A stretch of DNA of 64,000 nt, taken from contig NZ_LT629740.1 in NCBI RefSeq assembly GCF_900105165.1, forward strand, positions 3,286,001 through 3,350,000, read 5' to 3'. Made by a program: the position numbers and the translations under genes. This document shows, in pieces, positions 1 to 64,000 of the stretch. Source of the stretch: Mucilaginibacter mallensis (lineage in GTDB: Bacteria; Bacteroidota; Bacteroidia; Sphingobacteriales; Sphingobacteriaceae). Position 1 is the stretch's first letter. Every line of letters begins with the position of its first letter. The notes beneath the pieces were generated by a model. It searched no databases, had not been told where the DNA came from, and saw nothing but the letters and a program-made list of their open reading frames with translations.

Positions 1-133
1 TGCGGATAGATGCGCCTACCGCACGTTCATTACGTTCAAATATGGTTACTTTATAACCACGGATGGCCAAAGCCCGGGCTGTTGCCAGGCCCACAATGCC
101 TGCGCCAATTACTATTGCTGATGGTTGTTTCAT
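1..133 (-). CDS. FAD-dependent oxidoreductase, N-terminal part only (phosphonate-linked amine oxidase type)
   Basis: Only the first 44 codons lie in the window; the gene runs off the left edge. The residues form a classic Rossmann FAD-binding start with [13 protein letters not shown] and then an acidic end of strand 2 (FER), as in the glycine-oxidase/DAO family. Its ATG overlaps the stop of the DUF5690 gene by four bases (ATGA), so it is the third gene of a minus-strand operon with a phosphonatase-like hydrolase. The HpnW-type family (TIGR03364) sits in just this context and, as I recall, members oxidise 2-aminoethylphosphonate or its N-methyl form to phosphonoacetaldehyde. The family name rests on context more than on sequence, since the catalytic domain is out of view. 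Confidence 0.72.
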
Positions 134-1446
134 GTTGTTGCTATATTAAGCTGGTCGGCGGGTTTATTTTTACCCTGACTGCGGGCTATCCTTAAAAAAT
201 AAATTAACGATAGTATGGCGCAAATACCGCCTACGATGGCTACCGTCATCACCCCCTCTTTAAAAAATGTTCCCCAACTAATGTTAGGATGTCCCAGTTC
301 TCTTATCAATAAAACACTTACGCTGCCTAAATATCCCATGGAATCAGCCACGTAGATCAGGAAGCCTACATTGCCTTTGTAATGATAGGATGCCAGCAAA
401 CGTTCAAAAAATACAGCGTTATAAGGCACATAGCCAAAATAAAGCCCAAGGCCGGCTAAAGTCATCCAGGTCATGGCGTTTATTGCATTCAGGGCGAATA
501 ATATAGTGGCCCCACCAATAAGTATGCAACCGCCTATGATCATGAAGTGTATTACACTGAAAGCCTTAAGGTTTTTCTTGATAAGAATGAGCAAGCTCAT
601 GGCTATTAATACCACTACCGATATAATAGAATCAATTTTTGTGAAGATGGTATTATCCTTTACACCCAGGCTCGACCATATTTCAACTTCAAAATTATCC
701 CTTACATCGCGCATTATTGTTAGCAGCACATAGATAACAAGCGTGAGAATAATACCCGGTAAAAAAGTTCGCAGGAATCTTTTACGTTCCTCCGCATCCA
801 TTGGCAGGCGTTTGGTACGCAGCTTAACATCTTCGGCTGTTGGCGGTGGCATCAACTCCAAACAGAATACAAATAAAAGCAGCGGCAATACAAATAAAGC
901 CCCGGTCAAAAATGGCATCTGGTATTCACTCACGTGGAATGAGGCCATTAATGTGCGTGCTACTGTTTTCACAAAACCTGAAGCAAAAATGAGGCTGATG
1001 GATAATACCGCCGCCATAAATTCGGTTGATTTACGGCCTTCAAGATATCCGAATACCAGGCCCCATATCAAGCCCAGTGGGAAACCGTTTATAAACAGGA
1101 AAATGATATTGTAAGGCGCTGGAACAATGGCAAAACACAACAGCGCCAGCCACGCCACTCCTATTAAAACCAGGATACTTTTTGCCCTTTGACCAGGTTT
1201 TAACTCAGCAATAAATTTTATGCCATAAAACTTGCTCATGGTATAGCCTATGATCTGCGCAATTACCAGCCAAACTTTATAATCGATATGAAAATACTGC
1301 AGGCCGCTGTACGTCCCGGCTGAAAACCCTTTGCGAAAAGCATACATACAGGTATATGCCCCAAAGGACGAGATAGCAGCCAATACGGAGATCACCCCAT
1401 ATGGCCATTTGGCAACTTTTGCCCGCAGGCTGTGGGTCAGTTTCAT
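130..1446 (-). CDS. DUF5690 family membrane protein, probable phosphonate or organophosphate permease
   Basis: About 438 residues with ten to twelve hydrophobic segments and a layout like major-facilitator (UhpC/GlpT-like) transporters; the N-terminal [15 protein letters not shown] stretch is characteristic of DUF5690. The ATG at 1446 is chosen, two bases after the hydrolase stop; a GTG at 1449 overlapping that stop is also possible. The gene is sandwiched between the hydrolase and the FAD oxidoreductase with overlaps at both ends, so it is surely co-transcribed. Inference: it moves the phosphonate substrate, or an intermediate, across the inner membrane. No transport substrate has been read from the sequence itself. 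Confidence 0.85.
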
Positions 1447-1448
1447 CA

Positions 1449-2132
1449 CTATTGATTAATTATATCAATAACCTGTGCTATATCATCTATAATATGAGTT
1501 GGCTTGTACGGTTCCAGCTCATCGCGGCTAAAAGCACCTGTGGTTACACCTATACTATATAGGCAACCGGCATTCTGGCCTTCGCGAACATCTACTTCGG
1601 TGTCACCAACTTTTGCAACTTCTTCACTTCGTAATATCCCTCCCTCGCGCATCATTTTTTGGATCATGTACGGATACGGGCGCCCCAGCTCTACTTCGTC
1701 TGATCCTACCAAATAATCTATTAAACCTTTTTCTTTCCAGTTCAGTCGGCTGACCACCGTTTCGGCAATATCTTTTGAAAACCCGGTGTTGATACCCACC
1801 TGCACACCTTGTTCATGTAGCGCGGCAAAAGTTTCTTCAACATTTGGCAATGCTTCAATATCAGGCGATGTGCTGTAATATGCTATCATTTGCTCCACAA
1901 AAGCACGGTGTATTTTACCAACAAGCTCTGCCGTTATATTTTTTTCACGTTCAACAGAACGCAATATCTGCTTTATGGCTAAAGTTTTTTCATAACCCAT
2001 TAACGGATCAATAGTACTTACCTCTACATGGTAATCATACTTTTTTAAAGCCGACTGAAAAGCTTTACTTACTTCGTGATTATCCTTAACCGTGGTACCG
2101 GCAATGTCAAAAACAACTAATTTTATAGCCAT
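1449..2132 (-). CDS. Phosphonatase-like HAD hydrolase (phosphonoacetaldehyde hydrolase relative)
   Basis: A 227-residue HAD enzyme that should cleave the C-P bond of phosphonoacetaldehyde or a close relative. It has the HAD nucleophile motif DIAGTT (Asp9, with Ala11 at the position where phosphonatases, unlike phosphatases, carry Ala). The cap holds MGYEK, whose Lys49 aligns with the Schiff-base lysine of PhnX. Further matches are NTGFS, GRPYPYM and KVGDTEVDVREG. It is shorter than PhnX (about 265 residues), as in the TIGR03351 sister family that travels with the HpnW oxidoreductase. It is first in an operon with DUF5690 and the FAD enzyme and is preceded by the palindromic operator at 2152-2188. 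Substrate could differ from that of true PhnX. Confidence 0.87.
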   Translation of the reverse strand: MAIKLVVFDIAGTTVKDNHEVSKAFQSALKKYDYHVEVSTIDPLMGYEKTLAIKQILRSVEREKNITAELVGKIHRAFVEQMIAYYSTSPDIEALPNVEETFAALHEQGVQVGINTGFSKDIAETVVSRLNWKEKGLIDYLVGSDEVELGRPYPYMIQKMMREGGILRSEEVAKVGDTEVDVREGQNAGCLYSIGVTTGAFSRDELEPYKPTHIIDDIAQVIDIINQ

Positions 2133-2151
2133 AAAAAGATTAAATAATGTT

Positions 2152-2188
2152 CAGCAATGCTAAACTTAGTTTATTAATATCAAACTAA
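2152..2188 (-). promoter_or_regulatory. Promoter with palindromic operator of the phosphonatase operon
   Basis: Read on the minus strand, TTAGTTT, nine bases, AAACTAA (2188 to 2166) is followed by GTTTAG and a -7-like element TAGCATTG (2162 to 2155). The hydrolase ATG lies at 2132. The same 37-base arrangement, with 32 identical bases, precedes susC at 3720-3756. A palindrome lying just upstream of the -7 element suits a repressor that blocks polymerase. Confidence 0.75.
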
Positions 2189-2265
2189 ATTAATATTAAG
2201 ATAAAATTAATTAATCGAAGGGACAGAACTGCCCAGTGTTTACGGTAATAATCCAGATGCTGAAA

Positions 2266-2844
2266 TTACTTCTTCTCTTCAAAAAAGTAAACCACCAATA
2301 TGGTAGCCGTTTGTGAGGCAAGATTTTGTGGTGTGTGTGGTACCCGGCCATCAAATAATAAGGAATCGCCTTGTGACAAGGTGATACTTTCATTAGTAAA
2401 CTGGTAAACTATCTCGCCCGATAATATATATTTATACTCAAATGCCTCGGTTTCCACCATCGGCCTTTCAGCGCCTGGCTCCAGTTCCAATATTACAATA
2501 TCAACCGTTGATTGACTGATTACCTCTGTAAATATGCGCTGATAATGAAAGCCAATGGCATGCTCTTTTTCAAAATGCTCATAATCGCTTTTACGTTTAA
2601 CCAATATAGGGGGATGGTTACTTTTAGTGCGTATATCTTTAAAAAACTCGTTCAGGTCTATCTCCAGCGCTTTAATAATATCAATCAATACCATAAGCGA
2701 TGGAATAGTGCGGCTGTTTTCAATTTGTGAAATCAAGCCTTTACTTACATTAGCACGCAAAGCGAGTTCCTGTACCGTAATATTTTTTTCGCGGCGCTTT
2801 TCTTTTATATGATTACTAATCTGTATGAGGGTATCTTCTTCCAT
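2266..2844 (-). CDS. XRE-cupin transcriptional regulator
   Basis: A 192-residue two-domain regulator. An N-terminal helix-turn-helix of the HTH_3 type (about residues 7-60, with VQELALRANVSKGLISQIE) is followed by a C-terminal cupin barrel (about 115-190, with PGAERPMVETEAFEYKYILSG and GDSLLFDGRVPHTP), where small ligands usually bind. A longer reading from a TTG at 2868 is unlikely because it runs into the inverted repeat; ATG at 2844 is chosen. It lies between the hydrolase operon and the divergent phnZ-like gene and is the obvious candidate to control both and susCD. Ligand unknown; an aminophosphonate or phosphonoacetaldehyde is a guess. Confidence 0.88.
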   Translation of the reverse strand: MEEDTLIQISNHIKEKRREKNITVQELALRANVSKGLISQIENSRTIPSLMVLIDIIKALEIDLNEFFKDIRTKSNHPPILVKRKSDYEHFEKEHAIGFHYQRIFTEVISQSTVDIVILELEPGAERPMVETEAFEYKYILSGEIVYQFTNESITLSQGDSLLFDGRVPHTPQNLASQTATILVVYFFEEKK

Positions 2845-2868
2845 TGAGGTTAAGTCTTGGAGCGTCAA

Positions 2869-2899
2869 AGTTATTATTAGTAATAACTGTACAAAGTTA
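2869..2899 (-). promoter_or_regulatory. Promoter and inverted repeat of the XRE-cupin gene
   Basis: AGTTATTA and TAATAACT (2869-2876 and 2881-2888) form an 8-bp-arm inverted repeat around TTAG. Immediately upstream on the minus strand is a perfect Bacteroidota -7 element TAACTTTG (2899 to 2892). The repeat would cover the transcription start, fitting autoregulation. A second TAACTTTG occurs at 2873-2866. Confidence 0.55.
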
Positions 2900-2980
2900 A
2901 TTTTTGTTAATAAGCGTTAAATTTTTAAGTGTTGGTTACTAATCAGCATAATAAATAAGTTAGTGAACAATATTATGAAA

Positions 2981-2995
2981 AGTTAACAATTAACT
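2981..2995. promoter_or_regulatory. Short inverted repeat upstream of the phnZ-like gene
   Basis: AGTTAA-CAA-TTAACT, a perfect 6-bp-arm repeat about 40 bases before the phnZ-like ATG. It lacks the N9 spacing of the operators at 2152-2188 and 3720-3756, so it may bind a different protein or be chance in AT-rich DNA. Confidence 0.3.
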
Positions 2996-3032
2996 AATTT
3001 TAATAAGTTTCATTTGCCAAAAATCATATCCC

Positions 3033-3605
3033 ATGTTAGCCTTAAGTACCGAAACCAAAGTTGATAAAGTTTTTGCCCTGTATGAAAAATATGGTGATGA
3101 GGATTATATAGGCGAACCGGTTTCACAACTGGAACACATGTCACAAGCAGCAGCATTGGCTGAGGCTGAGGGGCATGATGACGAGGTGATACTTGCCGCC
3201 TTTTTTCATGATATCGGTCATTTGTGCGCCCCGGGCGAAGTGGAAAGTATGGACGGCATGGGCAATGTTGACCACGAAAAACTAGGCGCCGACTTTTTGC
3301 GCGAACTTGGTTTTTCTGAACGCCTGGCTACTTTGGTTGAAAGCCACGTGGTTGCCAAACGATACCTTACTTATAAGTATCCTGAATATTATAACAAATT
3401 ATCACCCGCAAGCAAAACTACACTCGAGTTTCAGGGCGGAGTGATGAACGCAGAGGAGGCACACACCTTTGAAGCCAACCCCGATGCCGAGTTAATTATT
3501 AAATTAAGATACTGGGACGATAAGGCTAAGGAGATGCATATCCCGGTAGATAATATCAATCATATTAAATCATTAGCTGTTAAGCATTTAAATAAAGACA
3601 ATTAA
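3033..3605 (+). CDS. phnZ: PhnZ-type HD-domain phosphonate oxygenase
   Basis: A 190-residue HD-domain protein of the mixed-valent di-iron oxygenase group, which cleaves the C-P bond of 1-hydroxy-2-aminoethylphosphonate to glycine (or a similar acid) and phosphate. Residues line up with PhnZ at a constant offset of one: Tyr25 and Glu28 of DYIGEP (the substrate-contact lid), His35, His59-Asp60 and His63 of FHDIGH, His81, His105 of ESHVVAKRYL and Asp162 of RYWDD. So all metal ligands are present and it is not a plain HD phosphohydrolase. It is divergent from the regulator and followed by susCD. The partner 2-oxoglutarate dioxygenase PhnY is not in view; it could lie left of the window or be absent. 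Confidence 0.9.
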   Translation: MLALSTETKVDKVFALYEKYGDEDYIGEPVSQLEHMSQAAALAEAEGHDDEVILAAFFHDIGHLCAPGEVESMDGMGNVDHEKLGADFLRELGFSERLATLVESHVVAKRYLTYKYPEYYNKLSPASKTTLEFQGGVMNAEEAHTFEANPDAELIIKLRYWDDKAKEMHIPVDNINHIKSLAVKHLNKDN

Positions 3606-3718
3606 TCTTAAACTCTCGTAAGATTAATTTATTGTAAGCAGATTGTAACACTCCCGTTACCTTAAATCTTCCTGCTTAACATTCCCTACATATAATCTTG
3701 ACCATACGGTAATATTAT

Positions 3719-3756
3719 CTTAGTTTATAAATAATAAACTAAGTTTAGTATTGCTG
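3719..3756 (+). promoter_or_regulatory. Promoter with palindromic operator of the susC-susD operon
   Basis: CTTAGTTTAT and ATAAACTAAG (3719-3728 and 3734-3743) are perfect 10-bp arms around AAATA. A -7-like element TAGTATTG follows at 3746-3753, 42 bases before the susC ATG. The palindrome fills the space between the -33 and -7 positions, as expected for repression. Bases 3720-3756 match the hydrolase promoter at 32 of 37 positions. Confidence 0.78.
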
Positions 3757-3795
3757 CATGAAACAATCTCATTATTCCTCAATTAAAAACAGCAA

Positions 3796-6700
3796 ATGAA
3801 ACAAATTTACCAGCAATTAAAGATTGCAATAACAGCATTGTTATTCTTTCTGATTCCGGCTATAACGTTCGGGCAAACAAAGATCAGCGGTATCGTAACC
3901 GATGAGAATAAACTGCCGCTGCCGGGTGTTAACGTAACGATCAAAGGCGGTCAAAAAGGTACAGTTACCGATATTGATGGCCGTTTTGAAGTTAAAGCGA
4001 ACAGTGACCAAACTTTGGTTTTCAGCTTTATCGGCTATGATAAAAAAGAAATATTGGTTAGCAGCCAAACTGTTATTAATGTTAGCATGCAAGGCGGTGC
4101 TAAAGCATTAAACGAGGTGGTGGTAACCGCGCTAAATGTTAAAAAAGACGTAAAACGTATTGGCTATGCTACTCAAACAGTTGATGGCGATGCCTTAACT
4201 ACAGCCCGCGACCCTAACCCTATTACGGGCTTAGCAGGTAAGGTTGCAGGTTTATCAGTTGGTGCATCAGCCGAGTTATTGGGTACACCTAATGTATTGA
4301 TACGGGGTGATGCAGTTACCTTATATGTAGTAGATGGTTTCCCTATCAATACAGATACCTTCAACATTAGCCCTGATGATATTGAAAGCTATACTGTGTT
4401 GAAAGGCCCTGCTGCAGCTGCATTATACGGTAGCCGTGCTTTAAACGGAGCGATTCTGATTACTACCAAAAAGGGTAATAAAAACAAAAAAGGCTTTACT
4501 GTTGATTTAAACAGCAGTACTATTATTAACAAGGGATTCCTTGCCTTCCCACGTGTACAACACTCATACGGCCCGGGCGAAAACGAATTTTATGAGTTTG
4601 TTGATGGTAAAGGTGGTGCTCCCGGTGGTGTGGATAGTGATTATGATATTTGGGGACCATATTTTGCAGGTCAGCTGATCCCGCAGTTTGACAGCCCTGT
4701 TGTTAACGGTGTGCGTACTGCTACACCGTGGACTGCCCGTGGTGCTAACAACTTAGCTAACTTTTTACAAACTGGTTATCAAACCAATAACGAAGTAGCA
4801 TTAAGCGCGGTAGGCGATACTTATAATATCCGTTTTTCGGCCTCACAACAACATCAGCAAAGCTATATACCTGATAACTACCTGGATATTGCTAATGCTA
4901 ACTTATATGCTTCATTCCATCCAATAGATTCCCGCTTTACAATCGAAGCAAATATTGATTTTAACAGGCAAACTACTGATCAGTTTCCTGACGTTACCTA
5001 CGGCCCTAACAGCTTAATCTATGATTTAGCTATATGGACAGGTGCTGACTGGAGTGTTAACCAACCGATAATTAAAGCTGTATGGCAGCCGGGTAAAGTT
5101 GGCGTGCAATCAGAATTTGAAGAGTACACCCGTTACCATAACCCATGGTTTATGGTTGAGGACTGGAAACGCGGTCATTACAAAAATGACACTTATGGCT
5201 ACTTATCAGGAAACTTTAAGATCGATAACAACCTGAACGTAACATTACGTAGTGCTATTGATACTTATAACATCTTACGTACTGAAGATCTGCCATACTC
5301 TGCACACCCATACGGCCGTGAAGGCAACATGGGTGATTATCGCGAAGATCGTCGCGATTTGTTTGATAACAACACTGAGTTATTGTTAAACTATAATTAC
5401 ACTATTAAAAAGTTTGTAAATCTTAGCGGTTTGGTAGGTGGTAACCTGCGTAACTTCAGCTATAACTCAAGCTGGGTATCTACTGATTATTTGAGTGTAC
5501 CGGGAGTATATTCTTTTAATAACTCTTTAAACCCATTACAGGCAACCAGCTTTAATTCACAAATGCGTGTGCTAAGTGCTTTTTACTCATTAGATGCTAC
5601 ATTTGGCAACTTCCTGACCATATCAAGCACTGGCAGGGTTGATAAATCATCAGCTTTCCAAACACCAACCACCTATTATTATCCAAGCTTATCAGCAGCA
5701 TCAGTAATATCTGATTATGTAAAACTGCCTGATTTTATTTCCTTCTTAAAAGTTAGGGCTTCCTATTCAAATGTACGTTCTGACGAAACCAGCCCAACCG
5801 TAGGCCCTGCTCCATTCAGTTCAATTACAGCTTTTGGTGGCAGTACAGGCCCTTCATTATATGATAACCCATTAGGTTATGGCAGTACTTATCTATCACC
5901 GTATAATGGGCCTAATTATTCTTTGAATCCTGCTTATAATCAAGGTAAGCCATACAATAATCAGCCTGCCGGTTATAATACCAATAACTTATATCAGACC
6001 GGATTAGTTACTTCAACCCGTGTTAATTATGAAGAAGGTTTTGATATCAAATTCTTAAAGAACCGTATTGGATTAAGTGCGACTGCTTTCCAATATATTG
6101 ATGGCCCTGAAGTATTGGCTAATACCATTTCAACAGCTACAGGCTATAATATTGAATATACAAACGCTCTAAAAACTAAAAAAACAGGCTATGAGGCCTC
6201 ATTAACCGGTACTCCTGTAAAATCGAATGATTTTACATGGAATGCTATGGTTAACGTATCAACTTATAAACAAGTATTTGATGAATTACCTGCGGGCCAA
6301 ACTTTATATCCGTATAACAACGGTTATTTTACCAAAGGCGAACGTATAGATAATTTTTATGGTACTGCATTCGTACGTAATAAACAAGGTCAGATCGTAA
6401 ACGGTTCAAACGGTGAGCCATTGGTAAACCCGGTTGATCAATTCCTGGGCCACTTAAATGCCGATTACCAGTGGAGTATTTATAACAGTTTCCGTTACAA
6501 ACAAATTACTCTAGGTTTCCAGTTTGATGGCTCAGTTGGTGGTGTTATGGTTGATTACATGCACAAGAAAACCATGGTTGGTGGTGCTAACCTTGAAACT
6601 GCTGAAGGTGCCCTTGGCGCTGCCCGTTACCAGGATTGGGTGAACTTTGGTAAAAAAGGTTACAATGGTTCATACGTAGGTCCGGGTGTTGTTATCTCTA

Positions 6701-7083
6701 ACGGCGTTGCTCCAAACTATGATTCAAAAACAGGTGCAATTCTTAACTATAACCAATTGCAATTTGCTCCAAATACACAAACTGCTTTTGTACAGGAGTA
6801 TGTAAGCCAATATTATAATACCGACGAAGCAAACTTAATGAGCAAAACTTATGCAAAACTGCGTGAGGTAACCATAGCTTATGCATTCCCTAAAGAATGG
6901 TTAGCACATACATTCATCCAAAACGCATCAGCATCATTATTTGGTCGTAACCTTTTGTACTTCTACAAAGATGCAAGGTTTAAAGATGTGGATCTGGACC
7001 AATATAACAGCCCGCAAGCTACCTCTGTGCTACAATCGCCAACAGTACGCAGCTACGGACTTGACCTTAAACTTTCATTCTAA
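3796..7083 (+). CDS. SusC/RagA-type TonB-dependent outer-membrane transporter
   Basis: A 1095-residue outer-membrane transporter. In order: signal peptide (ending near ITFGQ, residue 27), a carboxypeptidase-regulatory-like domain (about 28-105, TKISGIVTDENKLPLPGVNVTIKG), a TonB-box-like segment LNEVVVTAL, the plug domain (about 110-225, with VLIRGDAVTLYVVDGFPI and VLKGPAAAALYGSRALNGAI) and a beta-barrel ending in an aromatic Phe (LDLKLSF). It forms an operon with the SusD-like lipoprotein 14 bases downstream. No glycoside hydrolases lie near, so this is not a normal polysaccharide locus. The operator shared with the phosphonatase operon suggests uptake of a phosphonate-bearing compound; that is inference. 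Confidence 0.93.
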   Translation: MKQIYQQLKIAITALLFFLIPAITFGQTKISGIVTDENKLPLPGVNVTIKGGQKGTVTDIDGRFEVKANSDQTLVFSFIGYDKKEILVSSQTVINVSMQGGAKALNEVVVTALNVKKDVKRIGYATQTVDGDALTTARDPNPITGLAGKVAGLSVGASAELLGTPNVLIRGDAVTLYVVDGFPINTDTFNISPDDIESYTVLKGPAAAALYGSRALNGAILITTKKGNKNKKGFTVDLNSSTIINKGFLAFPRVQHSYGPGENEFYEFVDGKGGAPGGVDSDYDIWGPYFAGQLIPQFDSPVVNGVRTATPWTARGANNLANFLQTGYQTNNEVALSAVGDTYNIRFSASQQHQQSYIPDNYLDIANANLYASFHPIDSRFTIEANIDFNRQTTDQFPDVTYGPNSLIYDLAIWTGADWSVNQPIIKAVWQPGKVGVQSEFEEYTRYHNPWFMVEDWKRGHYKNDTYGYLSGNFKIDNNLNVTLRSAIDTYNILRTEDLPYSAHPYGREGNMGDYREDRRDLFDNNTELLLNYNYTIKKFVNLSGLVGGNLRNFSYNSSWVSTDYLSVPGVYSFNNSLNPLQATSFNSQMRVLSAFYSLDATFGNFLTISSTGRVDKSSAFQTPTTYYYPSLSAASVISDYVKLPDFISFLKVRASYSNVRSDETSPTVGPAPFSSITAFGGSTGPSLYDNPLGYGSTYLSPYNGPNYSLNPAYNQGKPYNNQPAGYNTNNLYQTGLVTSTRVNYEEGFDIKFLKNRIGLSATAFQYIDGPEVLANTISTATGYNIEYTNALKTKKTGYEASLTGTPVKSNDFTWNAMVNVSTYKQVFDELPAGQTLYPYNNGYFTKGERIDNFYGTAFVRNKQGQIVNGSNGEPLVNPVDQFLGHLNADYQWSIYNSFRYKQITLGFQFDGSVGGVMVDYMHKKTMVGGANLETAEGALGAARYQDWVNFGKKGYNGSYVGPGVVISNGVAPNYDSKTGAILNYNQLQFAPNTQTAFVQEYVSQYYNTDEANLMSKTYAKLREVTIAYAFPKEWLAHTFIQNASASLFGRNLLYFYKDARFKDVDLDQYNSPQATSVLQSPTVRSYGLDLKLSF

Positions 7084-7097
7084 ATTAAATTAGATAA

Positions 7098-8756
7098 ATG
7101 ATCATGAAAAAAACATTTAAAATATATTTACTGGTGCCGGCACTGTCATTAATGGCATTAACCAGTTGCAAAAAGAGTTTTGTCGAATTAACTCAAAACA
7201 ACAACAATCCAAGCAGTGTACCTGCTGCATTGTTAATGAACGGTATATTAACCAACCTACCCGATCTGCCTGATGGCGCCACAACCAGCAGCACACAAGG
7301 TAGCATGGTGTATGCATCAGCATCAAACAAAGCTGAGATCTGGAGTCAATACTACATTTATAACTATAACTATTATGGTAATAATACCTATGATTTTGAT
7401 AGCGGAGCCGATTACTACACAACAATAAAAAATGTTGTAACAATGGAAACGGTGGCTGCTAGCGCAGGTGGTGCGGCTATCAACCCTTACGAGGCAATGG
7501 GTAAATTCTTCAGAGCTTATTTCTTCAGCAAAATGAGCATGGAGAGAGGTGATATACCTATGACCCAGGCATTAAAAGGCCTCAGCAATCTTACCCCTAC
7601 TTATGACACCCAAAAAGCGGTGATGGTACAAGCTTTAGCATGGCTTGAAAGCGCTAACGCTGACATGACCCAATTAATCGCAACCCCATCAATTGGCGGT
7701 ACGGGCTTAGGTGCAACCTTAGGCGGCGACATCTATTTCGGTAATAACCTGGTTGAATGGCAAAAAGTGGTAAACACTTTCAGATTAAGATTATTGATAC
7801 AATTAAGCAAAAAAGTATCAGATCCTGATTTGAATGTTGCATCGCAATTCAACAGTATTGTTACCAACCCAACAAAATATCCGCTAATACAAAGTGCTGC
7901 TGATAACCTGCAATATGTATTTGTTAGCCCAACAAATTACTATCCGCAAACACCTGACAATTTTGGTCAAAGCGGTTCAAGGCAAAATACATCTGCAACT
8001 TACATTAGCCTACTTACTAAATTACAGGATCCGCGCGTTTTTGTAACTGCCGAGCCTGCAAGGTATTTGGTTGATACCCTGAAACAAAGCCCAACTGATT
8101 TTAAATCATTCGTTGGTGCTGATCCCGGATTAGACCTTGGTGTAATGTATAGCCAGGCAGGTTTACAACGCTATTCGTTCCTGAACCGCAAACGTTACTA
8201 CTCAACTTATACAGGTGAGCCAAGTATACAAATTGGTTATGCTGAGTTACAGTTTAACATAGCTGAAGCTATAAACCGCGGCTGGACTGCGGGCAATGCC
8301 GAAACCTACTACGAGGCTGGCATACAGGCTTCAATGGCATCATACAGCATCCCAACAACCGGTTCATTTACAGCATATTTTTATCGCCCTGGATCAACAA
8401 GTGTTGCTGTGTTAGGTAATTATGATGCTTACACTATTAACACTAACTGGAACACTTATTATAACCAAACAGCTGTAAAATATGCAGGTGGTACAACTGG
8501 TTTAACCCAGATATTACAACAGAAATACCTGGCATTATTCCGACACTCAGGTTTGGAGGCATACTTTACCTATCGCCGTACCGGTGTGCCAACCTTTACT
8601 ACTGGCCCGGGTACAGATAACGGTCAGCGTATAGCACAACGTTTCCAATATCCGCCAAGCGAGCGTACCGCAAATACTGCCAATTATAATACAGCATTAG
8701 CTAACCAATATGGTGGCAATGATGATATAAACGGTATTATGTGGATACTGAAATAG
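7098..8756 (+). CDS. SusD-like outer-membrane lipoprotein (SusD-like_2 type)
   Basis: A 552-residue surface lipoprotein that caps the SusC barrel and binds the ligand. It begins with a lipoprotein signal whose lipobox is LTSC, so Cys23 (counting from ATG 7098) would be acylated; an ATG at 7104 is an equally good start. The segment FVELTQNNNNPSSVPAALLMN and the alpha-helical, Tyr/Asn-rich body fit the SusD-like_2 branch rather than the starch-type SusD. It follows susC directly and ends at a strong terminator (8778-8813), so the two form a unit. The ligand cannot be read from sequence. Confidence 0.9.
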   Translation: MIMKKTFKIYLLVPALSLMALTSCKKSFVELTQNNNNPSSVPAALLMNGILTNLPDLPDGATTSSTQGSMVYASASNKAEIWSQYYIYNYNYYGNNTYDFDSGADYYTTIKNVVTMETVAASAGGAAINPYEAMGKFFRAYFFSKMSMERGDIPMTQALKGLSNLTPTYDTQKAVMVQALAWLESANADMTQLIATPSIGGTGLGATLGGDIYFGNNLVEWQKVVNTFRLRLLIQLSKKVSDPDLNVASQFNSIVTNPTKYPLIQSAADNLQYVFVSPTNYYPQTPDNFGQSGSRQNTSATYISLLTKLQDPRVFVTAEPARYLVDTLKQSPTDFKSFVGADPGLDLGVMYSQAGLQRYSFLNRKRYYSTYTGEPSIQIGYAELQFNIAEAINRGWTAGNAETYYEAGIQASMASYSIPTTGSFTAYFYRPGSTSVAVLGNYDAYTINTNWNTYYNQTAVKYAGGTTGLTQILQQKYLALFRHSGLEAYFTYRRTGVPTFTTGPGTDNGQRIAQRFQYPPSERTANTANYNTALANQYGGNDDINGIMWILK

Positions 8757-8777
8757 TAATCACTTTCATAAATTGGG

Positions 8778-8813
8778 AAGCCCATTCTTATACAGGATGG
8801 GCTTTCTTTTTTT
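8778..8813 (+). terminator. Rho-independent terminator after susD
   Basis: AAGCCCAT and ATGGGCTT (8778-8785, 8797-8804) make an 8-bp stem, followed by a T-rich tail. Confidence 0.85.
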
Positions 8814-9350
8814 ATATGATTGTTTCAACACCCTAAACGCTAGCCTACTTTTCAATTGATATTCTGCCTCTTTACAATTTTACTCATCAGCGCTTTTATT
8901 TACCAGGTTATTTTTTACTGTACCATTTTATGGTTAACCAATCGGACAGTAATATCAAAAGAAATAAGCCCCCGGATTATCAGGTTCTATTTTTCAGACA
9001 GGAATATGAATAAAACCGGAAACCAATATTACAACAGGTTGAAAATAAGGCTTCAGCATGTAAAAAGGATTAGACTTATAAAGCTGAAACGTAAAGAATA
9101 TATTTTTAATTAAAACTTGTTTTCAAGGCATTTATGTAATTGTTATCACCAAAAACACACTCAACAAGCATGGCTGATAATAACTATTACTCTCATTTTA
9201 AAATATTGCAAAATACCGGAGATATTACACACAAACAACGTTAACTATTAAGTAACTTTATAGGTCGATATTTTATCTATTTTATAAAAATATCTGGGGG
9301 CAAACCAAACATTATTAACTACAACATGCGTATAATGACATATCCAGTTA
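8814..9350. other. Gene-free AT-rich stretch before the sensor kinase
   Basis: About 540 bases with no convincing gene. A reading frame from a TTG at 8856 gives 85 residues but has no family resemblance, poor composition and no promoter. The region presumably holds the promoter of the histidine kinase; no clear -7 element could be fixed. Confidence 0.5.
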
Positions 9351-11570
9351 ATGAGTGCGTTAAATAATAATTTATTTACAAAATTGAAGTTTTCCTTTAC
9401 GTTAACATTCTTATTATTTTATCTAACAGGTTTCGCTGCTTTTAGCAACGGCAGTATTGATAGTATTAAAGGTTTACTACCCCATTCGCTTAATAATAAC
9501 ACCAATGCCGACACGGCTACTATAAACCGCTTAAATAAACTTGCTGAAGATTATTTTCATACCAACCCCGATAGTACTTACTACTATGCAAAGAAAAGTA
9601 TTGCCCTGGCTAAAAAAATAAATTACAGTGCGGGTCTAGCCCGCGGCCTACTGCAAACAGGCCATGTAAGTTATTTTAATGGTAAGACGGCAGAAGCGCG
9701 ACAAGATTTTGATGAAGCAACAACTATCTTTAAAAACCTGCGTGATTATAAGGGCTTAAGTGCCTGCTATATATCCTATGGGCGCATGTACACTTTGCTG
9801 GCCAATTATAACCTGGCCCTTAACTACCTTAATTTAGCAACCAAGGCAAACAAGCATATCAATAATGAAGAAGGGCTAGCTGATACCTATAAAAACATTG
9901 GCATTGTTTATTATGCCATGGGGCAATTGCCAAACGCGCTTGATTTTTATTATAAAGCCCTGTTTATCGCTGTTAAAAATCACTCCACTATTCTTTCGGG
10001 CGAAATATATAATGACATAGGTGTTGTGCTGCAAAACATGGGGGTATACCCCAACGCACTTGAATATTATAAAAAAGCGCTCAATATTATTCAGAATGAA
10101 AATGATTTGCAGGGCGTTAGCACAATGAATGAGAATATTGGCGAAGTTTTACTTGCTCAAACATCATATGATAATGCTATTGTTTATTTAAAAAAGGGAT
10201 TAGCTATTACCAAAAAACAAAACGACATTGATGGCTTAAGTTCTGTTTATGCTGATCTGGGTTTATGCTATGCGCATAAAGATCAAATGAAACTGGCTAT
10301 CAGCTACCTTGATACAGCATTGGGATTAGCAGAAAAATACAAATTTGTTTATAACCAGGCATACGCGTCAATAGGCCTGGCTACGGCGTATAATATGCAA
10401 AAGGATTATAAAAACGCTTATAAATATGCAATGGAGGGTCAGGCGCTTGCCTTAAAGCTTCGCAATTTATCAGTACGTGCCAGTGCCGCTTTGCAACTCA
10501 ACCAAACTTTAGCGGGCTTAGGGCAATACCACCAGGCCTATGTTTTATTGAACCAGTATATCGACCTAAAGAATCAGCTAAAGGATAATGAAAGTATCCA
10601 AAAACTCACCTCCTATAATTACGAGCTGAACTTTGTAACCAAACAGCGCCAGCTGGAACAGCAGCAACGGGTACATGAACTGCTGTTTCAACAAAAAATA
10701 CATAACCAACGGTTGTTGAACACCATCTTCCTGATTATTATACTGGCAATGATAGCTACTTCAGTTGTTTATTACAGGCAAAAACAAAAGCAAAAAAGGA
10801 TAAATGCGATGCTGCAAGACAGGAACAAAGAAGTATTGCAACAAAAAGCCAGCATTGATGAACAGGCACACAAATTAAATGAGCTTAATATATTAAAAGA
10901 CAGGCTTATTTCGGTATTAGCACATGATCTCAGGGCACCGCTTAGCACACTACGCGGCCTGTTTAGCTTATTGCAGGATAACACCATCAGCCATAGAGAA
11001 CTGGTTGAAATGATACCCAACGTGCTAAAAAATCTAGAATATACATCCGACTTTTTAGATACCCTTTTATTTTGGATGAACAGCCAGATGGAGAACTTTG
11101 AAAGCTCGGTAAAAAGCTTTTCAATAAAAGAGATAGTGGCTTATGAGATAGAACATTACCAGGAACAGGCTGCACTAAAAGGAATAAAACTAATTGATCA
11201 TGTACCGCATTACCTGATGGCTACCGCCGATCCTAACTCTATAAGGATTGTGATACGCAATTTGATAACCAATGCCATTAAATTCTCAAAGAAGAATGAT
11301 ACTGTGGAGATCTACGCCTCGCCCGATAATGAGCAAAACATACTGATCAGGATAAAGGATACCGGTATAGGTATTCCGCCAAAACAACTGGCCAAGCTTT
11401 TCAAAAGTAAAATTGACAGCAAAACCGGCACAAATAATGAGTCGGGGACCGGCATGGGCCTTATGTTTTGCAAAGATCTGGTTGAAAAATGCAACGGCCA
11501 TATATGGGTAACCACCGAGCAAAATGTAGGCACTGAATTTTCATTCACCGTACCTGCAAGCTTAGCTTAG
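9351..11570 (+). CDS. TPR-containing sensor histidine kinase
   Basis: A 739-residue membrane sensor. After a signal peptide (to about residue 30) come tandem tetratricopeptide repeats (about 75-420), a coiled coil, one transmembrane helix near 456-475 and a second coiled coil. The kinase core has the H-box HDLRAPLSTLRG (His525), N-box RNLITNAIKFS, G1 DTGIGIP and G2 SGTGMGL, ending in a HATPase domain. The periplasmic TPR layout is common in Bacteroidota kinases. No response regulator gene lies beside it, so it is an orphan in this window. It starts 594 bases after susD, behind a terminator, and there is no direct evidence that it serves the phosphonate locus. Confidence 0.9.
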   Translation: MSALNNNLFTKLKFSFTLTFLLFYLTGFAAFSNGSIDSIKGLLPHSLNNNTNADTATINRLNKLAEDYFHTNPDSTYYYAKKSIALAKKINYSAGLARGLLQTGHVSYFNGKTAEARQDFDEATTIFKNLRDYKGLSACYISYGRMYTLLANYNLALNYLNLATKANKHINNEEGLADTYKNIGIVYYAMGQLPNALDFYYKALFIAVKNHSTILSGEIYNDIGVVLQNMGVYPNALEYYKKALNIIQNENDLQGVSTMNENIGEVLLAQTSYDNAIVYLKKGLAITKKQNDIDGLSSVYADLGLCYAHKDQMKLAISYLDTALGLAEKYKFVYNQAYASIGLATAYNMQKDYKNAYKYAMEGQALALKLRNLSVRASAALQLNQTLAGLGQYHQAYVLLNQYIDLKNQLKDNESIQKLTSYNYELNFVTKQRQLEQQQRVHELLFQQKIHNQRLLNTIFLIIILAMIATSVVYYRQKQKQKRINAMLQDRNKEVLQQKASIDEQAHKLNELNILKDRLISVLAHDLRAPLSTLRGLFSLLQDNTISHRELVEMIPNVLKNLEYTSDFLDTLLFWMNSQMENFESSVKSFSIKEIVAYEIEHYQEQAALKGIKLIDHVPHYLMATADPNSIRIVIRNLITNAIKFSKKNDTVEIYASPDNEQNILIRIKDTGIGIPPKQLAKLFKSKIDSKTGTNNESGTGMGLMFCKDLVEKCNGHIWVTTEQNVGTEFSFTVPASLA

Positions 11571-11619
11571 TAAACTTGACAGGCAACCATAGCCGGGCAG
11601 CATTCGTCGTATAGTATAG

Positions 11620-12714
11620 ATGAAATTTGTTTTTGCCAGCTATGTTTATACCCATGAATTTAATGACCCTGTTAAATGGTTAAACAGGATTAGCTTTTAT
11701 GCCGGGGTATTGGATAAATTAGCCAAAACCCACCAGGTAATAAGCATTGAACAAATTGATTATGAGGGCGAACACATAAAAAATGGCGTACAGTATTTTT
11801 TCAAGCGCTTCTCCCATAACTTATTCCCTATTGAATCACATCGTTTTATTAAGCAGTTAAACCCTGATGTAGTGGTGATACAAGGTCTGCATTTCCCATT
11901 GCAGGTGATACAGTTGCGGCTGTTGCTTGGCAAGAAAACAAAGATCATCATACAAAATCATGCTGAAAGACCATTTACAGGACTAAAAAAACACCTGCAA
12001 AAATTAGCTGATAGGTTTGCTGATGCTTACCTGTTTGCCTCACATAATATGGGTATGGAATGGATAGAAAAAGGCAACCTGGCATCAGTCAAAAAGATAC
12101 ATGAGGTAATGGAGGTATCCTCGGTATTTATACCGATGGATAAAACTATAGCTGCCCGGAAGACCGCCATTACGGGCAACCCTGTGTTTTTATGGGTAGG
12201 GCGGCTGAATAAAAATAAAGCGCCCTTAACTGTTGTGAGGGCCTTTTTACAATTTGTTAATATGCAGCCCGGGGCTCATTTATACATGATCTATCATACA
12301 GATGAGCTGTTGCCCCAAATAAAAACCGAACTTGAGTTATCTCCTAACGGGAAAGCCATCAAATTAATAGGTAAAGTCCCTCATGACGATCTGCAATACT
12401 GGTTTAATAGCGCTGATATTATTATTTCAGGGTCGCATTATGAGGGCAGTGGAACAGCAGTTTGTGAGGCGATGTCGTGCAGGTGTATGCCGTTAGTAAC
12501 CGATATCAATTCGTTCAGGATGATAACGGACAATGGCCGCTGCGGATTACTTTATGAGGCGGGAAATGAGGCAGCACTATTATCAGCATTAATACAAACG
12601 CCGCAAATCAATATCGCCGAAAAACAAAAGATTTCGCTGGAATATTTCAGGTCTAATCTTTCTTTTGAAGCTATTGCTAGAAGATTCGAAGAAGTTGTAT
12701 TATTAATAAAATAA
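11620..12714 (+). CDS. Family 4 glycosyltransferase
   Basis: A 364-residue GT-B enzyme. The N-terminal half is a variable acceptor domain; the C-terminal half carries the nucleotide-sugar site, with VFLWVGRLNKNKAP opening the second Rossmann fold and the EX7E-type signature in HYEGSGTAVCEAMSC. A further GLLYEAGN segment fits family GT4. Cytoplasmic; it likely adds a sugar to a surface glycan or small molecule. It follows the kinase by 49 bases but may have its own promoter. Neither donor nor acceptor can be read. Confidence 0.82.
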   Translation: MKFVFASYVYTHEFNDPVKWLNRISFYAGVLDKLAKTHQVISIEQIDYEGEHIKNGVQYFFKRFSHNLFPIESHRFIKQLNPDVVVIQGLHFPLQVIQLRLLLGKKTKIIIQNHAERPFTGLKKHLQKLADRFADAYLFASHNMGMEWIEKGNLASVKKIHEVMEVSSVFIPMDKTIAARKTAITGNPVFLWVGRLNKNKAPLTVVRAFLQFVNMQPGAHLYMIYHTDELLPQIKTELELSPNGKAIKLIGKVPHDDLQYWFNSADIIISGSHYEGSGTAVCEAMSCRCMPLVTDINSFRMITDNGRCGLLYEAGNEAALLSALIQTPQINIAEKQKISLEYFRSNLSFEAIARRFEEVVLLIK

Positions 12715-12745
12715 AAAAAACCGGCAAAGTATTTCTACTTTACCG
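12705..12745 (-). terminator. Terminator of the beta-barrel gene
   Basis: CCGGCAAAGTA pairs with TACTTTACCGG around TTTC (12721-12744) with one mismatch. On the minus strand it is followed by eight T residues, so it ends the 12771-13445 transcript; the A-run also covers the end of the converging glycosyltransferase gene. Confidence 0.75.
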
Positions 12746-12770
12746 GCAGGCAACAAGGTTTAGGTTGATT

Positions 12771-13445
12771 TTACTTATTACCAAAAACGTAGAATACCGA
12801 TAAATTAAGCCCGTTATTTATGAAATCTAAATTCAGGTTATCACTATCACCATGTCCCAGGCTGTGGTTATTATCCTTTGTATGTGCATATTCTAAATTG
12901 GCAATGGTAGCTGAAAGGCCGATATTCTTGGCCGGATAATACACGAAATCAAGGTTAAAACCTGCTGTATAACCGTTGCTGGTAGTATTTTCATTATAAG
13001 GTGCAGGCTGTTGACTATAAGTTTGCTTTTGGGTACCACCAAAATATCCTATTTGCGGCCCCATGCGGAAACCTATTTTGTCGTGATACATAAAATACTT
13101 CCTTATAAAAATTGTGGCACTATAACTTTTTGAGGATTGCGTTGAAATATCAGCACCATCCATATTATTCACTGATGCTGTAGTGTATGACAAGGAAGCG
13201 CCTATATCCAGCTTATCTGCAATAAAATAACTGTAGTCTGGGCCTGCACTGAAACTGTTATATTTATTATTTACAGTTGATGAGGTATTATCACCGGGAT
13301 TTATATTAAAGGTGTTACTTTTCTGTAATGTATACCCCAAATTAACCCCCAGGTTTTGATCACCTTTTTCAGTTTGCGCTTTTGAGATCTGCATTGCAAA
13401 TAAAAACGCTGCGATAAGAATCATTAATTTTTTCATGTGTTTCAT
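12771..13445 (-). CDS. Outer-membrane beta-barrel protein
   Basis: A 224-residue secreted protein with a clear signal peptide (LMILIAAFLFAMQISKAQ) and a body of alternating strands rich in Gly, Asn, Tyr and Ser, ending in VFYVFGNK. This is the pattern of small OmpA/OmpX-like barrels (PF13568/PF13505 type). The function is not known beyond a likely outer-membrane location. It is monocistronic, with its own terminator and a 240-base upstream gap. An ATG three codons downstream (MKKLM) would also leave the signal peptide intact. Confidence 0.78.
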   Translation of the reverse strand: MKHMKKLMILIAAFLFAMQISKAQTEKGDQNLGVNLGYTLQKSNTFNINPGDNTSSTVNNKYNSFSAGPDYSYFIADKLDIGASLSYTTASVNNMDGADISTQSSKSYSATIFIRKYFMYHDKIGFRMGPQIGYFGGTQKQTYSQQPAPYNENTTSNGYTAGFNLDFVYYPAKNIGLSATIANLEYAHTKDNNHSLGHGDSDNLNLDFINNGLNLSVFYVFGNK

Positions 13446-13686
13446 TGTTTAGTGAGCAAGCTAAACGGGGTAAAAACACAGATATTTCACCAAAGAGGCC
13501 TGTTAAATTGTTAATAAATGTTAAGTGTTAAATATTATGTTAATGTATTAAATATGAATAACATAGTCCTTAAAACGGCGTTTAACTGGGTTTTAGCGTA
13601 GATGAATAATCTGTTTTAAAGCCTTATTCTTTTCAGAAAAGAAATAATAATATATTATGGAGAGTGTATACAATCAGACTCATAAA

Positions 13687-14277
13687 TTATTGAGGATGTT
13701 CTTCGTGCATTACCTTTTTTTCAATTCTTCTGTCAGGGATAAACCATACACATGCTACCACACCATACAGTACAAAACTTATGCATGGATTTACCCAAGC
13801 CAAAGCGATGGCTATAGCGTAGATCACAACGGATATTCTCCCTTTAAAATCATTGCCAACAGCTTCTGCAAGCAAGGAGTTTTCACCCTCATGTCTTATC
13901 AGCGAGATAACCAATATGCGATAAGCTACGCCACACATAATTAATGATATGCCATAAAATATAGTGGGCCATTTGGTAAAGTTGTTCTCACCCATCCAGG
14001 CGGTAACAAATGGAACAAGCGACATCCAGAACAGCAAATGCAAATTGGCCCAAAGCACAAAACCATTTACCGACTTTACCACCTGGAACATATGGTGGTG
14101 ATTGTTCCAGTAAATACCGATATAAATAAAGCTAAGTAAGTAGCTTATAAATACAGGGATAAGTGGCTTCAACGCTTGCAGACTGTCGCCATGTGGCACC
14201 CTAAGTTCCAGAACCATAATAGTTATGATAATGGCTATCACACCATCGCTAAAAGCCTCTAAACGTCCCTTATCCAT
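13687..14277 (-). CDS. TMEM175/DUF1211-type potassium channel-like protein
   Basis: A 196-residue protein with six hydrophobic helices. The first helix has the family signature RLEAFSDGVIAIIIT, the R-x3-FSDG motif of TMEM175 channels. Bacterial members have one six-helix unit and assemble as tetramers that leak K+; length and motif fit. Ends with a charged tail. A short repeated array lies between its start and the neighbouring oxidoreductase gene, both on the minus strand. Confidence 0.85.
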   Translation of the reverse strand: MDKGRLEAFSDGVIAIIITIMVLELRVPHGDSLQALKPLIPVFISYLLSFIYIGIYWNNHHHMFQVVKSVNGFVLWANLHLLFWMSLVPFVTAWMGENNFTKWPTIFYGISLIMCGVAYRILVISLIRHEGENSLLAEAVGNDFKGRISVVIYAIAIALAWVNPCISFVLYGVVACVWFIPDRRIEKKVMHEEHPQ

Positions 14278-14306
14278 AGAACCGAAAATAATAAATATTT
14301 GTGAGA

Positions 14307-14395
14307 TTGGTAATGACTAATGACGCGAAGCAAATGACCAATGACCGAATGACAGCGAAGCGAATGACGCGAAGCATAATGACTCAACGACCAAA
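14307..14395. repeat. Low-complexity AATGAC / GCGAAGC array
   Basis: Short units AATGAC and GCGAAGC repeat irregularly between two minus-strand genes. The array slightly overlaps the 3' end of the oxidoreductase gene at 14384. It does not code for anything recognisable. Confidence 0.7.
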
Positions 14396-15817
14396 AACGT
14401 CCTTCAAAACTCTTTTGGCTGCATAATAACCGCACATGCCATGCACTCCTCCACCTGGCGGTGTTGCTGCAGAACACAAATAAATACCCTTTGCCGATGT
14501 TTTATATGGCGACCACCGCAAAGCCGGCCGGGTAAACAGCTGGCCAATATCAATTACGCCACAGTTGATATCACCGCCGATGTAATTGGGGTTATACTCC
14601 TCGACTTGTGCTGTGTTCATGGTGTGCCTGGCCAATATTCTTTCCTTAAAGCCCGGAGCAAAACGTTCTATTTGATTTTCAATAGCGCTGGTCATATCCA
14701 CGGTTGATCCGTTGGGTACATGGCAATAGGCCCATACTGTATGTTTACCGGCGGGTGCACGTGTACTATCAAACAGGCTTTGCTGGGCCAGTAACACAAA
14801 TGGCTTTTCGGGGTGACTGCCGCTCCATGTTTGCTGTTCGGTGTAGGCTATCTCACGCATGGTATTCCCTATGTGGATAGTACCAGCCTGCGTACATTCA
14901 GGAGCCGTAAATGGTATGGGTGCATCAAGCGCCCAATCTACCTTAAAAACGCCCATGCCATATCTGTATCGCTCCAACTGCCATTTGTATAATGATGAGA
15001 ACTTATGCCCGGCTATCTGCAATAATTGTTTTGGCGATACATCAAACAAAACAGCATGCGACGATGGCAATTGCTCAAGCGATCTCACATAAAAATCAGT
15101 TTCGATCTTCCCGCCTATCGATATAAAATAAGAAGCCAGTGCATTAGCTATACTATTTGAGCCGCCTTTTGGTATAGGCCAACCCTGCAAATGTCCCGAT
15201 GCAATTAAAACCAATGCAATTGCCGATGTGGCTACATTGGTAAGCGGTTGCATGGAGTGCGCTGCCATACCTGCCAATAGCCCTTTTGCTTTTTCAGTAT
15301 CAAACCTGTGAGCAAGGTAAGCAGCAGATGTTAAAGCAGGCAATCCAAATCTTGCCATAGCCAGCGGATGTTTGGGAAAATGCAGCGGGCCAAGCACATC
15401 CGGTGCAATCAGGGGCCAGTCGTTAACTACCGGCTGCATCAAGTTAAGGTAAGCCTGTTCATCGACCCCAAGCAACCTGGCGGTTTCTTCAACAGATTTT
15501 TTAAGCACTGCCGCCGTACCGTCGTCAAATGGATGGGCGCCCGCTATTTCGGGGTAGATGTATGCTAATCCATGATCTGCAAGCGGGAGCGTTTTAAAAA
15601 ATGGCGATCCTGCAGCAAGCGGATGTATGGCCGAACAAATATCATGTGTAAAACCTGGCAACGTAAGCTCTGCACTACGAAGGCCTCCACCTATCTCACT
15701 TTTACCTTCTACTATTAAAACCGACAAGCCTTTTTGCTGCAATAGAATAGCAGCAGCAAGCCCGTTCGGGCCTGAACCAACAACTATGGCATCAAAATCG
15801 CGTTTATCAAGCTTCAT
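14384..15817 (-). CDS. NAD(P)/FAD-dependent oxidoreductase, phytoene-desaturase-like
   Basis: A 477-residue flavoprotein. The N-terminus is an FAD site (DAIVVGSGPNGLAAAILLQQKG, then EGKSEIGGGLRSAE), typical of the COG1233 carotenoid-desaturase/PYROXD2 branch. The C-terminus has the matching FAD motif GIYLCSAATPPGGGVHGMCGYYAA. No carotenoid genes lie near, so the substrate is unknown and a role in carotenoid synthesis is doubtful. The DUF6526 gene starts 16 bases upstream on the same strand, so the two are probably one transcript. Confidence 0.83.
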   Translation of the reverse strand: MKLDKRDFDAIVVGSGPNGLAAAILLQQKGLSVLIVEGKSEIGGGLRSAELTLPGFTHDICSAIHPLAAGSPFFKTLPLADHGLAYIYPEIAGAHPFDDGTAAVLKKSVEETARLLGVDEQAYLNLMQPVVNDWPLIAPDVLGPLHFPKHPLAMARFGLPALTSAAYLAHRFDTEKAKGLLAGMAAHSMQPLTNVATSAIALVLIASGHLQGWPIPKGGSNSIANALASYFISIGGKIETDFYVRSLEQLPSSHAVLFDVSPKQLLQIAGHKFSSLYKWQLERYRYGMGVFKVDWALDAPIPFTAPECTQAGTIHIGNTMREIAYTEQQTWSGSHPEKPFVLLAQQSLFDSTRAPAGKHTVWAYCHVPNGSTVDMTSAIENQIERFAPGFKERILARHTMNTAQVEEYNPNYIGGDINCGVIDIGQLFTRPALRWSPYKTSAKGIYLCSAATPPGGGVHGMCGYYAAKRVLKDVFGR

Positions 15818-15833
15818 TTACACAAGTAAAGTA

Positions 15834-16268
15834 TTATACACGATGAGTATCGCCTTTCCAGTTTTTAATTGCCTTTTTAATAGCTGTTGGTGATAGATTT
15901 TCGGCTGCAGCCCTATCAACAAGCGGCAATAATTCATCATCAGGTGCAAAGCGCAAGGCAGCTATTTGCCCAATGGTTATGCGGTTGTCAATGGGTTTGC
16001 GGGTAAGTATAAAATATCTTAGGTTTTCTTCAGCACGGATCGCCCTGTCCTGTGCCTTAAGCGGAAATCTGCGCATAAACCAGAATATTAATGCCGCGCA
16101 GATAAATAGCAGTGCAATAAGTACGGTGCTCATATAATCACCTTCATCGGGCGAATGCCTTGCAACATTTACTATTGATGCAATTACCCCTATCAGGATT
16201 AAACTGCTGAGTAGAAAGTGATACCCTTTTGCATAACGGTGATGGTTAGCAAAATTTTGCTCGTTCAT
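15834..16268 (-). CDS. DUF6526 family membrane protein
   Basis: A 144-residue protein with two transmembrane helices (about residues 16-36 and 47-66) and a soluble C-terminal half beginning with the RFPLKAQDRAIRAEENLRY stretch typical of DUF6526. Function unknown. It is the first gene of a two-gene minus-strand unit with the FAD oxidoreductase. Confidence 0.8.
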   Translation of the reverse strand: MNEQNFANHHRYAKGYHFLLSSLILIGVIASIVNVARHSPDEGDYMSTVLIALLFICAALIFWFMRRFPLKAQDRAIRAEENLRYFILTRKPIDNRITIGQIAALRFAPDDELLPLVDRAAAENLSPTAIKKAIKNWKGDTHRV

Positions 16269-16339
16269 AATTGATTAATTTTTTATGCCAATATACCATT
16301 ATTTGGCGTACCGATCCGCTTATTAAAATGACATTACCA

Positions 16340-16372
16340 TTGACTTGTGAACGAACAAATGCGCTACTATTG
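16340..16372 (+). promoter_or_regulatory. Promoter of the aldo/keto reductase gene
   Basis: TTG at 16340-16342, a 22-base gap and TACTATTG at 16365-16372. The same TTG-N22 spacing is seen before pyrG. The start codon follows 28 bases downstream. Confidence 0.5.
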
Positions 16373-16400
16373 GGTTAAATAATAAATCAATAATTATATT

Positions 16401-17261
16401 ATGGCAAACACATCAGTTTCATATCAACCAACATTCACCATAGGTGGCGACTTAACCGTTAACCGGATGGGCTACGGAGCCATGCGCATTACTGGCAAAG
16501 GCATCTGGGGGCCACCGAGCGATAAAGACGAGGCTATACGCGTATTAAAACGTGCAGTTGAATTAGGCGTTAATTTTATTGATACAGCCGACAGCTATGG
16601 CCCGTATGTATCAGAAGAATTGATAGCAGAAGCGCTTCACCCCTATGCAGATGGACTTGTAATTGCTACCAAAGGCGGCCTTGAACGTACCGGACCTGAT
16701 CAATGGCCTGTGAATGGCCATCCCGATCATTTGAAAACAGCTTTGGAAGGCAGTTTAAAACGTTTGAAGCTGGATCAGATAGATCTTTATCAACTACACC
16801 GAATCGATCCAAAAGTACCTACTGAAAAAACCTTTGAGTTTTTGCAAAAAGCGCAGGAGGATGGCAAGATCAAACACATAGGACTGTCAGAAGTTAGTGT
16901 GGATGATATTAAAAAGGCCCGGGAGTTTTTTGAAGTGGTATCGGTACAAAATATGTATAGTGTTGATAACCGCAAATGGGAGCCTGTTTTGCAATATACA
17001 AAAGAGAAGAATATTGCCTTTATCCCGTGGTTTCCGCTTAACGCGGCCAATGTTGCCAGTCAGGCCAAACTTAAAGAAGTAGCCGACAAACATGGCGCTA
17101 CAGTTTATCAAACTGCATTAAGCTGGCTTTTACATCATGCTGATAACATCCTGCTTATCCCCGGCACATCAAGCGTAAAACACCTTGAAGAAAATCATAA
17201 AGCAGTTAGTGTTGAACTTACTGCCGATGATATGCAACACCTGGATAAGATTGCAGGTTAA
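16401..17261 (+). CDS. Aldo/keto reductase
   Basis: A 286-residue NADPH-dependent carbonyl reductase with a TIM-barrel fold. The catalytic tetrad is visible: Asp61 and Tyr66 in FIDTADSYG, Lys91 in IATKGG, and His133 in YQLHRID. The cofactor-phosphate end is IPGTSSVKHLEEN. Length is normal for the COG0667 group. Cytoplasmic; the physiological carbonyl substrate is not known. It is monocistronic, flanked by its own promoter and a strong terminator. Confidence 0.92.
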   Translation: MANTSVSYQPTFTIGGDLTVNRMGYGAMRITGKGIWGPPSDKDEAIRVLKRAVELGVNFIDTADSYGPYVSEELIAEALHPYADGLVIATKGGLERTGPDQWPVNGHPDHLKTALEGSLKRLKLDQIDLYQLHRIDPKVPTEKTFEFLQKAQEDGKIKHIGLSEVSVDDIKKAREFFEVVSVQNMYSVDNRKWEPVLQYTKEKNIAFIPWFPLNAANVASQAKLKEVADKHGATVYQTALSWLLHHADNILLIPGTSSVKHLEENHKAVSVELTADDMQHLDKIAG

Positions 17262-17283
17262 ACGGCGATTTGTTTCAGGACTA

Positions 17284-17347
17284 AAGCGAAAAAGGTTTAA
17301 TTGTATGAAAAAAAATTACATACAAATTAAACCTTTTGCTTTTTTTC
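17284..17347 (+). terminator. Rho-independent terminator after the aldo/keto reductase
   Basis: A long hairpin: AAAAGGTTTAATTGTATG (from about 17289) pairs almost fully with CATACAAATTAAACCTTTT (to 17337), then a T7 run at 17340-17346. Confidence 0.85.
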
Positions 17348-17392
17348 CTATCATATCAAAATATTATGAACCACTAAACTCATTTTGTTGAT

Positions 17393-18127
17393 ATGAAAAC
17401 ATTCAGACGATCTATGCTATCGCTTCTGGTATTAGGAGCGTTAGGTTGTACAAAGGGGACAGTAAACTCAAACAACACCGCACCTACTGACCAGGCAGCC
17501 GACCTGGTAACAACTTCGCTTGCTGTTAACACGGATGGCGCATTTAACACCATAAGCGATGTCTCGGTTGAAGCCCAGGTAAAAGTCAGTATCGATACCC
17601 TATGCGGCACCGTATGGGCCGATAGCATTACACGCAAAACGCCAACCGGCCAGGTGCCGTCATACAGCTATACTGCAAAATACAGTTATACTTTAAACTG
17701 CAATCCTAACAGCAACACTTTCAGCGGCAGCACAACAGCCATATCATCATATAGCGGCAGTTTTACCGGCCCTAACCTATCCTCAACTAATTCAGGAAGT
17801 TCAAATTTCACACTTTCAGGTTTAGGAAAAAGCTCAACCACCCTTGGTTTAAGCGGCGAGTACAAACGTGCGGGCTCCTATCAAAGTAAAACAGATTCGG
17901 GCAGCAACAGTGTAGATGTTGTGGTAACCGATCTGGTACTTACAAAACCACAGCATATTATTAAAAGTGGTACGGCAACAATTACAGTTTCGGGCATGTC
18001 AACAAAAACCGGCTCATTTAGCTTTAATGGTGTGCTGGTATTTAATGGAGGCAACACCGCAACATTAACGTTAAACGGCACTGTTTATACCATTGACCTT
18101 GCAACTGGTATAAAAACCAGGCACTAA
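17393..18127 (+). CDS. Hypothetical lipoprotein
   Basis: A 244-residue lipoprotein of unknown role. The signal ends in the lipobox LGALGC (Cys19). The mature part is rich in Ser, Thr, Gly and Asn and alternates in a way that predicts beta-sandwich or barrel strands (for example TLGLSGEYKRAGSYQSK and GTATITVSGMSTKTGSFSF). I do not recognise a named family. It stands alone between two terminators and converges on the YciI gene. Confidence 0.75.
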   Translation: MKTFRRSMLSLLVLGALGCTKGTVNSNNTAPTDQAADLVTTSLAVNTDGAFNTISDVSVEAQVKVSIDTLCGTVWADSITRKTPTGQVPSYSYTAKYSYTLNCNPNSNTFSGSTTAISSYSGSFTGPNLSSTNSGSSNFTLSGLGKSSTTLGLSGEYKRAGSYQSKTDSGSNSVDVVVTDLVLTKPQHIIKSGTATITVSGMSTKTGSFSFNGVLVFNGGNTATLTLNGTVYTIDLATGIKTRH

Positions 18128-18157
18128 TATCTATTAATAATCTATAACAAATGCAAA

Positions 18158-18189
18158 AGCAGCCATGGTTGATCATGGCTGCTTTTTTT
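18158..18189 (+). terminator. Terminator between the lipoprotein and YciI genes
   Basis: AGCAGCCATG and CATGGCTGCT (18158-18167 and 18174-18183) form a perfect 10-bp stem with a T7 tail on the plus strand. It may also slow the converging minus-strand transcript. Confidence 0.9.
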
Positions 18190-18203
18190 GTAATCAAGGT
18201 TGA

Positions 18204-18494
18204 TTAAACATCAGCTACCTTGAAAGGCTTTACATCAACAGATTCCCATATTTTTTGGGTGATGTATATTTCGCTTTGCTTCCAGGCTTCAAGTCCCTCT
18301 TCGTTTTCAAACTGAAGGATCATAACCGAACCTATCATTTTACCACCCTCGTTTAAAAGAGCGCCACCAACTACATAGTTGCCTTTTTCTTTCAGGTCCT
18401 TTGCCCCATCCAAATGGTGAGGCCTAACATCCATGCGGCGTTTTAAAGCCCCATCATCGGTATAGTCATACCCGGTAACAATATATTGATTCAT
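18204..18494 (-). CDS. YciI family protein
   Basis: A 96-residue ferredoxin-like dimeric protein of the YCII family, with the conserved Arg-His-Asp region (MDVRPHHLDGAKDLKEKG) and GSVMILQFENEEGLEAWK. YciI folds are small putative enzymes with a His/Asp pocket; no fixed reaction is known. Single gene, convergent with the lipoprotein gene. Confidence 0.88.
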   Translation of the reverse strand: MNQYIVTGYDYTDDGALKRRMDVRPHHLDGAKDLKEKGNYVVGGALLNEGGKMIGSVMILQFENEEGLEAWKQSEIYITQKIWESVDVKPFKVADV

Positions 18495-18620
18495 AATGCT
18501 AAAATAATTAATTTACTAGTTCTACCCGCTTATAACAAGCAAAAACAGCTTCTGTTTAGTTTATAAATTAATCACTCAAATTAAAAACTGTATTTTTTAC
18601 ATTTTATATTTTATAACCTA

Positions 18621-18628
18621 TATATTTG
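18621..18628 (+). promoter_or_regulatory. -7 promoter element of galK
   Basis: TATATTTG is a perfect TAnnTTTG element 31 bases before the ATG at 18659. The TTG of a longer reading frame lies inside this element, which argues for the ATG. Confidence 0.65.
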
Positions 18629-18658
18629 CATTTATCCGATTCTGAATTTTATAAACCA

Positions 18659-19834
18659 ATGAGAGATTTTCTACAAATAGAGTTTAAAAAAACATACCAA
18701 AAACAAGCCGAACACGCCTATTTTTCACCCGGCCGGGTTAACCTTATAGGTGAACATATTGACTATAATGGCGGCCTCGTAATGCCATGCGCCGTAACTT
18801 TAGGCACTTACCTGTTAGTATCGCCTAATAATGAAGAAGTTTTCCGTTTCAGAAGTGTAAATTTTGACGAGCAGTTTGAAATACCATTACAAAAAGACTA
18901 TAAAAAAGATGGCAAAACATGGTACAATTACCCATTAGGGGTAATACAACATTTTGTTAAGGATGACAAATCTTTAAAAGGTCTGGATTTTCTGTATTTC
19001 GGTAATATACCTATCGGCTCGGGCCTTTCTTCATCAGCATCAATTGAGGTGGTTACTGCCTTTGCTTTGAATGATCTTTTTGAGTGCGATTACTCAAAAC
19101 TTGATCTTGTTAAACTGGCAAAATCAGTTGAAAACAACTTTATTGGCTTAAATAGTGGCATTATGGACCAGTTTGCAGTAGCTTTTGGCGAAAAAAACAA
19201 GGCGCTGATGTTAAACTGCGATACACTCGATTACCAGGCCGTTGATAGCAACCTCGGCGATCATATTTTAGCCATCATCAATACCAATAAACCGCGCAAA
19301 CTGGCTGAATCAAAATATAACGAACGCGTTTTAGAATGTAAAGCTGCATTAAAAGCCTTACAGCAGGAACTGGATATTCATAACCTTTGTGATATTGACA
19401 CCGCAACGTTTGAGAAATATGAGCATTTAATTACCGACGCGATAGTTAAAAAGCGTGCAGAGCATGTTATTAAAGAAAACGACCGTGTTAAATTAGCTGG
19501 TGTAGCACTTTCCAATAATAATCTGGCAGAATTTGGCCGTTTGATGTATGCCTCACATGACTCGCTTCGCGACTTGTACGAAGTAAGCGGCAAGGAACTT
19601 GACACCGTTGTTGAATACAGCAAAACCAACCCGGACGTTGCAGGCGCACGTATGACCGGAGCAGGATTTGGTGGTTGTGCCATAGCATTGGTTAAAGAAT
19701 CGTCATTCGAAAAATTCGCAAAGGAAGTAACGGAGTATTACACCAAAAAAATCGGCTATGCTCCTTCTGTTTATAGCTCACTAATTGGCGATGGCGTTGG
19801 TTTATTAAAGGAAGAACAGGCAATCAGGGTATAA
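18659..19834 (+). CDS. galK: Galactokinase
   Basis: A 391-residue GHMP kinase that phosphorylates alpha-D-galactose with ATP, the first step of the Leloir pathway. Signatures in order: SPGRVNLIGEHIDYNGG (galactokinase N-terminal motif), PIGSGLSSSASIE (phosphate loop) and MTGAGFGGCAIAL (C-terminal GHMP motif). A longer frame from TTG 18626 is rejected since it starts inside the promoter. No galT or galE lies beside it, and the next gene has its own promoter element. Confidence 0.95.
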   Translation: MRDFLQIEFKKTYQKQAEHAYFSPGRVNLIGEHIDYNGGLVMPCAVTLGTYLLVSPNNEEVFRFRSVNFDEQFEIPLQKDYKKDGKTWYNYPLGVIQHFVKDDKSLKGLDFLYFGNIPIGSGLSSSASIEVVTAFALNDLFECDYSKLDLVKLAKSVENNFIGLNSGIMDQFAVAFGEKNKALMLNCDTLDYQAVDSNLGDHILAIINTNKPRKLAESKYNERVLECKAALKALQQELDIHNLCDIDTATFEKYEHLITDAIVKKRAEHVIKENDRVKLAGVALSNNNLAEFGRLMYASHDSLRDLYEVSGKELDTVVEYSKTNPDVAGARMTGAGFGGCAIALVKESSFEKFAKEVTEYYTKKIGYAPSVYSSLIGDGVGLLKEEQAIRV

Positions 19835-19849
19835 AGTATCAGGATTAGG

Positions 19850-19857
19850 TATATTTG
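19850..19857 (+). promoter_or_regulatory. -7 promoter element of the TrmH gene
   Basis: TATATTTG, a perfect TAnnTTTG match, 28 bases before the ATG at 19885. Confidence 0.55.
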
Positions 19858-19884
19858 CCGCTTTATTGCTAAAGAATACCGCAA

Positions 19885-20442
19885 ATGACTAATGACCCGA
19901 TAAACAACGACTATAAAAAGCTAAAACTGGATGAACTGAACCGCGCTTCGGTAGATGAATTTAAAGCGCAGAAAAAGCTTCCGGTTGCGGTTGTATTGGA
20001 TAATGTGCGGAGTATGCACAATATAGGCTCTATATTCCGCACATCAGATGGTTTCGCAGTTGAGCAGATCTGTCTTTGCGGTATTACAGCCCAGCCCCCC
20101 CACCGTGAAATTGAAAAAACCGCACTTGGCGCTACGCAATCCATTAGCTGGCTGTATTTTGGCGATACGCTACAGGCTGTTGAGCATTTGCGCACTGAGG
20201 GATATAAGATCATCGCTATTGAACAAGCCCAAAACAGCATCATGTTAAATGATTTTAACCCTGCCGGGGATGAAAAATATGCCCTTATTTTTGGCAACGA
20301 GGTAAACGGTGTAAGCGACGATGTAATGCAGAAGATAGATACCTGTATTGAGATACCGCAGTTTGGCACCAAGCACTCCTTCAATATCGTTGTATCTGCA
20401 GGTATTGTTTTGTGGGATTTCTTTTCGAAGATGGTAGTTTAG
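19885..20442 (+). CDS. TrmH/SpoU family RNA 2'-O-methyltransferase
   Basis: A 185-residue SPOUT enzyme that uses S-adenosylmethionine to methylate a ribose in tRNA or rRNA. The three family motifs are present: NVRSMHNIGSIFRTSD, ALIFGNEVNGVSD and IPQFGTKHSFNIVVSAG (the knot that binds the cofactor). It lacks the N-terminal substrate domain of RlmB, so it is closer to TrmH/TrmL-like proteins. The exact target base is not readable. Confidence 0.88.
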   Translation: MTNDPINNDYKKLKLDELNRASVDEFKAQKKLPVAVVLDNVRSMHNIGSIFRTSDGFAVEQICLCGITAQPPHREIEKTALGATQSISWLYFGDTLQAVEHLRTEGYKIIAIEQAQNSIMLNDFNPAGDEKYALIFGNEVNGVSDDVMQKIDTCIEIPQFGTKHSFNIVVSAGIVLWDFFSKMVV

Positions 20443-20531
20443 TTGATGGTTCATAGTTCATGGCTGATTTATTTGTAAATTAGCTTTGTTATTCAACCAT
20501 TGCACCAATGAACAATTGAACTAATGAACCA
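20443..20531. repeat. Low-complexity spacer with AATGAAC-type units
   Basis: Holds GGTTCATAGTTCATGG and, near the end, ATGAACAATTGAACTAATGAACCAATGAAC-like units that run into the next start codon. A -7-like element TAGCTTTG is at 20481-20488. Similar spacers occur at 44827-44862 and 46630-46654. Confidence 0.65.
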
Positions 20532-21188
20532 ATGAACTTACCTCAAAAACTTCAGATAAAATCGGGCAAGCACTGGTTATTCTTTAACGCACCAGGCAAT
20601 TACCTTACTGTAATTGAACCATTACCAGATAATGTAACGGTAAGCTATGAACCTACAGGAGAATTTGATGGTATACAATTATTCATAAAAAATGCCGCTG
20701 AACTTACATCATCATTAACCATACTTAAACCCATATTAAAGCCAGATACCGTATTTTGGGTGACCTATCCCAAGAAAAGTTCGGGCATGGATAGTGGGCT
20801 GGAAATGATGGGTAGCTGGGATGAGTTAACAAATCTTGGCCTGCGGATAGTCACCTCAGTATCCGTAAATGAAACATGGACCGCATTGCGCTTTAAACCT
20901 GTTGAACTAACCAAACTTTCCGATAGTCGCAACGCCAATATCGCCAAAAATGAATATGGTGATTATATCGATATTGAAAACAGACAAATAACGCTTCCTG
21001 CTGATATGGCTGAGATCCTACAAGATAAACCACAGGCTATGGCCTTTTATCAGCAACTCTCTTACTCGAATAAAAAGGAATATGTAGTTTGGATCCTGTC
21101 TGCCAAACAGGAGAAAACACGTGAGGAACGATTAGTTAAGATGGTTGACAAATTGCTTGGCGACAAGAAGAATCCGGCTGAAAAGTAA
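20532..21188 (+). CDS. YdeI/OmpD-associated family protein
   Basis: A 218-residue cytoplasmic protein in two parts. The first 130 residues resemble the small DUF3052-like domain (FWVTYPKKSSGMDSGLEM, then VSVNETWTALRFKP). The C-terminal 60 residues are the OmdA/YdeI helix pair, with LSYSNKKEYVVWILSAKQEKTREERL. Family members have been linked to stress and antimicrobial peptide tolerance in enterobacteria, but no reaction is known. The start is the ATG at the end of the repeated spacer. Confidence 0.78.
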   Translation: MNLPQKLQIKSGKHWLFFNAPGNYLTVIEPLPDNVTVSYEPTGEFDGIQLFIKNAAELTSSLTILKPILKPDTVFWVTYPKKSSGMDSGLEMMGSWDELTNLGLRIVTSVSVNETWTALRFKPVELTKLSDSRNANIAKNEYGDYIDIENRQITLPADMAEILQDKPQAMAFYQQLSYSNKKEYVVWILSAKQEKTREERLVKMVDKLLGDKKNPAEK

Positions 21189-21201
21189 ACTTATAGCCAC
21201 A

Positions 21202-21228
21202 CGTCATTGCGAGGCACGAAGCAATCCC
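21202..21228. repeat. Dispersed CGTCATTGCGAGG-type repeat
   Basis: CGTCATTGCGAGGCACGAAG followed by CAATCCC matches a well-known intergenic repeat seen in many bacterial phyla. A second, diverged part (GGTCGGGGATTCCC) lies near 21270-21284. Confidence 0.7.
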
Positions 21229-21325
21229 AAACTTTACAGAGCGAACAGAAAAGCATCATCGACTTGCATGGTCGGGGATTCCCACGCCATGATGTGCGGA
21301 GAAAAAATTATAAAAAATCCCTTGC

Positions 21326-21367
21326 GTAACCAAATGGTTACCTATATATTTGTAACCAAACGGTTAC
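21326..21367 (+). promoter_or_regulatory. Two tandem ArsR operators with promoter
   Basis: GTAACCAAATGGTTAC at 21326-21341 and GTAACCAAACGGTTAC at 21352-21367 are identical apart from one spacer base. Each has 6-bp arms and they are 26 bp apart, so they sit on about the same face of the helix. A -7 element TATATTTG (21345-21352) lies between them. Binding would block transcription of the ArsR-AHSA1 operon. Confidence 0.82.
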
Positions 21368-21380
21368 CTATATATAATAT

Positions 21381-21689
21381 ATGCGCAGAGACGTATTCCA
21401 GGCTATTGCCGATCCTACCCGCAGGGAAATCATCAACCTGATAGCCCACAGATCATTAAACTTAAATTCCATTGCTGATAATTTTACAGTAAGCAGGCCC
21501 GCTATATCCAAACACATAAAAATATTAACGGAATGTGGTTTAGTTACCATTACCCAACAGGGTCGTGAGCACTATTGTAAAGCCAATTTCAAGCAATTTA
21601 AAGAAGTATCCGACTGGATAGAGCAATACCGCGTTTTCTGGACTGATAAGCTGGATGCCCTAGGCAAATTTTTGGATGAAGAAAAATAA
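21381..21689 (+). CDS. ArsR/SmtB-family transcriptional repressor
   Basis: A 102-residue winged-helix regulator with ADPTRREIINLIAHRS, recognition helix SRPAISKHIKIL and a wing (TITQQGREHYCKA). Of its cysteines none forms the CxC metal site of classic ArsR, so it is probably not a metal sensor; it fits the SdpR-like branch that is encoded with AHSA1 proteins. It most likely binds the two palindromes just upstream and represses itself and the next gene, 35 bases downstream. Confidence 0.88.
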   Translation: MRRDVFQAIADPTRREIINLIAHRSLNLNSIADNFTVSRPAISKHIKILTECGLVTITQQGREHYCKANFKQFKEVSDWIEQYRVFWTDKLDALGKFLDEEK

Positions 21690-21724
21690 CCCGTAGAGAC
21701 AATTAACCACCTAAATTAAATAAT

Positions 21725-22150
21725 ATGAGCACACAACCATTTGTAATTGAACGAACCTACAACGCCCCTATCAGCAAAGTGTGGGAAGCATTAACCGATC
21801 ACAACAAAATGAAGGAATGGTATTTCCAGTTGGAGGATTTTAAACCCGAAATTGGCTTTAAATTCACCTTCGAGGGCGGTTCCAAAGAAAAAACCTATAT
21901 CCACCTTTGTGAGATAACAGAGGTTATTCCCGGTAAAAAGCTTGCTCACAGCTGGGTATATAAAGATTACCCGGGTGAATCATTCGTAACCTGGGAGTTG
22001 TTTGATGAAGGCGGCAAAACCAGGCTAAAGCTCACACACACAGGCCTTGAAACCTTCCAGCAAGACAATAAAGATTTTGCAACAGAAAGCTTTACCAAAG
22101 GCTGGACACATATTACAGGTACATCATTGAAAGAATACCTGGAGAAATAA
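21725..22150 (+). CDS. SRPBCC domain protein (AHSA1 family)
   Basis: A 141-residue START/Bet v1-like fold protein. Family marks are IERTYNAPISKVWEALTDHNKMKEW at the N-terminus and the late GWTHITGTSLKEYL helix. Such proteins have a hydrophobic pocket and often sit behind an ArsR regulator, as here. No ligand or reaction is known. Cytoplasmic. Confidence 0.87.
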   Translation: MSTQPFVIERTYNAPISKVWEALTDHNKMKEWYFQLEDFKPEIGFKFTFEGGSKEKTYIHLCEITEVIPGKKLAHSWVYKDYPGESFVTWELFDEGGKTRLKLTHTGLETFQQDNKDFATESFTKGWTHITGTSLKEYLEK

Positions 22151-22176
22151 CTCTCAACTAAAAAGCCTATTGCACA

Positions 22177-22209
22177 AAACTTACGAAGTTTCTAAAACTT
22201 CGTAAGTTT
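22177..22209. repeat. Dispersed inverted repeat, AAACTTACGAAGTTT arms
   Basis: Perfect 15-bp arms around CTA. It lies between convergent genes. The arm sequence recurs as an intergenic repeat in many Bacteroidota genomes. Confidence 0.7.
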
Positions 22210-22233
22210 CAATCTAGTGTAGATTATCTATTA

Positions 22234-22264
22234 AAACAAAAAAAGCCGGATAATTATCCGGCTT
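22234..22264 (-). terminator. Terminator of the gltB-gltD operon
   Basis: A perfect 22-bp palindrome with arms AAGCCGGATAA and TTATCCGGCTT (22243-22264), followed on the minus strand by a T-run. Confidence 0.85.
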
Positions 22265-22320
22265 GATATGATTGGTTAATAAAGGCTTCGTTTTATTATT
22301 CCCTTTCAGGAAGTCAGGGC

Positions 22321-23799
22321 TTAAAAAACCTGTTCAAACTGATTTACAGCATCTTTGCTTTCTAAAGTAGAATGCCCCATCAGGAATTCATCTACCTTAC
22401 GGGCACATTCGCGGCCTTCGGATATTGCCCAAACCACCAGTGATTGTCCCCTGCGCATATCGCCTGCTGAAAATACTTTGCTTACGTTGGTACGATAAGT
22501 AACATCGTTGGCATTTACATTTTTGCGCACATCAAGTTCAACACCTAATTTTTTAAGTAAACCTTCGTGCTGCGGATGTAAGAAACCCATCGCCAGGAAA
22601 ACCCTTTGGCAAGGTATCTCACGCTCTGAACCTTCAACCTCGGTAAATTTCACCGGGCGGCCCAAAACATCAACTTCCCAGCTAACATCGCTTACTCTGA
22701 TAGCACGCAATTCACCATTTTCATCGCCTAAAAACTCTTTTGTATTGATACCCCAATAGCGGTCAGCACCTTCCTCATGCGAGCTGGTTACTTTTAATAC
22801 CATTGGGTATGTTGGCCAAGGCATGTGTTGTGTACGTGCCTCAGGCGGCCTGAACATCACTTCAAACTGCTTAACCGATGTCGCACCCTGGCGATTTGAT
22901 GTACCCACGCAATCAGAGCCGGTATCACCGCCACCAATCACTACCACCTCTTTACCTGTTGCAAAAATATCTTCAGTATCAAATTTACTGTCGCCAACGC
23001 GTTTGTTTTGTTGCTTTAAAAAGTCCATCGCAAAATGAATACCCTTTAATTCCCTGCCTGGCATAGGTAAGTTACGCGGGATGGTTGAACCACCGCTCAA
23101 TACAACTGCATCATGGTTACGCACCACTTCCTCGGCTGAAAGATCTTTACCTACTTCAACATTGTATTTAAACTCAACGCCATCCTCTTCCATCACCTGT
23201 ATACGGCGGTCGATGATCCATTTTTCCAGTTTAAAATCAGGGATACCGTAGCGTAATAAACCGCCTGCTTTATCGTCACGTTCGTAAACGGTAACCGAGT
23301 GGCCTGCCTTGCTCAGTTGCGCAGCAGCAGCCAGTCCAGCCGGACCAGAGCCTATAACGGCAACCTTTTTACCTGTTTTAATAACAGGCGCTGTAGGTTT
23401 AACCAGGTTATTAGCGTAAGCTATTTCAATGATGTGTTTTTCAATTTCCTCAATAGCTACGGCAGGTTTGTTAATGCCCAGCACACATGCCGACTCACAC
23501 GGAGCAGGGCAAATTCTGCCGGTAAACTCCGGAAAGTTATTGGTTGATGATAATATCTGGTAAGCTTCTTCCCAGTTTTTGCGATACACGGCATCGTTAA
23601 ATTCAGGGATAATGTTACCCAGCGGGCACCCTGAATGACAGAACGGAATGCCGCAGTTCATACACCTTGCAGATTGCTGGTTTAATTTCTCATCAGAATA
23701 TAGCCCAACAAACTCATTATAATTTTTAACACGTTCTGCAGGTGATACTTTTTCAGGGAGTTCCCTATTAAACTCCTGGAATCCTGTTACTTTTCCCAT
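22321..23799 (-). CDS. gltD: Glutamate synthase, small (beta) subunit
   Basis: A 492-residue flavoprotein that takes electrons from NAD(P)H and passes them to GltB. It has the N-terminal cysteine clusters (ARCMNCGIPFCHSGCPLGN and GRICPAPCESACVLG) for 4Fe-4S centres, the FAD site (VIGSGPAGLAAAAQL) and the NAD(P)H site (VVIGGGDTGSDCVGT). The C-terminus has SAGDMRRGQSLVVWAISEGRE, typical of the family. It starts two bases after the gltB stop. Confidence 0.97.
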   Translation of the reverse strand: MGKVTGFQEFNRELPEKVSPAERVKNYNEFVGLYSDEKLNQQSARCMNCGIPFCHSGCPLGNIIPEFNDAVYRKNWEEAYQILSSTNNFPEFTGRICPAPCESACVLGINKPAVAIEEIEKHIIEIAYANNLVKPTAPVIKTGKKVAVIGSGPAGLAAAAQLSKAGHSVTVYERDDKAGGLLRYGIPDFKLEKWIIDRRIQVMEEDGVEFKYNVEVGKDLSAEEVVRNHDAVVLSGGSTIPRNLPMPGRELKGIHFAMDFLKQQNKRVGDSKFDTEDIFATGKEVVVIGGGDTGSDCVGTSNRQGATSVKQFEVMFRPPEARTQHMPWPTYPMVLKVTSSHEEGADRYWGINTKEFLGDENGELRAIRVSDVSWEVDVLGRPVKFTEVEGSEREIPCQRVFLAMGFLHPQHEGLLKKLGVELDVRKNVNANDVTYRTNVSKVFSAGDMRRGQSLVVWAISEGRECARKVDEFLMGHSTLESKDAVNQFEQVF

Positions 23800-23801
23800 T
23801 C

Positions 23802-26800
23802 TTAGCTTACAGTTTGATATTGTAATTTTTCTAAAACTTTTTTATACTCTTTTGGATATACCTTAACAAATTGCGCAGATACTTTATTCCAGTTGTTTAA
23901 TAGCTCCTGAGCTACTTTACTGCCTGTTAATTGTATGTGCTTGCGCAATAATGAAAGGATCTCCTCCTCGTCTTTTATTGATAGCGGATCCAGGTCGACC
24001 ATCTCCATGTTGCAGTTTTCAGCAAACGTGTTATCCGGGTTATAAACCCATGCAATACCACCGCTCATGCCTGCAGCAAAGTTTCTGCCTGTTTTTCCTA
24101 ATATCAGCGCGCGGCCACCGGTCATATACTCACAACCGTGATCACCTATACCCTCAACAACAGTGGTTGCACCTGAGTTACGTACAGCGAAACGTTCGCC
24201 GGCCATACCACCTATGAACACCTCACCTGATGTTGCGCCATACAGGGCAACGTTACCAATGATGATATTTTCCTCAGGTGTAAATGTTGCTTTTTCTGAC
24301 GGATAGATAGCCAGTTGCGCACCGGATAAACCTTTACCTACATAGTCATTAGCCTCGCCTTCCAGTTCAAAGGCAATACCTTTGGTTGTGAAAGCGCCGA
24401 AACTTTGTCCGGCTGAACCTTTGAATTTAATGTTGATGGTATTATCAGGCAAACCTGCTGAACCGTATATTTTTGATATTTCGTTAGATAATAAAGTACC
24501 TAAAGTACGGTCGGTATTTTTCACATCATAACTCGCAAATACCGGGGTTTTATCCTCAAGCGCAGGTTTTGCAGCTTCCCACAATTGCAGGTCAAGGATA
24601 GCATCCATACCATGATCCTGTTTTTCGCTATTGTAAAGCGTTAAACCTTTAGCATTGGTTACAGGGTGTAATATGCCCGAAAGATCAACTTTCTTAGCTT
24701 TCCAGTTTTGCAGGTTATCCTTAACTTTCAGGAACTGAACACGGCCAACCATTTCGTTAATGGTACGGAAACCTAATTCAGCCATTATCTCGCGCAATTC
24801 CTCAGCCATAAAGCGGAACAGGTTTACTACGTGCTCTGGTTTGCCTGAGAACAGTTTCCTTAATTCAGGATCCTGGGTGGCAACACCCACAGGGCAGGTA
24901 TTTAAATGGCATTTACGCATCATTATACAGCCGCCTGCTACAAGGGCCGCAGTTGCAACACCCCATTCTTCTGCGCCTAATAAAGCTGCTATAGCCAAAT
25001 CACGGCCAGTTTTTAGCTGACCATCTGTTTGCAATACCACACGGCTGCGCAGTTTGTTGCGTACCAGTGTTTGATGAGCCTCAGATAAACCAAGCTCCCA
25101 AGGTAAGCCTGCATGTTTTACAGAGCTTATTGGCGATGCACCTGTACCGCCATCATAACCGGCGATCAAAATAACATCGGCATGTGCTTTTGCAACACCT
25201 GCTGCTATAGTACCTACTCCTGCTTTTGATACCAGCTTAACGTTGATACGTGCGGCACGGTTAGCATTTTTAAGGTCGAATATTAATTGTGCAAGATCCT
25301 CGATAGAATAAATATCGTGGTGCGGTGGTGGAGATATCAAACCTACACCCGGTGTTGAGTGACGGGTCTTAGCGATCCAGTCATCCACCTTGTGGCCCGG
25401 CAGCTGACCACCTTCACCTGGTTTTGCGCCTTGCGCCATCTTGATCTGTAGCTCATCAGCATTGGTAAGGTAGTTTGATGTTACCCCAAAACGTGCCGAT
25501 GCAACTTGCTTAATAGCCGAGCGCATAGAATCGCCGTTCTCCATTTTTTCGTAGCGCATTTCATCTTCACCACCTTCGCCGGTATTGCTTTTGCCGCCAA
25601 TGCGGTTCATGGCGATTGCCATAGTGCTGTGTGCCTCGTGAGAGATAGAGCCGAACGACATGGCGCCTGTTGCAAAGCGTTTCATGATGTTTTCAGCCGG
25701 TTCAACCTCATCTATGCTGATAGATTCACGGTGATGCGTAAAATCAAGCAATCCACGGATGGTGAAGTGCTTTTCACCCTGCTCGTTAATTACGCGCGCA
25801 TAATTTTTATACACATTGTAATCATTGCTGCGGGTTGCATGCTGTAGTAAGTGCACCGTTGTTGGATTGAACAAATGTGCTTCGCCACGGCGTTTCCATT
25901 GGTAAATACCACCTTCAGGCAATAAATGGCTCTCGGTGTTCGAACTGCCAAAACCTATACGATGTTTACAAAGTGATTCACGGGCAATTTCATCAAGGCC
26001 CAAACCTTCAATACGGGTTACCGCCCCGCAGAAGTATTTGCTCACAACATCCTTGTTTAAGCCTAATATTTCGAAGATCTGTGAACCATGGTATGATTGC
26101 AGTGTTGAGATTCCCATTTTTGAGAAGATCTTCAGCAAGCCATCATTTACAGATTTTACGTAGTTCTTTAATAAATATTTTTCTTCAAGACTGGTTTCTA
26201 AGCTACCATCTCTCTTAACAGTTTGAATGGTTGACAGTGCCAGGTACGGGTTGATAGCAGTAGCGCCAAATGCCAGTAAACAAGCAAAATGGTGTACTTC
26301 CCAAACGTCGCCCGCTTCAACAACCAGGCCTACAGAACCACGGCGACCTTTTTTGATCAGGTGGTGATGCACTGCAGATACTGCCAGTAATGACGGTATA
26401 GGCGCATGCTCTGAATCGATAGCGCGATCTGATAAAATCAATACCTCGAAACCGTCATCAACAGCATCCTCAGCATAACGGCAAACACGCTCAATACCTT
26501 TCTGCATTGAACCCGGCAGGCCATCAGCCTTAAAGTAAGTTTGCAACGTTTTCGCATGGAACATACCGGTATCAATACTTCTCAGCTTTTCTAACTGATG
26601 ATTTTTTAATATCGGGTGTTTCAGCGTTACGCAATGGCAATGCATTTTATCTTCATCCAATAAATTACCGTTGTTACCTATAAAAGTAGCCAAACTCATT
26701 ACCAAACGCTCGCGTATCGGATCGATAGGTGGGTTGGTAACCTGTGCAAAGTATTGTTTAAAATAACTTGATAAGTGCTGTGGTTTATCTGATAATATCG

Positions 26801-28322
26801 CCAAAGGCACATCAGTACCCATTGATCCGATAGGCTCCTTACCATCAACCGCCATTGGCTTGATGATAGTATCGATATCTTCACGGCTGTAACCGAATAC
26901 CTGCTGGTAGCGGAATACAGAATCGGGTGAAAGATCGGCGAAAGCTAAACGCGGTTCAGCTAATTCGCTCAGATTAATTTTATAGTTCTCTAACCAACGG
27001 CCATATGGCTGGCGCGATGCTATCTGGTGTTTGATTTCATCATCAGTAATGATCTTACCTTTTTCGGTATCGATCAACAGCATTTTACCTGGCTGTAAAC
27101 GGCCTTTTTTAATAACGGTCGACTCATCAATAGTTAATACACCAGCTTCAGAAGCTGCTATAACGCGGCCATCATTGGTGATCACATAACGTAATGGGCG
27201 CAATCCGTTCCTGTCTAACAAAGCACCTACCAGCTTGCCATCAGTAAAGGTTATGGCAGCAGGGCCATCCCAAGGTTCCATTATAGTAGCGTGGAACTCA
27301 TAGAAAGCTTTTTTAATCGGGTCCATCTGCTCGTTACCATCCCAAGCTTCAGGTACCAGCATCATCATTACGTGCGGTAATGAGCGGCCGGTGTGTAAAA
27401 GGATCTCGATGATGTTATCCAAACAAGCTGAATCCGATTGATTGTTGTCAATAACCGGCAACAACATCTCCATCTCATCATTGGTGAAATAAGACGAAGC
27501 ATAAGATTTTAAGCCCGAATAGAACCAGTTAAGGTTACCTGTAAGGGTATTGATCTCGCCATTGTGAGCGATCAGCCTGAATGGCTGTGCCAGTTTCCAT
27601 GACGGGAAAGTATTGGTTGAGAAACGCGAGTGGATCATGGCAAAGCCCGATGCAATACGCGGATCAGAAAGATCAGCATAATAATTGCGCAGCTGGTAAG
27701 TAGTTAGCTGGCCCTTATATATAATAGTTTTGCATGATAGTGAGGTAAAATAAAAGTACTCAGCCGCTCCGTTAATCGTTTCGGTGATCGTTTTATTAAT
27801 ATATCTTCTTAATACGTATAGCTTACGTTCAAAATCATCAGTATTGGTAATATGGTGCGGCCTTAAAATGAAGAGTTGCTCGCAATCAGGTTCAACAGCA
27901 CGGGCGGTTTCGCCAATAACTGATGAGTTTACCGCTACTTTACGGTAACCTAATTTATGCAAGCCAAGCTTTTCAATGGCATTGGTTATAACATTACGGC
28001 AGGCTTTCTTAATTGAAGGATCTTTTGGGAAAAATATCATCCCTACCCCGTATTCGCCGGGTTCGGGCAAGCTCATCTCAAGGTTTGAGCATTCTTCCAT
28101 TAAAAATTCATGGGGTAACTGAATTAGTATACCGGCGCCATCGCCGCTATCCGGGTCACATCCGCAAGCGCCTCTATGCTCCATATTCTCGAGCATGGTA
28201 AGGGCATTATCAATAATCTGGTTCGACTTATGTCCGTTAATGTTGGTTATAAACCCTGTCCCGCAGGAATCGTGTTCAAATTCTGGCCTATAAAGGCCCT
28301 GGTGGCTATCATCTTGGTTCAT
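23802..28322 (-). CDS. gltB: Glutamate synthase, large (alpha) subunit
   Basis: A 1506-residue enzyme that makes two glutamates from glutamine and 2-oxoglutarate. The ATG at 28322 is chosen over an upstream TTG. A 19-residue propeptide precedes Cys20 (EHDSCGTGF), the class II amidotransferase nucleophile freed by processing. The central domain, the FMN-binding synthase domain (GEGGEDEMRYEKMENGDSM, then GAKPGEGGQLPGHKV) and the 3Fe-4S cysteines (MRKCHLNTCPVGVATQ) follow, and then the beta-helix GXGXG domain. Full length; first gene of the operon. Confidence 0.97.
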   Translation of the reverse strand: MNQDDSHQGLYRPEFEHDSCGTGFITNINGHKSNQIIDNALTMLENMEHRGACGCDPDSGDGAGILIQLPHEFLMEECSNLEMSLPEPGEYGVGMIFFPKDPSIKKACRNVITNAIEKLGLHKLGYRKVAVNSSVIGETARAVEPDCEQLFILRPHHITNTDDFERKLYVLRRYINKTITETINGAAEYFYFTSLSCKTIIYKGQLTTYQLRNYYADLSDPRIASGFAMIHSRFSTNTFPSWKLAQPFRLIAHNGEINTLTGNLNWFYSGLKSYASSYFTNDEMEMLLPVIDNNQSDSACLDNIIEILLHTGRSLPHVMMMLVPEAWDGNEQMDPIKKAFYEFHATIMEPWDGPAAITFTDGKLVGALLDRNGLRPLRYVITNDGRVIAASEAGVLTIDESTVIKKGRLQPGKMLLIDTEKGKIITDDEIKHQIASRQPYGRWLENYKINLSELAEPRLAFADLSPDSVFRYQQVFGYSREDIDTIIKPMAVDGKEPIGSMGTDVPLAILSDKPQHLSSYFKQYFAQVTNPPIDPIRERLVMSLATFIGNNGNLLDEDKMHCHCVTLKHPILKNHQLEKLRSIDTGMFHAKTLQTYFKADGLPGSMQKGIERVCRYAEDAVDDGFEVLILSDRAIDSEHAPIPSLLAVSAVHHHLIKKGRRGSVGLVVEAGDVWEVHHFACLLAFGATAINPYLALSTIQTVKRDGSLETSLEEKYLLKNYVKSVNDGLLKIFSKMGISTLQSYHGSQIFEILGLNKDVVSKYFCGAVTRIEGLGLDEIARESLCKHRIGFGSSNTESHLLPEGGIYQWKRRGEAHLFNPTTVHLLQHATRSNDYNVYKNYARVINEQGEKHFTIRGLLDFTHHRESISIDEVEPAENIMKRFATGAMSFGSISHEAHSTMAIAMNRIGGKSNTGEGGEDEMRYEKMENGDSMRSAIKQVASARFGVTSNYLTNADELQIKMAQGAKPGEGGQLPGHKVDDWIAKTRHSTPGVGLISPPPHHDIYSIEDLAQLIFDLKNANRAARINVKLVSKAGVGTIAAGVAKAHADVILIAGYDGGTGASPISSVKHAGLPWELGLSEAHQTLVRNKLRSRVVLQTDGQLKTGRDLAIAALLGAEEWGVATAALVAGGCIMMRKCHLNTCPVGVATQDPELRKLFSGKPEHVVNLFRFMAEELREIMAELGFRTINEMVGRVQFLKVKDNLQNWKAKKVDLSGILHPVTNAKGLTLYNSEKQDHGMDAILDLQLWEAAKPALEDKTPVFASYDVKNTDRTLGTLLSNEISKIYGSAGLPDNTINIKFKGSAGQSFGAFTTKGIAFELEGEANDYVGKGLSGAQLAIYPSEKATFTPEENIIIGNVALYGATSGEVFIGGMAGERFAVRNSGATTVVEGIGDHGCEYMTGGRALILGKTGRNFAAGMSGGIAWVYNPDNTFAENCNMEMVDLDPLSIKDEEEILSLLRKHIQLTGSKVAQELLNNWNKVSAQFVKVYPKEYKKVLEKLQYQTVS

Positions 28323-28525
28323 CGTAAAAACTAACCGTTTAAAACTAGGTGTAATCACGAAGTTACAGAAAATCAAAAAAAAATTACGATATTTTCTTAA
28401 TTTTTGGGATTATTTTAAAATAAGATACTCTAAAAATGCCAAAATTTAGGATTTGATAACCATTAAGCGTTTATTATTGATAAAATCATAATCAAAATCA
28501 TAAAAGCGGACAGAATTTTATTCCA

Positions 28526-28559
28526 AACCCACCTAATTATACCAAATTAGATGGGTTTT
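28526..28559. terminator. Hairpin downstream of the S41 peptidase gene
   Basis: ACCCACCTAATT pairs with AATTAGATGGGT with one mismatch. The better T-run is on the plus strand, though the nearest upstream gene is on the minus strand, so it is a weak terminator for the peptidase. Confidence 0.45.
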
Positions 28560-28584
28560 AAATGCACTTTTTAGAATACTTGCC

Positions 28585-29976
28585 CTATTTTATTTTTTTG
28601 TTCATCTCCTTAACAGCTGCATCCAACACGTTGTCGGTACCATCAATAACGTCATTTACATTGCGCGGAATTTCAATATCAGGTATCACTCCTATCCCCA
28701 CAAAATCACGCCCATCGGGGTACGTATCGCGCTTTGTGCATATCCTGCTCTCGTCCAACCCCGGCAGTTTAATCGGCATTGGCTGCCCGGTACTACCGTA
28801 AGTGCGCTGTCCCATTGTTGTCGCCCGTGGTTTTAAACCATCCAGTATAACTAAAAAGTCTTCTGCTGCGGATGCGGTATTGTTGCCCGTAAGCACAATT
28901 AACGGGCAAGTGATCTTCTTCACCTTTATATCATTGTCAAATGTCATAGTATCACCTTTGTACCAGTAATTACCTTTGGCTGATAGCACTACTTTTTTAT
29001 GCCAGTCATCCAGATGTTCAAACTTAGTAGTATCCCGCATGGCATAGGTACCCCAGGCCCTGTAAGCCGAAATATTATCGCGGGTTCGCCAGGTTGATCC
29101 GACCAGTCTTTTATCAGTAAAATATTTTAAAATTTCAGCACCTATACCTGTATCACCTCCCCCGTTATCACGTATATCCAGTATTATACCTTTGCAAGTA
29201 TATAGTTCGGGCAGTATTGCCTTGAATTTATAGATGAGCGAATCATCGCCAAAGGTATTCAGCTTAACATAACCTATGTCTCCTATCTTTTTAAAATCCA
29301 TCGCCTTATAGGGAGTATTAAATTTACGCCTTACCCATTGGGTTCTTACTGTATGAAACTGGTAATTATAATCGATCATTTTACCTTTTGGCGTGCGTAG
29401 CTTCAAATGCCATACCCGGGTTGAATCCGTGCCATAAAACATCATATAGGCAGCATTATTCCATAACACATGCTCTGTTGATTCACTTATATAAGGTATG
29501 ATCTCTTTTTCAGCATATTCTTTTGCAGGCACACCGTCAACAGTTGTCAGTTCCGAACCCAGCGGCACCTGGTCTTTGTATTGCACAGGTATATCGGTTA
29601 CAAAAAAGTGCTTGTCAAAATTCTCAATATAGATCCATTTATAGCGCGATTTATGCGTAAGCAACTGCCCGGGAAAACCAATACCTGTATGCCCATCTTT
29701 TAACAATGCACAAAACTTTTCCATCACCTCGTAATACTGCCAGGTATTTTTAGTGGCTAATATTTTAGGTATATATGCACGATAGGTACTATCCCAGTTT
29801 ACATGGGCGTGATCAAAATAGGCAAAGTTATAGCTGGTCTCTTCCCAAAATTTACTTAAACCATAAAGTTTATCAGCATCAGGCAGATTAGCAACCGTAT
29901 CAATTTGCGCAAATGATTTAGTTGATATAGACAAAAACAGGCCTAAAGCGGCAAAAGCAGTAAACAGTTTTTTCAT
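28585..29976 (-). CDS. S41 family peptidase (C-terminal processing protease type)
   Basis: A 463-residue exported serine protease. ATG 29976 gives a clean signal peptide (MKKLFTAFAALGLFLSISTKSFAQ region); the longer TTG reading is rejected. The C-terminal peptidase domain has KGIILDIRDNGGGDTG and the catalytic Ser in TGNNTASAAEDF, the tail-specific-protease pattern. No clear PDZ domain is seen; the region before the catalytic domain is family-specific. Probably periplasmic or at the cell surface. Divergent from gmhB. Confidence 0.87.
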   Translation of the reverse strand: MKKLFTAFAALGLFLSISTKSFAQIDTVANLPDADKLYGLSKFWEETSYNFAYFDHAHVNWDSTYRAYIPKILATKNTWQYYEVMEKFCALLKDGHTGIGFPGQLLTHKSRYKWIYIENFDKHFFVTDIPVQYKDQVPLGSELTTVDGVPAKEYAEKEIIPYISESTEHVLWNNAAYMMFYGTDSTRVWHLKLRTPKGKMIDYNYQFHTVRTQWVRRKFNTPYKAMDFKKIGDIGYVKLNTFGDDSLIYKFKAILPELYTCKGIILDIRDNGGGDTGIGAEILKYFTDKRLVGSTWRTRDNISAYRAWGTYAMRDTTKFEHLDDWHKKVVLSAKGNYWYKGDTMTFDNDIKVKKITCPLIVLTGNNTASAAEDFLVILDGLKPRATTMGQRTYGSTGQPMPIKLPGLDESRICTKRDTYPDGRDFVGIGVIPDIEIPRNVNDVIDGTDNVLDAAVKEMNKKIK

Positions 29977-30122
29977 AGTATGGATTTTCGGAGGTAAAGG
30001 CAATTTCTATGCTAACTACATAAATAATTAACAATCAAATATTTATATCGTAAATTCAAAACATAAAACGTTCGGAAACGTACACCTGTTGTTCGATACA
30101 GAACGAATATGGTAATTAATAT

Positions 30123-30130
30123 TAATTTTG
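30123..30130 (+). promoter_or_regulatory. -7 promoter element of gmhB
   Basis: TAATTTTG, a perfect TAnnTTTG match, 22 bases before the ATG at 30152. Confidence 0.55.
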
Positions 30131-30151
30131 CGACAAAACAGATAAAGTAAT

Positions 30152-30643
30152 ATGTCAGCAAAAAATAAAGCAGTTTTTTTAGACCGTGATGGAGTATTGA
30201 ACCAGGAAATGGGCGATTACGTTCGCCGTATGGAGGACTTTCACATACTCGATAACTTTGAGGCCTTAAAAACATTGCAGGATAAAGGATATTTGCTGAT
30301 AGTTGCCACCAACCAGGGCGGCTTAGCCAAAGGCTGGTATACAGAGGATGAGCTGGCAAAAATGCATGGCGAACTAAGAAAACAATACCATGCCCACGGT
30401 GTTGAATTTACCGACATGTTCTATTGCCCACATCACCCTGATTTTACCGGTGAGTGCGACTGCCGCAAACCAAAACCGGGTTTATTATTAAGGGGAATTG
30501 AAAAATATAACCTCGACCCGACCCAATCTTATTTTATTGGCGACAGGGAGCGTGATGTAGAGGCAGGCACTGCCGCAGGTGTAAACGGAATATTAATTAA
30601 CAGCGATCAACCAATAAGTACGATATTAGATTTGATAAAGTAA
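30152..30643 (+). CDS. gmhB: D-glycero-D-manno-heptose 1,7-bisphosphate phosphatase
   Basis: A 163-residue HAD phosphatase that removes the C7 phosphate of heptose bisphosphate on the way to ADP-heptose. It shows FLDRDGVLN (nucleophile Asp and general acid), TNQGG, the zinc-binding loop CPHHPDFTGECDCRKPKPG and FIGDRERDVEAG. The rest of the pathway (kinase, isomerase, nucleotidyltransferase) is encoded at 46.6-48.7 kb. The next gene starts eight bases downstream. Confidence 0.92.
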   Translation: MSAKNKAVFLDRDGVLNQEMGDYVRRMEDFHILDNFEALKTLQDKGYLLIVATNQGGLAKGWYTEDELAKMHGELRKQYHAHGVEFTDMFYCPHHPDFTGECDCRKPKPGLLLRGIEKYNLDPTQSYFIGDRERDVEAGTAAGVNGILINSDQPISTILDLIK

Positions 30644-30651
30644 TATTATAC

Positions 30652-32160
30652 ATGGCTTTACCTAAATACTTAAAAAACCTCGATTCACTTTTAGCAGCAA
30701 TAGCTGGTTTTTATGCTGTACATTTATATACTGCCTATAGCGGTATCGGCATTTCGCCCGATTCAATTATGTATGCCAGTACAGCGCGGAATATTTATGA
30801 ACATGGCTCGCTGTTAACATTTAATGGCTCACCGCTGGTTTTCTTCCCGGTTTTTTATCCATTCTTTTTAAGTATTGCATTATTTATTTCAAGGGTTGAT
30901 ACGGTTACGGCTGCACCTTATATAAATGGTTTATTGTTTGCCGCTGTAATATTCATCACCGGGTATATTGTATCAAAATTCAAATCAAAACCCTTTATTT
31001 ATAAGTGGCTTATATTGATAGCATTAGTATTAAGCCCAGCCCTGCTCGAGATCTATACTTATTTATGGTCTGAAACGCTATTTATACTAGAGACAGTATT
31101 ATTTGTGCTGGTCTACCGTAACTACATGTTAAAGCATAGTATGAAAAGCCTGCTATTACTTAGCCTATTAGTTGCCGTAAGCTGTATAACCCGCTATGCA
31201 GGCGTTACTCTAATAGGTGCGGGCGGACTGTTGATGTTGCTCGATGATGAGCTTGTTATTCGCAAGAAAATACAGCATATATTAATATTTGGCTTCTCCT
31301 CTATCTCATTATTAGTATTAAACCTGATAAAAAACCGGCTTTCAACAGGCTTAAGCACCGGCACCCGCGAACCTGCGGTAACCCCCTTAAGCAGAAACCT
31401 GTATTATGCCGGCACAGTTATGTGCGATTGGATGGGATTACCTAATACATTCTATCCTTATGCAATAGCCATAGCATGTATTATATTATTATCGTTGGTT
31501 GCTCTATTAGCTTGGCGGGCCTATAACCGGAAGATGAACACTACGGAAAACATTGTAATTATGTTTGCCGCATTCTATGGTATTTTCATTCCTGTTTTGG
31601 CGAGTGTTTCGCGCTTTGAGCCACTTAACAGTCGTTTGCTATCGCCGATGTTTGTTTGTTTGCTGATAGCCTGCACCAGCTGGGTACCGGATATATTAAA
31701 CGGACTACAGCTTAAAAAACAACTAATTTATGCCATACCATTTGTGGTGCTTATGCTGGCCTTTGAATACTCCGTAGGCGCAACAGATTACCAGCGCTAT
31801 GACGATGAGGGCGATTACGGCGTTCCCGGTTATACCGATGACGACTGGAATACCTCAAAATTCATCACCTTCCTGAAAACACATAAGGATATTTACAAAC
31901 CAGGCGTACCCAAATATTCCGATGCGGATGAAGCCGTATATTTCTTTACCGGCACTACCGCTACATTACTGCCACATCGGTATTTCACCAATACTGTAGC
32001 TCATTTTTATGGAGTTAAGCATTATTATTTAATCTGGTTCAAAAATTTAAATAATACGGAGCTGATCGGCCTGAAAGACATCCAGCAACAACATAAATTA
32101 ACCACACTATACTCATTTCCCGAAGGCGCGGTGTATGAGTATAATGCTGATGATAAGTGA
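30652..32160 (+). CDS. GT-C fold integral membrane protein, probable glycosyltransferase
   Basis: A 502-residue protein with about ten transmembrane helices and a soluble C-terminal domain (from about 385). The first extracytoplasmic loop has GISPDSIMYASTARNI, with the Asp typical of GT39/ArnT-like enzymes that use a lipid-linked sugar. It is translationally close to gmhB, so it may act in surface glycan assembly. No member of known activity is recognised. Confidence 0.7.
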   Translation: MALPKYLKNLDSLLAAIAGFYAVHLYTAYSGIGISPDSIMYASTARNIYEHGSLLTFNGSPLVFFPVFYPFFLSIALFISRVDTVTAAPYINGLLFAAVIFITGYIVSKFKSKPFIYKWLILIALVLSPALLEIYTYLWSETLFILETVLFVLVYRNYMLKHSMKSLLLLSLLVAVSCITRYAGVTLIGAGGLLMLLDDELVIRKKIQHILIFGFSSISLLVLNLIKNRLSTGLSTGTREPAVTPLSRNLYYAGTVMCDWMGLPNTFYPYAIAIACIILLSLVALLAWRAYNRKMNTTENIVIMFAAFYGIFIPVLASVSRFEPLNSRLLSPMFVCLLIACTSWVPDILNGLQLKKQLIYAIPFVVLMLAFEYSVGATDYQRYDDEGDYGVPGYTDDDWNTSKFITFLKTHKDIYKPGVPKYSDADEAVYFFTGTTATLLPHRYFTNTVAHFYGVKHYYLIWFKNLNNTELIGLKDIQQQHKLTTLYSFPEGAVYEYNADDK

Positions 32161-32242
32161 GCCGATTTAAAATTATCGCTTAATTATTGTTAATAGCTTC
32201 GTATTCAGCAAACTATTGCACACAATTCTATTTTCTCAACAA

Positions 32243-32275
32243 TTGTAACAAAACCTGAAAAAATTGTTACTTTTG
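32243..32275 (+). promoter_or_regulatory. Promoter of pyrG
   Basis: TTG at 32243-32245, a 22-base gap and TACTTTTG (32268-32275), a perfect TAnnTTTG -7 element, giving a leader of about 55 bases. Confidence 0.65.
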
Positions 32276-32335
32276 TATCCCGTACACAAACATTTTATTC
32301 CGGCCTAAAACCGGCATTAAAATCACAAAAAATTT

Positions 32336-33946
32336 ATGACTAAATACATTTTTGTTACGGGCGGCGTTACTTCGTCGTTAGGAAAAGGCATTATTTCAGC
32401 TTCACTGGCTAAACTTTTGCAATCGCGCGGCTACAGCGTAACTATTCAGAAATTCGATCCCTACATTAACATCGATCCCGGAACGCTTAACCCTTATGAG
32501 CACGGCGAATGCTATGTTACTGAAGATGGTGCTGAAACCGATCTTGACCTTGGTCACTACGAGCGTTTCCTGAATACGCCTACCTCCAAAGCAAATAATA
32601 TTACCACTGGCCGTATCTACCAAAATGTTATCAATAAAGAGCGTGAAGGTGCTTTTTTAGGTAAAACTGTACAGGTAGTTCCGCACATAACCGATGAAAT
32701 AAAAAGAAACATTCGCATACTGGGCGAAAGCGGCCAGTATGATATCGTGATCACCGAATTAGGTGGTACCGTGGGTGATATTGAGTCATTACCATACATC
32801 GAGGCTGTAAGGCAGTTCAGGTGGGAAGTAGGCAGCAGCAACTCGCTGGTTATTCACTTAACACTTATCCCTTTCCTGGCAGCAGCAGGCGAATTAAAAA
32901 CCAAGCCTACACAACACTCTGTTAAAATGTTGTTGGAGTATGGTATCCAGCCTGATATTTTGGTTTGCCGTACCGAGCATCACCTCACCATGGATATCCG
33001 CAAAAAGATAGCCTTGTTCTGTAATGTGAATATCAACGCGGTTATTGAATCAATTGACGCATCAACTATATATGATGTGCCTTTGCTGATGCTGAAAGAA
33101 CAGTTGGATAAAACAGTATTAACCAAATTAAAGCTATCGCACAAAAATGAGCCCAGCCTTGAAAACTGGAAGGAATTTTTGGGCCGCTTAAAAAATCCTA
33201 CATCCGAAGTAAGAATTGGCCTGGTAGGTAAATATGTTGAATTGCCCGATGCTTATAAATCAATTGTTGAATCATTTATACACGCCGGTGCAAAAAATGA
33301 GTGTAAGGTTAAGGTTGATTACATCCACTCCGAGCAATTAACTATCGAAAACGCTGTTGAACGCCTGAAAGGCCTGCATGGCGTTTTGGTTGCCCCAGGG
33401 TTTGGTCAGCGTGGTTTTGAGGGTAAGATTGAGGCTATACGCTATGTACGCGAAAACAATATCCCATTCTTTGGGATCTGTTTAGGTATGCAGTGCGCCG
33501 TTGTTGAGTTTGGCCGCAATGTTTTAGGCTTGAAAGATGCTAACAGTACCGAAATGAACCCTGAAACGGAGTTCCCGGTTATAAACATGATGGAAGATCA
33601 GAAGAAAGTTATCCATAAAGGCGGCACCATGCGCCTGGGAGCTTATCCATGCGATTTGAAAAAGAACAGTAAGGCTGCGGCTATATATGGCAAAGCACAT
33701 ATCAGCGAACGCCACAGGCACCGCTATGAGTTTAATAATACCTACCTGAAAGACTATGAAAACGCTGGTTTAATGCCATCAGGCATCAACCCGGAAAACA
33801 ATCTGGTTGAGATTGTTGAACTTAAAAACCACCCGTTTTTCATAGGCGCGCAATTTCACCCGGAATTAAAATCAACTGTTGCAAATCCTCACCCACTTTT
33901 TATTAACTTTGTCGCCGCTTCGCTGGCTTACGCCCGCAAGAAATAA
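32336..33946 (+). CDS. pyrG: CTP synthase
   Basis: A 536-residue enzyme that aminates UTP to CTP with glutamine. The synthetase domain begins [23 protein letters not shown] and holds [20 protein letters not shown]. The glutamine amidotransferase domain has the nucleophile Cys382 in GICLGMQCA and the HPE triad end (AQFHPELKS). Length is normal. YidC follows 18 bases downstream. Confidence 0.98.
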
Positions 33947-33964
33947 GTAATTGTTGAACACATA

Positions 33965-35794
33965 ATGGATAGAAATTCGTTCACAGGATTATTCCTGATC
34001 ATGCTGATAGTTTTTGGCTCGTTTTATTTGATGAAACCATCAAAACAAGAGATCAAAAAAGAACAGGAAAGACAGCATATTGACTCTTTAAAAAAGGCAG
34101 GTAAAATTGTTACCCCTGCCACAGCAGCTAAAGCTGATACCAGTAAAGTTGCCGTTAAGCTTGATTCCGCGCAATTAAAAGGTGCTTTCGGACCAGCATT
34201 AGCAGGTACTGAAAAATTTATCACACTTGAAAATAAAGACCTACGCTTAAAGTTAACTACTCACGGCGGCAGAATATATTCAGTTGAGTTAAAGAACTTT
34301 AAAACATTTGACGGCAAGCCGCTCATTTTATTTGATGGCACGCAAAACAGCTTTGGTATAAACCTGGCTGCCGAAAACAAGAACTTTGATACCAACAACC
34401 TGTATTTTACATCGGCTACAAGCGGCATTACCGTTGCTGATAAGGATTCAGGATCAGTTACCCTGCGTTTAAACTACAGCGCAACCCAGTATATAGACTA
34501 TATTTATACACTGAACGGCACTGGTTACAAAGTAGGTTTCACCATTAAACCAACCGGGCTTGATAATGTGGTTGCCAACAGCAACACGCTTAACATTAAC
34601 TGGACAGCCTACCTGAAAAAACAGGAAAAGGACATGGAGTTGGAGCGCCGCTATTCAACCGTATACTATAAAACGCTTGATGATAACGTTGATTACCTGA
34701 GCGAAAACAAGGATGATCAAAAAGATATCACCGATGGTAAAGCACAGTGGGTTTCATTTAAAGGGCACTTTTTCTCTGATGTTATTTTAGCAAACAACGG
34801 TTTTGCAAAAACAAATATTTCAGTTGCAATTGATACCAGCGACCACGTAAATACCAAACAAATGAAGGCCGACCTGCAGCTTGCAAAAAGCGCTGACGGC
34901 ACCTTCCCTATGAGCTTTTACTTTGAGCCGAACCAGTTCCACATGCTGCAAGCCGAAGGTTATAGCCTGGAGAAACAGATCAACTTAGGTCCGGGTCCGT
35001 TAAAGTATATCAACAGGTTTGCTACGCTGCCGGTATTTGATTTCCTTAAACAGTTTAACTGGAACTACGGCTTAATCATATTAGCGCTTACCGTTATATT
35101 AAAGCTGGTTTTATCGCCGCTTACTTATAAGTCATACTTATCGATGGCCAAAATGAGGGTGTTGAAACCTGAAATGGACGAGATAAAAGCTAAAGTTGGT
35201 GAAGATAACCCTACGCTGTTACAACAGGAATACCTGAAGCTCTATAAAAAGGCCGGGGTAAATCCATTGGGTGGATGTTTGCCGTTATTGATACAGATGC
35301 CGATAGTTTTCGCATTCTTCCGCTTTTTCCCAAGCTTATTTGAGCTGCGTGGCCAGAGCTTCCTGTGGATGCATGACTTATCAACGTATGATGCTGTAAT
35401 AACTTTCACCCGTATCCCAGTGATCGGTATAGATCACTTGAGTTTGATGTGTTTGCTGATGACCATATCTACATTAATCTATACCTACTTTAATAATCAG
35501 ATCTCAGGTGCTACAGGCCAGATGAAATATATCGGTTATATCACCCCCGTTATATTCCTGGTTACGCTGAACAGCTACCCTGCTGGTTTGAATTACTATT
35601 ACTTCTTGGCGAACATGTTAACCTTCCTGCAACAATACCTAATCAGGTTTATGGTTGATGACAAGAAGATACATGCGCAGATACAGGAAAACAAAAAGAA
35701 ACCTGAGGATACCAAAAAGAAGAAATCAGGCTTCCAGGCACGTATGGAAGAAATGATGAAACAAAAACAACTGGCGGATACTAAGAAGAAGTAG
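33965..35794 (+). CDS. yidC: Membrane protein insertase YidC
   Basis: A 609-residue insertase that helps fold inner-membrane proteins. It has an N-terminal helix (FLIMLIVFGSFYLM), a large periplasmic beta domain (about 85-355) and a C-terminal five-helix core starting near FLKQFNWNYGLIILALTVILKL, with NPLGGCLPLLIQMPIVFAFFRF. The tail is Lys-rich, as in YidC proteins that contact ribosomes. It ends before a perfect terminator. Confidence 0.97.
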   Translation: MDRNSFTGLFLIMLIVFGSFYLMKPSKQEIKKEQERQHIDSLKKAGKIVTPATAAKADTSKVAVKLDSAQLKGAFGPALAGTEKFITLENKDLRLKLTTHGGRIYSVELKNFKTFDGKPLILFDGTQNSFGINLAAENKNFDTNNLYFTSATSGITVADKDSGSVTLRLNYSATQYIDYIYTLNGTGYKVGFTIKPTGLDNVVANSNTLNINWTAYLKKQEKDMELERRYSTVYYKTLDDNVDYLSENKDDQKDITDGKAQWVSFKGHFFSDVILANNGFAKTNISVAIDTSDHVNTKQMKADLQLAKSADGTFPMSFYFEPNQFHMLQAEGYSLEKQINLGPGPLKYINRFATLPVFDFLKQFNWNYGLIILALTVILKLVLSPLTYKSYLSMAKMRVLKPEMDEIKAKVGEDNPTLLQQEYLKLYKKAGVNPLGGCLPLLIQMPIVFAFFRFFPSLFELRGQSFLWMHDLSTYDAVITFTRIPVIGIDHLSLMCLLMTISTLIYTYFNNQISGATGQMKYIGYITPVIFLVTLNSYPAGLNYYYFLANMLTFLQQYLIRFMVDDKKIHAQIQENKKKPEDTKKKKSGFQARMEEMMKQKQLADTKKK

Positions 35795-35807
35795 TTTTTG
35801 AGTCAGG

Positions 35808-35944
35808 AAAGACCGTAAGTCAGCAAGTCTGAAAGTTTAAAAATACAAGACCCCGTTAGGTATACCTAACGGGGTCTTTTGCTACACATCTTCCGGACTT
35901 GCTGACTTACGGTCTTTTCCGACTTACTGACTTACGGTCTTTTT
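35808..35944. repeat. Nested inverted repeat with GACCGTAAGTCAGCAAGTC arms
   Basis: AAAGACCGTAAGTCAGCAAGTC arms (35808-35829 and, inverted, 35896-35917; 22 bp each, perfect) enclose the yidC terminator. A third, slightly changed inverted copy follows at 35921-35944. Confidence 0.8.
35847..35880 (+). terminator. Rho-independent terminator of pyrG-yidC
   Basis: A perfect 32-bp palindrome with arms AAGACCCCGTTAGGTA (35847-35862) and its complement (35863-35878), then TT. The GC-rich stem base makes it strong. Confidence 0.9.
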
Positions 35945-35990
35945 CAAAAAAACACTAACATTATTAGCAATAACTTATTACATTTACGCC

Positions 35991-37355
35991 ATGTATGCAA
36001 TTGTTGATATTGAGACCACCGGGGGGCATGCCAGCGCCAATGGCATAACGGAAATTGCCATATGCATACATAATGGCAAAAAGATAATAGAACGCTATTC
36101 AACCCTGGTTAATCCACAACGGGATATCCCTATCTACATCAGCGCGTTAACGGGTATCACCAATGATATGGTGCGTGATGCTCCATTATTTGAGGATGTG
36201 GCCCATGACGTTTATCACCTGCTTAACGGTAAAATATTTGTAGCCCACAACGTAAATTTCGATCATTCATTTGTGCGCCATCATTTGCTGGCATCCGGCT
36301 ACGATCTGCAATGCAATAAACTGTGTACCGTAAGGCTTGGGCGTAAAATACTGCCGGGGCTGCCATCATACAGCTTAGGTAAGCTATGTCATCATTTGGG
36401 TATTACCAATGAAAGCCGTCACCGTGCCGCAGGTGATGCCGAAGCTACTTCACAACTCTTTACCCTGCTACTGCAAAGCGATAAAGGCAACCATATTCCT
36501 GATGCGTTAAAACAACGATCAAAGGAACAGGTGCTCCCACCCCATTTGCCTAAAAATGACCTGGAACAATTACCCAACATGCCCGGTGTATATTATTTCC
36601 ATGATCAAAAAGGGAAAGTAATATATGTGGGCAAGGCCAAAAATCTTAAAAAACGAGTAAGCAGTCATTTTACCGGTAATAACCCGGGCTTACAGCGACA
36701 GGAATTTCTGCGCAATATCTGCCACATCACCTACCAGCAATGCGGCACGGAGCTGATTGCATTTGTATTGGAAGCTGTTGAAATAAAACGCCTGTGGCCC
36801 AAATATAATCGTTCGTTAAAACGTTTTGAGCATGCCTATGCCCTGTATGCATTTGAAGATCAGAGCGGCTACCTGCGCTTAGCTGTAGATAAACACCGCA
36901 AATACAATACGCCATTATATACCTGCAACTCTTTACTTGAAGGCCACAGCTTACTGGTTAAGTTAATTGAAACCTTCGACCTTTGCCCAAAGCTGTGTTT
37001 TATACAGCGCAATACCGAACCTTGTACAGGAAATACCAAAACATCATGCGCCTGTACAGGCCATGAAAGTGCCGATGATTACAACAAAAAGGTAAACCTG
37101 GCCATTGATGAATTAAAACAGGCATTACCCACCTACGCTATCCGCGATGAAGGTCGCACAGGTGAAGAAAACAGTTGTATCCTGATTGAAAAAGGGCAGT
37201 TTTACGGCATGGGTTATATCTCCCATTATTTTGATGTAGATAACCTGCAGCAACTAAAAAATCACCTCACACCCTACCCGGGTAATGATTATATAAAGAA
37301 TATGGTATCCAACTACGCCACTAGATTTCCGGAGCGGAAGGTGGTGTTTGCCTAA
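35991..37355 (+). CDS. DnaQ-like exonuclease fused to a GIY-YIG nuclease
   Basis: A 454-residue two-domain nuclease. Residues 1-165 are a DEDDh 3'-5' exonuclease: DIETTG (Asp and Glu), NVNFDHSF and HRAAGDAEAT. Residues about 195-280 are a GIY-YIG domain like that of UvrC/Cho, with MPGVYYFHDQKGKVIYVGKAKNLKKR. The C-terminal part has a cysteine-containing stretch (CTGNTKTSCACTG). The fusion suggests a repair enzyme that nicks and trims. It lacks UvrC's UvrB-binding and HhH regions. Single gene. Confidence 0.87.
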   Translation: MYAIVDIETTGGHASANGITEIAICIHNGKKIIERYSTLVNPQRDIPIYISALTGITNDMVRDAPLFEDVAHDVYHLLNGKIFVAHNVNFDHSFVRHHLLASGYDLQCNKLCTVRLGRKILPGLPSYSLGKLCHHLGITNESRHRAAGDAEATSQLFTLLLQSDKGNHIPDALKQRSKEQVLPPHLPKNDLEQLPNMPGVYYFHDQKGKVIYVGKAKNLKKRVSSHFTGNNPGLQRQEFLRNICHITYQQCGTELIAFVLEAVEIKRLWPKYNRSLKRFEHAYALYAFEDQSGYLRLAVDKHRKYNTPLYTCNSLLEGHSLLVKLIETFDLCPKLCFIQRNTEPCTGNTKTSCACTGHESADDYNKKVNLAIDELKQALPTYAIRDEGRTGEENSCILIEKGQFYGMGYISHYFDVDNLQQLKNHLTPYPGNDYIKNMVSNYATRFPERKVVFA

Positions 37356-37379
37356 GTATTATTTTACTATCCACATTGT

Positions 37380-37464
37380 CATTTCGAACGATAGTGAGAA
37401 ATCTTCTGCACTATGCATAGTCCGCAATTCTGTTGAAGAAGATTTCTCACTATCGTTCGAAATG
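37380..37464. repeat. Long inverted repeat, CATTTCGAACGATAGTGAGA family
   Basis: Perfect 28-bp arms (37380-37407 and 37437-37464) flank a 29-base loop. The sequence belongs to the GTCATTTCGA...GAGAAATCTTC family of dispersed repeats common in Bacteroidota. It lies exactly between two converging genes and could end both transcripts. Confidence 0.85.
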
Positions 37465-37469
37465 AAATT

Positions 37470-38165
37470 TTAATTTTTCTTTAGTAAGCTATAGAGCATA
37501 CCTTCATTAACCTTTACATTTTTATCAATTACAGAAAGCACTACTAAGTATAAATTGTGATTACGTTTAACAAAAATAATTTCTAACGGCAAACTAATAT
37601 TGTCCGTTTTTTCCCTCATCTTACCATAAAAGTCTAATGGGCTATCTTTATCGTTTTGTATAGAAAAATATTTAAAGTCTGAATGATAATAGGCGATGCT
37701 ATCGTTTTTTTCAATAACATGAGTTTTGTTACCAGATAAAGTAAGTAATACTTCTTTTATAGAATCAGGTATACCCATTCTGTAATGAATCTCAAATGGA
37801 CTTTCTTCGTCTATTGCAGTAAATACATGATAACCACCTAAAGGATTACCTGTATCAATATATTGATTGCCTTGTATTGATGCCTTAAGTTTCAATTTAT
37901 CTATAATTCCAATTTTATATAGAATTATACGATATTTTTTATCATAAGTGAATTCTGAAACAGGGTTACGTGTTTTACTATAGGTTGAATGTTGTAAAAG
38001 CAAGCGATCATCGTGATTTAAGATTTGTTCATACTCTTTTGGAACTTGCTTAAGATTTTTTAATTGATCCGCCTCAATAGCCTTGCGAGCATTATTACCT
38101 GCGATAATAAAACCAATAAATAAGATAGAAAAAACTGAAATTATAATTAATAATGATTTTTTCAT
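37470..38165 (-). CDS. Hypothetical membrane-anchored protein
   Basis: A 231-residue protein with an N-terminal hydrophobic helix (LLIIISVFSILFIGFIIAG) acting as anchor or uncleaved signal, and a polar, Lys/Asp/Tyr-rich domain behind it. I recognise no family. The gene is notably more AT-rich than pyrF beside it and could be a recent arrival. It starts 28 bases after the pyrF stop on the same strand. Confidence 0.65.
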   Translation of the reverse strand: MKKSLLIIISVFSILFIGFIIAGNNARKAIEADQLKNLKQVPKEYEQILNHDDRLLLQHSTYSKTRNPVSEFTYDKKYRIILYKIGIIDKLKLKASIQGNQYIDTGNPLGGYHVFTAIDEESPFEIHYRMGIPDSIKEVLLTLSGNKTHVIEKNDSIAYYHSDFKYFSIQNDKDSPLDFYGKMREKTDNISLPLEIIFVKRNHNLYLVVLSVIDKNVKVNEGMLYSLLKKN

Positions 38166-38193
38166 AGTATAATTTCAATAATTAAATATATGC

Positions 38194-39027
38194 TTATATC
38201 ACCCCAGCCTTTTCCAACTCCACTTCCATTTGCTGTTGCATTTTCAGCGCCTCGGCCCTTGCCGCATCAGCAAAATCCTCGCCGTTGCTGGCATATATAA
38301 TGGAGCGTGATGCATTAACCAGCAGACCACAATCCTTGTTCATGCCGTATTTACAAACATCCTCTAGGCTACCGCCCTGTGCACCTACGCCGGGTACCAG
38401 TAAAAAGTTATCGGGAGCGAATTTGCGGATATTGGTAAACTCGGTGCTTTTGGTAGCACCTACTACATACATAATACGGTCGGCACCGGCCCAGGTATTG
38501 GCTTTTTGTATAACGGTTTCATATAAAAATCCGTTCTCCGTAGTTAAATACTGAAAGTCCTTACTCCCAACCGATGAGGTAAGCGCCAGTATGATGATCC
38601 ATTTATTATCATAAGCTAAATAAGGCGTAACGCTGTCGTTACCCATATAAGGTGTTACGGTTATGGCATCAAAACCCATCCCTGACGATGCTTCATCAAA
38701 AAATGCCTTTGCATATTTATCTGATGTGTTGCCTATATCGCCACGCTTGGCATCAATAATACTTAAACAATCCTTTGGCAAATACTCCCAGGTAGCTATT
38801 AAACTCTGTAAACCCTTTACGCCATAAGCTTCGTAAAAAGCTGAATTGGGTTTATAGGCCACGCACAAATCCTGTGTAGCATCAATTATACGTTTATTAA
38901 ATTCAAATATAGGATCAGGGTATGCCTTTAAAAACGAGGGGATTTTCTCAATATCTGTATCAAGACCAACACATAAAAATGATCTTTTCTGTTTTATCTG
39001 GTCTATAAGCTGCTGGCGGGAAATCAT
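38194..39027 (-). CDS. pyrF: Orotidine 5'-phosphate decarboxylase (type 2)
   Basis: A 277-residue TIM-barrel enzyme making UMP from OMP, the last step of pyrimidine synthesis. The catalytic Asp-Lys-x-x-Asp set is in [14 protein letters not shown]. The start [14 protein letters not shown] and the late [11 protein letters not shown] phosphate-binding loop fit the longer type 2 group. Transcribed away from rho. Confidence 0.95.
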
Positions 39028-39375
39028 GGTAGGAATATTATTTTTTTTACAGCGTCAAAAAAACTAAAAAATAATCTAAGTGTTAAATTAACAATGATAT
39101 TTATTTTAAAAGTTTGTATTTCAAAATAATTTAATTACAATTGCATCGTTTTCCTTTTGAATTTTTCTTGCACTAAAGAAACAATTAAAACTCCACGTTA
39201 TTTATTACTAGTACATGGTTTTAGATGTTGCATAACAAAGTTAGTGGGATAAACTTCTTTCAGATAAATATTCAGGTGTAATCGTATTAAATATTGATTA
39301 ACAAAAACACACAGCTTATTTATTGTTGAAAAACAAATAAACAATAAAAATCTTTTTTGAACTATAATCCATCTC
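39028..39375. other. AT-rich divergent region between pyrF and rho
   Basis: A 348-base gene-free stretch. Near its right end TTATTTATTGTTG and ACAAATAAACAATAA could pair imperfectly in the rho leader (about 39316-39350). A long leader before rho suits the autoregulation known for rho genes, but no attenuator could be proved. Confidence 0.4.
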
Positions 39376-41028
39376 ATGTCTGGTACAATTGAATTGAACG
39401 ACAAACTCGTTTCGGAGTTGCGCGAAATTGCAAAAAGTTTAGGTATCGCTGACGCTGACGAACTTAGAAAAGCTCAGCTTATCACCGCTATTGTTGAACA
39501 GCAAAATTTGATAGAAGCCGCAAGGGCTCAGCAAAATGCTGTTGCAAACAATTACGCTCCCATCTCATCAGAAAGCACTGAAACAGTAGCTGATGCCGGT
39601 GAAAAATCACGTAAAAGAGTACGTACTATAAAAACTAAAAATAGCACCGCCCCACGCATTGAGGTGCCGCTTGATGATACAAACCTGTTTGATATAGCCG
39701 ATGATGAGGCCCAGGCAGACGAGGCAGAAACAGAAGCTCCTGCAGAAGTTGAAGCTCCCGTTAGTCAACAAGGCCAACCTGATGATGTTGCTCCAAAAAC
39801 TGAGGAAATTGTTGCTGAAGCACGCCCTCAAAAATTTGAGCGCCGCATAAACAGCAACCAGAACAACGGTAATGGTCAGTCAAAAAATCAGGAACCAGCT
39901 ATAAACCTTGATTTTGATAATGTTATTATAAATGAAGGCGTGTTAGAAATTATGCCTGATGGCTATGGTTTCTTACGCTCATCTGATTATAACTATCTTA
40001 CCTCTCCTGATGATATTTATGTATCGCAATCGCAGATAAAATTGTTCGGTCTTAAAACCGGCGATACTGTGCGCGGCAGCATAAGGCCACCAAAAGAAGG
40101 TGAAAAATACTTCCCTTTGGTACGTGTTGAGGCTATTAATGGCCGTATACCTGCTGAAGTACGTGACCGTGTACCTTTCGACCACTTAACGCCACTCTTC
40201 CCATCAGAAAAGCTGAGCCTGTTTACTGATGCGGGTAACTATTCAACCCGTATTATGGACCTGTTCTCGCCTATTGGTAAAGGGCAGCGTGGTTTAATTG
40301 TGGCACAGCCTAAAACTGGTAAAACCATGTTACTAAAGGATGTTGCTAACGCGATTGCAAAAAATCATCCCGAAGTATACCTGATCATCCTGTTAATTGA
40401 TGAGCGCCCTGAGGAGGTTACCGATATGGCCCGCAGCGTGCGTGCCGAAGTTGTTTCATCAACATTTGATGAACCTGCTGAGCGCCACGTAAAAATTGCC
40501 AACATCGTGCTTGAAAAAGCAAAACGTATGGTTGAGTGCGGTCATGATGTAGTTATCCTGCTGGATTCTATCACACGCCTTGCACGTGCTTACAATACAG
40601 TTGCACCGGCATCAGGTAAAATATTATCGGGTGGTGTTGATGCAAACGCATTACATAAGCCTAAACGCTTTTTTGGTGCCGCACGTAACATTGAGGATGG
40701 TGGTTCATTAACCATTATAGCTACAGCGCTTACCGAAACCGGCTCAAAAATGGATGAGGTTATCTTTGAAGAGTTTAAAGGTACAGGTAATATGGAGCTG
40801 CAGCTGGATCGTAAGTTGTCTAACAAACGTATATTCCCGGCTATTGATATTACCGCTTCAAGTACCCGTCGTGACGATCTGTTGCTTGACCGCGACACCT
40901 TACAACGTATCTGGATATTGCGTAACCACTTGGCTGATATGAACTCTCAGGAATCAATGGAGTTTTTACAGGCGCAAATTAGGGGAACAAAAACTAATGA
41001 AGAATTTCTCATATCAATGAATTCATAA
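39376..41028 (+). CDS. rho: Transcription termination factor Rho, with long inserted segment
   Basis: A 550-residue hexameric RNA helicase that ends transcription; E. coli Rho has 419 residues. The N-terminal Rho helix domain (about 1-45) is followed by about 130 extra residues, low in complexity and rich in Glu, Ala, Gln and Asn (about 45-175). Then come the RNA-binding fold ([18 protein letters not shown]) and the ATPase core with Walker A AQPKTGKT near residues 310-317 and [14 protein letters not shown]. The insert is a feature of Bacteroidota Rho; in Bacteroides thetaiotaomicron such a segment drives phase separation. Monocistronic. Confidence 0.97.
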
Positions 41029-41108
41029 TATTTTTGTATTTATGGAGTTATTATTTTAACTCATAACTTCATAAATACTTAATATAATTCTGATACCTTC
41101 ATGCCATA

Positions 41109-41831
41109 ATGAAGAAGCGAGTGAAAAAACACCTTCCAAATGCCATAACCTGTGCCAACCTGTTCAGCGGTTGTGTAGGAATCGTTTTCGCCTTTCAAGG
41201 CGAACTGGTAATAGCATCATATGCCATCTTTCTTTCAGCTATTTTTGATTTTTTCGATGGCCTGGCCTCACGTGTACTGCAATCCTATTCGGGTATAGGT
41301 AAAGACCTGGATTCGCTAGCCGACCTGGTGAGCTTTGGTTTTTTACCCGCAGCTATATTATATGAGCTATTTTTACAAAGCCCTCAAATAAATAATATCA
41401 GCCCATACTTAAATTTTATACCTTTTGCAATAGTCATATTTTCGGCACTGCGATTGGCTAAGTTTAATGTTGACACCCGGCAGGCGGAGATCTTTATTGG
41501 CTTACCAACTCCTGCAAATGCTATATTAATAGCTTCGCTCCCGCTAACTATGGAGCAGCACAGCCGTTCATCACACTATATTTTAAACCAGTATGGTTTA
41601 TCAGTTTTGGTACTGGTAATGTGCGCTTTATTAGTTGCTGAGCTGCCATTAATGTCCCTTAAATTCAAGAACCGCGACTTCAACCAAAATATTTATCGCT
41701 ATTTACTGCTACTATTTTCGGCTATATTGATTCTATTTTTTAAATTCGCGGCAGTTCCGGTGGTTATACTTTTCTATATCACCTTATCAATAATTCAATT
41801 CAAAATAGCACATGATAAAGTTCCAGGCTGA
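41109..41831 (+). CDS. pssA: CDP-diacylglycerol-serine O-phosphatidyltransferase
   Basis: A 240-residue membrane enzyme that joins serine to CDP-diacylglycerol, leading to phosphatidylserine and phosphatidylethanolamine. It has the CDP-alcohol transferase motif spread over DFFDGLASRVLQSYSGIGKD and DLDSLADLVSFG (catalytic Asp residues), with about seven hydrophobic helices. The start LPNAITCANLFSGC is typical of bacterial PssA. Its last 20 bases overlap purS in another frame. Confidence 0.92.
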   Translation: MKKRVKKHLPNAITCANLFSGCVGIVFAFQGELVIASYAIFLSAIFDFFDGLASRVLQSYSGIGKDLDSLADLVSFGFLPAAILYELFLQSPQINNISPYLNFIPFAIVIFSALRLAKFNVDTRQAEIFIGLPTPANAILIASLPLTMEQHSRSSHYILNQYGLSVLVLVMCALLVAELPLMSLKFKNRDFNQNIYRYLLLLFSAILILFFKFAAVPVVILFYITLSIIQFKIAHDKVPG

Positions 41832-42066
41832 AATAGATGTAATGCCAAAGAAAGAAATTCTTGACCCTCAGGGAAAAGCAGTAACAGGCAGCATGAAAAA
41901 CCTTGGTTTAGCCGAAATACAAAATATACGTATAGGCAAACATATTTCACTTGAAATTGAAGCCCCTACTGCTGAAATAGCCCACGCTAAAGTTGAAGAA
42001 GCCTGTAAAAACTTATTGGCTAACTTAATAATGGAAAGCTATACGTTTAAAATAGAGGCGGTTTAA
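41812..42066 (+). CDS. purS: Phosphoribosylformylglycinamidine synthase subunit PurS
   Basis: An 84-residue small subunit that bridges PurL and PurQ in purine synthesis. MIKFQAEIDVMPKKEILDPQGKAV and the late AKVEEACKNLLANLIMESY are typical. Its ATG lies inside the end of pssA (20-base overlap) and its stop shares bases with the stop of the convergent Hpt gene. No purL or purQ lies near, so the complex is encoded at separate sites. Confidence 0.93.
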   Translation: MIKFQAEIDVMPKKEILDPQGKAVTGSMKNLGLAEIQNIRIGKHISLEIEAPTAEIAHAKVEEACKNLLANLIMESYTFKIEAV

Positions 42067-42440
42067 AGATTAGCCTCTTTTTCGGTTTTTACCAGTTCAA
42101 GGGCAGCCAGGTTATCAGCCATCATATCATTTAACTGATTAAATTTGGCTGTTATCTCTGCCGGATCAGGGCTAGCTGATTTACATAGTATTTCCAGTTC
42201 CTGCACCAACGTTTGGCTATAGAACATACCGAAGAAACTCAGGTTGGCTTTTACTTTATGGGCAGCCGCAGCAGCGGTAGGCCACTCGTTACCGGCAATA
42301 GCATTTCCAATATCCTGTAATAAACCAGGCACCTGATCCAAAAACATGGTTATAGATTCAACGATAAACTCATTGCTGCCATCGGCAATATCATATAATG
42401 TTGATAGATCAATATCTTTATCTGGTGAAGTGTCAGGCAT
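42063..42440 (-). CDS. Hpt (histidine phosphotransfer) domain protein
   Basis: A 125-residue single-domain phosphotransfer protein of four or five helices. The phosphorylatable His is in AAAHKVKANLSFFGM, the Bacteroidota form of the AHxLKG motif. It would pass phosphate between a hybrid kinase and a response regulator encoded elsewhere; neither is in this window. The stop codon overlaps that of purS on the other strand. Confidence 0.86.
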   Translation of the reverse strand: MPDTSPDKDIDLSTLYDIADGSNEFIVESITMFLDQVPGLLQDIGNAIAGNEWPTAAAAAHKVKANLSFFGMFYSQTLVQELEILCKSASPDPAEITAKFNQLNDMMADNLAALELVKTEKEANL

Positions 42441-42458
42441 ATAATAATTAGTTGTACT

Positions 42459-42944
42459 TCAAAAATATAACTTTTTTACAATTAAGGTGTCCCGCAACTC
42501 ATTTTTCAATTGTAATATAGTTTTATTATAGTTCGGGTGTATTAAATCGGGGGCAATATCACTGAGTGGCTCAAGGGTAAACCTCCTTTTGTGTAATTCG
42601 GGGTGCGGCACCTGCAGGCCATCCTCACTAATAATATCCGAGCCATAAAACAATATATCAATATCAATAGTCCGCGATCCCCACTTTTCCTCCCTTTTTC
42701 TTCCAAGGATCAGTTCAATATTTAATATCTTTTTAAGAACATCCTGTGCCGGGATATCGGTTTTTAAAAATATTACCTGATTTAGGTAATCAGGCGCATC
42801 ACTCTTACCCCATGATTGCGTTTCATATACAGGTGATATTTTTATAACCGGTGCTATATCTGCTTCAATATAGCGGATTGCCTCATCCATAAACAGCTTT
42901 CTATCACCAAGGTTACTGCCTAACAGTAAATAAACATCAATCAT
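42459..42944 (-). CDS. folK: 2-amino-4-hydroxy-6-hydroxymethyldihydropteridine pyrophosphokinase
   Basis: A 161-residue enzyme that adds pyrophosphate to the pterin in folate synthesis. Signatures: MIDVYLLLGSNLGDR at the start, VYETQSWG, and RTIDIDILFYG (metal-binding Asp pair) with VPHPELHKRRF. A 56-residue extension from an upstream codon is rejected because the family begins at the MIDVYLLLGS stretch. It lies 18 bases downstream of the Hpt start, both on the minus strand, and is divergent from sppA. Confidence 0.95.
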   Translation of the reverse strand: MIDVYLLLGSNLGDRKLFMDEAIRYIEADIAPVIKISPVYETQSWGKSDAPDYLNQVIFLKTDIPAQDVLKKILNIELILGRKREEKWGSRTIDIDILFYGSDIISEDGLQVPHPELHKRRFTLEPLSDIAPDLIHPNYNKTILQLKNELRDTLIVKKLYF

Positions 42945-43032
42945 TGTTGTAACAAATATTATGGACAAAGCTCTTAATATTATACGGTATTGAATTACTA
43001 AGTTTGCATAAATAATGTATTTATAACTTTTA

Positions 43033-44808
43033 ATGAAACAATTCTTCAAATTCGTCCTTGCCAGCTTCTTTGGCCTTCTGTTAACTATAGTTATTATTAT
43101 ATTAATTTTCATAGCTTATATAGCTTCATCAGGCAATAATAAAAGCGCTGAGGTTGATTCAGATTCAGTTTTACATATTCAATTTACCAAGGATATTCCG
43201 GAACGTACACCTTCAAACCCATTTTCAGGCTTAGGCTTTTTAGGGCTTGATGAGGATAGGGACATCGGCCTTAATGATATATTGGCCAACATAAAAAAGG
43301 CCAAAACTGACGATAATATTAAAGGCATATTTTTAGATGAAAGCGACATGATGTCGGGCCAGGCTACCGTTGAAGAAGTACGCAATGCCCTGATCGACTT
43401 TAAGAAATCAGGCAAGTTCATTATTGCCTATTCCGAGGTTTATACACAACAATTTTATTATCTGGCATCAGTAGCCGATAAAATCTACATCAACCCTAAA
43501 GGTATTTTTGAATTTAAGGGTTTCAGCTCGCAGATTACCTTTTTAAAAGGCGCTATGGATAAATTGGGTATCGAGGCACAAATTATTAAAGTAGGCACCT
43601 ATAAAAGTGCGGTTGAACCTTATTTTCTTACTAAAATGAGCGATGCCAACCGCTTGCAGGTTACCTCCTACCTTGGCTCGATGTATGATCATTTTTTAAC
43701 CGGGATCAGCTTGAGCAGGGGTATAAATAAAGATTCATTATTTAATTATGCCAACCAGTTCCGCATACAATTTCCGGAGGATGCGTTAAAATACAAACTG
43801 GTTGATGGCTTAAAATATAAAGACGAAATTCTGGACGAGATCAGGCAACGTACTGGAATCGAGGCTAAAAAGAATATTCATAGCGTTGAGATCAATGAAT
43901 ATAACCAGAACGACGGCGCCAGCGATGACGATAGTGACAAAAAAGACTCCAAAAACAAGATCGCTATTGTATATGCATCCGGCGAAATTAGTGGTGGCGA
44001 TGGCGATGATAACAGCATAGGTTCTGAAAGAATATCAGAGGCTTTACGTAAAGTACGCCTTGATGATAAGGTTAAAGCCGTTGTTTTACGTGTAAACTCG
44101 CCTGGTGGCAGCTCGCTGGCATCGGATGTGATATGGCGCGAGGTAATGCTTACTAAAAAAGCAAAACCGGTTATTGTATCTATGGGTGATTATGCGGCAT
44201 CGGGCGGTTACTATATCTCGTGCGCGGCAGATTCTATTATTGCTGAACCAAATACCATTACCGGCTCCATAGGCATTTTCGCCATATTACCTAACCTGCA
44301 AAAACTGTTTAATGATAAGCTGGGTATTACGTTTGATGGTGTAACTACCGGAAAATATGCTGATTTGGGTGACATTAGCAGGCCTTTAAGTCCTGACGAA
44401 AGAGCAATTTTACAAAACCAGGTTAACCGTGGTTATGACGAATTTACAAAAGCCGTTGCAGCAGGACGCCACAAAACACAAAAATATATCGACAGTATTG
44501 GGCAGGGTCGTGTGTGGACTGGTGCACAAGCCGTAAAAATTGGCCTGGTTGACCGCCTGGGGAATATTAATGACGCCATTGCATCTGCAGCAAAAATGGC
44601 TAAGTTGAAACACTATAAAATAGACACTTACCCCGACCAAAAAAGCAAGCTGAACAAAGTGGGCTCGTTATTGAACAGCGAGATAAAGATGCGCACCATA
44701 AAATCAGAACTGGGCGAAAACTATATATACTACCAGCAAATAAAGGGCGTAACCCAAATGATGCGTACCCCGCAGGCAAGGTTGCCTTATGAAATTCAGA
44801 TAAAGTAA
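43033..44808 (+). CDS. sppA: Signal peptide peptidase SppA (67K type)
   Basis: A 591-residue membrane-bound serine/lysine protease that degrades cleaved signal peptides. One N-terminal anchor (about 8-32) and two tandem peptidase halves. The general base Lys is in IKVGTYKSAVEPYF in the first half and the nucleophile Ser in YAASGGYYIS in the second half, the arrangement of E. coli SppA. A charged, Asp-rich linker (about 295-312) separates the halves. Confidence 0.95.
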   Translation: MKQFFKFVLASFFGLLLTIVIIILIFIAYIASSGNNKSAEVDSDSVLHIQFTKDIPERTPSNPFSGLGFLGLDEDRDIGLNDILANIKKAKTDDNIKGIFLDESDMMSGQATVEEVRNALIDFKKSGKFIIAYSEVYTQQFYYLASVADKIYINPKGIFEFKGFSSQITFLKGAMDKLGIEAQIIKVGTYKSAVEPYFLTKMSDANRLQVTSYLGSMYDHFLTGISLSRGINKDSLFNYANQFRIQFPEDALKYKLVDGLKYKDEILDEIRQRTGIEAKKNIHSVEINEYNQNDGASDDDSDKKDSKNKIAIVYASGEISGGDGDDNSIGSERISEALRKVRLDDKVKAVVLRVNSPGGSSLASDVIWREVMLTKKAKPVIVSMGDYAASGGYYISCAADSIIAEPNTITGSIGIFAILPNLQKLFNDKLGITFDGVTTGKYADLGDISRPLSPDERAILQNQVNRGYDEFTKAVAAGRHKTQKYIDSIGQGRVWTGAQAVKIGLVDRLGNINDAIASAAKMAKLKHYKIDTYPDQKSKLNKVGSLLNSEIKMRTIKSELGENYIYYQQIKGVTQMMRTPQARLPYEIQIK

Positions 44809-44826
44809 GCTATTGGTTCATGGTCG

Positions 44827-44862
44827 ATAGTTCATAGTAAAATGATAAAAACTATGAACTAT
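44827..44862. repeat. Inverted repeat of the TTCATAG family
   Basis: ATAGTTCATAGT (44827-44838) and ACTATGAACTAT (44851-44862), perfect 12-bp arms, between sppA and the PolX-like gene. Related units occur at 20443-20531 and 46630-46654. Confidence 0.65.
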
Positions 44863-44917
44863 GAACAATTCTAGAAATTAAGGCACAGCTTTTGTACTTT
44901 TACACCATAATCTATTT

Positions 44918-46591
44918 ATGGAAAATAAACCCATAGCCCGAACGCTCCGCTTATTATCGCAATTGATGGAACTACATGAGGTTAACCCGTTTAAAATACG
45001 GTCGATAGCCAATGCAGCATTTAAGGTTGATAAACTGCCATTCCCGGTTGCCGGTAAAAGCTTTGAAGAACTGGAAAAAGTTGATGGTATTGGCAAAAGT
45101 ATAGCCGCCAAAATTATTGAATTACAGGATACCGGTACAATGGTGGAGCTACAGGAACTACTTACAGCTACCCCCGAAGGTGTTGTGGAGATGATGGGCA
45201 TAAAAGGTATCGGCCCCAAAAAGGTAGCTATTATCTGGCATGATCTGGGCATTGAAAATACAGGTGAACTATACTATGCATGTAATGAGAACCGCCTGAT
45301 TGAAGCCAAAGGCTTCGGCTTAAAAACACAGGAAGAGATCAGCAAAGCTATTGAGTTCAGGATGGCGAGCAATGGTAAATTCCTGTATGCACAGATAGAA
45401 AAAGAAGCCAATGATCTGCTGGATCAGCTAAAAAGTTTATTCCCCGGCGCGTTATTTGAATTTGGCGGAGAATTTCGCAGACTTTGCGAAATAGTTAATG
45501 AGCTGGTTATTGTATTAGGCAGCCGCGATCAAACCATTGCTTTTGATTCATTATTAAAATCAGAGATACTTAATAATATAACTGCCAACGGCAACCATAT
45601 TAATGGCGAAATGCCTAATGGCCTCCTGGTTGATATAGTTTGTGTTGAAAAGCGCGACTTTTATAAAGAGTTATTCCTACAAACGGGTAATGATGAGCAT
45701 GTGGAAGCGGTTATTAGCCGTATAGCAGATGTGATAGATCAGCCTGAAAGCGAGGAAATGATCTACACAAAATCAGGTCTTGAATTTATGAAGCCCGAAC
45801 TGCGTGAGGGAGATACCTTTATTGCCCGGGCAAGAGATAATGCATTGCCTCAACTCATTAGTTATAACGACCTGAAAGGCACACTGCATAACCACAGTAC
45901 CTGGAGCGACGGCGTGAATACCATTGAAGAAATGGCTTTATACTGCCGTGATACCTTGAAACTGGAATACTTAGGTATGTGCGATCACAGTAAAAGCGCG
46001 TTTTATGCTAAAGGATTAAGCATTGAACGGGTATTACAGCAACACGAAGAGATCGATCACCTGAATAAAAAACTGGACGGCTTTAAAATCTTCAAGGGCA
46101 TTGAGTCGGATATCTTAAACGATGGTTCGCTGGATTACCCGGATGAGATCCTAAAAAAATTTGATTTTATCGTGGCATCCGTACACTCCAACCTTAAAAT
46201 GGATGAAGAAAAAGCGACTACCCGCTTAATAAAAGCAATTGAAAATCCATTCACCACTATACTTGGCCACCCAACCGGGCGTTTGTTGTTAAGCAGAAAA
46301 GGCTACCCTATCGACTATAAAAAAGTTATAGATGCTTGCGCAGCAAACAAGGTGGTTATTGAAATAAATGCCAATCCACTCCGCCTCGACCTTGATTGGC
46401 GTTGGCACCAATATGCACTGGACAAAGGCGTTATGCTATCCATTAACCCGGATGCACACCGTAACGAAGGCTTTTTAGATATGCATTATGGCGTAATTGT
46501 AGCCCGAAAAGGCGGTTTATACAAGGAAAAATGTTTAAATGCCTTATCATTGCAGGAAATTCAACAATATTTCAATAACAAAAAAGGTTAA
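44918..46591 (+). CDS. PolX-like protein (HhH plus PHP domains) with degenerate polymerase site
   Basis: A 557-residue protein with the bacterial DNA polymerase X layout: an 8-kDa-like HhH region (about 1-110, VDGIGKSIAAKIIEL and IKGIGPKKVAIIWHDLG), a polymerase-like part (about 110-310) and a C-terminal PHP phosphoesterase (about 325-557). The PHP metal sites look intact (HNHSTWSDG, MCDHSKSA, GIESDI, SVHSNLKM, GHPTGR, NPDAHRNEG). In the palm, the DxD pair expected after GGEFRR is Glu195 and Val197; only the third Asp (Asp239) remains. It probably keeps nuclease activity but not normal DNA synthesis. Confidence 0.88.
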   Translation: MENKPIARTLRLLSQLMELHEVNPFKIRSIANAAFKVDKLPFPVAGKSFEELEKVDGIGKSIAAKIIELQDTGTMVELQELLTATPEGVVEMMGIKGIGPKKVAIIWHDLGIENTGELYYACNENRLIEAKGFGLKTQEEISKAIEFRMASNGKFLYAQIEKEANDLLDQLKSLFPGALFEFGGEFRRLCEIVNELVIVLGSRDQTIAFDSLLKSEILNNITANGNHINGEMPNGLLVDIVCVEKRDFYKELFLQTGNDEHVEAVISRIADVIDQPESEEMIYTKSGLEFMKPELREGDTFIARARDNALPQLISYNDLKGTLHNHSTWSDGVNTIEEMALYCRDTLKLEYLGMCDHSKSAFYAKGLSIERVLQQHEEIDHLNKKLDGFKIFKGIESDILNDGSLDYPDEILKKFDFIVASVHSNLKMDEEKATTRLIKAIENPFTTILGHPTGRLLLSRKGYPIDYKKVIDACAANKVVIEINANPLRLDLDWRWHQYALDKGVMLSINPDAHRNEGFLDMHYGVIVARKGGLYKEKCLNALSLQEIQQYFNNKKG

Positions 46592-46629
46592 TATAGTCAT
46601 GAGGTTCAAAGTCTGAAAACAAAAAGACC

Positions 46630-46654
46630 CATGAACTAATGAACCAATGAACTA
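46630..46654. repeat. Low-complexity ATGAACTAATGAACC-type leader
   Basis: Repeated ATGAAC(T/C)AATGA units run straight into the start codon of the heptose kinase gene, like the leader at 20500-20531. Confidence 0.6.
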
Positions 46655-47641
46655 ATGAGCATAATAGACAAAGTACGTTCCATACAAAAATCAGGTAAGC
46701 AGCCATCCATATTGGTTATCGGCGATATTATGATCGACCATTATATATGGGGTGGCGCTACAAGATTATCCCCTGAGGCTCCTGTACCTATAGTTAATGT
46801 AAAAAAGGAAACTACTACGCTGGGTGGTGCGGGTAATTTAACCCAGAACCTGGTTAGCCTTGGTGCTAAAGTTATGCTGGGCGGTGTTAAAGGTGATGAT
46901 GAAGCTGGTAAGCAATTAATAGAAATATTAAGTAATGAAGGCGTACAATCAGATACTATAATTACTGATATCAACAGGCCCACAACTATAAAAACCCGTG
47001 TTTTAGCTGGCAATCAGCAAATTGTAAGGATCGACAGGGAGCTTACCGATGCACTTACTATTGAACTGGAAGATGAACTTTTAAATAAGTTAATAGCACA
47101 CATAGATGAAGCTGATATCGTAGTATTGTCTGATTATAATAAAGGCCTGTTCTCCCCTGCTTTTACCCAAAAGGTAATTAAAGCTGCAAACGATCGTCAA
47201 AAAAAGGTGATTATTGATCCTAAAGGCTTAAATTATGAGAAATATAAAGGTGCGTTCATCATCAAGCCTAATAAAAAAGAGCTTACAGAGGCTGCTAAAG
47301 CCGAGAAAATAAAAGGTATTGACGATGTTCGGGAAGCGGCCAAAGCTATTTTTGAGCAAACAAATGTCACTTACCTGATAGTAACTTTATCGGAAGAAGG
47401 CATGGCAATTGTAAGCAAAGATGATTGCAAAATACTCCCTGTTAAGGCTACCGAAGTATTTGATGTTACCGGAGCTGGTGATACTGTTTTGGCCGCAATA
47501 GCCTATTTTATAGCATCAGGCTTATCAGTTGAGGAAGCCTGCGACCTGGCAAATCATGCCGCTGCAATAGTGATAAGGCACATTGGCAGCGCCACAACTA
47601 CAATAGATGAAATTATTGACGACATTAATAATACCCGTTAA
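46655..47641 (+). CDS. rfaE1: D-glycero-D-manno-heptose 7-phosphate kinase
   Basis: A 328-residue ribokinase-family enzyme corresponding to the kinase half of HldE. It phosphorylates heptose 7-phosphate at C1. Motifs: DIMIDHYIWGGATRLSPEAP, GGAGNLTQNL, IKPNKKEL and the catalytic Asp in DVTGAGDTVLAA. It opens an operon with gmhA two bases on and the nucleotidyltransferase, so HldE is split into two genes here. Confidence 0.93.
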   Translation: MSIIDKVRSIQKSGKQPSILVIGDIMIDHYIWGGATRLSPEAPVPIVNVKKETTTLGGAGNLTQNLVSLGAKVMLGGVKGDDEAGKQLIEILSNEGVQSDTIITDINRPTTIKTRVLAGNQQIVRIDRELTDALTIELEDELLNKLIAHIDEADIVVLSDYNKGLFSPAFTQKVIKAANDRQKKVIIDPKGLNYEKYKGAFIIKPNKKELTEAAKAEKIKGIDDVREAAKAIFEQTNVTYLIVTLSEEGMAIVSKDDCKILPVKATEVFDVTGAGDTVLAAIAYFIASGLSVEEACDLANHAAAIVIRHIGSATTTIDEIIDDINNTR

Positions 47642-47643
47642 AC

Positions 47644-48198
47644 ATGGTTAGTGAGGAACTTTACGATCATCAAAATTTAATAAAAAAAGTAATTGATTTG
47701 CTTACTGCCGATATTGAGGCGGGTTGTGAATTATTTACCTCAACCATATTAAGCGGTAATAAGATCTTGTTAGCCGGAAACGGTGGCAGTGCAGCTGATT
47801 CACAGCACATTGCAGCAGAATTAAGCGGAAGGTTTGTAAAAGACCGTAAAGCATTACCCGCCGTGGCCCTAACTACTGACACTTCGGCCATTACGGCAAT
47901 AGCCAACGACCATGGTTATGAGTATGTTTTCTCGCGCCAGTTAGAGGCGCTGGCCCTGCCGGGTGATCTTTTTGTTGGTATTTCAACCAGCGGAAACAGT
48001 CCAGGTATATTAAAAGCCTTTGAATCAGCAAAAGAATTTGGCTGTAAAACTTTAGGTTTATCCGGCCGGGATGGTGGTAAAATGAATGGACTTTGCGATC
48101 TGAATATCATTGTTCCATCTAATGTTACAGCCCGTATACAGGAAATGCACATCCTGATAGGTCACATATTTTGCAAGGCGGTTGACGACTTGTTTTAA
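47644..48198 (+). CDS. gmhA: Phosphoheptose isomerase
   Basis: A 184-residue SIS-domain enzyme that converts sedoheptulose 7-phosphate to heptose 7-phosphate, the first step to ADP-heptose. LLAGNGGSAADSQHIAAELSGRF and VGISTSGNSPGILKAFE are the sugar-phosphate loops; the late IQEMHILIGHIFC carries active-site His residues. It lies between the two HldE-type genes. Confidence 0.94.
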   Translation: MVSEELYDHQNLIKKVIDLLTADIEAGCELFTSTILSGNKILLAGNGGSAADSQHIAAELSGRFVKDRKALPAVALTTDTSAITAIANDHGYEYVFSRQLEALALPGDLFVGISTSGNSPGILKAFESAKEFGCKTLGLSGRDGGKMNGLCDLNIIVPSNVTARIQEMHILIGHIFCKAVDDLF

Positions 48199-48210
48199 TA
48201 ATTTAGTACC

Positions 48211-48705
48211 ATGCGCGATATTGAAAAGACCCTTTCCAGCAAAATAAATGAGCTATCAACACTAAAAACAAAGGTTGCTATCTGGAAGAGTGAGGATAAA
48301 AAAGTGGTTTTCACCAATGGCGTGTTCGATCTGATTCATATTGGCCATATCACTTACCTTTCAAAAGCGGCTGAATTAGGTGATAAATTGATCATCGGCT
48401 TAAATTCAGATGCTTCTGTTAAGCGGATAAAGGGCGAAAGTCGCCCGGTTAATGGGCAGGATAGTCGCGCGGCATTACTGGCATCTTTCTTTTTTGTGGA
48501 TGCGGTAGTAGTTTTTGAAGAGGATACACCATTAAATCTGATCACCACTTTAATGCCTGATGTACTGATAAAGGGTGCCGATTACTCCATTGAAAATATT
48601 GTTGGCGCTAAAGAAGTAATTGCCAATGGCGGTGAAGTTAAAACTATTACTTTTGTAGAGGGCTATTCTTCAACGTCAATTATTAAGAAGATCCAACAAA
48701 AATAA
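48211..48705 (+). CDS. rfaE2: D-glycero-D-manno-heptose 1-phosphate adenylyltransferase
   Basis: A 164-residue nucleotidyltransferase, the other half of HldE, which makes ADP-heptose. [17 protein letters not shown] holds the HxGH motif, and [11 protein letters not shown] the ISSTxII-like C-terminal motif. [20 protein letters not shown] is typical. It is 12 bases after gmhA and 21 before DUF4254. Confidence 0.93.
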
Positions 48706-48726
48706 GCTTACCCGCATTTGAAAAAT

Positions 48727-49332
48727 ATGATAAGTGAACATTGCAACCAGATATTTGAGCAGGCGATAGGCGACTATCATCGGTTTAATGAAGTAGAAAA
48801 GCAATGTGAAAACCCTTTTGCTCCCGTTACTTTAGATAATTTATTATACGCCAAATGCTGGATAGATACCGCGCAATGGCATATGGAAGATGAGATCCGT
48901 AACCCCTCTATCCAACCGCTTGAAGTGGTAAAATGGAAACGTAGTATTGATGCTTCCAACCAGGATCGTACCGACATGGTGGAGTATATCGACTCTTATT
49001 TTCACGAAAAATATAAAAATATTCAGCCTTTAGCATCGGCCCGGATAAACACCGAGAGTCCTGCCTGGGCCATAGACCGCCTGTCGATCCTCGCCCTGAA
49101 AATATACCATATGCGTGAAGAGAGCTTGCGTACAGATGCTGATGAAGCGCACATTACGGAGTGCAAAAACAAACTGGCTATATTATTACAGCAACGTGTT
49201 GACCTGTCAACAGCTATTGATGAGCTGCTGGAAGATATAGAAAAAGGAGAAAAATACATGAAGGTTTATCGCCAGATGAAGATGTATAATGATCCTGAAC
49301 TTAACCCTGTTTTATACAATAACAAAAAATAA
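48727..49332 (+). CDS. DUF4254 family protein
   Basis: A 201-residue helical, cytoplasmic protein of unknown function. Conserved-looking parts are LLYAKCWIDTAQWHMEDEIRNP and INTESPAWAIDRLSILALKIYHM. A TTG three codons upstream was not used. It is wedged between the ADP-heptose nucleotidyltransferase and a family 9 glycosyltransferase, whose ATG overlaps its stop by one base. The position points to a role in heptose transfer or its control. Confidence 0.84.
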   Translation: MISEHCNQIFEQAIGDYHRFNEVEKQCENPFAPVTLDNLLYAKCWIDTAQWHMEDEIRNPSIQPLEVVKWKRSIDASNQDRTDMVEYIDSYFHEKYKNIQPLASARINTESPAWAIDRLSILALKIYHMREESLRTDADEAHITECKNKLAILLQQRVDLSTAIDELLEDIEKGEKYMKVYRQMKMYNDPELNPVLYNNKK

Positions 49333-50363
49333 TGCCGGGGCCAAAGCACATATTGGTCATGCGTTTTTCGGCTATGGGCGATGTGGCGATGACCGTTCCG
49401 GTTGTTAAAGCACTGTTAGATCAAAATCCTGAGGTTACTCTTACCTATATTTCCCGCCCTGAATTTGCTGAATTCTTCAAAAATATACCCCGTTTAAAAT
49501 ATTATCCTGCCGATTTAAAAGAACTTTATAAGGGCTTTGGAGGCCTGATAAAACTCTTCAATCACCTGAAAAATCAGGAACATTTTGATGCGGTAGCTGA
49601 TCTGCATAACAATCTGCGCACCCAAATATTAAGGCGCTTATTCAGGCTAACAGGCGTAAAAACTGCCGCACTGGATAAAGGCAGGGCTGAAAAAAAACTG
49701 TTAACACGCTTCCCAAACAAGGTATTAAAACCCCTAAAACGCACTGTTGAACGCTATGCAGATGTGTTCCGCAAGATAGGTTTTTATGTTACACTGGACT
49801 ATAAACTGGTGAAAAAATCAAAGCCTTTAGCTGATGATATTATTAAAATAACTGGTGAAAAAACCTCCCCATGGATAGGGATTTCACCATTCGCCAAGCA
49901 TAAAGGGAAGATCCTTCCACTTGAAAAAATGGAGGAAGTGATTGCTGAATTAAACAAACAAGATGTAAAAATCTTCCTTTTTGGAGGATCAATTAGCGAG
50001 CAGGAAATATGCAATGAATGGGAGAAAAGATATGCGAATGTGGTTTCCACCATCCGTATATTAAATATGCAGCAGGAATTTGTGCTTATCAATAACCTGG
50101 ATGTAATGCTTAGTATGGACTCCGCAGGTATGCATTTAGCTTCGCTTGAAGGCACGCCGGTAATATCAGTTTGGGGGGCGACGCATCATTATGCCGGCTT
50201 TTTGGGCTATGGACAATCAGAAAATGATATTGTAGCCGACACAATTGAGTGCCGCCCATGTTCTGTATACGGTAATAAACCATGTTTTAGAAAGGATTAT
50301 GCCTGTTTAAACCGTATAAAAGCCGAAACTATAGTTGATAAATTAACTCAATACACTCGATGA
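49332..50363 (+). CDS. Family 9 glycosyltransferase (heptosyltransferase-like)
   Basis: A 343-residue GT-B enzyme of the lipopolysaccharide heptosyltransferase family. The start LVMRFSAMGDVAMTVPVVKAL, the middle WIGISPFAKHKGKILP and VISVWGATHHYAG are family marks. The C-terminal CRPCSVYGNKPCFRKDYAC cluster is common in Bacteroidota members. Being behind the ADP-heptose genes, ADP-heptose is the probable donor and lipid A-core sugar the acceptor. Its stop overlaps the next ATG by four bases. Confidence 0.9.
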   Translation: MPGPKHILVMRFSAMGDVAMTVPVVKALLDQNPEVTLTYISRPEFAEFFKNIPRLKYYPADLKELYKGFGGLIKLFNHLKNQEHFDAVADLHNNLRTQILRRLFRLTGVKTAALDKGRAEKKLLTRFPNKVLKPLKRTVERYADVFRKIGFYVTLDYKLVKKSKPLADDIIKITGEKTSPWIGISPFAKHKGKILPLEKMEEVIAELNKQDVKIFLFGGSISEQEICNEWEKRYANVVSTIRILNMQQEFVLINNLDVMLSMDSAGMHLASLEGTPVISVWGATHHYAGFLGYGQSENDIVADTIECRPCSVYGNKPCFRKDYACLNRIKAETIVDKLTQYTR

Positions 50364-50830
50364 AAAGGTTATTATTAATTCGCCATGCTAAGGCCACCCA
50401 TGACACTGATTATAAGGATTTTGATCGCCCGCTAAAAAAATCAGGCATAAAAGATTCTGAAATAATGGCCGACCACCTAAAAACAAAGTCATATATACCA
50501 CAGATAATTTTCAGCAGCCCATCGGTACGTACAAAAAAAACGGCTGATATTTTTGCTGAACATCTCTCAGTAACCAAAATTCAAACTGATAAAGCCATAT
50601 ATGAGGCAAGCGATGCTACCTTGTTAGATATCATCAACGAGTTTCCTGATCAGTATTACTTTATTGCTTTAGTTGGGCATAACCCCGCTATAAGTCAGAT
50701 GCTTTATCACTTAACAGGGCAAATAAAGGATGTGCCTCCCTGTGCCATAGCTGTAATTGATTTTGAGTTTGATGAATGGAAATTAATAAGCGGCGGCACC
50801 GGGAAGCTGGTGCTTTATGATGAGGTGTAA
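50360..50830 (+). CDS. SixA-type histidine phosphatase
   Basis: A 156-residue histidine-phosphatase-superfamily enzyme with the nucleophile in LLLIRHAKA (Arg8-His9), SSPSVRTKKTADIF and the second His in LVGHNPAIS. SixA removes phosphate from phosphohistidine on Hpt domains in E. coli, but family members also act on small molecules. The four-base overlap with the glycosyltransferase makes a metabolic role in the heptose operon just as plausible. Confidence 0.85.
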   Translation: MKRLLLIRHAKATHDTDYKDFDRPLKKSGIKDSEIMADHLKTKSYIPQIIFSSPSVRTKKTADIFAEHLSVTKIQTDKAIYEASDATLLDIINEFPDQYYFIALVGHNPAISQMLYHLTGQIKDVPPCAIAVIDFEFDEWKLISGGTGKLVLYDEV

Positions 50831-50849
50831 AAAAAGATGCAATTTGAGG

Positions 50850-50920
50850 GTCATACTGAGCGTAGTCGAAGTATAGGCGTAAAGGCCTTGCCCACATGCT
50901 TCGACTACGCTCAGCATGAC
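50850..50920. repeat. Inverted repeat, TCATACTGAGCGTAGTCGAA family
   Basis: Arms at 50850-50873 and 50897-50920 pair over 24 bases with two mismatches. This is the well-known TCATGCTGAGC...TCGAAGCATG dispersed repeat. It separates the converging sixA-like and dprA genes. Confidence 0.82.
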
Positions 50921-50945
50921 ACCTACCCTTTTCTCTTTAGTCCTA

Positions 50946-52043
50946 TTAACTAATCAAATACGTCTTCCCTGGCAGCGAGCGGATATAGCCCTGCATCTCC
51001 ATATTTAACAGGTTCATAGCCAGCGTACTCATGGTCATATTGGTTTTTATGGTGAGATCATCAATGGCAAGCGGGGCTTTGTGATCCTTTATCGTATCAA
51101 AAATAATTTGCTCATCCCTTGTCAGATCAATAGGTAAAGTAAATTGCTGAACTGCCTTAATATTTTCATCCTTTTCCCAACCTAAACTATACGCCAGATC
51201 AGCCGGATTAGTGAGTAATGCCGCTTTGTTATGTCGTACCAGGAAGTTACAACCCTCCGAAAACTCATCTCCTATCCTGCCCGGGAAAGTATAAACATCA
51301 CGGTTATAAGAGTTTGCTATTTCAGCGGTGATCAGCGCACCGCCTTTTACACTGGCTTCAATAACCACCGTAGCATCGGCCATACCGGCTACTATACGGT
51401 TACGTTCAGGAAAATTTTCTCTGTCAGGGATAGTGCCTGACGGATATTCCGACAATAATCCGCCATTTTCGAGCATCTTTTCAGCTGTCGCGCGATTTTG
51501 ACCAGGATATAACCGATCCAGACCATGTCCCAGGACACCAACTGTAGGCATATCTAAGCGCAGGCACTCCTTATGCGCTGCTACATCAATCCCTAATGCC
51601 AGTCCACTTATTATCAGCACGTTGTATTGTTGTAATTCTTCAATTAGCTCTTTACACAAATGCTTACCATATTCAGTGGCGTTACGGGTACCTACTATAC
51701 TGATAACACGTTGATTATTCAGATCGGCATTACCTTTACTATATAATAATATAGGTGAGTCATTACATAACTTCAGGCGTTTAGGGTAGCGCGGATCCGT
51801 ATAAAAAATAACATCAATATTATTCTTTTCGATGAATTTCACCTCCTCTTCTGCCTTGCGCAGCGCATCGTCTAAATTTAACTGCTCTATTGTTTTGATA
51901 CCGATACCCGGAATTTCCAGCAATCTTGATTTAGATACAGTAAATATCCGCTCGGCACTCCCCAGCGATAAAATCAGCGATTTTGATAGCACATGGCTAA
52001 CATTTTTAACATAAGTAAGGGCAACCTGGTGTAATACAGACAT
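50946..52043 (-). CDS. dprA: DNA-processing protein DprA
   Basis: A 365-residue protein that loads RecA on incoming single-stranded DNA in transformation. It has an N-terminal HhH part (LLEIPGIGIKTIEQL), the Rossmann core with ISIVGTRNATEYGKHL, SGLALGIDVAAHKECL, ENFPERNRIVAGMADATVVIEA and KGGALITAEIANSYNRDVYTFPG, and a C-terminal winged helix (about 300-365). Complete. Divergent from the BlaI gene. Confidence 0.95.
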   Translation of the reverse strand: MSVLHQVALTYVKNVSHVLSKSLILSLGSAERIFTVSKSRLLEIPGIGIKTIEQLNLDDALRKAEEEVKFIEKNNIDVIFYTDPRYPKRLKLCNDSPILLYSKGNADLNNQRVISIVGTRNATEYGKHLCKELIEELQQYNVLIISGLALGIDVAAHKECLRLDMPTVGVLGHGLDRLYPGQNRATAEKMLENGGLLSEYPSGTIPDRENFPERNRIVAGMADATVVIEASVKGGALITAEIANSYNRDVYTFPGRIGDEFSEGCNFLVRHNKAALLTNPADLAYSLGWEKDENIKAVQQFTLPIDLTRDEQIIFDTIKDHKAPLAIDDLTIKTNMTMSTLAMNLLNMEMQGYIRSLPGKTYLIS

Positions 52044-52110
52044 AGTGATAAGATCAGCCTAAAATAAAAAAAGAATCACAATAATGCTATAATAATTAGC
52101 AAAATAATAA

Positions 52111-52174
52111 AACTATAAAAATAGTTTGTGAACTATGAAAATAGTTGTAAATTTACCTAACTATAAAACTAGTT
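52111..52174 (+). promoter_or_regulatory. Three BlaI-type operator palindromes
   Basis: AACTATAAAAATAGTT (52111-52126), AACTATGAAAATAGTT (52131-52146) and AACTATAAAACTAGTT (52159-52174). The first two are perfect inverted repeats with 6-bp arms, 20 bp apart; the third has one arm mismatch and ends four bases before the BlaI start. They form the likely autoregulatory site. Confidence 0.82.
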
Positions 52175-52178
52175 TACT

Positions 52179-52556
52179 ATGCAGATCAAGGAACTCACAA
52201 AAGCCGAAGAGCAAATAATGCAGATACTGTGGCAATTAAATGAAGCTATTGTAAAAGAGATCATCGATAAAATACCCGAGCCAAAACCCGCGTATAACAC
52301 CGTATCAACTGTGGTTAGGGTGTTAGAGGGCAAGAGGTTCATTGATCATAAAGCCTATGGTAATTCACATGTGTACTTCCCTACTATCAGTGAAGCGGAG
52401 TATAAAAAGTTCACTTTTGATAAGATGATGAGGAACTATTTTGATGATTCCTACAAAAGCCTCGTTTCATTTATTGCCAATGAAAAAAAGCTCGGCATAA
52501 AGGAGCTAGATGAGTTAACCAACCTGATTGACAACCTTAAAAACAAAAAACAATGA
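52179..52556 (+). CDS. BlaI/MecI/CopY-family repressor
   Basis: A 125-residue winged-helix repressor: KELTKAEEQIMQILWQLNEAIVKEI is the family start, PAYNTVSTVVRVLEGKRF the recognition region, and the C-terminal half the dimer domain whose cleavage releases repression. It is coupled to an M56 metallopeptidase by an ATGA overlap, the usual sensor-repressor pair. No beta-lactamase gene lies near, so the signal is not obviously an antibiotic. Confidence 0.92.
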   Translation: MQIKELTKAEEQIMQILWQLNEAIVKEIIDKIPEPKPAYNTVSTVVRVLEGKRFIDHKAYGNSHVYFPTISEAEYKKFTFDKMMRNYFDDSYKSLVSFIANEKKLGIKELDELTNLIDNLKNKKQ

Positions 52557-54082
52557 ACTGGCTGCATTATTTGATGGAAGCTAACCTGTACCTCGCGGTA
52601 TTTTATACCGTTTATTATGTGTTTTTAAGCAACGATACACACTACACTTTAAACAGGGCCTATTTATTACTGAGTTGCGTGGTTTCATTCATAATACCGG
52701 TAGTACAATTAGGATTTTTAAAGCATGAACCACAAGCTCCGGTTGTGCAATATGTTAACTACCATAGTGTAATGGTAAAGCCGATAGAAGTTACATTAAT
52801 TCCGCCACCTGAAAAATTCACTTGGCAGGATGGTGTCTTTTATATCTATCTGGCTGGCGCGGCGGTGCTGTTATTGGTGTTATTATTCAAGCTTTACCAA
52901 TTGGTAAGGATAACGCGCAAAAGTAATAAACCAACAAACGCGGGTTATAAACTGGTCTACCTTAATGGCTCCAATACTGCTTTTTCTTTCTTCAATTTTC
53001 TATTCATCGGCACAAAAGCTGACGGCAAGGAAACCATTATTAAGCACGAACTGGTGCATATCCACCAAAAACACTCTGCCGATATTGTGTTTATTGAGAT
53101 ATTAAAAATCATTAACTGGTTCAATCCCTTTATTTATATACTGCAATATAGCCTTAAAGCCATACATGAATATATAGCTGATGAAAAAACGGCAGCTACC
53201 GAAATCGATGCCCTCACCTATTCCTCATTCCTGGTGCATAATGCTTACGGCTTGAGCGGGTCTTCAATTACGCATTCATTTTTCAATTATAACCTATTAA
53301 AAAAGAGGATCATTATGTTAAATCAAAAACGTTCGGGTAGTTTAGCAAGGCTAAAATACCTGCTGGCTGTGCCCATATGTGGCGGCCTGCTGTGTGTTTC
53401 AACACTGGCATTCAGTAAAAATTATGGCTGGGTTGTGCTGATGAAGCCAAAGTCAGACACTATAGCTAAACCACCACCACCGCCTGCACCGCCAAAAGTA
53501 AAGGTGACTGATGTACGCTTATTACCACCACCAACTCGCGAAAATGTGAGATTTGCCGCACCAGCTTCTCCCAGCGAGATCACAAAAAAGGGATATAAAT
53601 ATGCTGAATCGGGCTATTTAATAAACGGCAAAAGTGATTTCAGAGTGATTATTGTAGAAAAAGATGGCACGCAAACGTCCTATTTTAAAAATACAGCAAG
53701 CGCTAAACAAATTAAAATGTTGCGTGATAAGTATGGGTATTCATTCCCTAATATGTCGATATATTCTAAATTACCACCGCCGCCGCCAGCACCATTAGCA
53801 CCGCCCGCCAAGGAGGCACCGAAAACAAGTATAGACGAGCGCCCTTCACCATCTCCGTCTGCTGCATCAGCAGATGGAGAACTTAAGAGAAGCGCAGACA
53901 CCGTGCGCCGCGTTCATTCGTCAGTTAATGCAAAAGCCACAAGTAGCATAACTTATCCTAATTTCGATTCTTCAATCTCATCAAATAAGACTCCAAAAGT
54001 TTTTGATAGTCTCTATACATTAAAAGGAGGTTTCGAAAAAAAGCAAAAGATGCTGGTAGGGCGTGTTATATATTCGAAATAG
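52553..54082 (+). CDS. M56 family (BlaR1-like) metallopeptidase
   Basis: A 509-residue membrane protein with four transmembrane helices (about 8-28, 35-55, 95-118 and 262-282). The zinc site is HELVH (His165, Glu166, His169) with a later Glu in HEYIADEKTA. Unlike BlaR1 it has no penicillin-binding sensor domain; the extracytoplasmic C-terminus is Pro-rich (two runs of PPPPPAP type) around a small alpha/beta segment. It would cleave or trigger loss of the BlaI-type repressor. Confidence 0.88.
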   Translation: MNWLHYLMEANLYLAVFYTVYYVFLSNDTHYTLNRAYLLLSCVVSFIIPVVQLGFLKHEPQAPVVQYVNYHSVMVKPIEVTLIPPPEKFTWQDGVFYIYLAGAAVLLLVLLFKLYQLVRITRKSNKPTNAGYKLVYLNGSNTAFSFFNFLFIGTKADGKETIIKHELVHIHQKHSADIVFIEILKIINWFNPFIYILQYSLKAIHEYIADEKTAATEIDALTYSSFLVHNAYGLSGSSITHSFFNYNLLKKRIIMLNQKRSGSLARLKYLLAVPICGGLLCVSTLAFSKNYGWVVLMKPKSDTIAKPPPPPAPPKVKVTDVRLLPPPTRENVRFAAPASPSEITKKGYKYAESGYLINGKSDFRVIIVEKDGTQTSYFKNTASAKQIKMLRDKYGYSFPNMSIYSKLPPPPPAPLAPPAKEAPKTSIDERPSPSPSAASADGELKRSADTVRRVHSSVNAKATSSITYPNFDSSISSNKTPKVFDSLYTLKGGFEKKQKMLVGRVIYSK

Positions 54083-54190
54083 GGTATACTGATACCATCT
54101 GCTTTACATAATCTTTCTCATGGTTTTTGAGTTGGGTATTGCTGAACTGTTTTTCCGGCTCGGCAATTGCCTGTTTAAGGCTACTTATAA

Positions 54191-54817
54191 TTAAGCCTTT
54201 ACGTAGATCACCTGCTTGGTTTCAAAAAACTCCTCGTTAAAAAAATCCTTCAGGGAATATTGCTTCACTTTTAAGCCAGATTCGGCTATTTCTTCGCCCA
54301 GATCGCCACCTTTAAGGTATAGAATGCCGTTCGGCAGTATATTTTTTGAATCCTTACTGAACTTGTTTTTCACCCAGGGATAAAACTCCTTTAGTCGTGT
54401 TACTGCTCGCGATACCACAAAATCAAACTTTTCATCTACCTGTTCAGCACGTAAATGCGCGGCTTTTAAGTTCTGTAAACCCAACGCCGAGGCTACTTCC
54501 TTCACCACTTTTATCTTTTTCCCGATGGAATCCACCAAAAAAAACTGTGTTTCAGGAAATAAAATAGCCAGCGGGATACCCGGAAATCCGCCGCCTGTAC
54601 CTACATCCAGCACATTTTCGCCGGGTCGAAAAGGCATCACTTTGGCTATTCCTAACGAGTGTAAAACATGGCGCTCATATAATTGATCAATATCCTTGCG
54701 AGATATCACATTGATCTGGTTGTTCCAGAAATTATATAGTTCGGGTAATTGCTCAAACTGCTGTAATTGCAGTGGAGTGATATCGGGGAAATATTTTATA
54801 AGACTATCAGATGTCAT
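54191..54817 (-). CDS. rsmG: 16S rRNA (guanine-527-N7)-methyltransferase
   Basis: A 209-residue methyltransferase acting on 16S rRNA. The S-adenosylmethionine site is NVLDVGTGGGFPGIPLAILFP, followed by DSIGKKIKVVKEVA and FDFVVSRAVTRL. ATG 54817 is chosen over an upstream TTG; it overlaps the end of the sigma-factor gene by 11 bases. Last gene of a three-gene overlapping operon. Confidence 0.95.
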   Translation of the reverse strand: MTSDSLIKYFPDITPLQLQQFEQLPELYNFWNNQINVISRKDIDQLYERHVLHSLGIAKVMPFRPGENVLDVGTGGGFPGIPLAILFPETQFFLVDSIGKKIKVVKEVASALGLQNLKAAHLRAEQVDEKFDFVVSRAVTRLKEFYPWVKNKFSKDSKNILPNGILYLKGGDLGEEIAESGLKVKQYSLKDFFNEEFFETKQVIYVKA

Positions 54818-55412
54818 CGCGGTTAAAACGATTGAGTATGTTGCCAAGCAAATACCTGGCCCTGAACAACTGCGCTTTTACCGTGCCCAGAGGCAAGTCA
54901 AGCTGCTGGGCGATCTCTTCGTATGATAACTCATCAAAGTACCTCAGCGTGATCAGGTTACGGTAACGTATGGGCAGGTTTTCTATCAGTAATTTTAATT
55001 CTTCGGTTTGTTGTTTCTTGATGGATGTTTCCTCGGGATTTAAAACATCGGCCTTTATCTGTAAGGTTTTATCATCGCCATCCTCATCCATCATGCCGTG
55101 TATCGACATGGTATTCAGCTTCTTTTTCCTGATAAAATCTATACAATTATTGGTAGCCACCCTGAAAAGCCAGGTACTAAAGGCATAATCAGGCTGGTAT
55201 TTATCCAGTTTTTCAAATGCTTTGGCAAAGGTTTCCACGGTTAAGTCCATGGCATCTTCCTTATTATTCACCATTTTAAGTACCATAAAATAAATGGAAT
55301 CCTTATAACGGTGCATCAGATCAGCATAGGCTTTTTGATTGCCCTCACGCGCCTTAACCACCAGGTGAAAATCGTTCTTAGCGTTTTCGGTGAAATTTGC
55401 GTTTATTTCCAT
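54807..55412 (-). CDS. RNA polymerase sigma factor, ECF type
   Basis: A 201-residue sigma factor with region 2 (LMHRYKDSIYFMVLKMVNNKEDAMDLTVETFAKAFEKL, then FSTWLFRVATNNCIDF) and region 4 (IENLPIRYRNLITLRYFDELSYEEIAQQLDLPLGTVKAQLFRAR). The longer frame starting at 55496 lies wholly in the glycosyltransferase gene, so the ATG at 55412 is used; it still overlaps that gene by 10 bases. No anti-sigma gene is adjacent, unlike the FecI/FecR type. Confidence 0.93.
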   Translation of the reverse strand: MEINANFTENAKNDFHLVVKAREGNQKAYADLMHRYKDSIYFMVLKMVNNKEDAMDLTVETFAKAFEKLDKYQPDYAFSTWLFRVATNNCIDFIRKKKLNTMSIHGMMDEDGDDKTLQIKADVLNPEETSIKKQQTEELKLLIENLPIRYRNLITLRYFDELSYEEIAQQLDLPLGTVKAQLFRARYLLGNILNRFNRDDI

Positions 55413-56521
55413 TGCTTGGTTTTTATAAAGGTACCTATAAGGCCGAACACATTTAAATATATATAATAAAACAAATCGAGACCAGGCAGATACCAAAAAA
55501 GACCATATGCATCCAGTTTTTTAAATACCTTTTTATAGATCACAAATTGTAGTATCAACCTGAACATAAATATACCTAACGCAAGCAAAGGTTCAAAATT
55601 GAAAACCAAACATAATATGAGCACCACGTAAAATAAAAACCCGGTAATGGCATCAAAACTTAACTGGCGTCTGTGCCTGTTTTTATACAATTTACCTACA
55701 CCCATATGCCTTTTCTTTTGTCTGTACCAGGTTGTAAGGGTAGTTTTTGCGGTGGTATAGGTAAACGTTTCGGGGTGTATTTCAATTATAGTATTATCTG
55801 TTGTAGCATTTTCATTTACAAACAGATCATCATCGCCTGATATTACGTGCATATGCGAAGCAAAACCCTTGGCGTTAAAAAACAAGGTTTTGGTATAAGC
55901 CAGGTTACGGCCAACCCCCATATAAGGGTCGCCATCCAGCGCTGCCGACAGGTAATTTATAGCAGATTTTAAGGTCTCAAACCGTACAAACGGGTTTAAA
56001 AAGTTCCTGCTTTTATAATAAGGCGAATACCCTAATACTATTTGTGCCGGTGTAGTAAAATTAGCTGCCATACGGGCTATCCAGTTAGGCGAAGCAGGCT
56101 CGCAATCGGCATCGGTAAACAACAAATGCTCATTTTTTGCTGCCTTTATCCCTAAGGTAAGCGCGAACTTTTTACCGGTTTTAAAGCGATCATGCTCGGT
56201 AATTGTTACTACTTTAAGATGTGGATACTTAGCCTGTAGTTCTTCCAGCACAATATCCGAAGTATCGTAAGAGCAGTCATTTATTACTACAACTTCAAAA
56301 TCAGGGTAATTTTGCTCCAATATTAAAGGCAGGTATCTGCCTAAATTATGCGCCTCATTACGCGCGCTGATGATAACAGATATAGGAATATTCGCGGGAA
56401 TCAGTTCCTCCATTGGCTTATAAGCCGTAAGCAGGCTATGATCGCCTACCAGGTAATACAGTTGAATTATAAAACAAAGCTGGAGCAGCAGTACCAGCGC
56501 TTCTTTAATATAGTTTTCCAA
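55403..56521 (-). CDS. Family 2 glycosyltransferase, membrane-bound
   Basis: A 372-residue inverting glycosyltransferase. One N-terminal helix (8-28), a GT-A domain (IPISVIISARNEAHNL, VVVINDCSYD, and the metal-binding LLFTDADCEPAS), then about three C-terminal helices. The Gln-Arg-rich motif is seen as WYRQKKRHMGVG. It resembles processive or lipid-linked GT2 enzymes. It opens the operon with the sigma factor and rsmG. Confidence 0.87.
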   Translation of the reverse strand: MENYIKEALVLLLQLCFIIQLYYLVGDHSLLTAYKPMEELIPANIPISVIISARNEAHNLGRYLPLILEQNYPDFEVVVINDCSYDTSDIVLEELQAKYPHLKVVTITEHDRFKTGKKFALTLGIKAAKNEHLLFTDADCEPASPNWIARMAANFTTPAQIVLGYSPYYKSRNFLNPFVRFETLKSAINYLSAALDGDPYMGVGRNLAYTKTLFFNAKGFASHMHVISGDDDLFVNENATTDNTIIEIHPETFTYTTAKTTLTTWYRQKKRHMGVGKLYKNRHRRQLSFDAITGFLFYVVLILCLVFNFEPLLALGIFMFRLILQFVIYKKVFKKLDAYGLFWYLPGLDLFYYIYLNVFGLIGTFIKTKQWK

Positions 56522-56719
56522 TCAATAATCAATATCGGACAAAATTGTTAAAAATTGATGAATTTATCGTGGTTTAATTCGGCTAAGTTTCCACATGAAG
56601 CGTTGTGGAAAAACAACCCGATAGTACAGTTAACACGTTATCCCTTAAGCCGAAGCTATTTATCACTATCTTTAACTTAAGCTTAAAAATAAACAAACCT
56701 TTAAAGAGCAATTATTTGT

Positions 56720-56727
56720 TAATTTTG
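56720..56727 (+). promoter_or_regulatory. -7 promoter element of tgt
   Basis: TAATTTTG is a perfect TAnnTTTG element only 10 bases before the ATG, implying a very short or almost leaderless transcript. Confidence 0.5.
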
Positions 56728-56737
56728 CGCTCTTATA

Positions 56738-57868
56738 ATGAAATTTAACTTAAAAGCCCAGGATCCGCTTTCAAAAGCCCGCGCAGGTGAGATCACAACC
56801 GATCACGGAACCATTCAAACGCCTATTTTTATGCCTGTTGGTACAGCAGGCACTGTTAAGGCCGTGCATCAGCATGAGCTAAAAAACGACATAAAAGCAC
56901 AAATTATACTGGGGAACACCTACCATTTATACTTAAGGCCAGGATTGGATACTATTGAAAAAGCCGGCGGCCTACATAAATTTAATGGCTGGGATGGCCC
57001 AATTTTAACCGATAGTGGCGGTTACCAGGTATATTCATTAACCGAAGTACGTAAAATAAAGGAAGAAGGGGTTACGTTCCGATCACATATTGATGGCTCA
57101 AAACACCTGTTCACACCCGAAAATGTGATGGATATTCAGCGTACAATTGGTGCTGATATCATTATGGCTTTTGATGAATGTACACCTTATCCGTGCGAAT
57201 ATAACTACGCCAAAAGGTCGATAGAGATGACGCACCGCTGGCTTAAACGTTGCTGCGACCGCTTTGATTCTACCCAACCGAAATATGGCTACGACCAAAC
57301 ATTTTTCCCTATTGTACAGGGATCTGTATATAAGGATCTGCGTGTACGCTCGGCGGAAGTTATAGCTTCTTTTGAGCGTGAGGGCAATGCAATAGGTGGT
57401 TTATCCGTTGGAGAACCGGCTGAGGAAATGTATGCTATGACAGAAATTGTATGCGATATATTACCAGAGCAAAAACCACGTTATTTGATGGGCGTAGGTA
57501 CACCGGTTAATATATTGGAAAATATTGCGTTAGGAATTGATATGTTTGATTGTGTAATGCCTACCCGCAATGCCCGTAACGGTATGCTTTTTACAAAAGA
57601 TGGCATCATCAACATAAAAAACGAGAAATGGAAGAATGATTTTTCGCCTATTGAAGCTGATAGTGACCTGTTTGCTGATACCGCTTATACCAAAGCATAT
57701 CTGCGGCATTTAATACACTCTGGCGAGATGCTGGGCGCGCAGATAGCCACCCTGCATAACCTGCATTTTTACCTGTGGCTGGTTGCTGAAGCACGTGAAA
57801 AAATAATAGCAGGCGAATTTTATAACTGGAAAAAAATAATGGTTAACCGCTTAGGCCAACGACTATAA
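56738..57868 (+). CDS. tgt: tRNA-guanine transglycosylase, zinc cysteines absent
   Basis: A 376-residue TIM-barrel enzyme that swaps guanine 34 of certain tRNAs for a queuosine precursor. Motifs: ILTDSGGYQVYSL, FDECTPYP (catalytic Asp area), GGLSVGEPAEEMY and DCVMPTRNARNG. In E. coli Tgt three Cys and one His bind zinc. Here the three aligned positions are Ser309, Leu311 and Asp314, and only His340 is kept, with exact spacing. Otherwise complete. The LptF/G gene begins directly after the stop. Confidence 0.95.
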   Translation: MKFNLKAQDPLSKARAGEITTDHGTIQTPIFMPVGTAGTVKAVHQHELKNDIKAQIILGNTYHLYLRPGLDTIEKAGGLHKFNGWDGPILTDSGGYQVYSLTEVRKIKEEGVTFRSHIDGSKHLFTPENVMDIQRTIGADIIMAFDECTPYPCEYNYAKRSIEMTHRWLKRCCDRFDSTQPKYGYDQTFFPIVQGSVYKDLRVRSAEVIASFEREGNAIGGLSVGEPAEEMYAMTEIVCDILPEQKPRYLMGVGTPVNILENIALGIDMFDCVMPTRNARNGMLFTKDGIINIKNEKWKNDFSPIEADSDLFADTAYTKAYLRHLIHSGEMLGAQIATLHNLHFYLWLVAEAREKIIAGEFYNWKKIMVNRLGQRL

Positions 57869-58975
57869 ATGAAGGAGTTTTTAGATAAATACATAAAGGT
57901 TATTGATAGGTATATCATCAACAAATACCTGGGTACATTCGTGTTCACGCTGGGTATTTTTATCGTGATATCGGTGGTTTTTGATATCTCAGAACACCTG
58001 GATAACTTCTTATCTAAACACGCCACATTAAAGGAAATTGCCTTCCAATACTACGCCGGTTTTATCCCTTTTTATATCAATATGCTGTCGCCGCTGATTA
58101 ACTTTTTGGCGGTAATTTTCTTTACGGCAAAGATGGCAGATCAGACGGAGATAGTACCTATCCTGAGTGGAAAGGCTAGTTTTAACCGCTTTTTAAGACC
58201 ATATTTTATAGCCGCTACGCTCATATTTATTGTATCATTTTTTGCCAATGTATACCTTATTCCTTATACCAACAGGCTGAAAAATGACTTCGAAAACTCC
58301 CACGGTTTTAATGGTGATACTGACCCAACCAAGAGCGAAGTGCACCTGCAACTGGACAAGCATACCTATGTTTACCTGCAATCATATGACCCTGTAGTAC
58401 ATACCGGATACACCTTTATACTGGAAAAATTTAATGGTGATGAGCTTAAACAAAAGCTATTTGCTCAAACAATAGTATATGATTCGCTGAAGAAAAAATG
58501 GGCCTTAAACAACTGTACTATCAGGTATGTAAATGGTTTGCACGAGCAACAATTAAGCGGTATACATAAGGATACGGTGCTGGATATGCGCCCTTCCGAC
58601 TTTGATGTGCTGCATGATAACTCGTATAATGCGATGTCATTAAGCGTGCTTAATACCGGTATTACCAAGGAAAGGATCAGGGGATCGGGGGTTTTAGACA
58701 ACATGTTATTTGAAAAATACCGTCGTTTTGTATACCCTTTTTCTACGTTTGTGCTCACCTTAATGGGCGTATCTTTATCATCACGCAAGGTTCGCGGGGG
58801 AATTGGATTACCACTTGGGATAGGGATCATCCTATGTTTCGCTTATATAATTCTTGATAAGTTCTCCTTTGTATTTGCCGAAAAAGGTGCCTTACCGCCT
58901 ATATTATCTGTGTTTATCCCCAACTTTATGTTTGGTTTGGTAGGGCTTTATTTATTGTATAAAGCACCCAAATAA
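57869..58975 (+). CDS. LptF/LptG family lipopolysaccharide export permease
   Basis: A 368-residue membrane protein: helices at about 20-42, 55-80 and 105-125, a periplasmic jellyroll domain (about 130-270), then three C-terminal helices, the LptF/G (YjgP/YjgQ) layout. IDRYIINKYLGTFVFTLGIFIVI is the typical start. It works with LptB to pull lipopolysaccharide from the inner membrane. Bacteroidota often have one such gene away from lptB, as here. Its stop overlaps the next ATG by one base. Confidence 0.92.
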   Translation: MKEFLDKYIKVIDRYIINKYLGTFVFTLGIFIVISVVFDISEHLDNFLSKHATLKEIAFQYYAGFIPFYINMLSPLINFLAVIFFTAKMADQTEIVPILSGKASFNRFLRPYFIAATLIFIVSFFANVYLIPYTNRLKNDFENSHGFNGDTDPTKSEVHLQLDKHTYVYLQSYDPVVHTGYTFILEKFNGDELKQKLFAQTIVYDSLKKKWALNNCTIRYVNGLHEQQLSGIHKDTVLDMRPSDFDVLHDNSYNAMSLSVLNTGITKERIRGSGVLDNMLFEKYRRFVYPFSTFVLTLMGVSLSSRKVRGGIGLPLGIGIILCFAYIILDKFSFVFAEKGALPPILSVFIPNFMFGLVGLYLLYKAPK

Positions 58976-59877
58976 TGCCCGATACCCCTACTTCTGCAGG
59001 AATAAACAAGAACCTTTTAATACTCCATTTTACTGTTTTTATATGGGGATTTACCAGTATTTTGGGCGAATTGATCTCCATTGCAGCCGTACAATTGGTA
59101 TGGTACAGGGTAGTTATTGCCACTGTTTCGCTGTTTTTATACTTCAAATTCAATAAAACTTCGTACAAAATAAGCCGGAAAACACTGCTAAAACTGGTGG
59201 CAACAGGCGCCTTAGTCGGCGGCCACTGGATACTTTTCTTTGCTGCTATAAAGCTTTCAACCGTTTCTGTGACGCTGGTTTGCCTGTCATCCAATACACT
59301 TTTTACTGCTATTTTGGAGCCAATAATTAACCGCACACGGATCTCAAAAATGGAAATAGTTGCGGGTCTTTTAATCATAATTGGCATTATCCTCATATTC
59401 AAATTCGAAACACAATACACTAAGGGTATTATAACAGGCCTGCTTAGCTCTGTATGTGCAAGCCTTTTTTCCATCATCAACGCCCGCCAGGTAAAGCATA
59501 CCGACGCTCCTGTTATTGCTTTTTATGAACTGTCGGGAGCTTTTGTATGGATCTCTGTCTACCTGTTTTTCACCCATGGCTTTGCTCACGACATGATCCT
59601 GAAAAATTCAGACATTGGGTATTTACTTATCCTCGGTACCGTTTGCACATCGCTCGCCTATGTTGCCGGGGTATCGGTAATGAAAGAATTTTCAGCCTTT
59701 AAGGTGGCACTCATCACCAACCTTGAGCCTGTATATGGCATCATTATGGCATTCATTTTCTTTGATGATATGCACAAATTAAGCCCGGGTTTCTGGGCAG
59801 GTGCCATCATTATCCTGTCGACAATCTTTATGTTTCCGTTGGCTCAAAAGCAAATTGCAAAACGTAGAGCAAGATAA
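58975..59877 (+). CDS. EamA/DMT family transporter
   Basis: A 300-residue permease of ten transmembrane helices made of two EamA repeats (about 10-145 and 155-290), with ALVGGHWILFFAAIKLSTVSV and FKVALITNLEPVYGII as typical stretches. Such proteins export amino acids or other metabolites; substrate unknown. Third gene of the tgt operon. Confidence 0.9.
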   Translation: MPDTPTSAGINKNLLILHFTVFIWGFTSILGELISIAAVQLVWYRVVIATVSLFLYFKFNKTSYKISRKTLLKLVATGALVGGHWILFFAAIKLSTVSVTLVCLSSNTLFTAILEPIINRTRISKMEIVAGLLIIIGIILIFKFETQYTKGIITGLLSSVCASLFSIINARQVKHTDAPVIAFYELSGAFVWISVYLFFTHGFAHDMILKNSDIGYLLILGTVCTSLAYVAGVSVMKEFSAFKVALITNLEPVYGIIMAFIFFDDMHKLSPGFWAGAIIILSTIFMFPLAQKQIAKRRAR

Positions 59878-60741
59878 TTCTGCATCAATATTTCCTGAAT
59901 TTTACTGCACAATTTCATGATTCACCAACCTCCCACTAGATAGGAGATAAGAAAATCCGTATACATACGGCGCATTTTAAGCCTTTCTAAGCGCGAATTT
60001 CTCGCAGCTACACTTTACTCCAATCTTATAAAATGAGTGCCATACAGGGCAAATTCAATTTCCAATTAGTGTATTGAATTAAAACTTTAACAGGATAGCT
60101 AAAATCATCAAAAAAGCAAAAAATATCCGACAATTATTCTTTAAAAAAATCAAACCTGTGTTTTATATAAATATAATATAACTTTTATAATCAGACGATT
60201 ATAAATTTTATAAAAATGATAAGTTTACCTAAAAAGCAAATTAAAGGAAGATGAAATACTAACAAATTTAGTAAACATGATTAAACAATCTAAATTATCA
60301 TTATATAAAATTAAGAATCAAATAATTAAATACTTTCAAATGAAGTAAAAATACATTTAGGTAGACGTGGGTTAGAATTTAGTCAAAGTGTATTGAAATT
60401 TAAAAATTAAAATTTCAATAAAAAGCAGGCAGGGAGAGAACTTTCAGCAGGAACAGGATTTTCCTGAAAAATCACTCATTTTCGTAAAACAGGATTTCAG
60501 AAAAATCAGCAGCTATCAGCAGGAAAAAAAATCGATAATGAGACATTACGTCTTATCCATTTTTTGACAAACGCGTTGAGCAGGGTAATTCAATTACCGG
60601 GCAATAATTAAACCATCAAAATCTGCAGAAAAAATCACCGCCCCCGGCCCATTTTTTTTGTGAGTTTAGTTACCCAAAACCTCCACTTTTATAAGACATA
60701 TAAAAACCGGATATTGTAATTAAATGTTCAACTAAAAAACC
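59878..60741. other. AT-rich gene-free stretch
   Basis: 864 bases without a credible gene on either strand. The middle (about 60100-60420) is extremely AT-rich. Between 60430 and 60535 there are repeated bits (CAGCAGGAA twice, CAGGATTT twice, GAAAAATCA twice) and a small hairpin CAGGA-TTT-TCCTG. No tRNA or known RNA was recognised; it may be a decayed gene, an unknown small RNA or a regulatory region. Confidence 0.5.
60391..60420. repeat. Inverted repeat inside the AT-rich gap
   Basis: TATTGAAATTT (60391-60401) and AAATTTCAATA (60410-60420), perfect 11-bp arms around eight bases. Could be a weak terminator or chance in AT-rich DNA. Confidence 0.45.
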
Positions 60742-61020
60742 ATGAGAATAAAAACGATCATCATCATTCTGATAACAGTATTATTTACTGTAGTGCTTAT
60801 GCAAAATACCGGCCGGGTAACTTTTTCATTTTTGTGGGCCGATTTCAGCGTATCGAAATTAACAATGCTATTAATCGTAGCCGTGGTCGCTTTTGTTATT
60901 GGCCTACTGGTTGGTCGACCTAACAAGGTTAAACGACTAGGCGGAGACCCTATAGATGAAAACCCAGACCACACAAACCCCAATACACTAAGTGACGAAG
61001 ACAGGGAATATATAAACTAA
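60742..61020 (+). CDS. LapA family (DUF1049) membrane protein
   Basis: A 92-residue protein with two transmembrane helices. The start TIIIILITVLFTVVLMQNTGRVTFSFLW and VAFVIGLLVGRPNK match the LapA domain. In E. coli LapA works with LapB in control of lipopolysaccharide synthesis; that role is not established here. The next gene starts four bases on. Confidence 0.82.
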   Translation: MRIKTIIIILITVLFTVVLMQNTGRVTFSFLWADFSVSKLTMLLIVAVVAFVIGLLVGRPNKVKRLGGDPIDENPDHTNPNTLSDEDREYIN

Positions 61021-61024
61021 CACT

Positions 61025-61912
61025 ATGAAAAACAAAATCGGATTTATTGGTCTTGGCAACATGGGCATCCACATGGCTAACAATTTAATAAAGGCAGGCT
61101 ATCACCTGCAGGTTTATAACCGCACCGAAGCAAAGATCCTGGAGCTCGATCAGGCGTCGGTAACCGTTTGCAAAACTCCTGCCGAGGCAGCCACCGGCGT
61201 ACCCATTTTGATCAGTATGTTATCGCAGGATGAAGTGCTGCGAGAATCGACTGTAGGTGCAGAAGGAATTTTAAAAACTTTTCCTGCGAATGCTGTGCAC
61301 ATATCCATGAGCACTATCAGCCCTGATACGGCTGAGAAACTCGCCAAATTGCACCAGCAACATGGCAGCAAATACATCGCCTCCCCTGTCTTCGGCAGGC
61401 CGGAAGCTGCGGAAGCGAAGAAGCTGTTCATTTGCATTTCGGGTGATAAGGATGCTAAAGAAATCGCAACCCCCGTGCTTGAAAATTTAGGGCAGCGTAT
61501 TGTTGATTTTGGCGACAAGGTTGGCGGCGCAAATGTGGTGAAGGTTGCCGGTAATTTTATGATCCTGGCCTCGCTGGAGATAATGGCCGAAGCATTTACC
61601 CTGGCTGAGAAAAACGGCCTGGATCGCGTACAGGTTGCCGAGTTTTTTGGATCGACAATTTTCAATGCACCCATCTATCAAAACTACGGCAAGCTTATCG
61701 CCAACAAACAATACGAGCCGGTTGGCTTCAAGGCCAGCCTGGGCTACAAGGACGCGCGCTTAGCCGTTAAACTGGCGCAACTGAGCCAAACACCAATGCC
61801 CGCTGCAACGCTGGCTCACGACAGGTTATTATCAGCCGTAGCCAAAGGTTGGGGCGACCGGGATTGGGTTGAAGGTGTAGGCCGTGGCGTGAGTGAAGAT
61901 GCGGGAGTCTGA
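61025..61912 (+). CDS. Beta-hydroxyacid dehydrogenase family oxidoreductase
   Basis: A 295-residue NAD(P)-dependent enzyme of the 3-hydroxyisobutyrate/6-phosphogluconate dehydrogenase family. The Rossmann start is IGFIGLGNMGIHMANNLIKAG; the substrate loop is SPVFGRPEAAEAKK, and the catalytic Lys is in GGANVVKVAGNFM. The C-terminal helical domain is complete. It may act on a glyoxylate-, tartronate- or succinate-semialdehyde-like substrate; not decidable. Confidence 0.9.
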   Translation: MKNKIGFIGLGNMGIHMANNLIKAGYHLQVYNRTEAKILELDQASVTVCKTPAEAATGVPILISMLSQDEVLRESTVGAEGILKTFPANAVHISMSTISPDTAEKLAKLHQQHGSKYIASPVFGRPEAAEAKKLFICISGDKDAKEIATPVLENLGQRIVDFGDKVGGANVVKVAGNFMILASLEIMAEAFTLAEKNGLDRVQVAEFFGSTIFNAPIYQNYGKLIANKQYEPVGFKASLGYKDARLAVKLAQLSQTPMPAATLAHDRLLSAVAKGWGDRDWVEGVGRGVSEDAGV

Positions 61913-61919
61913 TTTCGAA

Positions 61920-62036
61920 TTTCGGATGTTCGATTTCGGAATTAGAATATGCAATTTTTGATTTCGGATGTTCGATTTGGGATTTAAATGAATTATATAC
62001 TGTTTTAAATAAATCCCAAATCGAACATCCGAAATC
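61920..62036. repeat. Direct and inverted repeats, TTTCGGATGTTCGATTT family
   Basis: The 17-mer occurs at 61920-61936 and 61962-61978 and inverted near 62018-62036. The 26-bp arms 61960-61985 and 62011-62036 are perfect. It lies between convergent genes. Confidence 0.82.
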
Positions 62037-62050
62037 TCAAATCAAAAATC

Positions 62051-62854
62051 TTAAATATCGTAAAACACCTGGTTCTCTCCTTCCAGATGCGACAGGTCGG
62101 GTAGCTCATTAAAAATCCCGAACACCGATGCCCCGCTCCCGCTCATGCTGGCGAATAAAGCACCGGCTTCGTACAGGGCAGCTTTAACACCGCGGATCTC
62201 CACATGATTTTTAAAAACAGATTCTTCAAAATCATTTTTGATGTACTTGCGCCAATTGGCAACGGGCATATCGATCAGTTCGATCAGGGAGGTTTTCACA
62301 TCGGCCGGTTTTACGCCCCTATAAGCCTCCGAAGTTGACACGTGAACCTCGGGCATCACCAAAACAATTTTATAAGCTGAGAGGTCTAATTTGATAGCCT
62401 CAAACTCATCTCCTACCTCAAAGGCGAACACCGGTTTGCTTTCGATAAAAAAAGCGCAGTCGGCACCCAGCCTGCGGGCATAATTCTGCATGTCGTCAAC
62501 GCTCAGTTTTAAATTAAAGGTTTCATTCATCAGCCTGATAAAAAACGCAGCATCAGCCGATCCACCGCCAAGCCCTGCCCCTATTGGGATATTTTTGTGC
62601 AGGTGAATTTTTACCGGCGGCACGTCGTGATCTTTTTTCAGCATGTGCCAGGCCTTAACACAAAGGTTATCCTCAACCCTGCCGGGGATATCCAGGCCGG
62701 TAGATTCAAAGCTCAGTTCATCGCTTTCGATGATCTCGAGTACGTCGTTAATTTTTATTGGATAGAAAACAGTTTCTAAATTATGATAGCCATCGGCACG
62801 GCGCTCAATTATGTTTAAACCGATATTAATTTTAGCATTAGGAAAAATGACCAT
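62051..62854 (-). CDS. ispE: 4-diphosphocytidyl-2-C-methyl-D-erythritol kinase
   Basis: A 267-residue GHMP kinase of the MEP isoprenoid pathway. Motifs: FPNAKINIGLNI, ADGYHNLETVF and the ATP loop PIGAGLGGGSADAAFFI; the C-terminal MSGSGASVFGIF completes the site. ATG 62854 is preferred to a GTG 15 bases upstream. Single gene on the minus strand. Confidence 0.95.
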   Translation of the reverse strand: MVIFPNAKINIGLNIIERRADGYHNLETVFYPIKINDVLEIIESDELSFESTGLDIPGRVEDNLCVKAWHMLKKDHDVPPVKIHLHKNIPIGAGLGGGSADAAFFIRLMNETFNLKLSVDDMQNYARRLGADCAFFIESKPVFAFEVGDEFEAIKLDLSAYKIVLVMPEVHVSTSEAYRGVKPADVKTSLIELIDMPVANWRKYIKNDFEESVFKNHVEIRGVKAALYEAGALFASMSGSGASVFGIFNELPDLSHLEGENQVFYDI

Positions 62855-62937
62855 AAGAATATTTAACACAGCATGTATTTATACACATCCGTAGGATAAC
62901 AAAATTAGATTATTTTTATTTGCATTTGTATAATTAG

Positions 62938-63030
62938 TGAATGAGTGATTGAGTGGATGAGTGAGTTTTGAAACTGCAACCTTATCAACCCAATCAACCA
63001 ATCAACCAATCAACCCAATCAACTAAACAA
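62938..63030. repeat. Low-complexity leader of thyA
   Basis: GAATGAGTGATTGAGTG-like units followed by (C)AATCAACC units repeated about four times, ending at the thyA start. The frame through it, from a TTG at 62968, codes only for Gln/Asn/Ser-rich filler and is not used. Confidence 0.65.
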
Positions 63031-63825
63031 ATGAAGCAATACCTGGATTTAATGAACCATGTGATGGAAACCGGAACGCAGAAGCATGATCGTACCGGCA
63101 CGGGAACCATAAGTGTGTTTGGTTACCAGATGCGTTTCAATTTGCAGGATGGCTTCCCGTTGGTAACAACCAAGAAGCTTCACTTCAAATCCATCATACA
63201 CGAGCTCATCTGGTTTTTAACCGGCGACACCAACATAAAATATTTAAAAGATAACGGCGTGCGCATTTGGGATGAATGGGCGGATGCTGATGGCAACCTC
63301 GGCCCGGTTTACGGTTACCAGTGGCGCTCATGGCCAATGCCCGATGGCGGCCACATCGACCAGATCAGCCAGGTGGTTAACCAAATCAAAAACAATCCCG
63401 ATTCCCGCCGCATGATCGTATCAGCATGGAACGTGGCTGATGTAAACCAAATGGCGCTCCCACCTTGCCATAGTCTATTCCAGTTTTATGTTTTGGACGG
63501 AAAACTCTCCTGCCAGCTTTACCAGCGCAGCGCCGATATATTTTTAGGCGTGCCTTTCAATATTGCATCCTACGCCCTGCTCACAATGATGATGGCGCAA
63601 GTATGCGACCTGGAGTATGGCGACTTCATCCACACCTTTGGCGATGCCCATATCTACAACAATCACCTGGAGCAGGCCAAGCTACAACTAAGTCGTGAGC
63701 CAAGACCACTGCCCACCATGAAGATCAATCCTGAGGTAAAGGACATCTTTCAATTTAAGTTTGAAGATTTCACTTTGGAGAATTATGATCCGCATCCGCA
63801 TATTAAGGGGATTGTCGCGGTTTAG
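63031..63825 (+). CDS. thyA: Thymidylate synthase
   Basis: A 264-residue enzyme, the same length as E. coli ThyA, that makes dTMP from dUMP with methylenetetrahydrofolate. The nucleophile is Cys146 in [44 protein letters not shown] and the end of the protein ([15 protein letters not shown]) all fit. ATG 63031 is chosen because the upstream 21 codons lie in a repeat. Confidence 0.97.
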
Positions 63826-63869
63826 ATTTGTCATTGGGTCATTAAATCCTTGAACAGTTCAACCTTATC

Positions 63870-64000
63870 ATGAGTAATCGAATAGAAGATTTGGAGATCT
63901 ATACCCTATCTGAACCATTTGGCGACAAAATTTGGTTCCTGGTATTGGAATGGGATTTTTTCGCCAAGGACACAATTGGAAAACAACTTGTACGATCGGC
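63870..64000 (+). CDS. Four-helix-bundle protein (S23 type), N-terminal part only
   Basis: An open frame from ATG 63870 to the window edge (43 codons) reads MSNRIEDLEIYTLSEPFGDK, then FFAKDTIGKQLVRS, which matches the start of the four-helix-bundle/S23 intervening-sequence protein family (IEDLEIYQLS..., KQLVRSADSI...). Such proteins are about 120 residues long and of unknown role; some are encoded inside 23S rRNA, but here the gene follows thyA. Confidence 0.8.
   Translation, partial: MSNRIEDLEIYTLSEPFGDKIWFLVLEWDFFAKDTIGKQLVRS

Follow-up and report, generated by a model that had tools for sequence, protein, structure and literature searches.

The window, a stretch of 64,000 nucleotides from the genome of Mucilaginibacter mallensis, holds near its start two groups of genes that diverge from one another, one encoding enzymes of phosphonate families and the other a SusC/SusD pair. 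The features of the locus are as follows:

1..133, minus strand (the rest lies beyond the window, at L003:11003-12133): start of an FAD-dependent oxidoreductase of TIGR03364, PbfD type, by profile match
130..1449, minus strand: DUF5690 membrane protein, a proposed inner-membrane phosphonate permease (Pfam, predicted fold)
1449..2132, minus strand: phosphonatase-like (PhnX-like) HAD hydrolase (TIGR03351, motif MG..K)
2149..2188, minus strand: tandem operator and promoter of the catabolic operon (sequence inspection, promoters of relatives)
2266..2844, minus strand: XRE-cupin regulator of 192 aa with HTH_3 and Cupin_2 domain matches, a proposed repressor
3033..3605, plus strand: PhnZ-like HD-domain oxygenase (TIGR03276), whose own upstream stretch is without the operator
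3720..3759, plus strand: tandem operator and promoter of susCD (sequence inspection, promoters of relatives)
3796..7083, plus strand: SusC/RagA TonB-dependent outer-membrane channel (449.8 against a cut-off of 368.25)
7098..8756, plus strand: SusD-like lipoprotein (PF12771/PF12741; 194.3 bits for PF12771)
L003:8403-10958, minus strand, outside the window and after the FAD gene: phosphocholine-specific phospholipase C with a twin-arginine signal (profile score 821.8 against 580.25)

The catabolic operon runs on the minus strand in the order hydrolase, DUF5690, FAD oxidoreductase and phospholipase C, and the XRE-cupin gene is situated upstream of it in the same direction. A protein resembling a TPR sensor kinase was noted by eye at window positions 9351-11570, ~600 bases after susD.

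The hydrolase scores below both PhnX cut-offs (183.9-184.5 vs 218.9 for TIGR03351 and 117 vs 220 for TIGR01422), and its best matches in the PDB are solved phosphonatases. Among 61 orthologs of more than 50% identity, DxAGTT and GRP are present in all 61 and MG..K, the motif that presumably holds the Schiff-base lysine of phosphonatases, in 59. The FAD oxidoreductase lies above the TIGR03364 cut-off (442 vs 285.1), as does the PhnZ-like protein above that of TIGR03276 (220.7 bits vs 214.6); the best PDB match of the latter is to the structures of PhnZ (E 4e-49). These matches to phosphonate families agree with the initial annotation, which had read the genes as phosphonate-degradation genes. 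The partner of PhnZ, PhnY*, is a PhyH-family oxygenase; no such partner was found near the PhnZ-like gene, the nearest of the eight PhyH-family matches in the genome being more than 100 kb away. PhnW was considered as the first enzyme of the pathway and rejected, as none of its 7 matches in the genome exceeds the cut-off and the best reaches 52.2 bits.

The two outer-membrane proteins constitute an importer of the SusCD type, in which a channel of the SusC/RagA subfamily adjoins a SusD lipoprotein. For the DUF5690 protein, Pfam returned DUF5690 only, and a profile search for sequence homology to solved members gave no PDB chain at E<=1. Its structure was modelled from 38 sequences with a pLDDT of 89.0 and a pTM of 0.87. 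In a Foldseek search with this model, the nine top ranks are occupied by structures of G6PT (SLC37A4), with query TM values of 0.53-0.64 at 19-21% identity, and other MFS transporters follow from rank 10 on. G6PT is a member of the organophosphate:phosphate antiporter (OPA) family, and the predicted fold of DUF5690 is that of an OPA-like MFS protein. PhnD (TIGR01098) and PhnJ have no match in the genome; the same searches matched 8 of 14 and 1 of 14 control genomes, respectively. With its G6PT-like predicted fold, and with no match to PhnD or PhnJ in the genome, DUF5690 is the leading candidate of the locus for carrying phosphonates over the inner membrane.

The initial annotation described one palindrome lying before both the phosphonatase-like gene and susC, and this likeness is confirmed: exact copies of TTAGTTT-N9-AAACTAA lie at 2166-2188 and 3720-3742, and the oriented stretches 2188-2152 (minus strand) and 3720-3756 (plus strand) are equal at 32 of 37 positions. 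The likeness between the two promoter stretches spans from about -10 to +40 relative to the palindrome start. No pair of stretches alike at 32 or more of 37 positions occurs in 10 mononucleotide-shuffled copies of the window; the real window has four, the operator pair and three near-adjacent repeats. These repeats, of at least 32/37 identity, lie at 35760-35880, 37320-37380 and 61920-61980. The palindrome itself stands as described; the description of the element as a single palindrome does not, since the right-hand part of the 37-mer falls within a second, weaker palindrome (2165-2149 and 3743-3759) at 20 bp from the first. Two 17-bp palindromes, GTTTA-N7-TAAAC, follow one another with a spacing of 20 bp, one over position -33 and the other over -7.

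At the catabolic promoter, palindrome 1 has its core at 2185-2169 (GTTTG-N7-TAAAC) and palindrome 2, with 1 mismatch, at 2165-2149 (GTTTA-N7-TGAAC), 20 bp from the first; the -33-like box is TTTG (2184-2181) and the -7-like box TAGCATTG (2162-2155). At the susCD promoter, the core of palindrome 1 (3723-3739) is exact, while that of palindrome 2 (3743-3759) has an exact left half and a degenerate right half; the boxes are TTTA (3724-3727) and TAGTATTG (3746-3753). The boxes of both promoters are labelled after what we take to be the -33/-7 promoter consensus. Palindrome 1 overlaps the -33-like TTTG or TTTA and palindrome 2 the -7-like box. Tandem palindromes over -33 and -7 occupy the position expected for a repressor, and the location of the operators at the promoter cores suggests repression. 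A search pattern that included the consensus TTTG tail of the -7 box was discarded; it found matches in 4 of the 149 genus genomes (1 for the control) and missed the window, where TATTG or CATTG stands in the box.

Across the whole genome of 6,013,956 bases, the 23-bp palindrome has two exact occurrences, before the phosphonatase-like gene and before susC, and the reversed control pattern gives 0 matches over the same bases. The palindrome is accordingly no common dispersed sequence, in keeping with the earlier claim of a specific operator. Allowing two mismatches in the 23-mer yields 95 sites genome-wide against 136 for the control, which is background, and this search was abandoned as a site finder. 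The shorter pattern GTTTA-N7-YAAAC has 42 forward and 37 reverse matches, corresponding to 54 places of which 25 are symmetric; the control has 40 and 29, and the short motif alone is therefore not enriched genome-wide. Among the symmetric places, that at 1632121 is found where a SusC-like reading frame begins, one lies within a gene and one in an intergenic G+C-rich inverted repeat; 16 others are distributed between predicted reading frames (12) and the intervals between them (4).

The genome has three strong PhnX-like genes (213.7, 213.5 and ~184 bits, all below the cut-off of 218.9; the next match has 57.4), and all three have a site upstream. In the two besides that of the window, the site is ~220 and 80 bp from the gene start, and both promoters have a one-mismatch partner site 20 bp away. 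With 54 places and 225 bp per gene, the chance of one site upstream of a given gene is ~0.002. Both of these genes are found, each with the operator, among SusCD-like pairs in a region (G000:C1:1617000-1656800; L201, L202) that also holds GH92, GH95, GH20, GH16 and fucosidase-family genes; use of phosphonoglycans by this region is possible.

A second XRE-cupin locus in the same genome (G000:C1:3448478-3463000; L094, L198) encodes a regulator 64% identical to that of the window, a SusCD pair, a DUF5690 protein (61%), a TIGR03364 enzyme, two fucosidase-family proteins and phosphoesterase-like genes. Of its three exact cores, one directly precedes susC, one precedes a phosphodiesterase-like gene, and one lies where a frame diverging from the latter starts; they are not tandem, with 3 mismatches at 20 bp. 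Among the paralogous XRE-cupin loci of other genomes, exact intergenic cores are observed in L093 (tandem, 20 bp), L095, L098, L101 and L108, as they are in L198. No exact GTTTA-N7-TAAAC lies between genes in L096, L097, L099, L100, L102 and L103; one-mismatch cores, sought in L099, L100 and L103, are present in all three. At L103:6012-19831, PhnA (495.2 vs 407.55), phosphonoacetaldehyde dehydrogenase (680.1 vs 635.65) and a TIGR03364 enzyme are encoded. These phosphonate genes lie downstream of a SusCD pair and an XRE-cupin gene, with fucosidase and phosphodiesterase-like genes upstream, and L100 and L101 resemble L103 by the first residues of their proteins. L098 combines a PhnX-like gene (218.6 vs 218.9) with a GlpT-like permease and a phosphonate-linked alcohol dehydrogenase just below its cut-off. 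Paralogous regulators with the site are present in several other phosphonate loci, and not in all of them. The operator is thus common to the two promoters of the window, which are among several such places in the genome.

Conservation of the operator was studied in relatives by scanning 200 bp upstream of genes for exact GTTT-N9-AAAC. A search of 149 genus genomes detected the XRE gene in 91, and the main locus was taken from 71; the other 20 XRE-bearing genomes, mostly fragmented assemblies, were dropped before counting. A total of 91 loci were scanned, comprising the 71 from the XRE search (that of the window included) and 20 chosen from the HD search, which had matches in 97 genomes; ten further stretches with paralogous XRE genes were also read. 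The counts that follow are inflated by the relatedness of the species. The site is present before susC in 76 of 77 loci with the XRE gene, including the window, and in 0 of 1 without, and before the first catabolic gene (the hydrolase, else DUF5690) in 73 of 77 with it and 2 of 4 without. The latter two are L176 and L177, in which one site still precedes the hydrolase. Before the PhnZ-like gene, the site occurs in 4 of 78 loci with the XRE gene and 0 of 6 without, and is absent from the window; an operator at this gene as a general feature was rejected on the basis of the 4 in 78. The reversed control gives 1/78 at susC, 0/81 at the catabolic gene, and 1/84 at the PhnZ-like gene. The core of the palindrome, which the initial annotation had proposed to seek in related genomes, is hence kept before susC and the first catabolic gene in most XRE-bearing loci.

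Every promoter with paired exact sites shows a spacing of 20 bp, as seen in 22 pairs upstream of susC, 32 upstream of the catabolic gene and 1 upstream of the PhnZ-like gene. Extra sites with up to 2 mismatches peak again at 20 bp and are also seen at other offsets, among them -48 and -98 (susC) and -26 (catabolic gene). The XRE-bearing exceptions have a one-mismatch site in L092, L053, L073 and L075 and none in the 200-bp stretch of L085; the latter has a relocated DUF5690 gene with a one-mismatch copy of the 23-mer farther upstream.

The gene content of the 71 main loci is well preserved, with HD in 67, DUF5690 in 66, FAD in 65, SusC in 67, SusD in 65 and the phospholipase in 43, and 60 have XRE, HD, DUF5690, FAD, SusC and SusD together. 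The hydrolase is present at 50% identity or more in 46 and is absent or below 50% in 25. In six of the 71, a divergent SusCD pair (43-55%) takes the same place behind the same operator. L043, L045, L047, L064, L066 and L069 are without a hydrolase of 50% identity and retain the operator before DUF5690; in the first three, a start codon with a short frame was noted by eye as a remnant.

A second set was seeded with the HD protein and retains 80 loci out of 532 relatives, with genomes that mostly belong to the first set as well; it covers Mucilaginibacter, Pedobacter, Hymenobacter, Algoriphagus and others, and susC could be judged in 66 loci. The site stands at susC in 57 of 58 loci with an XRE gene; of the 8 loci in which no XRE gene reaches 55% identity, 2 have it (control 1/66). 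In L276 and L279 an XRE gene of 48% identity adjoins susC and the site is present; L283 has an XRE gene of 48% and no site within 200 bp. The Hymenobacter loci without XRE at 55% identity have no site (0/5), despite SusC proteins 67-69% identical; three of the five have an XRE relative of 33-34% nearby. In Algoriphagus and a Cyclobacteriaceae genome, the site GTTTAGCAAAATTAAAC is found beside the HD gene, and the two Algoriphagus loci have an XRE gene of 57%.

The best NCBIfam match of the XRE-cupin protein is PuuR, at 46.3 bits vs a cut-off of 211, which places it outside that equivalog. The stretch VSKGLISQIENSRTIPSL, which we take to be the recognition helix and what follows, is nearly unchanged among the aligned XRE-cupin proteins, including those of L096, L097, L099, L100 and L103, where sites are lacking; being alike with or without sites, it is compatible with a common operator and cannot tell the two kinds of locus apart. 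In Mucilaginibacter, a genus of soil bacteria, and its relatives, placement of the same DNA switch before an import pair and apparent C-P breakdown genes suggests a single regulator for uptake and use. The initial annotation named the XRE-cupin protein as the probable regulator. In support of it, the XRE-cupin gene accompanies the operator in most loci, and it does so even in some loci whose other genes differ; from linkage, co-occurrence and conservation, we infer that this protein is the binder of GTTTA-N7-TAAAC.

The operator common to the two promoters is thus confirmed; it is conserved, at full length it is specific, and the loci that carry it form a set linked to phosphonates. We assign a probability of about 0.72 to the reading in which a shared operator and an XRE-cupin regulator govern a phosphonate regulon, whose binding, repression, inducer, substrate and transport direction are deduced from sequence. 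Repression by the XRE-cupin protein is its best-supported form. With the inducer absent, two XRE-cupin dimers would sit on one face of the DNA, 20 bp or about two helical turns apart, and would cover the -33 and -7 elements, such that two transcripts are silenced. One would encode the PhnX-like hydrolase, the DUF5690 permease, the PbfD-type oxidase and, in many species, the exported phospholipase C; the other would encode SusCD. Binding of an aminophosphonate or of phosphonoacetaldehyde in the cupin domain would release the repressor. SusCD would then carry the compound across the outer membrane, and DUF5690 across the inner membrane, perhaps against phosphate. The FAD enzyme would form phosphonoacetaldehyde, which PhnX would convert to acetaldehyde and phosphate, and the PhnZ-like enzyme would deal with the 1-hydroxy form. 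Import of phosphonates by SusCD is likewise the best-supported reading, held with less assurance than the part concerning operator, regulator and regulon.

The strongest alternative concerns the cargo: SusCD may serve not free phosphonates but a breakdown product of a phosphonate-bearing glycan or lipid, or a nutrient used alongside. We consider this rather unlikely, and it would be compatible with the regulator part of the preferred explanation. SusCD systems often bind large ligands. Similar sites at loci with fucosidase-family and phosphodiesterase-like proteins, and PhnX-like genes with the site in a region of GH92, GH95 and GH20 genes, would agree with it, as would the phosphocholine-specific phospholipase C, which has an export signal in the genome of the window; its gene is found in 43 of 71 loci, a hint that lipid head groups are the source. 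The conserved block of the window is against it, as it otherwise consists of phosphonate-type enzymes, with no glycosidase among the genes compared. A clearly less probable alternative is that the element is an activator site, over which the XRE-cupin protein or another factor would recruit RNA polymerase to a weak -33 element when phosphonate is present. The imperfect -33-like box of susC (TTTA) and its -7-like box with a mismatch, both relative to the consensus that we assume, are reminiscent of activator-dependent promoters; palindrome 2 is seated on the -7 box itself, though, the usual place of a repressor. That a promoter was recently duplicated and no specific regulator is involved, as the equality of 32 of 37 bases within one genome might suggest, is highly improbable, given that most of the relatives examined keep the element at both places with its spacing unchanged and that it recurs at other genes of the same pathway.

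Beyond the repressor reading for this locus, we tentatively envisage a family of XRE-cupin repressors with GTTTA-N7-TAAAC operators that could run a Bacteroidota regulon for phosphonate-decorated glycans and lipids, a view we hold as possible rather than probable. Surface phospholipase C, phosphodiesterases and fucosidases would free conjugates of AEP, N-methyl-AEP or hydroxy-AEP, several SusCD pairs would import the conjugates, and DUF5690 would represent a new family of phosphonate/phosphate antiporters. PbfD would feed PhnX or PhnY-PhnA, while PhnZ would take the hydroxy form. AEP and methyl-AEP decorate invertebrate and protist glycans, according to the part of PMC6994554 considered, and hydroxy-AEP occurs in an Acanthamoeba polysaccharide and a Bdellovibrio lipid, as stated in the consulted text of PMC8154272.

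The phosphonate importers described in the literature consulted act at the inner membrane (ABC systems and AepP), and a conserved operator linking SusCD to aminophosphonate breakdown offers a case in which a dedicated route across the outer membrane can be tested directly. The locus supplies a candidate for the regulator and a possible role for DUF5690, a family so far named as of unknown function, and the operator may serve as a DNA signature for finding more phosphonate loci in Bacteroidota. Among the literature matches listed, judged by title and abstract opening and with most subscription journals outside the scope, none describes the operator or regulator, and DUF5690 was not found in the literature searched.

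Several features of the locus have counterparts in known systems. The window regulator shares HTH_3 and Cupin_2 with PuuR-like XRE-cupin regulators; it differs from PuuR in scoring far under the PuuR cut-off, in its gene neighbourhood and in its tandem 20-bp operator. In the portion of PMC10590968 used here, PbfC/PbfD convert N-methyl-AEP, and some AEP, to phosphonoacetaldehyde, and TIGR03364 is given as the family of a PbfD1. The window resembles this PbfD/PhnX route in having a TIGR03364 enzyme beside a PhnX-type hydrolase in a genome without a PhnW over the cut-off. It differs from what that portion describes in that the block adds a PhnZ-like oxygenase, SusCD and DUF5690 and in that the PhnX-like protein falls under the equivalog cut-offs. 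PhnZ is reported beside hydrolytic clusters (PMC8154272, in part) and to be frequently paired with PhnA or PhnX (PMC9381506, in part). AepP, as described in PMC8316502, is a GlpT-like MFS permease for 2-aminoethylphosphonate, and DUF5690 is likewise an organophosphate-antiporter-type MFS protein beside phosphonate enzymes, although the link is through the predicted fold only, with no sequence match to solved chains.

The initial annotation held that a phosphonate-dedicated SusCD pair would be new; pairs beside phosphonate genes are not wholly so, since the section of PMC8115612 consulted places PusCD pairs next to phosphonate-degrading enzymes in Flavobacterium. Visual inspection of the hydrolase promoter showed a Pho-box-like direct repeat, CTTAAC-N5-CTTAAC, in some of the relatives; it has 2 matches in the genome of the window, neither near the locus. 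In both Flavobacterium and the window, SusCD-like pairs lie beside phosphorus enzymes. In that section, which names neither such a regulator nor such an operator, PusCD are defined by their response to phosphate depletion, whereas a locus-specific XRE-cupin regulator with a tandem operator is indicated for the locus of the window.
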